DNA of 27,236 nt, from the IMG/VR virus record IMGVR_UViG_3300047557_002353, positions 1 to 27,236 of that record; one strand, 5' to 3'. The notes below the pieces were generated by a model. It had not been told where the DNA came from. It did no database searches and saw nothing but the letters and a program-made list of their open reading frames with translations. Origin of the DNA: a virus. Shown in pieces: positions 1 through 27,236 of this stretch; within the stretch, counting starts at the first letter, position 1, and each line of letters opens with the position of its first letter. The position numbers were made by a program, and so were the translations under genes.

Positions 1-590
1 CTTGAATTCACTAAATTATTAATTTTTTTCTTGGTATTTTCTACCAACCAATCATTTCTAGATGCATCATATACCCACTCTACTCCTTCCATGATTCCAT
101 TAACGAACGCATCAGGTGCGGAAGGATCTGCAACAATGTCAGCTGCAGTAGCTAACATAAAATCATCAGAAACATAACGAACACCATTACGCTCAACAAG
201 TGATCCAATTCCGCGAGAAGAAACACCAAGCTTTACTCCTTCTGATATTAAAGAAGAAGCAATCTTACCCATAGGGGTGTCTAAAATTTTAGCTTTTCCA
301 ATGAAGTTATTACCATCTTCTCTAAGAGAAGTAATCATGTGTGATACACGATCTAAATTTACAGTTGGTCCAGATGGGTGTCCAAGTTCACCTAAAGCTC
401 TACCTTTACTGATGTAATTTTCTGTGTATCTTCCAACTTCTCTAGCTAGAGTTTCCATTGGATAGCATCTACCATTTCTATTTTTTATATCTGCCTGAAG
501 AAAAATTCCCTCAATGTAAAGAGATTTTTTTCCATTTTTTTCTTCAGTAACAAATTTTACTTTAGAAATTTCTTCGGTGATTAGTTTCAT
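1..590 (-). CDS. 21: Prohead core protein protease gp21 (partial, C-terminus off the window)
   Basis: This serine protease cleaves the scaffold and capsid proteins inside the T4-type prohead before DNA packaging. The reading frame starts with ATG at 588-590 (MKLITEEISK) and stays open for 196 codons to the left edge, so the C-terminus is missing. The N-terminal strand pattern, the GELGHP motif with His71 and the GVSSRG motif with Ser124/Ser125 match the His/Ser catalytic residues of the T4 gp21/HK97-type prohead protease fold; Asp151 in TAADIVADP is a further conserved-looking acid. The gene follows the 88-aa gene after a 4-bp gap and lies downstream of the portal gene, exactly where gene 21 sits in T4. 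Which of the two adjacent serines is the nucleophile cannot be settled by eye. Confidence 0.93.
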   Translation of the reverse strand, partial: MKLITEEISKVKFVTEEKNGKKSLYIEGIFLQADIKNRNGRCYPMETLAREVGRYTENYISKGRALGELGHPSGPTVNLDRVSHMITSLREDGNNFIGKAKILDTPMGKIASSLISEGVKLGVSSRGIGSLVERNGVRYVSDDFMLATAADIVADPSAPDAFVNGIMEGVEWVYDASRNDWLVENTKKKINNLVNS

Positions 591-594
591 TTTA

Positions 595-861
595 TTAGTT
601 CGTAAATGCTACTTTGTTTGCTTGAATTTGTGAAGAAGTATAGATTACATCAGTTGGTAATTTTTCCAAAAATTCCACTGTCGTTGATGGTATTGCAAAT
701 TGAAAAGTAGTTCCAGCTCCAACAGAAGTGGAAATACTAACAGTTACAACACCTACAGTATTATTATATAATCTCACACAAGTAGCAGACCCAATACTAG
801 AAGCTAGTCCAGCACTAGTTGGAGTTGCAACTACATCAGAAAGAATTTTAGTTCTTTGCAT
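595..861 (-). CDS. Small conserved protein of marine T4-like phages, probable virion component
   Basis: This 88-residue protein starts MQRTKILSDV and ends at a TAA four bases before the gp21 start. It is rich in Ser, Thr, Val and small residues with an alternating, beta-strand-like pattern (for example VRLYNNTVGVVTVSIST at about 29-45), and has no signal peptide, membrane segment or catalytic motif. It occupies the place of T4 gene 68 (prohead core) but does not resemble that helical, charged core protein. I have an impression of similar small proteins at this position in marine T4-like phages, but no assigned function. A small capsid or head-decoration protein is one reasonable guess from position and composition; this is inference. 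A good late promoter box stands about 25 bp upstream, so it may lead a unit that includes gp21. Confidence 0.75.
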   Translation of the reverse strand: MQRTKILSDVVATPTSAGLASSIGSATCVRLYNNTVGVVTVSISTSVGAGTTFQFAIPSTTVEFLEKLPTDVIYTSSQIQANKVAFTN

Positions 862-886
862 TATCTTTAAAATAATTTTATCTAAT

Positions 887-894
887 TATTTATC
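887..894 (-). promoter_or_regulatory. T4-type late promoter box (GATAAATA) before the 88-aa gene
   Basis: Read on the minus strand this is GATAAATA, an exact match to the NATAAATA late-promoter box of marine T4-like phages, recognised by the phage late sigma factor gp55. It ends 25 bp before the ATG at 861 and overlaps the stop codon of the 50-aa gene. The spacing matches the other boxes in this window. Confidence 0.65.
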
Positions 895-1045
895 AATCCT
901 CAGTTTCTCCAAATAAAGATGCAGCAACATATGGTTTAAAATCATCAATTTTAGCTGCAGACTTTGTATAAAGAATATCTTTTATTTTGTCGCTAATCTG
1001 AGAAGGTGATTCATCAGAAGCAATCATATCCATTAGGTCATCCAT
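893..1045 (-). CDS. Short prohead core protein, gp67-like (50 aa)
   Basis: This short ORF begins at the ATG at 1043-1045 and ends at the TGA at 893-895, giving 50 residues (MDDLMDMIASDESPSQ... ending LFGETED). It is acidic, mostly helical by composition, and lies directly after portal gene 20, where T4 has gene 67 (PIP, a prohead core protein). The N-terminal pattern M-x-x-L-x-x-x-I-x-S, a central Ala/Lys helix, an ID-x-x-K segment and an acidic end loosely follow T4 gp67 as I recall it. T4 gp67 is about 80 residues with a long Glu/Asp tail, which is nearly absent here. The identification rests mainly on position; a different small core protein is possible. No clear ribosome binding site is visible. 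Confidence 0.65.
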   Translation of the reverse strand: MDDLMDMIASDESPSQISDKIKDILYTKSAAKIDDFKPYVAASLFGETED

Positions 1046-1078
1046 AAAAATTAAAATTATAGGTATTTTTATTTAGAG

Positions 1079-2761
1079 TTAAATTTCTCCACCTTTTGGT
1101 GGTTTTATTCCTTTTTCGCTTGGCTGTGGTTCAATTGGGACTTTTCCCATTTCTCCTTCTATATTACTAGTATTTTCTATTGGCATACCTGTATTTGGAT
1201 CTACAGGAATACTTGGATCTGGTATTATTCCTTCTTCTATTTCTTTTTTAATTAATTCATCTTGCTCCACAATTTCTTGGTCTGTTTGGCGGAGAATCTG
1301 TCTTCTTACATAATCTTGAGAATAATACTTTCCAATATAAGGTTCTGCCATTGATAGCATGTTAAGCCTATCTGTCATTAATTCAGAATTTTTCAGTTCC
1401 GCAAAGTGATTGTCATATAAAAAGTCATATTGAATATGTTCATTCATTAAGTCCCAATCTTCTGGGGTGATGATATTTTTCAATATTAATTGAGTTCTAA
1501 GCATATCACTAAACATATTAGAAAATCTTTTTCTCAATCTCCCAACAAACTTACTAAATTTTAGTTCATCTCTCAGAATTTCTGACGATCTACCCAGATT
1601 GAATCCACCTTCCCCATCAATTCTTGAAGGTGGTACATTCAAAGCCATGTATAGTTTAGATTGAAAGTAATTAATATCTGTAATTTCACCAAGATTTTGG
1701 CCCCCTGGAAGAGTGTCAATTTCTGTTCCTCTACCACCTTCGCGGCGAGGGAGCCAGAAATCTTCAAGCATACTCATAAATTTTTTGTCATCTCTTATTT
1801 CGCCAGTGCTTGCGTCATATACAAGTTTATTGCGATATCGCATCATGACATCACGAAGATATTGTTCTGCCTTTACTTTTGGTAAATTTCCAACATCAAT
1901 ATAAAATATCCTACGCTCTGGAGCACGACTGAGGCGATATATGACCAATGAATCCTCAATCATTCTTAATTGATTTAGAGCTTTAATTGCTTTGTTTAAA
2001 TATGAAAGAGTAGTTCCTTTATTTCGATCGACTAATCCAGAAGTGCAGTAAGTAATCGCATCCTTAGCAATTTTGACTCCTCGTTCTGGCGAAGCAGTAC
2101 CCATATTTGCAATGCCACCACCAACAGGATATGAACTCTTAGGATCATAGATAAAATACTCTTCAATCTCAGGAAATTTAAAGTTCATTGGATTTTGATC
2201 TCCAACCAACCCATTAGTAGTTCCCGAAACATTATTATCTTTTTTTACTTTTTTTTCTTGTCGGACATACCGCATTTTCATTGCGTCAATATAACGCAAT
2301 TCTTGAATCCCTAAATGTGGATTTTTAATATCAATAACTTTATGATAATACAATCTGCCATCAATATACCAATTTCTATAAATTTCGTGAGATTTTTTAT
2401 CGAAATCTAATAGTTCTAATATATACTTGAATTCTTCTCTTATTTTTTTCTTCAATCCATCACTTGCATTCAAATTAGATAATTCAATTTGCACTGGTGA
2501 ATCATTTGTGTCCGAAACAATAGCTTCATTTACAATATCTTCAATAGCACTATCTACCTCAGGGTGTAGTGCCATTTCTCTATATCGTTTAATTAAATCA
2601 AATTCAGTTCTATAAACTCCTTCAATGTCAACATAAGAACCAAAAAAGCCACTCGTCAGATAGTGATCAACCCCATCCTCATTATTTTGAGGAATGGGGG
2701 ATAGAACTGAGGGTGACTTTTTATTTGAATCTTCAATCGAAAAACCAAACAGTCTTGCCAT
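1079..2761 (-). CDS. 20: Portal vertex protein gp20
   Basis: This 560-residue protein is the portal, the dodecameric ring at the capsid vertex through which DNA is packaged and to which the neck attaches. The N-terminus (MARLFGFSIEDSN), the YREMALHPEVDSAIEDIVNE segment near residue 63-82, the RAPERRIFYIDVGNLPK segment near 280-296 and GGFNLGRSSEILRDELKFSKF near 387-407 are characteristic of T4-family portals; the last regions are well known from the g20 environmental marker gene. Length is close to T4 gp20 (524 residues), with a Pro/Glu-rich C-terminal tail after about residue 510. It follows gp19 by 30 bp and carries its own late promoter box overlapping the gp19 stop codon. The start is the ATG at 2759-2761. 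Confidence 0.97.
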   Translation of the reverse strand: MARLFGFSIEDSNKKSPSVLSPIPQNNEDGVDHYLTSGFFGSYVDIEGVYRTEFDLIKRYREMALHPEVDSAIEDIVNEAIVSDTNDSPVQIELSNLNASDGLKKKIREEFKYILELLDFDKKSHEIYRNWYIDGRLYYHKVIDIKNPHLGIQELRYIDAMKMRYVRQEKKVKKDNNVSGTTNGLVGDQNPMNFKFPEIEEYFIYDPKSSYPVGGGIANMGTASPERGVKIAKDAITYCTSGLVDRNKGTTLSYLNKAIKALNQLRMIEDSLVIYRLSRAPERRIFYIDVGNLPKVKAEQYLRDVMMRYRNKLVYDASTGEIRDDKKFMSMLEDFWLPRREGGRGTEIDTLPGGQNLGEITDINYFQSKLYMALNVPPSRIDGEGGFNLGRSSEILRDELKFSKFVGRLRKRFSNMFSDMLRTQLILKNIITPEDWDLMNEHIQYDFLYDNHFAELKNSELMTDRLNMLSMAEPYIGKYYSQDYVRRQILRQTDQEIVEQDELIKKEIEEGIIPDPSIPVDPNTGMPIENTSNIEGEMGKVPIEPQPSEKGIKPPKGGEI

Positions 2762-2785
2762 AATTTATTCTTGAACTGTATATCC

Positions 2786-2793
2786 TATTTATT
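2786..2793 (-). promoter_or_regulatory. T4-type late promoter box (AATAAATA) before gp20
   Basis: The minus strand reads AATAAATA, 24 bp before the gp20 ATG, overlapping the last codon of gp19. It is an exact NATAAATA match with spacing like the other late boxes here. Confidence 0.68.
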
Positions 2794-3433
2794 ACCTGAT
2801 TAATATTCCAGATTGATCAGTCGCTCCACCAGTATCTTGATTAGAGCCTGCAGCCCAATATTGAACTTGAAATTCTACAGTGTAATCTTCAATTACATCT
2901 GCACTCTCATAAGATAGGTCAATCGCAGAAATATTAGTTGGGAAAATATCATAGAACATGTAGGTTCTAAGTGGTGTGATTCCAGTACCACCAATGGTAT
3001 CTGAATTTGATGTGGATTCTTCCATTCTATTGTTTGTGCCCCTACCAAGCTGATGCACAAGTGCATTAGTCATATATGATCCTGGGTTTGTAGCACCAGT
3101 ATTATTGTCGAGTTTACTGATACCATTCATCCACAACTCAAGTGCAGAACGAATTGCAAAGTCTTCATCATTAATGATAGTAACTGTCCATGGATCTATC
3201 GTTCTGTCGCCAGCAACTTTTAGTATGCGACCTCTAAAAGGTACATCAATTGGGTTGACATTAGATGCTGGCAAATTGGCCGCTTTACATAAAAACTTAA
3301 ATGTTTCGGCTGGCCAATCTGCAGGAGCAGCAGCGTCTGGTAGAGTTGGAATTTCAACCTCAAATAGATTTGGTCTTGCGCCACCGCCTGCTAGTCTTGA
3401 TTTAAAGTTAGAAATTGTTCTGAGTGTAGACAT
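2792..3433 (-). CDS. 19: Tail tube protein gp19
   Basis: This 213-residue protein forms the inner tail tube of the contractile tail. The opening MSTLRTISNFKSRLAGGGARPNLFEVEIP, the LCKAANLPASNV segment near 48-59 with the following PFRGR, and the YWAAGSNQ stretch near the C-terminus are typical of marine T4-like gp19; T4 gp19 itself is about 163 residues, so this version is longer, with an insert-like Asn/Thr/Ser-rich stretch around residues 110-150. It sits immediately downstream of the sheath gene, the usual T4 pairing. The start is confirmed by a very strong Shine-Dalgarno sequence 7 bp upstream. No late promoter box lies in the 36-bp gap, so it is probably co-transcribed with gp18. Confidence 0.97.
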   Translation of the reverse strand: MSTLRTISNFKSRLAGGGARPNLFEVEIPTLPDAAAPADWPAETFKFLCKAANLPASNVNPIDVPFRGRILKVAGDRTIDPWTVTIINDEDFAIRSALELWMNGISKLDNNTGATNPGSYMTNALVHQLGRGTNNRMEESTSNSDTIGGTGITPLRTYMFYDIFPTNISAIDLSYESADVIEDYTVEFQVQYWAAGSNQDTGGATDQSGILIR

Positions 3434-3440
3434 TTTTAAT

Positions 3441-3448
3441 ACCTCCTT
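3441..3448 (-). promoter_or_regulatory. Strong Shine-Dalgarno sequence for gp19
   Basis: The minus strand reads AAGGAGGT, 7 bp before the gp19 ATG. It is close to a perfect anti-16S match, fixes the start codon, and fits the high copy number needed for a tube subunit. Confidence 0.85.
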
Positions 3449-3469
3449 TATTGTTGATTTTAATTATGA

Positions 3470-5662
3470 TCAGACTCTACCTACAACTTCCTCAAAGGAA
3501 ATTCCAGTTCTAGTAGCAACAAAAGTCAATGTAACATAATTAATAGATCTGGTCGGCTTTAGGAAAATGTCAGCCCTAAACTCATTGTTATCAATTACAT
3601 CAGGAGTGTTATTTGTAGTATCACAAACAACCAAGAAATCATATACGCCATTTTTTGCTTGAACATCTCTTAGATATGGCTCAACAATATTTACAAAGTT
3701 TGCCCTTGTAGTTTGGTTGTTAAGTTCAAAGAGTTGAGCTTCTGCGGATCTTCTCAATGCTTGTTCAACAGTCAAAAATAGTCTGCGAACATTAATTCTA
3801 TCAAATGCTGATGCGTAAGCAAGTGCAGTCTTATCACCAAACAATAAAATTCCAGTTCCTGGTTGATTGATGATTGAATTAATTCTTGCCTTATAAAGAA
3901 GATCTCTCTGTGATTTATTTGGATTGTATGCTAGCTTGATTGCATTATTCAAAACACCTCTTTGTTGGCCAGCTGGAGAGAACCATGGATATGCAGTAAC
4001 ATTTGTTCTGGCCATAAGACCAGCAATGTCAGCATTACATGGAATGTAACGGAATATGTTATTGAAGCGATCGTAAGTATACTTATAACCACTATCAAAT
4101 ATTGCATAAGAAGAGGATGATAATGGAGAGAAGAAATCTACTACATTATTTGTTTGTGTGGTTGTATTAGTCACATTGATAACAGAAGCTCTATATGGAG
4201 AAATTACTGCCACACAGTCTTTTCTGTTTTCTGCGATTGAAATTAATTTATTTGCTTTCGCTTGTGAATCTTCTTTTGTTTCTAGTCCAGGACCACAGAT
4301 CAAGTAATCTACTTCAATTTCATCTTCATTTGAAAATAAATCATATGCGGTATTCAATGCACCAAGAGTAGCTTTTGCACCATTTCCTGAATAATCGGCT
4401 CCTGCAGTAAGCTCAAAAGTTACATTGCCGATAGCATTGAATATAGTCCCTTGTGCCTCTTGATTCCAACCACCACTGGAAATACTTAGTGGGGTAAATG
4501 ATGCTGATGGAACTCCAGAATAAGTACTGAATCCAGTTGCTACTGGAGTAATACCATTTAAAGTATCAGTTGATGTATAATAGTTTGTACCAGAATAAAC
4601 ATAATTAGAGAAATTAGCTAGATAATTTCTATACCAAGTCTTCTGTGGTGAATTTACTCCTGATATAGAATCAGTTGCCTTAGAAATTGAAATATGCTTT
4701 TCAAGAATATTTCCTTGTACACCAGTTAATGAGCCAGTATCATCAATAATTACAATGTTTAGAGCATCATTTTTTGCATTTCTTGTGGCTGCGTATTGAT
4801 TTGTAACTGGTTTTGGTGCAATTGATCGCCAGAATAAAGTTGAATTTGTTAGACCAAGAGTTTGCTGATCATACCAATCTTGTACAGTAGTAGCACTATA
4901 AAGTCCAGTTCCAGTAGAAATACCAGAATTATTAATAAAAGTTAAATTCTCTCCCAAAGAAATAGAAGTTAGATCTGATCCCTGGGCATAATTTATTTGA
5001 GTTTCAGTTCCAGTTGAGGATACTCTGGATACGATCTTAACATCAAAGCTTGAATTTCCAGTGGTGCTGGTGGTCACTCCAGTGATAATACCTTTTAAAT
5101 ATCCACTGAATTCTGATGTAGTTCCTATTCCAGCAAAAGCAACATCAGAAAGTGAAACAGTAACACCATAGCCAATTTGTGCACCTGCTGCACCTAGATC
5201 GTTAGTATTAATTCCAATAATCTGATCTGCTTTATCGTCAATTACACAAACTTTAAGTCCATTTGCCCAAGTACCAGGAGTTTTTGCTGCAAAATGATAA
5301 GAACCAGTTTCTTGGGTATTATAATCATCAAAATTTTTGATGTCTACAGTTGCTGTAGTATTATAACCAACTCTTGCATTTTTAAGGTTGCTGTCATCAA
5401 CTCGAACAACTTTAAGAATACCACCATAAGATAGGTACGAAGATGCGCTCATCCAATACTCATACTGAGCATCGGTTGATAATGGTTTGCCAAAAGTGTT
5501 GATTAACTCTTGTTCTGTTGTGATATCGATTGGCTCTTCGACTGGTCCGATTGCAAATGGACCGGCAATTGCTCCAATGTTATCAATAACATTATCAGCT
5601 CTTCCTACAGTTAAATCAACCTCTCTGACAAGAATGCCTGGAGATAATTGAGGAGTCGCCAT
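3470..5662 (-). CDS. 18: Contractile tail sheath protein gp18
   Basis: This 730-residue protein is the tail sheath, which contracts to drive the tube into the host. The N-terminus MATPQLSPGILVREVDLT followed by a GPFAIGP motif and the C-terminal domain from about residue 600 (INSIINQPGTGILLFGDKTA, INVRRLFLTVEQALR, NNEFRADIFLKPTRSINYVTL) are diagnostic of the T4-family sheath. T4 gp18 has 659 residues; the extra length lies in the Ser/Thr/Gly-rich central region (about 150-450), the surface-exposed and variable part of the sheath. An AGGGAG ribosome binding site lies about 8 bp before the ATG at 5660-5662, and a late promoter box lies further upstream. Confidence 0.97.
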   Translation of the reverse strand: MATPQLSPGILVREVDLTVGRADNVIDNIGAIAGPFAIGPVEEPIDITTEQELINTFGKPLSTDAQYEYWMSASSYLSYGGILKVVRVDDSNLKNARVGYNTTATVDIKNFDDYNTQETGSYHFAAKTPGTWANGLKVCVIDDKADQIIGINTNDLGAAGAQIGYGVTVSLSDVAFAGIGTTSEFSGYLKGIITGVTTSTTGNSSFDVKIVSRVSSTGTETQINYAQGSDLTSISLGENLTFINNSGISTGTGLYSATTVQDWYDQQTLGLTNSTLFWRSIAPKPVTNQYAATRNAKNDALNIVIIDDTGSLTGVQGNILEKHISISKATDSISGVNSPQKTWYRNYLANFSNYVYSGTNYYTSTDTLNGITPVATGFSTYSGVPSASFTPLSISSGGWNQEAQGTIFNAIGNVTFELTAGADYSGNGAKATLGALNTAYDLFSNEDEIEVDYLICGPGLETKEDSQAKANKLISIAENRKDCVAVISPYRASVINVTNTTTQTNNVVDFFSPLSSSSYAIFDSGYKYTYDRFNNIFRYIPCNADIAGLMARTNVTAYPWFSPAGQQRGVLNNAIKLAYNPNKSQRDLLYKARINSIINQPGTGILLFGDKTALAYASAFDRINVRRLFLTVEQALRRSAEAQLFELNNQTTRANFVNIVEPYLRDVQAKNGVYDFLVVCDTTNNTPDVIDNNEFRADIFLKPTRSINYVTLTFVATRTGISFEEVVGRV

Positions 5663-5698
5663 GTTTTTCTCCCTAAAATACTCTATTTCTCTAAAAAA

Positions 5699-5706
5699 TA
5701 TTTATG
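5699..5706 (-). promoter_or_regulatory. T4-type late promoter box (CATAAATA) before gp18
   Basis: The minus strand reads CATAAATA, 36 bp before the gp18 ATG, in the 67-bp gap after gp17. It is an exact NATAAATA match and probably drives gp18-gp19 transcription. Confidence 0.68.
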
Positions 5707-5729
5707 AAAAATAGTATTTTAGTGAACTT

Positions 5730-7379
5730 TTAGAAATTGTATTCCCATAAAGAAGCAATGTCACCATATTCATCAGTAAACCAACGAGTCCCATCCGTAT
5801 CAACAAAATTATTATCTTCTCTACCATCAATAATAAATCCAAAAGGAGACATGTCCTGCTCTAGTTGATTTTGCTGTTCTTCATATAATCTTTTTCGGAC
5901 ATCATTATCTGTCATTTCTTTGAAATAATCTTGAACAATGAGCCAGGCAAAAATTACGAGACACATAACAAGATCATCATTACATCCTTCTTCTGCCTCG
6001 AATGAATTATATTTTTGTACAAATGTTGTTAGTTCTGATATAGTTTCATAATCACTAAGTATTAGTTTTTCTTCTTCTATAATTGCTTTTAAGTTTATAC
6101 ACCCAATCTTTTTGACATTCTTGGACATTTTTACGCCCATCTGAGTCTTTTTGCCAGAAAATCCTTGACCGACAATCTGTCCTGCTCTTCCTCTCATTGA
6201 ACACATTAAAACATTTGGATATTCTAGATCATAGTGTAACGCAGCTGCAACTTGATCTCCGACATCATTTACCTCGCAAAGTAAATATGCATTATTATAT
6301 GCTTTCCCTGTATCTTTGATGATATATGGGAACATCATTGGTTTTATCTCATTATTTCTATATTTTGCAACTACTCTATATGGAAATGTAGTAATATCAA
6401 AAACAACAAAAGCAGAATAATCTATCTCTACACCTCTTGCGACATCAACCGTAATTACATATTGGTGATCATCTATTGGATCTTCGTGAACATCAAGACC
6501 AGCATTTGACTTTATTGGTCGATCTTGAGTCAATGTTGCTAGTTTAGCACCAGAAATTAGTGTATCAACTGAACCCAAAAATTCACACTCAAACTCCTGT
6601 CGCCACTGAGATTCGCTGGTGTTGGCAATGGTTGTCCTTTTGAATTCCTCATCTCTTCCTGGAACATCAGTCCAAAATACCTCAATTGGAACATATTCAT
6701 TTTTTGCTTTTTTTGCGTCATCCCACAATTTATAGAAATGATTGAGTCCCTTTGGCGTCGAGACAACAATCACCTTCGAAGACTTACCAGAAGTAATCGT
6801 AGGATAAACAGAACTAAAGAATGAATCTGCAACCTGATTTGGAACGAATGCAAATTCGTCTAAGAAAATAATGTTATAAGTACTTCCTCGAACAGAAGAT
6901 GCTGAGGTAGAAGCAGCAAAAATCTTAGATCCATTCTCAAGTTCTAGCGAGCCTTTATTCCATGAACAAATACCTTGCTGTAACCACTTAGGAAGGTTTT
7001 CATAACCAGTTTGGAGGCGACCGAGAAGATCGCGTGCTGTCTGTGCTTTATTTGCTAGAATTGCAATATTGACATTATCATTGAAGATTGCATAATGAAG
7101 TAGATAAGAAACTACGGTTGTTGATTTTCCAGACTGACGCGGGAGTTTGCAAATGTTAAAACGATTTTCATGAAAAGAATTTAACATCCTTTCTTGAAAC
7201 GGATACATTTCAAATGGTTGTAAACCATGATCCAAGGTCACAATTTGTATATAATTAGTTGCAAAATATACAGGGTCTTGAGCGCATTTTATAAATTCGA
7301 CAATTTGCTCATCTGTAAATTCAATTTGGGTATTTGCTTTTTTAAGCAGGGGATTACCCAAATAATGTTCTTCAGCCAT
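5730..7379 (-). CDS. 17: Large terminase subunit gp17
   Basis: This 549-residue protein is the ATP-driven packaging motor and headful nuclease. The N-terminal ATPase has a Walker A motif LPRQSGKST (residues 79-87, Lys85), a Walker B motif IIFLDEFAF with catalytic Glu175, and a VVSTPKG coupling motif at 205-211. The C-terminal RNase-H-like nuclease has acidic residues Asp312 (TVDVARG), Glu369 (LLCEVNDVG) and Asp468/469 (CNDDLVM), matching T4 Asp401, Glu458 and Asp542. All key residues are present, so it should be active. T4 gp17 has 610 residues; this one is shorter, mainly at its ends. It is separated from its usual partner gp16 by an unrelated 537-aa gene. No late promoter box is seen in the short gap before it. 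Confidence 0.98.
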   Translation of the reverse strand: MAEEHYLGNPLLKKANTQIEFTDEQIVEFIKCAQDPVYFATNYIQIVTLDHGLQPFEMYPFQERMLNSFHENRFNICKLPRQSGKSTTVVSYLLHYAIFNDNVNIAILANKAQTARDLLGRLQTGYENLPKWLQQGICSWNKGSLELENGSKIFAASTSASSVRGSTYNIIFLDEFAFVPNQVADSFFSSVYPTITSGKSSKVIVVSTPKGLNHFYKLWDDAKKAKNEYVPIEVFWTDVPGRDEEFKRTTIANTSESQWRQEFECEFLGSVDTLISGAKLATLTQDRPIKSNAGLDVHEDPIDDHQYVITVDVARGVEIDYSAFVVFDITTFPYRVVAKYRNNEIKPMMFPYIIKDTGKAYNNAYLLCEVNDVGDQVAAALHYDLEYPNVLMCSMRGRAGQIVGQGFSGKKTQMGVKMSKNVKKIGCINLKAIIEEEKLILSDYETISELTTFVQKYNSFEAEEGCNDDLVMCLVIFAWLIVQDYFKEMTDNDVRKRLYEEQQNQLEQDMSPFGFIIDGREDNNFVDTDGTRWFTDEYGDIASLWEYNF

Positions 7380-7416
7380 AAAATTTAATCAATTAAAACT
7401 ACAAATATTTTAAAAC

Positions 7417-9030
7417 TCACTCCCATTTAACCTTATTTGCCCAATATGCAGCACTCATTTTTCCTTTTTTAATATTTTTTTTATGTCTTTTTTTGAATCT
7501 ATTTCTACGATTTGCATAAGCTTCAGATTCATTCTTCTTTTTTGGTGATCCCTTTACACCTTTTTGTCCAAAACGAATAAGCTTTTCTTCTCCTCCTTCA
7601 CATGCCTTTACCACATGAGATTTTCCTGTCTCACCTGAGCCATAAGGTTCTGCTTTTGGCTTATTGCATTTCATTTGAGACTTTTTTGCTTCCAATATTT
7701 CAACCTCTTCCCCAATAGTCCCATTATTCATGAGATAGTTTTTAGATTTTTTGTCTGGAACTTGAATAATAGGAAGATTTTGCTGTATTCTACTTGGAGT
7801 GTATGTAATTACCTTACAGTTTGGATATACCTTATTGGCTTCATCTGATATTTCTCTTCTATTAGGCATTCTTATTTGTGGGAAGAACATTTGAATATTG
7901 TAATATTTTGCTCTCCACATTAAAGTAACAGAAAAGTTGTGTCCATATTGAGTAGGAATTGTTGTTTCTGACACTTCAGTAGAAGTTCCAGTTTGAGATA
8001 ACTCCTTCTTTTTTGCATCAGCTAATTTAATTTTAGCTCTATCTACTTCTTTTTGCGCAGTTAACACTCGAATGGCTACATTTTCTTCTACTTCAACACA
8101 TGATCCCTCTTCATACTTTTTTGTTCCCTTTTTTCTTTTATATCCACTCCAACAAGAATCACTCTTTTTGGATTTTTTTGCTTCCTTGATTAATGGATCT
8201 GCAGTAATAAGATCAATAAATTCATAAGAAGCATTACCAAACATGTCTCTTACTATCTTACTTTCTTTTTGTGTCTCTACTTTTTTTAACTTTGTATAGT
8301 AATCTGGTACTTCATCTAAATGTTGAAGTGCAGTAATTCTTGCAGAAGTCTTGTCCGAAGTATGCTCTCCTTCTACTTTAATTCCCATCTTTAATTGGGT
8401 ATTTATCTCATCTAAAGAGACCCCATGCTTTTTTGCAATTTCTTCAGGAGACTTATATGCCTGAACTGGACCTTTTGGGTCCTTTTCTTCGTGCATGGAT
8501 GAACAATCTTTATATCCATGCTTAGGGCACTTTTTTCCCTTTTTTGTTTTATTGCACCCACAACCCATTTCAGACAAGATTTGATCTACTAGAGAAATTT
8601 CTTCATTTCTTGGTGGCAAGTGCTTATATCTGGGAAGAAGTTGGGATCCTGTTCCTCCCAATTTTCTTACTATATTTTGTGCTGCTTCTCCTTCTCCAGG
8701 AGTTCCTGGTTTATCTATTATGCCGGTTGCTTTAGTTTTTTTTGTCTCTCTTTTATGTGTGTTTTTGTCGATTTTAAATGATTTGTTTTTGTCTTCATTC
8801 AATTCTTCATCACTCTGAAGATATTCTGCTGCAGTATCAATATAATCAGCTGCTCTAGTAATTTTAGATTGTACCCAAGCAGGTAATTGAGTATCACTGC
8901 TCTTAATTGCTTTTCTTAAGTTTTTTACAGCTCTTTCGATTGAATCCAATTCAATCCCTGCCATATAGCCTTCGTCATCTTTCTTTTTGCCACTAGCAAT
9001 TTCTTTGTGATCTTCGTTGATTCTTTTCAT
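7417..9030 (-). CDS. Mosaic protein of unknown function between gp16 and gp17, with a DUF5661-like segment
   Basis: This 537-residue, Lys-rich protein has several distinct segments. Residues 20-73 form a helical block (GYMAGIELDSIERAVKNL...). Residues 155-180 hold a Cys/His cluster (MGCGCNKTKKGKKCPKHGYK) that could bind a metal. Residues 192-253 (SPEEIAKKHGVSLDEI, EHTSD, DYYTKLKKVE) look like the DUF5661 family. Residues 292-311 carry a Cys-containing CWSGYKRKKGTKKYEEGSC motif. Residues 365-412 (MWRAKYYNIQMFFPQIRMPNRREI) resemble small marine phage proteins I cannot name. Residues 453-536 are a very basic Cys-containing tail (MKCNKPKA, VVKACEGGEEKLIRFGQKGV, KMSAAYWANKVKW) found in other marine phage proteins. 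No function is known to me. The basic tail and position between terminase genes suggest DNA- or prohead-associated activity; this is inference. It has its own late promoter. Confidence 0.8.
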   Translation of the reverse strand: MKRINEDHKEIASGKKKDDEGYMAGIELDSIERAVKNLRKAIKSSDTQLPAWVQSKITRAADYIDTAAEYLQSDEELNEDKNKSFKIDKNTHKRETKKTKATGIIDKPGTPGEGEAAQNIVRKLGGTGSQLLPRYKHLPPRNEEISLVDQILSEMGCGCNKTKKGKKCPKHGYKDCSSMHEEKDPKGPVQAYKSPEEIAKKHGVSLDEINTQLKMGIKVEGEHTSDKTSARITALQHLDEVPDYYTKLKKVETQKESKIVRDMFGNASYEFIDLITADPLIKEAKKSKKSDSCWSGYKRKKGTKKYEEGSCVEVEENVAIRVLTAQKEVDRAKIKLADAKKKELSQTGTSTEVSETTIPTQYGHNFSVTLMWRAKYYNIQMFFPQIRMPNRREISDEANKVYPNCKVITYTPSRIQQNLPIIQVPDKKSKNYLMNNGTIGEEVEILEAKKSQMKCNKPKAEPYGSGETGKSHVVKACEGGEEKLIRFGQKGVKGSPKKKNESEAYANRRNRFKKRHKKNIKKGKMSAAYWANKVKWE

Positions 9031-9060
9031 TTTTATTAGTCAATAAAAAGCAATTTATTT

Positions 9061-9516
9061 CTATTTATCACCATTAACATTTTTTAGTTGACTCTTTAGC
9101 ATTTTTGATAATTCTGCTGTCGAACCAACAAACAAAGCATTAGTGACATTAGTTGGACCTCTTTGCTGTTTTATTTCATCTAATGCTTTTATTTTTTTCT
9201 GAAGATCCATAAGTTTATCAGTAGCATCAGAAACATTTTTGATTAATTGCCCAACGACCTCATAAGCTCTTGGAGCATCAGTTTCTTGCGCCAATTCCAA
9301 AACATTATTAATTGCTTCTTGTCCTTTTTCTATAATTGAATACAAATTACCACGAGTGTACTCGTAATCTTTTTTGATATCATCAATTAAAGTTTCTTTT
9401 TTTGCTATGATTTCTTTTGGAGATTCCTCTGCTATTTCTGGATGAATGACTTCATCCAAATTGTCGTCTATATTAAATGTTTCATTTAATTTTTTGTATT
9501 TTTTGGTCATTTTCAT
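9061..9516 (-). CDS. 16: Small terminase subunit gp16
   Basis: This 151-residue protein is the small terminase, which recognises concatemeric DNA and stimulates gp17. The central helical core DDIKKDYEYTRGNLYSIIEKG (about 45-65), followed by PRAYEVVGQLIKNVSDATDKL and the LQKKIKALDEI coiled coil (about 82-115), closely matches T4-family gp16. Length is near T4 gp16 (164 residues). Two in-frame ATGs occur (9516 and 9510); the AGGAGGT sequence is 4 bp before the first and 10 bp before the second, and I chose the first. It follows gp15 after 12 bp. Unlike T4, the next gene downstream is not gp17 but the 537-aa mosaic gene. Confidence 0.93.
   Translation of the reverse strand: MKMTKKYKKLNETFNIDDNLDEVIHPEIAEESPKEIIAKKETLIDDIKKDYEYTRGNLYSIIEKGQEAINNVLELAQETDAPRAYEVVGQLIKNVSDATDKLMDLQKKIKALDEIKQQRGPTNVTNALFVGSTAELSKMLKSQLKNVNGDK
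9062..9069 (-). promoter_or_regulatory. T4-type late promoter box (GATAAATA) before the 537-aa gene
   Basis: The minus strand reads GATAAATA, 31 bp before the ATG at 9030, overlapping the gp16 stop codon. It is an exact NATAAATA match and could drive the mosaic gene together with gp17. Confidence 0.65.
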
Positions 9517-9520
9517 GTCA

Positions 9521-9527
9521 ACCTCCT
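9521..9527 (-). promoter_or_regulatory. Strong Shine-Dalgarno sequence for gp16
   Basis: The minus strand reads AGGAGGT just before the first of two closely spaced ATGs of gp16, in the 12-bp gap after gp15. It supports the start at 9516 or 9510. Confidence 0.75.
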
Positions 9528-9528
9528 A

Positions 9529-10533
9529 TCAATCTAAAGAACCAGAAAAACCAAAATCATCGCCAGGCTCTATCAACAAATCATCAGCTGCAGTGATTAA
9601 TTTAACATCAGAACCAGATACATGAGAAAGGATTAAAGTTGAATCTTGTCCTCTTCTTACAGTTAATGTATTACCAGAGACAGACTCAACATAAAATTCT
9701 TCTTGATTAATATCGATATAAGAACCAGAAATAATACCAGATGCATTAACCACATCAATTAATGTGTCTGATTTTTCTATATCTTTTGCTACTGTGGTAG
9801 TTACAGTTCCAGTATAATTTTGAATTGCACGAGGCTCAACACTGTAGACAACTTCTCTTCTAGCAACTCCAGATGCCTCACCAGCAGCAAATCCAAGAGA
9901 CACTTTTTTGATAATTTCACTAGAAACAGAATCGGAAGAAACTGGACCAAACAGATATGTTTTTGCTGTAAATTTTAAGGTATAAATTAATGCTCTACGC
10001 TCAGTGTAATCTCCCTCATAATTATCTGTCATTGATATATTATCTAAAACTATAGGTATATCTCTTTTTTCTCCAATTTCTTGTACTAAATCTACAGTTA
10101 AATTATAATTTGGTTGAAAGTATGGTAATATCTGTTCAACTATTTGGAGCATATCATCATTAAGTTTTGTCATGATGCTCAGTTCAAAATTTAAATTATA
10201 AGGAACTGGAAGATATGCTTTCTTTATTTGATTATTATTTACATCTCTAGTTAAAAAAGTCTGAGTTGTAGTTAATTTTCTTGTTGTGTCATAAGACATT
10301 CCAATTAATTCAAATGACATTCTTGGCAAATTCATTTGAACTGGTTTGTTCAGATTGGGAACTTGTTCCAATCTCGCTAAGAATTTTTGAGTTGGACCAT
10401 AAGATAGTGGAACTCTGATAGAACTTTTTACATTTCCAGTGTCATCCTTATGTTTAATGGAAATTCCATTAAACAAAGTACCGAAAGAAACTACAGTCTT
10501 TCTGATTATTTCGTGATAAAAATATTCAAACAT
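9529..10533 (-). CDS. 15: Tail completion / sheath stabiliser protein gp15
   Basis: In T4, gp15 forms the hexamer that caps the tail and joins it to the neck. Residues 1-195 match that family: MFEYFYHEIIRKTV, a VPLSYGPTQKFLARLEQ segment near 41-57, PYNLNFELSIMTKLNDDMLQ near 111-130 and IVEQILPYFQP (131-141), which is almost identical to T4. T4 gp15 has 272 residues; here the protein runs to 334. The tail contains an extra module at about residues 251-311 (SDTLIDVVNASG, EEFYVESVSGNTLTVRRGQDSTLILSHVSG) that also appears in two other structural proteins of this window. The start is the ATG at 10531-10533. No exact late promoter box is present in the 47-bp gap upstream. Confidence 0.94.
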   Translation of the reverse strand: MFEYFYHEIIRKTVVSFGTLFNGISIKHKDDTGNVKSSIRVPLSYGPTQKFLARLEQVPNLNKPVQMNLPRMSFELIGMSYDTTRKLTTTQTFLTRDVNNNQIKKAYLPVPYNLNFELSIMTKLNDDMLQIVEQILPYFQPNYNLTVDLVQEIGEKRDIPIVLDNISMTDNYEGDYTERRALIYTLKFTAKTYLFGPVSSDSVSSEIIKKVSLGFAAGEASGVARREVVYSVEPRAIQNYTGTVTTTVAKDIEKSDTLIDVVNASGIISGSYIDINQEEFYVESVSGNTLTVRRGQDSTLILSHVSGSDVKLITAADDLLIEPGDDFGFSGSLD

Positions 10534-10580
10534 GTTAGGAAATCCTTATAATATTATTTAACGATTTACATATTTAGAAA

Positions 10581-11954
10581 CTATGGACTTCCAAAAGGAT
10601 TACTTTCGCTGAAATCAATAATAGAGTTAGCTTCTATTTGAATTTCTTTATTTTCGGCAAATGGATCGATTAAGTTATCAATTTCTGTTTTTTTAATTTC
10701 ATAGCTTGCACTAGATGCGGAACCAACAAGCGTTTCTCCTGGTATAAAATCTCCAGTGATGTTTGAAAGTTCTAATTTATTTGTAACTGCATTCCAAGAT
10801 TTAACTTTTGCAGTATAACCAGAAGAAGATCCTACTACAGTTTCATTGAATAGATAAGTACCATAACCAACCATATACGGATTTTGGATCTGTATAATAG
10901 GTGCTTGTGTATATCCAATTCCAGTAGTTGTAATTCCAATTCTAGTCACCACACCATTTGTTAAAATTGCTCTTGCTTGGGCTGGAATTGTGGATGCTCC
11001 AACAAATTGTACTATTGGCTCTTGAGTATATCCAGAACCACCATTAGTGACAGTTATGATTCCAACTATTCCATTTCCAATAGATGCTACTGCAGTGGCA
11101 CCTCCTCCATCACCACCATAAAAAGCAACTGTGGGAGGTAATGTATAACCATATCCCGCATTAGTAATTTCGACGCCTTGAACTCTAAAACGACTAGAAT
11201 CTGGTTCACATAAGTCAACAATTCCACCAATCATTGTTGCAATGCCAGTTGCAACTTGTCCAAATGCTGGTGGTGAAAATTTAACTGTTGGTGGATTTTT
11301 ATACCCGTCTCCACGATTAGTTATTTGTACAAATGTTACACCACCATTTACTATAGTAGCTGTGGCAGTAGCTGTAACTCCAGCACCAAGCATATCAAAT
11401 GTCTGAATATACCCTTCTTGCTGGATATTATCATCAATATAATCTATTCCAGTATCAATTAATTCATCTTGATACCTGAATAATTCACATCTTAATGTAT
11501 AAACATAAGTTTTTTGTAGTTGATAAAATGGGAGTTCATGCTCTACAAATTTAATTTCAAACAATCTGTCACCAAGTGGAAAATAAATGAGATCACCTTC
11601 TTTTGGTCTCGTGGACAATTCAATATCAGGTTGATTTTTAATGAGGGGAGAAATATAAGTTTCAAATCTTTCTTTGGAAATGATTAGTGTTAAATCATTG
11701 TATGGTTGCACTCCAAATTTTGTTAGAAGAGTTCCTGCACCTTCATATCCTTCGTAAGTATCAACATAAGCTTCTATTGGATAAGCACTATCAAATTCAG
11801 ATTCTATAACTTCTTTTATTATTGTTTTTTTTGTTATATATTTTCTTGGGATATAATACACATCAATCCCATAAATTTTTAACTGTTCATTAATCAGATC
11901 TTGTATTAGTCCTTGTTCTGAATTTGATCCCTGAAGAAAAAATGGATTTAACAT
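10581..11954 (-). CDS. 14: Neck protein gp14 with extended Gly-Tyr repeat region
   Basis: In T4, gp14 and gp13 form the neck that closes the filled head and receives the tail. Residues 1-190 carry the family core (MLNPFFLQGSNSEQGLIQDLI, YGIDVYYIPRKY, FEIKFVEHELPFYQLQKTYVY, CELFRYQDE). T4 gp14 has 256 residues; this one has 457. The extra length is mainly four copies of a short Gly-x-Gly-Tyr beta motif at about residues 213, 268, 306 and 347 (NRGDGYKNPPTVKF, NAGYGYTLPPTVAF, NGGSGYTQEPIVQF, TTGIGYTQAPIIQI), followed by a GETLVGSASSASYEI segment. The start at 11954 is an ATG, five bases after the GIY-YIG gene's stop codon. No late promoter box is seen immediately upstream. Confidence 0.93.
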   Translation of the reverse strand: MLNPFFLQGSNSEQGLIQDLINEQLKIYGIDVYYIPRKYITKKTIIKEVIESEFDSAYPIEAYVDTYEGYEGAGTLLTKFGVQPYNDLTLIISKERFETYISPLIKNQPDIELSTRPKEGDLIYFPLGDRLFEIKFVEHELPFYQLQKTYVYTLRCELFRYQDELIDTGIDYIDDNIQQEGYIQTFDMLGAGVTATATATIVNGGVTFVQITNRGDGYKNPPTVKFSPPAFGQVATGIATMIGGIVDLCEPDSSRFRVQGVEITNAGYGYTLPPTVAFYGGDGGGATAVASIGNGIVGIITVTNGGSGYTQEPIVQFVGASTIPAQARAILTNGVVTRIGITTTGIGYTQAPIIQIQNPYMVGYGTYLFNETVVGSSSGYTAKVKSWNAVTNKLELSNITGDFIPGETLVGSASSASYEIKKTEIDNLIDPFAENKEIQIEANSIIDFSESNPFGSP

Positions 11955-11959
11955 ATTAC

Positions 11960-12508
11960 TTAAACTCTTTTAAATGTATATCCACGATGCTTATTTTGCC
12001 CTCTACCATTCAAACATTTACATATGGTGGAAGGATCTCCATTTATGTATTTTGCACATTCTTTTATTGAGTCAAATTTCATATTAAGTTCAACAATGAT
12101 TACCGGACATGTTGGTAAATTATTTCCTTTCCCTTTTTTTGACATAGAAACTGACTTAGCTCGTCTTTTTCTTTCTTCTTCTGTTATATTTTTCCAGTAT
12201 TTTTTTATTCCATTTATGTGATTCTTATTTCCTTTTGTCATTTTTGGTGGAAGTTCTCCGCCATCAGTTCTATTATATAATATTCCTGTTCCCAAATCTT
12301 TCCTGCCATATTTTTTTATATAATATTTTTCTTTTTCTAGTGCCTCTTCTTCTGTTAAATTTTGATGTGCTTTTATTCTTCTCTCTGGTGGGGGTAGACT
12401 TATTCCAGGGTGATACTTGTTATTTATCCTACTATTACATCCTTTTCCAACATAATATGGAGTTCCATCTTCTCTTAAATAAAAATAACAATAATACTTA
12501 TTTTTCAT
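11960..12508 (-). CDS. Free-standing GIY-YIG homing endonuclease with NUMOD-type DNA-binding tail
   Basis: This 182-residue protein has a degenerate GIY-YIG nuclease domain at its N-terminus: YFYL (8-11) and YYVGKG (18-23) stand for GIY and YIG, with Arg27 and the metal-binding Glu60 in LEKEKYYIKKYG, then LYNRTDGGE. A NUMOD3-like Lys/Ser stretch follows (about 117-130), then a helix-turn-helix NUMOD1/IENR-type tail (FDSIKECAKYINGDPSTICKCLNG, about 145-168, ending YTFKRV). Such enzymes cut a cognate site in phages lacking the gene and spread by repair, like the seg genes of T4. It fills the space between two intact neck genes. The ATG at 12508 gives a TGA-T-ATG junction with gp13; an upstream TTG at 12517 would also be in frame but overlaps gp13 and is less likely. 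Confidence 0.9.
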   Translation of the reverse strand: MKNKYYCYFYLREDGTPYYVGKGCNSRINNKYHPGISLPPPERRIKAHQNLTEEEALEKEKYYIKKYGRKDLGTGILYNRTDGGELPPKMTKGNKNHINGIKKYWKNITEEERKRRAKSVSMSKKGKGNNLPTCPVIIVELNMKFDSIKECAKYINGDPSTICKCLNGRGQNKHRGYTFKRV

Positions 12509-12509
12509 A

Positions 12510-13325
12510 TCAACCAATGCAATCTAGTGGGGGAATTTCATAGGTACTTGACATTCTTTCCATGATAATATCAAGTTCTCTTTGCGCATCATCATAAATT
12601 GGTCTTCCATCTAGTTCAATTCCACCAGGAAGTTTAACTCCTCTAAATTTAATTAAATTTTGGCCCCATTGTCTTTTAATCAGTGCAGTCAAATACTGCT
12701 TCAAAAATGAATCATTCCAAACTTTAGTCGATTCTGCTGGATCCAATGCTCGGTAGCAATCAATGACAATAACTTGACCAACAGTCAAACTAGACCAGTC
12801 TATATCTAAATATAGTTTATCTTCTCTTTTATTGAATCTAACTTGTTTTTGTGTTGTGAGTAACCAGTTTAAATCTTCAAGATATGTTTTTACCATAGAA
12901 TATGTTAAAAGCTCAGTTGACCCCCAATAATAAACATCATTGAGAAATAACTGGTATTTTATACTAAACATCCCACTGGAAATACTATTAGATCCTTCGA
13001 ATTGGAATATTTTATTAACTCCTATTACATAAGATGGAATTCTTAGGTAATTAGCTGTTTCTTGATATTCATATATTTTATCTCCAGTTACTGTTGTAAT
13101 TCCTACTCCTTGTTTACCTCTTGCTCTATCTAAGTCTTCCTGCGTAATTTCATACTTTAGAAAAGTTTGAGCAACTCCATCAAAATGTCTTTCTTGGAAG
13201 AATTGAACAGCATCATCTACTAAATCTTCAAGTTGTTCCTGTGCAACATTAATTTCTAATACTGGAGCACCTAATTTTCTTAGGCAATAATCAATTAATT
13301 CTTGTCTAGTAGATGGTTGTGCCAT
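12510..13325 (-). CDS. 13: Neck protein gp13
   Basis: This 271-residue protein is the T4-type head completion/neck protein that acts with gp14. The N-terminus MAQPSTRQELIDYCLRKLGAPVLEINVAQEQLEDLVDDAVQFF, the central LFLNDVYYWGSTELLTYSMVKTYLEDL and the C-terminal TALIKRQWGQNLIKFRGVKLPGGI segment with STYEIPPLDCIG at the end are typical of marine T4-like gp13. T4 gp13 has 309 residues. The gene is complete even though a homing endonuclease gene begins one base after its TGA. The start is the ATG at 13323-13325, three bases after the 54-aa gene's stop, so translation may be coupled. Confidence 0.93.
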   Translation of the reverse strand: MAQPSTRQELIDYCLRKLGAPVLEINVAQEQLEDLVDDAVQFFQERHFDGVAQTFLKYEITQEDLDRARGKQGVGITTVTGDKIYEYQETANYLRIPSYVIGVNKIFQFEGSNSISSGMFSIKYQLFLNDVYYWGSTELLTYSMVKTYLEDLNWLLTTQKQVRFNKREDKLYLDIDWSSLTVGQVIVIDCYRALDPAESTKVWNDSFLKQYLTALIKRQWGQNLIKFRGVKLPGGIELDGRPIYDDAQRELDIIMERMSSTYEIPPLDCIG

Positions 13326-13328
13326 TTT

Positions 13329-13493
13329 TTATAAATTAAAAATTACTTCTTGTTGCTTTAAATACAATTTAATATACAACTTAGCAAAGTTTTTGATGGT
13401 ATTAATGTCATCTATACTATCTATATCTCTAGATAGTCTTTCATATTCAAATAGTTTATTGATATTATCTAATTCTATTTTATTTGGATCCAT
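13329..13493 (-). CDS. Short conserved hypothetical protein (54 aa) upstream of gp13
   Basis: This short ORF runs from the ATG at 13491-13493 to the TAA at 13329-13331 and encodes 54 residues (MDPNKIELDNINKLFEYERL... ending LKQQEVIFNL). It overlaps the end of the 75-aa gene by 14 bp in another frame and stops three bases before gp13, so it fills what would otherwise be a gap of more than 150 bp. The product looks mostly helical, with Asp/Ile-rich and Lys/Leu/Tyr-rich halves and no membrane segment. I have the impression of similar short proteins before gp13 in other marine T4-like phages; no function is assigned. A small neck or tail assembly factor is possible from position only. Confidence 0.72.
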   Translation of the reverse strand: MDPNKIELDNINKLFEYERLSRDIDSIDDINTIKNFAKLYIKLYLKQQEVIFNL

Positions 13494-13707
13494 TTAATAA
13501 ATTTCCCAATAAACTTTTAATTTCTTCTAAATCATTTTTGATGGTATCAATATTATTTTCTAATGCCTCAATTTTTTTGTTGTCATTGTCTTTAATTAAT
13601 TTTAATTTCATGTATTGATTGTAATCGCTCATATTTGTATTTAAGATAGCTTTTGTTTTCTCATCTCTTACTAAATTTGAGTGCCCTTCAACTTTTAAAT
13701 GTGTCAT
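13480..13707 (-). CDS. Small coiled-coil protein (75 aa), conserved in marine T4-like phages
   Basis: This protein starts MTHLKVEGHSNLVRDEKTKAILNTNMSDYNQY, followed by a charged coiled coil from about residue 32 to the end (heptads with Leu/Ile, for example IEALENNIDTIKNDLEEIKSLLGNLL). Its ATG is one base after the TAA of the 834-aa gene (TAA-T-ATG), so translation is probably coupled to that structural gene. The N-terminal half has the look of a conserved marine T4-like phage protein, which I recall but cannot name. It could be a small baseplate or fibre-connecting protein, or an assembly chaperone; position supports a tail role but nothing more. Confidence 0.78.
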   Translation of the reverse strand: MTHLKVEGHSNLVRDEKTKAILNTNMSDYNQYMKLKLIKDNDNKKIEALENNIDTIKNDLEEIKSLLGNLLNGSK

Positions 13708-13708
13708 A

Positions 13709-16213
13709 TTAAGCTAATGCTATAACTCTAAGATCAGATAGTCTAGGTGGAAAAGCTTGGTTTGTGCCAGAACCAATTAATTTTATACTAAAATATTTGA
13801 ATGGGGAAAGATTATTTACTGTAAATTCATACTCTTTATATTCTAAATCTGCTGAATTATAACCAATTTTATTTGTTTTAACTATTTTTTTATCTGAAGT
13901 TCCATCACTTAAGGATTGTGAAATCACCCTACCATCATCAGTGAGGTTTGAATATCCAGGGAAAGGATAAAAAATTGATTCATCAGTTGCATTACTTTTA
14001 ATTGAATATAGTGCTCTAAGATCACTAAAAACATTTACATATGCAGTAACAAGTACTTTTAATGAAGTTGCTGGAATTTCTAGTTGAATGGCATTAGTTG
14101 CATAAATGAATGCTGAAGGATCATCGACAATAGTACTAACTCTATTATCTGTAGCATAATTTTGAATAGGATTATTGATCCTATTAGTTGTGAATATAAC
14201 TGATGATCGATCCAAATCAACTGTTGGTGATATATAAGAACTTGTTGTTGATAATGCTAAATCTACTGTTAATGATTTTTTTGCTGGAAGTGTGGATAAT
14301 CTTTCGTCCTCATTTACTTTTGAACAAACTAATCTTGGTGAATCGAAATAATTATTTTGATAAAGTTTTACATTAGTGAATCCTTTATCCTGGAATGAAT
14401 TTTCCAAACCATCAACACTAGTTCCAGAAACTGTTCTCATTGATGCTGTGATATTAGTTCCATTGATTGATGTAGTTTGTATATTTGGATTTGCGATTTC
14501 ATACTGAATATTTTGAGTGCAATTTATAGAAGATCCTCCTGTTGATTTTGTCTCATTTGCATATAATTTGGGGAAAGAAGTTCCGACGCTTCTATCAACT
14601 TGACCATAAGGAAGAGCATCAGTTTTTCCATTTTGGGATGTATCTATTTTAATTGTGTAGTAATCAAAATCAACTGGGTCAAAAACCGTAGCATCTTGAA
14701 GTGTATGTGTAGTATTAATTCTTCTCAAAGATATGCCATTTAATTCATACTTATATACTGAAACTCCTTGAGAATATGAAAATGGTAGAGTTTGATCAAT
14801 ACCTCTAGTTATTCCAGTTAAAGAATTTGCAGTTACTCCTTCATAAGAAATAATTTCACTTCCAATTAAAACATATCCTGGATTAGTATTACTAACACCA
14901 ACATTTTCAAAAGTAGAAAAACTGATAGTGCTATCTACTAAAATATCTTGATTTGAGTCTTTACCGTACTCTGCCGTCAGTTTGATTGGTTTGACATTTC
15001 CAATAACATTTGATATCCTTACAATATTTTCTCCTGCGTGCATTCCATGATTTCTATGATTTACTCTTACATGCAACCCATCTGTTTCTACCTGAATTCC
15101 ATCTGCTGGTATAAGAACATTACCACCAATAGAAGAATTTAAATCTGTAGTTATGCCAGAATTATTAACATACTGAATTGCTTTTGCAGTTCCAACTTCA
15201 AACTCTCCTTGAACATTGTCAATTATTAGCTCATTTATCCCACCTAGTTCTGATACTGATATTTGTAAGTTTCTACCAAGAGACTTAGTTCCAATTTGCG
15301 TAGATGTTAAAACATCTCCAACAACATATCCTGTTCCACCATTAGATATTGTTGCTGCAATAGCAACGCCATTAGAAATGGTAATATTTGCAGTGGCATC
15401 TCTGCCATTTCCTGTAATATTACTTAAAGAAACATTATTATATGTAAAAGATCCTGATGTTGGTGTGTAACCAATACCGGCATTAATTAAAGTTAAATTT
15501 CCTTTTGCAATCCCTGCTGCTGCAATATAATTTCCTGTTGCATTAGTTTCTTTTTGTAGGATTGTATTTCCAAAAGTAAGATTTGTATCTTGGACTGTTG
15601 TGCCTAAACCAACTCTTATCTTTTTTGAAGAAAATTCAAGAGAATCTTTAACTAAAGTTGAAACTTGACCATTTCCTGGACTTGACTCTGGATTATAGAA
15701 AGAAAAATTTCCTTGACCTTGAGTAAAATTTGCTCTATATAATGTAAATTTTAGATCTTCAAATGGACTTTCATTCCAGGTTGAAGCATTTTGGGACTTA
15801 AAAAGTCCTCCAGATACTGGCTGCTTAGTGACTACAAATTGAGATGACTCTTGTAAAGATATAGTTGAAACATCAATTTCCCCTAATCTAGAAACCCAAA
15901 CATTATAATTTTGAGATTGTGAAATTATAACAAGAGAATGAAATGTTTGACCTTTAAGATAAACTGGAGAAGGAAAAGTTACTCTAGTCGGAACTGAAGC
16001 ATCATCGTATGCTTGAATATCTTTAGGATCTAATATAACTTCACCAAACGGATATACTTTCTTAGTTGGTACGCCAAGTTCCATTGGCCTAAGTTGGACT
16101 GCCACTGGCAAATCATCGTCTTTAGATAAAAAGTACAAATCAACAGAAGTAATAAAAGCACCTCTTCTATTTTCAATATAAAAAGATTGTGCCAATGGAT
16201 CTATAACTTTCAT
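13709..16213 (-). CDS. Structural protein beginning at DPLAQSF; apparent C-terminal half of a long tail/fibre protein
   Basis: This 834-residue protein opens MKVIDPLAQSFYIENRRGAF, followed by a beta domain (VDLYFLSKDDDLPVAVQLRPM, VPTRVTFPSPVYL) and ends FKYFSIKLIGSGTNQAFPPRLSDLRVIALA. In the related cyanophage proteins I recall, this DPLAQSF...DLRVIA block is the C-terminal part of one very long structural chain whose N-terminal part corresponds to the 1842-aa protein here. Two Gly-Tyr repeats lie near residues 246 and 295, and an Arg-Gly hinge-like module (ISFSTFENVGVSNTNPG, SEIISYEGVTANSLTGITRG) near 430-490. The gene sits between gp8 and gp13, where T4 carries baseplate and short-fibre genes. 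It has its own late promoter. The start ATG at 16211-16213 is well placed relative to that promoter. Confidence 0.85.
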   Translation of the reverse strand: MKVIDPLAQSFYIENRRGAFITSVDLYFLSKDDDLPVAVQLRPMELGVPTKKVYPFGEVILDPKDIQAYDDASVPTRVTFPSPVYLKGQTFHSLVIISQSQNYNVWVSRLGEIDVSTISLQESSQFVVTKQPVSGGLFKSQNASTWNESPFEDLKFTLYRANFTQGQGNFSFYNPESSPGNGQVSTLVKDSLEFSSKKIRVGLGTTVQDTNLTFGNTILQKETNATGNYIAAAGIAKGNLTLINAGIGYTPTSGSFTYNNVSLSNITGNGRDATANITISNGVAIAATISNGGTGYVVGDVLTSTQIGTKSLGRNLQISVSELGGINELIIDNVQGEFEVGTAKAIQYVNNSGITTDLNSSIGGNVLIPADGIQVETDGLHVRVNHRNHGMHAGENIVRISNVIGNVKPIKLTAEYGKDSNQDILVDSTISFSTFENVGVSNTNPGYVLIGSEIISYEGVTANSLTGITRGIDQTLPFSYSQGVSVYKYELNGISLRRINTTHTLQDATVFDPVDFDYYTIKIDTSQNGKTDALPYGQVDRSVGTSFPKLYANETKSTGGSSINCTQNIQYEIANPNIQTTSINGTNITASMRTVSGTSVDGLENSFQDKGFTNVKLYQNNYFDSPRLVCSKVNEDERLSTLPAKKSLTVDLALSTTSSYISPTVDLDRSSVIFTTNRINNPIQNYATDNRVSTIVDDPSAFIYATNAIQLEIPATSLKVLVTAYVNVFSDLRALYSIKSNATDESIFYPFPGYSNLTDDGRVISQSLSDGTSDKKIVKTNKIGYNSADLEYKEYEFTVNNLSPFKYFSIKLIGSGTNQAFPPRLSDLRVIALA

Positions 16214-16234
16214 TTTTTTACTTTTTTATTATTT

Positions 16235-16672
16235 CTATTTATTTTGATTAGTTATCAGCGTATTTTCATTGAGAAAATTTTTAGCATTTTCTTCTCCATA
16301 ATTCAAAGTTAACTCTTCTCCAATGTCAATATCTCTAGTTGCATAATGAACCATTATTTCATTTGCCCCATCAATTTGATAATCTAAATTTGAATTTAAA
16401 CTGTGATTATATAAACCACAATATCCCATTCCTATTACATACCCACCATTAAAATCATAACTGTATTGTATGATTGATTTTGTTAAATTCATCTCATCTG
16501 ATGGTATAAAAAAATATGGAAATTCTTCAATAATTTCATACTTTTTGATTTTTTCTTTTGCAAACACTCCCCATCTATGAATTTTAGACCTCCTTACAAA
16601 AACTTTTTCGGAAAAAAGCAATGAATCTTTATACACTGATCTTGAATTATTCAAATTGGATTCTTTTTTCAT
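16235..16672 (-). CDS. SET-domain protein, putative lysine methyltransferase
   Basis: This 145-residue protein has the core motifs of a SET domain, which transfers a methyl group from S-adenosylmethionine to lysine: HRWGVFAKEKI (residues 32-42), a GYCGLYNHSLNSN segment with the NHS cofactor motif at 89-91, and ARDIDIGEELTLNYG (111-126 region) with the GEELT-x-x-YG active-site motif and Tyr125. It is compact and lacks the Cys-rich pre- and post-SET regions of eukaryotic enzymes. It starts 11 bp after the S74-domain gene and precedes the 834-aa structural gene. A possible GTG start at 16675 directly precedes the chosen ATG at 16672. The substrate is unknown; a virion or host protein is a guess. 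Confidence 0.88.
   Translation of the reverse strand: MKKESNLNNSRSVYKDSLLFSEKVFVRRSKIHRWGVFAKEKIKKYEIIEEFPYFFIPSDEMNLTKSIIQYSYDFNGGYVIGMGYCGLYNHSLNSNLDYQIDGANEIMVHYATRDIDIGEELTLNYGEENAKNFLNENTLITNQNK
16236..16243 (-). promoter_or_regulatory. T4-type late promoter box (AATAAATA) before the 834-aa gene
   Basis: The minus strand reads AATAAATA, 22 bp before the ATG at 16213, overlapping the end of the SET gene. It is an exact NATAAATA match. Confidence 0.67.
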
Positions 16673-16683
16673 CACATTAGAAT

Positions 16684-16956
16684 TTATGGGTTCAAATCTT
16701 TAATACTATTTTTTAAATTGCTAATTTCTATATTTAATTCTTTTATTGATTCTATCATAACGGGAATTAGTTGAATATAATCAACAGCCAAATACCCATT
16801 TTCTTGTCTTTGGACCATTTCCGGAAATTCTTTTTGAACTTCTTGCGCAATAACTCCATAAGAATTTCCAGATACCCCACTAATTTCTGTCATCTTTTCA
16901 TTCCATTCATAGTACATTCCATTTAATTTTGAAATTTTATCTAGATAGAACCCCAT
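16684..16956 (-). CDS. Detached S74-type intramolecular chaperone domain (C-terminal body)
   Basis: This 90-residue protein matches the body of the Peptidase_S74 chaperone that ends many phage fibres and helps them trimerise: LDKISKLNGMYYEWNEKM (5-22), YGVIAQEVQKEFPEMV (33-48), NGYLAVDYIQLIPVMIESIK (53-72) and a C-terminal coiled coil. It lacks the Ser-Asp...Lys self-cleavage segment that begins such domains; that segment (SDINLKTN) is the very end of the preceding 1842-aa gene. The ATG at 16954-16956 lies seven bases after that gene's TAA, so termination-reinitiation is plausible. All three frames carry a stop within 16956-16966, so no single frameshift could join the two genes. It may act as a separate chaperone or be a decaying remnant. 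Confidence 0.85.
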   Translation of the reverse strand: MGFYLDKISKLNGMYYEWNEKMTEISGVSGNSYGVIAQEVQKEFPEMVQRQENGYLAVDYIQLIPVMIESIKELNIEISNLKNSIKDLNP

Positions 16957-16963
16957 TATTCAT

Positions 16964-19900
16964 TTACAAATTGCATAACCTATTTAGAGCATTGTTAATC
17001 TTTTGAATATTAGTCTTAAGATTGATATCACTCATGCCCATACCGCCGCCGCCCATATTGCCGCCGCCCATATTGCCGCCGCCCATACTGCCGCCGCTAC
17101 CGCTTGGTGCTTGTGCTGGTGCTGATGGAGATGCGCTATTATTACCGCCGCCACCGCCCAATGTCACTGCTTGACCTTTGATTATTGCCGTAACTGGGCC
17201 GATGCTTTTCACAGTGTTGCTGCCACCACCGTTGCCTGTATTTTTATTTGTAGGTCCAGTATTTTTATTTGTAGGTTTAGATGGCTCATTAATTTTTGCT
17301 TTAGTTGCACCTTGACCCACTTTTGCTCCAGCTAAAGAAACATTTTGTCCGGATCCAACGACAGTTTTAGGTCCATTTTTAGTATTACCTGTTGACACTT
17401 GGATATTATTAGTTTGTGCATATGAAGAAGAATTAATTGAACTAACAACCTTTCTTTCTTGCTTTGCAGTCATATCAGGATCAATTTTTCTAATTAAATC
17501 TCTAGGAAGACCTGCAGCTTTTGCTAGAGCTGTTAATCTATCTGCACCACTATCATATAATTTTGGTGTATTGTAGTTATAATAAACAATAGTTGGAGGT
17601 TTTGGCACTGGTCCTACTGGTCCTACTGGAGTCGGTACTGAAGTTACTGGTTGAGATCCAGAACTTCCTTGTCTTGAAAATGTAGGTGCTGCAGCAGGTG
17701 GAGCAGGTGGAGGAGTTGCTGGGCCTGGAATTGCAGGTTCATCTTCTGGGGCTTCTATTCTAATAGGTCTTGATACAATTACATTTTCTTGGACGGTATT
17801 AATTTTACCTTCAGAAACATACTTTTCTTCGGCACTTGTAGTGTATGTTCCATATACTAGAGAGTTAGATTCGCTACTAGTTAATCTGAATACTTTAGAT
17901 CCACACTCAAATTTGGGATTAACATCTACATTTGGATTTGGTATAAAGAAAGATCCTAAAATAGTTCCAGTTCTATCTGTTACTAGTCTAATATTAGTAA
18001 CAATTGCTTCTGCTTGGCTTGTCTGGCCTCTCAACTTCATTCCAATAGAAATATATCCATTAAATTGTCCTTGTGGTTGATTGGATAAACTATAAGTATC
18101 AACATTGAGAATAGATGATGTTGAACTATAAAGTTCCGGAATATTTGTAGTTGGATCGTATGGATTTATTGTATAGATATCCGTAGGGTTTGTGTAATCT
18201 CCATATTTGTGATTTTGCTTAGCAACTCTAAAAGTTATTTTTGGAGATAGACTATCTAAAGTATCAAAACTACCTATGACCGTTTCACCAACTTGAAAAA
18301 CTCCACTAGTCATACTAATTTCAACTAATTTTGGTATAATAAATTTACCAAAATTTACACCGTTAAAAAATGGATATACTCTTGTTAAAGGTCTTAATCT
18401 ATTTGCAGTAAACTCTACATTTCTAGACCTCATGTAAGGCATTATCTTCGTATCGAGTACTCTGTCGCCAAAAGATGTTCTCTTTTCGGGTATTACCCAA
18501 ATTTTTTCGGTCGCATTCCATTCACCACCTACAAATCCCTTTTGTGGGTCATATTCTAGAAGTTGTTCGAGTTCGGATTCTTCTCTATCAATAAAAAGTG
18601 TATTAGACGCATTTCTAACCTGATCTACCCAAACATCAGAAGATGGGAATAGTAAAATAGTACCAGTATAAAAATCTTCAATGTAAGGATTTACATTAAC
18701 CGCTCTTGATGCATATGGTTGTACTATTTCTGGAACTTCTTCATAGTCTAATGTTACTAATTGACCTGTTCTTCTTACTCCAGTTCCAATTAAATTTGTA
18801 TCCGTTTTTGCATCTTGTAGTGGATTTACTGATGTACCAATTCCAACTGAAGAATTTGTACCTAATAGTAAATCTATTGATGTTGTATAGTGATTTGGTC
18901 TTAATTCTACATTAGTGAGATCTATAGAATTTTTATATACTACCAGTCTATCTTGGGTATCTTTTGATGTAAAGTTATCTACAAAAAATCCAGATTTAAA
19001 TCTGTTTATTCCATTTTCATCTATTACTGATAGTGTAGATGTATTTAATTCAAGCAAAGAAAGTGAAGTATAATACTCTAAGTTTTCAATCCTATCCTCA
19101 AGTTTTGTAATGTCCGACATCGTATATCGTTTATGTTCTTTCAAATCAATATCAATTTCATTGATGTTAAGCAAATAAGGTGGAAGATAAACACTTGCAA
19201 CCTCTAAAACATCTTCATCAACAAGAGGTTGTTGTGGTTCTTCTGCGGAAACTCCATTTTTTACTTGTAAAGCACCATTTTTATTGAGAGTAATTTTATC
19301 AATTCTCGGTAGGTAGAAAGAATATGATAAAAGAATAGACTCATCTGAAGCCAAAACATTAGAGGCAGAATTTCCAGACTCAGTAAAATTCCTAGATAAG
19401 AACTCAAATGGAGATCTTGAATTTTCTGTTGGTGTAATCGGAGAAACTCTGGGTCTAATGTCTATAATATCAGAGTTTCTTAGTGTATCATATACACCAC
19501 TTATATAACTATAACCAAATTGCTCATATGAATTTACTGTTGTTATATCTCCAGTATCAGACGCAGAAAAACTTGCAGATTCAAAAACTACTTTTAATTT
19601 TCTTGTTGGTTCTTTTGTATTTTTTCTTCTTATTAACTTGGAGTAATCGTAAATTGTTTCTTTTTGATTTGAATCAATAAAGAATGAAGGACTAATATCA
19701 TTATCTCCAGTATCCGAAGATACAATAATAGCAGTAATGCCAGATTCTCTGAAAGTTATTTTTTCGCCTTCAATAAAAGAACTCGAATTCAGATAACTAA
19801 ATCCTACTTTTAGATCATTAATTTTTTCTACATAAATTCCGATAGATTTACTTCTTTCGCCAATAAATTCTTCTCCAACTAAAAGGTCTCCTGTTTTGCC

Positions 19901-22492
19901 TGTAGGTCCTGTTAGATTATTTAATATTAAAGATGGAGTATCTGGAGTTGAAGTATCGTTAGATTCATATATTCCATATATTGTAGATATATCCGGTTCA
20001 AGTAAGCAAATTTCCTCATCCTGTACTCTAGTCCCATATGGATAATTTCCATACCTAAGTCCATCATTTAATGTTGTTGCGCCAACACCTGAAGATGAAT
20101 ACTTAGATTTATCAATAACAATGGTTTTTATTCTATTTCTATTTTTAATCTTTGACTTTATATTAGTTTTTCTTAGAGTTGTAATTAATTTTGCGCTTCC
20201 ATTTCCAGAAAGTCCATTTATTGTTAGAGAACTCGATCCATTTGCAAATACAAATTTATCAGAACTAAGAGGCTCTGTTTGGCCATCTTCTCTTACTAAT
20301 ACATATCTCTCTTCGTCAAATGGTAAAAATGTTTCATTTGCTCCGGCATTTATTACTCCGGTAGAGTTCGATGATATTATCACATCAAACTGTTTTCTAA
20401 TAGTTAGATATGAATTAGTAAGATCTACATTTGAAATGTATGATTTTGGTAGAATTGTATATAAGGAGTTATCTTCAGATATTTGTAGAGATGTTGTAAC
20501 TATTCTAAAATCTGATGGTGTTATATCAGCTAATGGAAGAGACCCGTCGCATACTCCAGTGACAGTAGTTACTCCACTTATTGTCAAAGATCTATCTGAT
20601 ACAGATAAAACCTTAGCAAAAGTATTTGTAGAAAATCCTGGATTCGAGAATGCAACTAAATTTCCAACATTAGCAACACCGGAAAAGAAAGTATTTGATG
20701 TTGTAACTGTACTAATACCAGAAGATCCATCTGATATGTTTACTTGACCCACTAAAATTGATGGAGTTTGTAATGTGTCTGCAGTAAAAGTATATGCACT
20801 TCCAACAATACCATATAAAGACTTTACATCATTTATTCCGTAAGATTTTACTGACTTAGTTACTCTTGTATTTTCTATTCCATCAAAAATAAGTTTTTCG
20901 CCAAGAGAAAAAGTTCCATTTGTGGTATAGACAGTAACCGCAATTCCCGAAGAAACATCATATCTCAAATAACCAATTGCACCACTTTCTTTTCCTTTAA
21001 TATGAGTTGGTGTTTGTAATGTTATTGGTTCATTTAAGGTTAATGTTGTATATGTTTGAATATCGTAAAGTGAGATATCCCACTGATTTTCGTCTGGATT
21101 TGATGTTGTATATGATCCAGATTCTAACGCAAAATCATAAACTCTAGCTAATCCAATTTCATTCCCAGAAGCAGATGTTGGAGATTTTCCTACCCTACTG
21201 TCTCTAAGACTTACATAATAAGTTGTAGCAATACTAACAAGAGGAGATCCATATACTCTGTTTAGGGTTAAAGTTGAGCCAGTAAAATAATTTATACTTT
21301 GATCTACTAAAGTTTTTGTATCTCTTGGTTTCTGAAAATCTAAAAATGTGGGGCTAATAGTTTCAATTTCAAATCCACTAACATAAGCCTTAAGTGGAGA
21401 TATACTATATGTGCCAATACTTTCATCTGGAATACTATCATCATAAGTTAATTGATTTTCTTCAAATAGTCCATTATTTCCCTTAAAATCATTTAAACTT
21501 TCATTAACTCTAACAATTGGTGGATTTACATAATAATTCCCGGATTCATTAAATGTTCTTCTTGCAAATTCTTCTGCTAATGTATTATATTCAGTATTAC
21601 TTGCCTGACTAATAAGTTGTCCAGCATTAATTTCTAATAGCTGGATAAAGTTTTCAGTATCATTAGAATCTAATGGGATTTGATCTAATTTTACGAAAAT
21701 TGAAAATCTATCGGCACCAGGAGCTGAATAATTTGAAAATCCTTGAGCATTATCGTATAAAGTATCGTCATCTACTGCTGTTTTAATATCTTCAAATATT
21801 CTAAGACCTACTTTAGCACTAGGAATATTTGAATATGGATCTAGATATAAAATGCTAGTGGGAACATTTACAAAGTAACCTCTAAGAAAATAAATTCCCT
21901 CTTCTAGATAAACAGCAGATCCCAAAGAAGTTCCATCTTGAGAAACAACTGTGGCAAATCCTTCTCCGTTTTGAATTAAAATTTCTGTAGGATCTTCATT
22001 ATCTATTGTGTTAGGATCTATTACCTCAACATCCTGATCTAATAATAAATTTTCTCCATTTGCAAATGTTCTTTCTGAATTAGTTTCCGAATCGGATGCT
22101 AAATATTTTACAAATAAAGTTGTCCTATCAACTCCATTCCCAGATCTAATATAATTTTCAATTGTTGCAGTTACGCCACTTCTCTGGCCTCTTATTTTAG
22201 AACCTAATAAACTGTCAAGATAAAAATAAGAAGGGACACCCTGATAACTATCTTCTATGATAACACTGTTTAAGTCATTTTTATAAACAATATTTCCCGG
22301 TATAACTACAGATCCTTCTTTAAAAATATGATTACCAAATTGTTCAATTTGATTTTGTAATATTGACTGAATAGTAGTAAGTTCTCTAGCTTGAACTGGA
22401 TATCCAGGCTTGAAAAGAACTTTATGGTATCCTTTACCAGGATCAAAATCATCAAAGTAAGGTGATACGTTGAGATTAGTTTCTTGAGGCAT
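16964..22492 (-). CDS. Giant tail/fibre-type structural protein (DUF4815-like N-terminus) ending in an S74 cleavage segment
   Basis: This 1842-residue protein opens with NLNVSPYFDDFDPGKGYHKV and a LFKPGYPVQARELTTIQSIL block, the signature of a long virion protein family of marine T4-like phages (DUF4815-like). A coiled-coil start MSDITKLEDRIENLEYY lies at 1125-1141. From about 1582 the chain changes character: a Pro-rich linker (PGPATPPPAPP), a VGPVGPV stretch, a 7-residue tandem repeat (PTNKNTG), a Gly/Met-rich tract and finally MSDINLKTNIQKINNAL, where Ser1821 and Lys1826 fit the Ser/Lys cleavage dyad of S74 chaperones. The chaperone body itself is on the next gene. Its position between gp8 and gp13 suggests a baseplate or tail-fibre component. 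The start is the ATG at 22490-22492, nine bases after gp8. Confidence 0.88.
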   Translation of the reverse strand: MPQETNLNVSPYFDDFDPGKGYHKVLFKPGYPVQARELTTIQSILQNQIEQFGNHIFKEGSVVIPGNIVYKNDLNSVIIEDSYQGVPSYFYLDSLLGSKIRGQRSGVTATIENYIRSGNGVDRTTLFVKYLASDSETNSERTFANGENLLLDQDVEVIDPNTIDNEDPTEILIQNGEGFATVVSQDGTSLGSAVYLEEGIYFLRGYFVNVPTSILYLDPYSNIPSAKVGLRIFEDIKTAVDDDTLYDNAQGFSNYSAPGADRFSIFVKLDQIPLDSNDTENFIQLLEINAGQLISQASNTEYNTLAEEFARRTFNESGNYYVNPPIVRVNESLNDFKGNNGLFEENQLTYDDSIPDESIGTYSISPLKAYVSGFEIETISPTFLDFQKPRDTKTLVDQSINYFTGSTLTLNRVYGSPLVSIATTYYVSLRDSRVGKSPTSASGNEIGLARVYDFALESGSYTTSNPDENQWDISLYDIQTYTTLTLNEPITLQTPTHIKGKESGAIGYLRYDVSSGIAVTVYTTNGTFSLGEKLIFDGIENTRVTKSVKSYGINDVKSLYGIVGSAYTFTADTLQTPSILVGQVNISDGSSGISTVTTSNTFFSGVANVGNLVAFSNPGFSTNTFAKVLSVSDRSLTISGVTTVTGVCDGSLPLADITPSDFRIVTTSLQISEDNSLYTILPKSYISNVDLTNSYLTIRKQFDVIISSNSTGVINAGANETFLPFDEERYVLVREDGQTEPLSSDKFVFANGSSSLTINGLSGNGSAKLITTLRKTNIKSKIKNRNRIKTIVIDKSKYSSSGVGATTLNDGLRYGNYPYGTRVQDEEICLLEPDISTIYGIYESNDTSTPDTPSLILNNLTGPTGKTGDLLVGEEFIGERSKSIGIYVEKINDLKVGFSYLNSSSFIEGEKITFRESGITAIIVSSDTGDNDISPSFFIDSNQKETIYDYSKLIRRKNTKEPTRKLKVVFESASFSASDTGDITTVNSYEQFGYSYISGVYDTLRNSDIIDIRPRVSPITPTENSRSPFEFLSRNFTESGNSASNVLASDESILLSYSFYLPRIDKITLNKNGALQVKNGVSAEEPQQPLVDEDVLEVASVYLPPYLLNINEIDIDLKEHKRYTMSDITKLEDRIENLEYYTSLSLLELNTSTLSVIDENGINRFKSGFFVDNFTSKDTQDRLVVYKNSIDLTNVELRPNHYTTSIDLLLGTNSSVGIGTSVNPLQDAKTDTNLIGTGVRRTGQLVTLDYEEVPEIVQPYASRAVNVNPYIEDFYTGTILLFPSSDVWVDQVRNASNTLFIDREESELEQLLEYDPQKGFVGGEWNATEKIWVIPEKRTSFGDRVLDTKIMPYMRSRNVEFTANRLRPLTRVYPFFNGVNFGKFIIPKLVEISMTSGVFQVGETVIGSFDTLDSLSPKITFRVAKQNHKYGDYTNPTDIYTINPYDPTTNIPELYSSTSSILNVDTYSLSNQPQGQFNGYISIGMKLRGQTSQAEAIVTNIRLVTDRTGTILGSFFIPNPNVDVNPKFECGSKVFRLTSSESNSLVYGTYTTSAEEKYVSEGKINTVQENVIVSRPIRIEAPEDEPAIPGPATPPPAPPAAAPTFSRQGSSGSQPVTSVPTPVGPVGPVPKPPTIVYYNYNTPKLYDSGADRLTALAKAAGLPRDLIRKIDPDMTAKQERKVVSSINSSSYAQTNNIQVSTGNTKNGPKTVVGSGQNVSLAGAKVGQGATKAKINEPSKPTNKNTGPTNKNTGNGGGSNTVKSIGPVTAIIKGQAVTLGGGGGNNSASPSAPAQAPSGSGGSMGGGNMGGGNMGGGGMGMSDINLKTNIQKINNALNRLCNL
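17046..17090. repeat. 15-bp tandem repeat coding for Gly-Met-rich tract
   Basis: Three head-to-tail 15-bp units (consensus CCGCCGCCCATATTG, the third with one change) encode MGGGN-type repeats on the minus strand, flanked by further CCGCCG runs. They lie just before the S74 cleavage segment. The stretch is GC-rich inside an AT-rich genome, so its composition differs sharply from its surroundings. Confidence 0.9.
17235..17276. repeat. 21-bp tandem duplication coding for PTNKNTG twice
   Basis: Two adjacent 21-bp units differ at one position and encode the heptapeptide PTNKNTG twice in the low-complexity C-terminal region of the 1842-aa protein. This looks like slippage or unequal exchange within a fibre linker. 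Confidence 0.88.
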
Positions 22493-22501
22493 GACTTTTA
22501 A

Positions 22502-24043
22502 TTAGAATTGCAAAATAACTTTAATATCTTCTTTTTGATTCAATGACCTAGTAATTGATGGTCTATTATCAATATAAATCATCTCTCCCGAATATTTTTT
22601 AACTTCCGGATTTGATATGCCATTAGTAAAATATTGACCAAGATTGTAAGTCATCATATTAATAGTTGTACTAAATCCCGTAAAACTAGTATCTATTGGT
22701 AAAGTATTTATGCTACCATTGATAGTTCCTCCAGAAGAAGAAAATCTTAATAAATTATATCCAAACTTTGGAGAAAAAGTTAAAGAACTAGTTCCAGTCT
22801 GGAACCCAACATTACTTCTATCTTGCCAATACTTTAAAACTCCAGTCTTATTATCATAAGACACTACTCTTCCAACTGCAGTTCCTATTCCTGGTATTAT
22901 CTGTGTAATTTCCGAATTTGCTGGGAATAATGCAGAACTAAAGTTTCCAGTTAGTTTGACTGCATATGTATTACTTGCTTTTGCTGCAGTTAAAATAGTT
23001 GATGAATCAAAAGAGTTTGGATTTTTAATTATTCCTACTCTTGCTATTTTGTTACCTGTTATAAAGTCCGGATTTAAATTATCATTTTCTATTCTAGAAT
23101 AAATTAAAACACTTTTTGCACCGAGTTCGCTGTATATATTTTTTCCGTGACCTCCTGGTGGCGGAATAATTACATCAAAAGTTGGTAAAACTGATCCAGA
23201 TATTCCTGCACTATTCAAATCTACAATTCCATAAGTATAATTCTGCCCACCATTTGTAACATTGATTGATTCCACAGTTCCATCATTTCCAATAACAATT
23301 GTAGCCTCAGCACCAGTCCCATCCCCTATGATTGGAACATTAGTGTATGTTATTAAAGAATTTGATAGGCCACTTCCTCTAGTTTTAATTGTGATTATTT
23401 TAATCTGGCCACTGAGTGTAGGATCTGCATTATTTCTCACCGATGAGTTTTCGGAATTTGTTAACCAATCTTTTGGTGTTGGCATATAATCAAGGGATTC
23501 AAATTTTATAATATCACTTGGTTTTATTGTATACAAATACTTCCAAATATAGCCATCTCCACTAACACCTGCAGATTTTGGTTCTAAATCGGTGAAAGTT
23601 GGCTCATCAAGTGAAGGTCTTCCATTTGGATTTTCTGGATCTGTTCCGTTATGGAGACAAATATAAACTTTATAATCACTATTCATAACATAGAAGTTAG
23701 ACTCGTATAAACTTGTCTTATTTGATGGTCTGGATAAATTATTTCTACTTACATCATGCCTATACATATCATAAGTATTTCCAGACTGCCAGGTTATTTT
23801 TCTTACAACCTGCCTAACATCATCTGAATTTATTTTTTTTAATGCAATTATGGTATCCCAAATATCATTATAATTGTCAAAAGAATCTATAGGATCAAGT
23901 GGAGAAGTTTCCCAATCCGTCTTATAATCAGTTGAATTTGTCAATCCAACAAATGAATAATAATTATTAAAAGTTGACCCAATTGAGGAGACGAAATTCT
24001 CAGAACTTAATATTCTAAATTGATCTGTTATAATCGCAGACAT
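22502..24043 (-). CDS. 8: Baseplate wedge protein gp8
   Basis: This 513-residue protein is the T4-type gp8 baseplate wedge subunit. The N-terminus MSAIITDQFRILSSENFVSS, DIWDTIIALKKINSDDVRQVVRK near 60-82, SGDGYIWKYLYTIKPSD near 160-176 and especially the C-terminus VKKYSGEMIYIDNRPSITRS with KEDIKVILQF align with the T4 gp8 segments DGYVWEYLFEI and RHSGEMIYMENRPPI. T4 gp8 has 334 residues; the extra length lies in the middle (about 200-430) and includes Gly-Tyr-type repeats (TRGSGLSN, NGGQNYTYG). The start is the ATG at 24041-24043, with a late promoter box 19 bp upstream. Confidence 0.93.
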   Translation of the reverse strand: MSAIITDQFRILSSENFVSSIGSTFNNYYSFVGLTNSTDYKTDWETSPLDPIDSFDNYNDIWDTIIALKKINSDDVRQVVRKITWQSGNTYDMYRHDVSRNNLSRPSNKTSLYESNFYVMNSDYKVYICLHNGTDPENPNGRPSLDEPTFTDLEPKSAGVSGDGYIWKYLYTIKPSDIIKFESLDYMPTPKDWLTNSENSSVRNNADPTLSGQIKIITIKTRGSGLSNSLITYTNVPIIGDGTGAEATIVIGNDGTVESINVTNGGQNYTYGIVDLNSAGISGSVLPTFDVIIPPPGGHGKNIYSELGAKSVLIYSRIENDNLNPDFITGNKIARVGIIKNPNSFDSSTILTAAKASNTYAVKLTGNFSSALFPANSEITQIIPGIGTAVGRVVSYDNKTGVLKYWQDRSNVGFQTGTSSLTFSPKFGYNLLRFSSSGGTINGSINTLPIDTSFTGFSTTINMMTYNLGQYFTNGISNPEVKKYSGEMIYIDNRPSITRSLNQKEDIKVILQF

Positions 24044-24062
24044 TGATTTATAGTTTTTTTTC

Positions 24063-24070
24063 TATTTATT
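24063..24070 (-). promoter_or_regulatory. T4-type late promoter box (AATAAATA) before gp8
   Basis: The minus strand reads AATAAATA, 19 bp before the gp8 ATG in the 32-bp gap after the upstream gene. It is an exact NATAAATA match. Confidence 0.68.
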
Positions 24071-24075
24071 ATACT

Positions 24076-27000
24076 TTACAGATCATTATAATTTTGAATT
24101 CTGAACTGATTGTATCTCCTCACTATTGGAGTGCTATTCAATCCAACTACACCATAATCATTATTAACAGAGAATGAATTAATAACTTTCTCTACATTAA
24201 TAAGACCCCAACTATAGTCGCCATAATATGAACTATACCCGATTCCTGATAATCCATTATAGTCAGAAACGCTAACAGTCACTTTGGCAACGGTAGCATT
24301 GCCCACACCATAAACATCAGTTGTTCCTATAGACACAGAAATAACTTCATATATGTTGTCCAATCCTGTCGTGCCCACTCCAATTATAGATCCATCATTT
24401 CGTAGTGAAGTAACACCACTACCAACATTTGAATTTGAAACTTTAAAATAATATCCTGTCTGTATTGTACTTTCTTCTATGATTGGATTAGTAATTGATA
24501 AATCTCTAAGATATGAATCTTGCGGAATATATAAGTCAAAAACTAATGCAGTCGTCGCAGCCCCAACACTAGCTTTGTTAATTCCACTAATTATTCCAAA
24601 ATCTCCAAAATAAGAAACATTATCAATATATTCTCTAGTTAAGTTTGGTGATTCTATAAGAATTATTGGTGGATTTGTGAATGTATATCCATATCCTGGA
24701 GAAGAAATATTAATAGAAGTGACAATACCAGAAGTAACAGAAGCACTTAAAATTGCTCTTCCGGTCGTTCCAACACCTATAGGATTTTGTATAGAAATAG
24801 TAGGATTTGTTTTATATCCAGATCCACCATCATTTATGTTGATAGACTGTATAGTTCCTCCAAAAGAAACTGTAGCAGTGGCTATTGCAACGGAAACTAA
24901 AGAATTATCTATTATTTCAATTTTATTGATGATTTCTTGGTTGATATTTTCATTTTCTGGATCAAACATAGTTTTCACGGAGTCTACGAAAATTTGAGTA
25001 GATCCTACACTGATAGATTGAATTAAATTGCTTGATGGAAAAACATTGGGTTCATATCTTATTCTATTTTTGTTAACTTCCACGCCACCGATTACGGTAT
25101 CATTTCTTTGTTTACACCACTTTACTGGCCTCAAAAATTCAAGATCTGAAGTAATTCCAACGGAATTATACGGATTTGTTTCTACTGTATCTGGGAGGAT
25201 AATATCTGTAACAAGTCTGTTATTTTCTGTTAATTTATATTCATCTCCAATTATTTTTAAAGTATCTCCAACTTTAACCGTCTCTAATATATCAACATCT
25301 ACAACATCGATGTTTGGTGTTCCTCTATAGAAGAGTATTCTACACTTATCTCCACCTTTTGGTGCCTCAGTAAATGTAATCAAACTACCTCCATCAAAAG
25401 TATATGCAACATCTGGTTCTTGTAAAACATCATTAATAAAAATGAGTAGAACTGATTTTAAGTCTATGCCTGATCCATCTTTTGTAATTATTGCAAATCT
25501 ATTTCCATTGTCACTAATTGCAAAAGTTTTTCTGAATCCATTAAACAATGAATCAATATCATCTAACTTTTGTAGTTCTCCAATAGACCATCCACTAAAG
25601 TCATCAGTATAAGTTTTTTCAACTGTGATTAAAAATGGATCAAATGGTTTTGAAGTATCAGTTGGTATTCCACTCAATCCGCCCGATTCTATCGTTAATA
25701 TATCACCTTCTTTATATGAATATCCATAGTTGGTAATTGTAAAATCTATTACACTAGATCCCTGACCAACTACAATATCAATCTTAGCTTGAGTTCCAAT
25801 TCCACTACTAGATAATGTATGTGTCAGACTAATATTGGAATATGATAGTGGTTCATCAAAAATAACTTGTGGTGGATTTGAAGATGTATACCCAGATCCT
25901 GGATTTGTTATAGCAACACTAACAACATTTCCACCAACAACAGATGCAATGCCAATATATTCTATATTTGGTGTATCTGTGCTTAAAGTCTGAACACCAA
26001 CTCTTACAATAGGTTGAGAGCTATATCTGTATCCAGAACCACTATTACCAATGCTGATTGATTGAATTGTTCCTGCTATAGAAACTGTTGCTGTCCCTCC
26101 AGCAGATATTAGTGGTTGATATCCAAAACCGTTACTAGATCCAACAGATACTATTATTCCACCTCTAGGAACTCCTGCATTATTTGGATCGTAAAGCGCA
26201 GATGTAGCAGTTCCTGTAAAATTTACAGCAGTCTCGGAAGAAATTTCCGATAAATTATAATCATTTTCGGGACTTTGAAATATATTATTGATTAATAATA
26301 TTGAATTCGAAGTTGAAAACCCTGCAATATCTTGGTTAGAAGATGTTAGTTTAAAATCTTTTGTCACCGCATCAAATTGAGTGCTTATGTCATCAAAAAT
26401 ATAATTTTTTTCGTAGGTTTTTTCGTCCGAACCTGGAACTCCAGATCTTAAAAAGACTCTTCCTTGGAAAGATGATCTAATGTTTATATCTCCATTTACT
26501 TCATCATATATTGGTCCATATGGAGCTTCTGAGAAGTATATTTTATTATCTACTATGTTGTAGTTTCCTTTTAATTTTGTTATTAATGCGTCTTTAAAAT
26601 GTGTAGATAAAATTGTACCCATAAGTGGTCTTTCCACTTCAACAAAGTTGTCACTTCCAACACCAACAGAATTTATCTTCATGATCTCGTCATTTATTTT
26701 TATCAAGTCTCCACCAAAAAAAGAACTTATTCCAGAAAAATATAAAGTAGTATCCAAAAGTGCTAGATCATTTTGAATACTTGCTGTTATTCCAGTCGAA
26801 ACAATAGGCGATTGGATTATATTATCAATAAGAATAATGCACTTTGAATTTTGATTTGTTGCGGTAATATAATGATTGTCTCCTATTCCAACAGAATTAA
26901 ATTCAATTAAATTAGGTACTGTTGATAATGCATCAGATGGAGATGTACATAAACCTATAAATTTATTATCATACTTATATACATAAAGATCTCCACTAAG

Positions 27001-27236
27001 TTTATTAGTTACGCCAATACCAGAAATATATGTATTTGCAATTCCAATGTTAGCAAGGGTTGAATCTTGTGTCGAATCAGATTCAAACAATCCATAAAAT
27101 GTTACTGTAGAACCAATAGTAATCTGAGAAGAAATAGTACTAGCAAGAGATACTGAATTGGCATCAACTTCTATGATCGGGATATATGCATCACTAAAAT
27201 AATCATCTACTTTAATTCCAAATGTAGAAGTAACAT
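24076..27236 (-). CDS. Large baseplate wedge-type structural protein in the gp7 position (partial, N-terminus off the window)
   Basis: The frame is open from the right edge to the TAA at 24076-24078, at least 1053 codons, so the start lies outside the window. A TTG near 27090 could be read as a start, but codons upstream remain open and protein-like (STISSQITIGSTVTF), so the gene surely begins further right. The chain is made of Gly/Ser/Ile-rich beta segments. It includes six Gly-Tyr repeats (among them NSGSGYRYSSQPIVRV, NPGSGYTSSNPPQVIF, DGGSGYKTNPTISI and SPGYGYTFTNPPIILI) and a hinge-like module (GGDLIKINDEIMKI, FVEVERPLMGT) near 26600-26760. It ends RRYNQFRIQNYNDL. It directly precedes gp8, where T4 has gp7, the 1032-residue wedge protein; I assign a baseplate role by position, as direct similarity to T4 gp7 is not clear by eye. 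Confidence 0.8.
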   Translation of the reverse strand, partial: VTSTFGIKVDDYFSDAYIPIIEVDANSVSLASTISSQITIGSTVTFYGLFESDSTQDSTLANIGIANTYISGIGVTNKLSGDLYVYKYDNKFIGLCTSPSDALSTVPNLIEFNSVGIGDNHYITATNQNSKCIILIDNIIQSPIVSTGITASIQNDLALLDTTLYFSGISSFFGGDLIKINDEIMKINSVGVGSDNFVEVERPLMGTILSTHFKDALITKLKGNYNIVDNKIYFSEAPYGPIYDEVNGDINIRSSFQGRVFLRSGVPGSDEKTYEKNYIFDDISTQFDAVTKDFKLTSSNQDIAGFSTSNSILLINNIFQSPENDYNLSEISSETAVNFTGTATSALYDPNNAGVPRGGIIVSVGSSNGFGYQPLISAGGTATVSIAGTIQSISIGNSGSGYRYSSQPIVRVGVQTLSTDTPNIEYIGIASVVGGNVVSVAITNPGSGYTSSNPPQVIFDEPLSYSNISLTHTLSSSGIGTQAKIDIVVGQGSSVIDFTITNYGYSYKEGDILTIESGGLSGIPTDTSKPFDPFLITVEKTYTDDFSGWSIGELQKLDDIDSLFNGFRKTFAISDNGNRFAIITKDGSGIDLKSVLLIFINDVLQEPDVAYTFDGGSLITFTEAPKGGDKCRILFYRGTPNIDVVDVDILETVKVGDTLKIIGDEYKLTENNRLVTDIILPDTVETNPYNSVGITSDLEFLRPVKWCKQRNDTVIGGVEVNKNRIRYEPNVFPSSNLIQSISVGSTQIFVDSVKTMFDPENENINQEIINKIEIIDNSLVSVAIATATVSFGGTIQSININDGGSGYKTNPTISIQNPIGVGTTGRAILSASVTSGIVTSINISSPGYGYTFTNPPIILIESPNLTREYIDNVSYFGDFGIISGINKASVGAATTALVFDLYIPQDSYLRDLSITNPIIEESTIQTGYYFKVSNSNVGSGVTSLRNDGSIIGVGTTGLDNIYEVISVSIGTTDVYGVGNATVAKVTVSVSDYNGLSGIGYSSYYGDYSWGLINVEKVINSFSVNNDYGVVGLNSTPIVRRYNQFRIQNYNDL

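Follow-up and report, generated by a model that had tools for sequence, protein, structure and literature searches.

The closest known proteins are PBCV-1 vSET (A612L) and S. pombe Set7, both of which are minimal SET-domain histone methyltransferases, and the SET type in general is better known from animals and plants than from phages. The phage protein examined here shares the size and predicted fold of these enzymes along with their GVFA, NHS and catalytic Tyr motifs, however, it is encoded in a virion operon, its neighbouring candidate substrate is almost free of lysine, and the Tyr-Trp that follows the catalytic Tyr loop in vSET is absent from it. SETD3, the actin-His73 methyltransferase, is a SET enzyme able to methylate a Met artificially placed at its target site, although Met is not its native target as reported there (PMC8446795), and the phage protein differs from it in being a bare SET domain of about 145 aa with no other Pfam domain. 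In the Lys-to-Met histone mutants (H3K9M, K27M, K36M) that trap SET enzymes, Lys in one state and Met in the other are likewise found opposite a SET enzyme (PMC5335568), but in the phages Met is the evolved, many-copy state within a Gly/Ser/Ala tract and Arg is replaced too. The Peptidase_S74 intramolecular chaperone of phage fibres is also present beside the SET gene, here split into two open reading frames (ORFs), but it occurs without SET as well and is therefore not its constant partner.

A minimal SET gene in a T4-like tail operon

The window analysed is a 27,236-base IMG/VR virus record (IMGVR_UViG_3300047557_002353) with T4-like structural genes. The preliminary description of a SET-domain gene within a phage tail-structural operon is confirmed. 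The ORF lies on the minus strand at 16235-16672 from ATG, or from a GTG at 16675 (145/146 aa), and on its own matches Pfam SET PF00856 at E 1.8e-12, with 48 bits against a cut-off of 22.4, over profile positions 2-105 of 105. Ten of 10 relatives also match this profile. The best solved-structure match is PBCV-1 vSET (E 7e-11), and the AlphaFold2 model (mean pLDDT 81.6) matches vSET 3kma at Foldseek E 1.9e-10 with a target TM of 0.87. The motifs HRWGVFA, NHS and GEELTLNYG, on which the SET call had been based, are present, and the alignment of 26 diverse relatives showed W34, G35, F37, E49, Y70, N89, H90, E120, Y125 and G126, including the N-H motif (SAM) and the catalytic Tyr, to be invariant. 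The protein matched no PHROG family at E 0.01, NCBIfam gave only a match to Vat(E) far below its cut-off, and Rfam gave 0 hits in the window.

The neighbours are as first described, with a Peptidase_S74 piece upstream and a structural protein downstream. Upstream, an 1842-aa virion structural protein at 16964-22492 on the minus strand (DUF4815, PF16075, E 1.1e-63; phrog_358 positions 1-1400, E 0) ends with an N-terminal piece of Peptidase_S74 at 16964-17032 (-), which reads SDINLKTNIQKINNALNRLCNL and then stops. The remainder of the chaperone is a separate 90-aa ORF with its own start at 16684-16956 (-) (PF13884, E 6.6e-9). The catalytic SDINLK strand, which conforms to the SDxxLK start of the family, ends the 1842-aa protein, while the rest forms a separate ORF of 85-90 aa that repeats the joining helix. 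The same split is found in loci L002, L014, L015, L016, L017, L019/L020, L023, L024 and L082 (L numbers denote the collected relatives' loci), and a sequencing frameshift was rejected as its cause, since it recurs in independent contigs. As the split is conserved with and without SET, the chaperone may act in trans. Downstream, an 834-aa structural protein at 13709-16213 (-) corresponds to the C-terminal part of phrog_358 (positions 1421-2055, E 6.7e-188). In three cultured Kyanoviridae (S-SCSM1, SynMITS9220M01 and DSL-LC03) the 1842-aa and 834-aa proteins are one gene of about 2,540-2,600 aa without SET, and the junction is a hypervariable low-complexity linker of Pro/Arg, Lys, Gly or Met type. 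Elsewhere in the window, a homing-endonuclease-like ORF (I-HmuI NUMOD-like, PF22083) lies at 11960-12517 (-) between neck and tail genes, and the homologue of the window gene at 9529-10533 is split into two ORFs of 131 and 167 aa in L010 (5544-6439). The remark that the SET gene has no late promoter of its own is compatible with the sequence but uninformative, as no exact TATAAATA core occurs anywhere in the window and sigma-70-like sites are below chance.

Relatives are rare among GenBank phages. Of 50,697 records, 2 matched the window protein at E 1e-5, with the same length and match coordinates and so probably two versions of one uncultured huge phage, while 2 matched L035 and 3 matched L083 at 0.01, all of them uncultured huge phages. 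One of these few is L093 (LR756501.1, a 735-kb uncultured phage), whose SET gene has the vSET-like ending YGGDNYW. In contrast, IMG/VR yielded 102 relatives, of which 80 loci were kept, and those with a near-complete SET fall into 20 clusters at 90% identity, one with 48 members. A scan of bacterial and archaeal genome contigs gave 55 pattern matches and 0 relatives. As far as these scans reach, this is a phage family. Members are also found outside virion operons, namely two clades (L083, L371, L374, L375 and L377; and L332, L335, L359, L362-L365, L367, L368 and L372), the huge-phage type L084/L088/L093 and the distant L339, none of which shows a Met-rich partner, so the coupling described below is limited to the virion-linked members. 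L084, L088 and L093 keep the Tyr-Trp of vSET (YGDENYW, YGDESYW and YGGDNYW), whereas the window protein reads YGEENAKNF and the virion-linked proteins read YG-x-E-N-A-x-x-F or close variants. This fits an altered acceptor pocket, although the loop alignment is uncertain. Close to the vSET-like gene of L084 there is an array of four similar ORFs starting MK(I/L)R(T/L/S)GFVSNSS (2520-4474).

Methionine-rich termini beside the SET gene

In the large freshwater group the SET gene directly follows a tail-fibre gene, often with a 4-base stop/start overlap. A survey of neighbours showed, however, that the fibre cassette is not the constant partner. The fibre C-terminal domain changes freely (of 42 non-redundant upstream genes 22 have S74, 19 tail repeats and 7 collar), S74 occurs without SET (L151, L153, L172 and L174), and in two of the four lineages described below, groups 3 and 4, we could recognize no fibre neighbour, so a link of SET to S74 or to fibres as such was rejected. 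What is constant is a methionine-rich, almost lysine-free terminus on the adjacent virion protein. In the window this is a Lys/Arg-free low-complexity tract, SGSGGSMGGGNMGGGNMGGGGMGM, at 17033-17104 (-) near the end of the 1842-aa protein, reading GGSMGGGNMGGGNMGGGGMGM immediately before the S74 autocleavage Ser of SDINLK. In the freshwater group the tract instead begins the downstream protein, for example MAMNMSNSGGGGGMSGGGGGGGGAMSAPAMS, in all 49 SET-bearing rows read. Across 296 loci (redundant) and 3,010 ORFs, 121 ORFs held a Met-rich small-residue tract, of which 96 lay within 400 bases of a SET gene, 6 farther off in SET loci and 19 in loci without SET. Lys makes up 0-0.6% of the tracts and Met 9-16%, and in the freshwater group the residue after Met is S/G/N in 561 of 564 cases.

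Homologous partner proteins in phages lacking SET usually end or begin with Lys/Arg, and this was observed in four phage lineages with different partner proteins. In group 1 (freshwater, 61 rows), 49 rows with SET have 3 or more Met and at most 1 K/R in residues 2-25, while 12 rows without SET start MAKKKSKQ, MGKKKKSK, MGGSPSKPK and the like. In group 2 (T4-like, the window lineage), rows with SET read GMGM or GGMM before the S74 Ser, rows without SET but with the same split S74 read GGKK, GGKM or GGRR (L151/L152, L153, L172/L174), rows without SET that have separate genes and no S74 often end KKKKK, NKKK, NKRK or RNRR, and fused cyanophage types have varied linkers, several of them Pro/Arg-rich. 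In group 3 (terminase-anchored, 44 rows), 2 rows with SET are Met-rich and 42 without SET bear K/R; L005, on a related terminase, also has SET and the Met tract. Group 4 is a podovirus-type group anchored on the head-tail adaptor phrog_449, for which the expectation was written down before the scan and then fulfilled: among 66 of 82 loci that were readable, 2 partners with SET have Met tracts and 64 without SET have none and mostly start MAKKNKN-like. In addition, 10 of 10 readable new SET loci in virion operons had Met tracts. Pooled over the 30 terminal residues, at least 2 Met are found in 65 of 65 rows with SET against 7 of 195 without, and at least 4 Met in 57 of 65 against 0 of 195, with a median K+R of 4-6 in SET-less rows of all four groups. 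These counts left out L142 and L143 (too distant) from group 1; L010 (row invalid, contig cut), L013 and L147 (duplicates) and six loci with no upstream sequence from group 2; L005 from the pooled count; and 16 of 82 group 4 loci and 38 of 82 group 3 loci without a readable partner, while L023 (short) was left out of the group 2 tree. It should be noted that the rows are redundant, that the Met/KR cut-offs for groups 1-3 were chosen after seeing the data, and that the records are mostly fragments, none of those checked being rated complete, so that absence of SET refers to adjacency and not to the whole genome in each case. The Gly-rich nature of the tract was considered as the shared feature and rejected, as Gly content varies and Gly tracts persist without SET (L086, L225, L226 and L280) whereas Met does not. 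Internal translation starts are an unlikely reason for the Met codons, since in group 2 the tract is C-terminal.

INDEPENDENCE. On trees of the anchor proteins the SET label changes at least 4, 6, 3 and 2 times in groups 1-4. This gives 4, 6, 3 and 2 phylogenetically independent pairs, 15 in total, with mean concordance of 3.9, 5.3, 3.0 and 1.9 (about 14) and no opposite pair in any group. Fourteen of fourteen would give a sign-test p of 0.00012, whereas the plain Fisher tests that were also applied ignore relatedness. The switch is also seen between very close relatives. L126 and L132 lack SET and start MGKKKKSK/MSKKKK although they are 92-93% identical over the aligned columns of the body to the SET-bearing L131 and L063, and L225/L226, with terminase 99-100% identical to that of L036, have MSKNKGGGGGGGNKPSGGGG where L036 has MGGMGGGGGGGMGGGG. 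L086 resembles a natural knock-out, being 99% identical to L002 in the 834-aa protein but with only 48 aa of SET remaining, a decayed S74 and a tract that reads GGGGRGGGGGGRGGGGGGRGGGGKR before the stop. Here Gly stays, Met is gone, and Arg and Lys are present, the tract ending KR. There are exceptions, however. L019/L020 have SET but only two Met (GGMGM) and keep Arg/Pro, L320 has SET with Met plus KKK, 5 of 195 SET-less termini have neither K nor R, and L153 has a Met-rich Gly tract inside a structural protein (561-5228) but no SET in its 122-kb fragment, making it the one clear discordant case.

What the coupling may mean

The interpretation offered in the preliminary description, in which late expression with virion proteins points to modification of a virion lysine or a host target, is partly supported. 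The SET fold with intact catalytic residues holds, as does a location fixed within virion-gene operons, which makes a virion target likely, but a lysine target is doubtful for this tract, while modification of other virion lysines or of host targets is not excluded. What the analysis demonstrates is a conserved SET protein, a fixed neighbour in the virion-linked members, and a repeated switch between K/R and Met at the terminus of that neighbour; enzyme activity, its acceptor and the purpose of the tract are all inferred. We are confident that the coupling of SET and the Met terminus is a real functional one. As a mechanism we tentatively favour, without regarding it as more likely than not, that the enzyme would use SAM to methylate the thioether sulfur of these methionines, at sites in which A/G/S/N precedes and S/G/N follows Met. 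Each Met would become S-methyl-methionine, a permanent sulfonium cation, and the tract would regain as a late modification the positive charge that Lys/Arg give in relatives without SET. As a further inference, the charged tail would serve the virion protein in assembly, surface binding or ejection. This single assumption would explain why both Lys and Arg disappear, why Met is gained, why the sites are flanked by small residues and why loss of SET goes with the return of K/R. The chemistry is possible given SETD3, although that precedent concerns an artificially introduced Met (PMC8446795), the fold is that of lysine methyltransferases, and the structural model cannot show the substrate. In its broadest form, which is possible but also short of probable, virion-linked SET proteins would be a phage enzyme family whose native substrate is protein methionine, poly-S-methylating Met-rich termini into sulfonium cations that stand in for lysine and arginine, in a switch gained and lost many times.

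The main rival, which we consider unlikely, is that Met side chains of the tract occupy the lysine channel of the SET protein and hold it there, with SAM, as a decoration or cargo of the virion without being methylated. Lys-to-Met histone mutants trap their SET enzymes with Met in the lysine channel (PMC5335568), the EZH2-H3K27M entry 5hyn is among the structural matches, and the many Met sites and translational coupling to the fibre gene would suit stoichiometric decoration. However, docking does not explain why SET-less relatives carry Lys or Arg at the same terminus, nor why both disappear together. Equally unlikely is an ordinary lysine methyltransferase acting on other virion lysines or on a host protein, with the tract having lost Lys because exposed Lys would be methylated. 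SET enzymes of this fold are mostly lysine methyltransferases, the SAM and catalytic motifs are intact, and Lys is rarer in the partner body too (0.23% against 0.81% in group 1), but avoiding Lys would predict Arg, yet Arg is lost as well and Met gained, and there is no general Lys avoidance, as Lys is not depleted in other ORFs of the same loci (3.17% with SET, 2.88% without). A mobile cassette in which SET and the tract travel together with no biochemical dependence is the least likely reading, for although the two are adjacent, tail genes are recombination hot spots and SET moves between partner types (on the SET tree L319 of group 4 joins L254 and L316 of group 3 with a starred branch while L036/L325 of group 3 lie elsewhere, and Met termini appear with the gene), the tract sits at the C-end of the upstream protein in group 2 but at the N-end of the downstream protein in groups 1, 3 and 4, so that one hitchhiking DNA segment cannot explain all, Met is lost in L086 with SET decay while the Gly tract stays, and the Met pattern survives while flanking residues change from Gly-rich to Ser-rich or PMNN-type.

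While the SET fold itself is known, we regard the module of SET plus Met terminus as new, and searches of a collection of papers returned no description of it. If the tract methionines are methylated, this would be a natural protein methionine methyltransferase and a new way to place fixed positive charge on a virion after translation. If instead they only dock the enzyme, it is a natural version of the Lys-to-Met trap of cancer histones, built into a virus particle. Either way, phage SET proteins gain a testable partner, with natural pairs with and without the gene as controls.

Follow-up and report, generated by a model that had tools for sequence, protein, structure and literature searches.

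A Peptidase_S74 Domain Divided between the Baseplate Protein VrlC and a Separate Small Gene in T4-like Aquatic Phages: A Candidate Two-Chain Chaperone-Autoprotease

The window, i.e., the whole stretch of 27,236 nucleotides analysed here (IMG/VR record IMGVR_UViG_3300047557_002353), encodes a Peptidase_S74 domain in two pieces. The catalytic dyad and the S74 body are on separate polypeptides with a stop codon between them, in the window as well as in all of the split loci, and this is a split variant of Peptidase_S74 rather than an ordinary (intramolecular) member. The favoured reading, with a probability of about 0.72, is a two-chain Peptidase_S74 chaperone-autoprotease of a T4-like aquatic phage that would be expressed late, act in trans, and be completed by a peptide of its client. 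The same split was found in 47 other viral contigs, all from uncultured aquatic viruses of bacteria, so the two-piece arrangement is far beyond chance.

The Divided S74 Domain in the Window

The upstream ORF (16964-22492, minus strand) encodes a chain of 1842 aa, composed of a DUF4815 region that covers phrog_358 positions 1-1400, a Pro/Gly-rich tail, and an S74 N-terminal peptide. Its C-terminal end is MSDINLKTNIQKINNALNRLCNL, within which Ser1821 and Lys1826 are found. The peptide SDINLKTNIQKINNALNRLCNL (16964-17032 with the stop codon included, minus strand) carries the Ser1821/Lys1826 dyad (Ser-x4-Lys) and the first copy of helix 1. It matched positions 1-24 of the PF13884 profile with 20.1 bits (E 2.3e-5), which, for the N-terminal piece alone, is just below the cut-off of 22 bits. 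The second ORF (16684-16956, minus strand) starts 7 nt past the stop codon of the first and encodes the S74 C-terminal chain of 90 aa with its own ATG; its match to profile positions 17-57 lies at 16813-16944 and, at 35.3 bits, is above the cut-off. The preliminary description, made from the letters of the DNA, had numbered the dyad correctly on an S74-like end and had placed the rest of the domain in a gene 7 nt further on, and the alignment of both products to PF13884 bears this out. The 43-nt stretch that it had pointed out between the CTA of NNAL and the CTA preceding GATAAA is also present; however, it does not represent a simple insertion. Profile positions 17-24 are covered by both pieces, which means that each chain has its own helix 1, and the arrangement is therefore not one intact domain with a 43-bp insert. 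A recent 43-bp insertion was rejected on this overlap and on the lack of any unsplit S74 at this site among the VrlC loci fetched; moreover, the spacing differs among relatives.

The dyad of the window is preceded by a Gly/Pro-rich linker, and a beta-helical stalk is not evident in the sequence. Repeat detection and translation delimited a Gly/Met-rich part of this linker at 17036-17097 (minus strand), consisting of 4.1 copies of a 15-bp tandem repeat. The repeat lies directly before the S74 peptide, codes for GGNMG, and is GC-rich in an AT-rich genome. Among relatives, the linker before the S74 peptide varies widely.

The 90-aa chain (P0001) was modelled with AlphaFold from a 30-row alignment and compared with known structures using Foldseek and VIA-align. 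The model had a pLDDT of 90 and matched residues 600-701 of 7dc3 (the MyRF ICA) with a Z score of 9.0 and an rmsd of 1.7 over 90 residues, followed by 3gw6 (endosialidase, 923-1062), 4uw8 (T5 pb1, 1276-1396), and 3gud (neck appendage). These four best matches are all S74/ICA chaperones, and all other rows had Z scores of 3 or less. The dyads of the known proteins are S587/K592 in MyRF, S911/K916 in the endosialidase, and S1264/K1269 in T5 pb1 (PMC8326128, PMC4690869). Compared with these positions, the aligned ranges of 7dc3, 3gw6, and 4uw8 place the start of the small chain just past the dyad segment. The small chain is thus predicted to have the S74/ICA fold from 7-8 residues past the catalytic lysine onwards, and the part missing from it is the one borne by the VrlC tail. 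When the stop codon of a relative (L065) was read through and the product folded with intact relatives, the dyad strand obtained a pLDDT of ~97, with low confidence for helix 1 in its first copy. The structural alignment did not match the dyad strand of this read-through model to the crystal position, and its placement there is unproven.

Conservation of the Split and a Late Promoter Motif in Shared Codons

Relatives were collected in two rounds, the first with the 90-aa protein as the query and the second with an alignment of the relatives obtained. The window and the representatives of the 47 other contigs made up 35 representative loci. The identity of the small protein among the split relatives reaches down to ~57%, while the small gene of L003 is 100% identical to that of the window. 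All 35 small genes have their own start codon (34 ATG and one GTG), and the motif SDxxLKxNI was found at the end of the upstream protein in every split locus. The stop-to-start spacing ranges from -17 to +8 nt, with relative frames 0, 1, and 2 occurring in 2, 11, and 22 loci, respectively. The dN/dS of the small gene between near relatives is ~0.03-0.14, and the small chain is judged from these values to be under purifying selection. Twenty-five columns are invariant across 30 small-chain sequences, and the chain retains GVIAQ, GLIAQ, or GVLAQ; GVIAQ corresponds to the trimerisation region (PMC3742440).

Outside this context, i.e., in the remaining loci fetched, in the cultured phages that were read, and in three bacterial genomes, S74 takes the ordinary fused form. 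Cultured phages H1, H32, and H36 have fused S74 ORFs, in the annotation of H3 the domain closes a single tail fibre protein, and none of the cultured-phage records read contained a split S74. The three relatives in GTDB genomes all carry a fused S74. Conversely, none of the VrlC loci fetched has an unsplit S74 at this place. A second, complete S74 domain was located on a tail-fibre-like protein of 719-816 aa at G002:61323-61487, G003:20875-21033, G005:21374-21532, and G008:1117-1275; in these phages, it lies ~26 kb from the split module.

The split is neither recent nor an artefact. A recent gene disruption or an assembly artefact, both considered in the preliminary description, had as its sole basis the look of a broken domain in one sequence, and its probability is now negligible given that the arrangement is conserved in 47 other contigs with apparent purifying selection. 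Disruption is rejected by the 35 loci with their separate start codons, the low dN/dS, and the invariant dyad motif, and a 43-bp assembly artefact by the presence of the same split in relatives. Recoding, by a frameshift, bypass, or read-through, might instead yield one fused S74 protein in the manner of T4 gene 60, and matching CTA codons do stand on both sides of the 43-nt gap in the window. Against it, the spacing takes values between -17 and +8 nt, all three frames are used, and a start codon is always present, which makes this reading highly improbable: the varying spacing and frames rule out one conserved frameshift, bypass, or read-through. The earlier argument against frameshifting thus holds, and the variation of frame among relatives adds to it. 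Programmed translational bypass of the T4 gene 60 type was rejected for the same reason, since it needs a fixed reading relation and both frame and distance vary.

The small gene has its own putative T4-type late promoter within the upstream codons. In the window, the motif CTAAATAG (16980-16987, minus strand) occupies Leu-Asn-Arg codons 31 nt before the 90-aa gene. The form [C/A]TAAATA was present 26-52 nt before the small gene in 35 of 35 representative loci, inside the overlapping codons of the long gene, compared with 5.5 loci expected when synonymous codons were resampled with the codon usage of each locus; the loci are related, so these are not 35 independent events. None of 15 intact S74 domains contained the motif, and it occurred just 7 times in 128 kb of the VrlC N body. 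In the loci without the NALNRL peptide, it was found in other codons (ATAAATA in SINN/SINS, CTAAATA in LLNI or DLNI), i.e., the same motif is realised by at least four different codon placements. Over 24 loci, the motif was located 20-55 nt upstream of 85 of 191 ORF starts, with 146 copies on the coding strand vs. 26 on the other. It is close to the late promoter NATAAATA of S-PM2 (PMC2984593), and CTAAATAG agrees with the TATAAATA/NATAAATA-like motif of T4-type late promoters. Reinitiation, as proposed in the preliminary description, is consequently no longer the only route of expression to be considered. The VrlC C-terminal gene has a motif copy of its own, ATAAATAG (16235-16242, minus strand), 29 nt before its start, and a copy within 80 nt was present in all 32 split and 11 two-chain loci tested. 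This copy is often built from the final codons of the small chaperone gene together with its stop (..Asn-Lys-stop = AATAAATAA), as in L017, L020, L025, L034, L038, and others, which is a second overlap of promoter and code.

The Client Protein VrlC and a Second Host Gene

The minus strand of the window carries a T4-like structural block with homologues of gp7, gp8, VrlC, and the gp13-gp20 group, in which the gene order gp7-gp8-VrlC is kept. The 1842-aa protein matched PF16075 (DUF4815) with an E value of 1.1e-63 and phrog_358 at positions 1-1400 of 2056. The VrlC C-terminal chain of 834 aa (13709-16213, minus strand) matched phrog_358 at 1421-2055 and aligned to the VrlC of S-SM2. From these matches, the long protein is assigned to the baseplate protein VrlC, of which it forms the N-terminal two-thirds, and not as a tail fibre, the identity previously proposed for it; the division of the client VrlC into two genes around the split S74 module had been overlooked. 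VrlC is regarded as a component of the two-layered baseplate (PMC7029224). Most of each half can be aligned to the VrlC/DUF4815 proteins of cyanomyoviruses S-SM2 and S-SCSM1, which are single chains without S74, whereas here two genes flank the split S74 module. In S-SM2, the two halves align to one chain of 2519 aa with ~32 residues between them, and among cultured phages S-SCSM1 comes closest to the C half (49.9% identity).

A tree of the VrlC C half was built from 93 loci. All two-gene VrlC were on one side of a single branch with a support of 88; 29 of these 40 rows have a split S74 and 11 have none, with approximately six changes of S74 presence inside the clade. Since 11 of the 40 two-chain rows do without S74, the module is dispensable there, which counts against the favoured reading. 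Where the VrlC N chain lacks S74, it terminates in an unrelated tail rich in Pro, Gly, or Asn, and an intact S74 was not observed on any VrlC N chain among the loci fetched. The simplest history suggested by the tree would be a single event in which the module arrived and VrlC was divided, after which the module was lost several times; its repeated gain in the VrlC clade is a possible alternative. In L023 (1-2836), the place of the VrlC C half after the VrlC N tail and the split S74 is taken by a large gene for a terminase-like protein, which is a rearranged gene order.

Between the chaperone gene and the VrlC C-terminal gene, the window encodes a SET-domain protein (16235-16675, minus strand; PF00856, E 1.8e-12). 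A SET match was present in L004-L015 and absent from L016-L042, and the gene is therefore accessory. It places a protein methyltransferase fold within a baseplate operon. Elsewhere in the window (7417-9030), a 537-aa protein with phrog_7595 at its C-terminal end is encoded between the genes for the small and large terminase subunits.

A second host gene was found in two contigs. At L026:6544-8677, and also in L027, the split S74 module is located in an adhesin-tip gene, itself cut in two. The first 232 residues of the upstream protein match the adhesin-tip protein of S-SRM01 (47% identity), and the same module follows, with a Gly-rich linker, SDLRLKKNI, CTAAATAT at -29, and a separate S74 gene; past the S74 gene, a separate ORF of 141 aa encodes the rest of the adhesin. 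Ahead of the module, at ~277-410, the protein contains an intein/Hint-like segment (CPDPEMPILMADG...HTYVCCGFLSHN), with an E value of 0.034 to PF14890, below the cut-off, and a tblastn E value of 1e-6 to part of Corynebacterium phage terminases. These proteins may thus possess two self-processing modules in a row. The example, one in two contigs, suggests that the module is mobile and cuts its host gene in two. A tentative extension, doubtful as yet, is that linker, S74 peptide, promoter, and S74 body form a mobile cassette that has split virion genes twice or more (VrlC and adhesin-tip), adding a removable tail and a promoter; under this reading, VrlC counts as one split event on the tree, and the adhesin-tip copy is preceded by the intein-like segment.

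Proposed Mechanism and Comparison with Known Chaperones

In the proposed mechanism, a late mRNA would start from the small gene's own T4-type late promoter within the upstream codons, and the small chain would be translated from its own start codon, possibly aided by termination-reinitiation. Three small chains would form the usual S74 trimer, into which three VrlC tails would thread to supply the missing strand and the dyad. On correct assembly, Ser1821 would cut the chain before itself, and the tail peptide would be released together with the chaperone. A separate gene would let the chaperone be made in excess of its ~200-kDa client. The preliminary description had put forward two outcomes, and the evidence favours the one in which a chaperone acts in trans and joins the end of the long protein, although the assembly itself is something that we infer. 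In MyRF, the segment that is cut passes through the trimer ring and makes scarcely any contact with the stalk (PMC8326128, PMC4690869), which makes a flexible client tail plausible. The presence of a Gly-rich linker instead of an evident beta-helical stalk before Ser1821 counts against the mechanism, and cleavage is the main doubt because T5 uses a stalk arginine that helps cleavage (PMC8326128, PMC4690869) and none is evident in the linker.

In the strongest competing explanation, the chains assemble without cutting, the S74 peptide acting as a permanent docking strand and the small chain as a trimerising cap that stays in the baseplate. It agrees with the lack of an evident beta-helical stalk before the dyad and with Listeria phage A511, whose VrlC-like fibre protein Gp106 presumably acts together with Gp107, a small separate putative chaperone (PMC11406892). 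Nevertheless, Ser and Lys are both retained in every split locus although the preceding linker varies freely, and this explanation is considered rather unlikely, if well ahead of the others. The small chain might also serve another client, such as the intact S74 fibre ~26 kb away in relatives, with the VrlC tail peptide as a relic, given that G002, G003, G004, G005, and G008 bear a second, complete S74 domain. That domain, being complete, has no need of a partner; the tail motif does not vary and always has the small gene beside it, even in the adhesin gene of L026, so that this reading is improbable. The two-chain chaperone-autoprotease completed by the VrlC tail is preferred over both.

In textbooks, the S74 domain is an intramolecular chaperone that removes itself by cleavage, and the gp38/Tfa type of phage trans-chaperone is placed in another class. 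The present module shares PF13884, the Ser-x4-Lys dyad, and the C-terminal fold, as predicted, with the known Peptidase_S74/ICA proteins (endosialidase NF, T5 pb1, 3gud, and MYRF). However, these are one chain, whereas here two chains are separately made, with the dyad on the client and the trimerising body on the other protein, and the client ends in a Gly-rich linker with no evident beta-helix. The genes for T4 gp38, Mu Tfa, and V22 gp27 are likewise small, separate, and directly downstream of the presumed client; to our knowledge, the clients of such chaperones carry no part of the chaperone. They were set apart by their descriptions, according to which they are separate proteins outside the S74 kind (PMC7289586). 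In A511 (Gp106/Gp107) and Deep-Blue (Gp176/Gp175), a VrlC-type protein is also followed by a small separate putative chaperone; the likeness of Gp107 and Gp175 to the split S74 rests on gene arrangement, and no structural match was found for Gp175 (63 aa) (PMC11406892). The parts described here are of known kinds; a split or trans-acting S74, its division between a client and a separate gene, and a promoter in the shared codons were not found in the open-access literature, subscription papers being outside the scope of the search.

With part of a conserved S74 domain on the client and the rest on the chaperone, the split bridges the intramolecular and trans-chaperone classes, a built-in single-use helper having turned into a separate partner. 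It provides a natural two-component system in which the function of the dyad can be tested with the trimerising body in trans. In addition, a putative late promoter and the protein code share the same codons across diverse phages.
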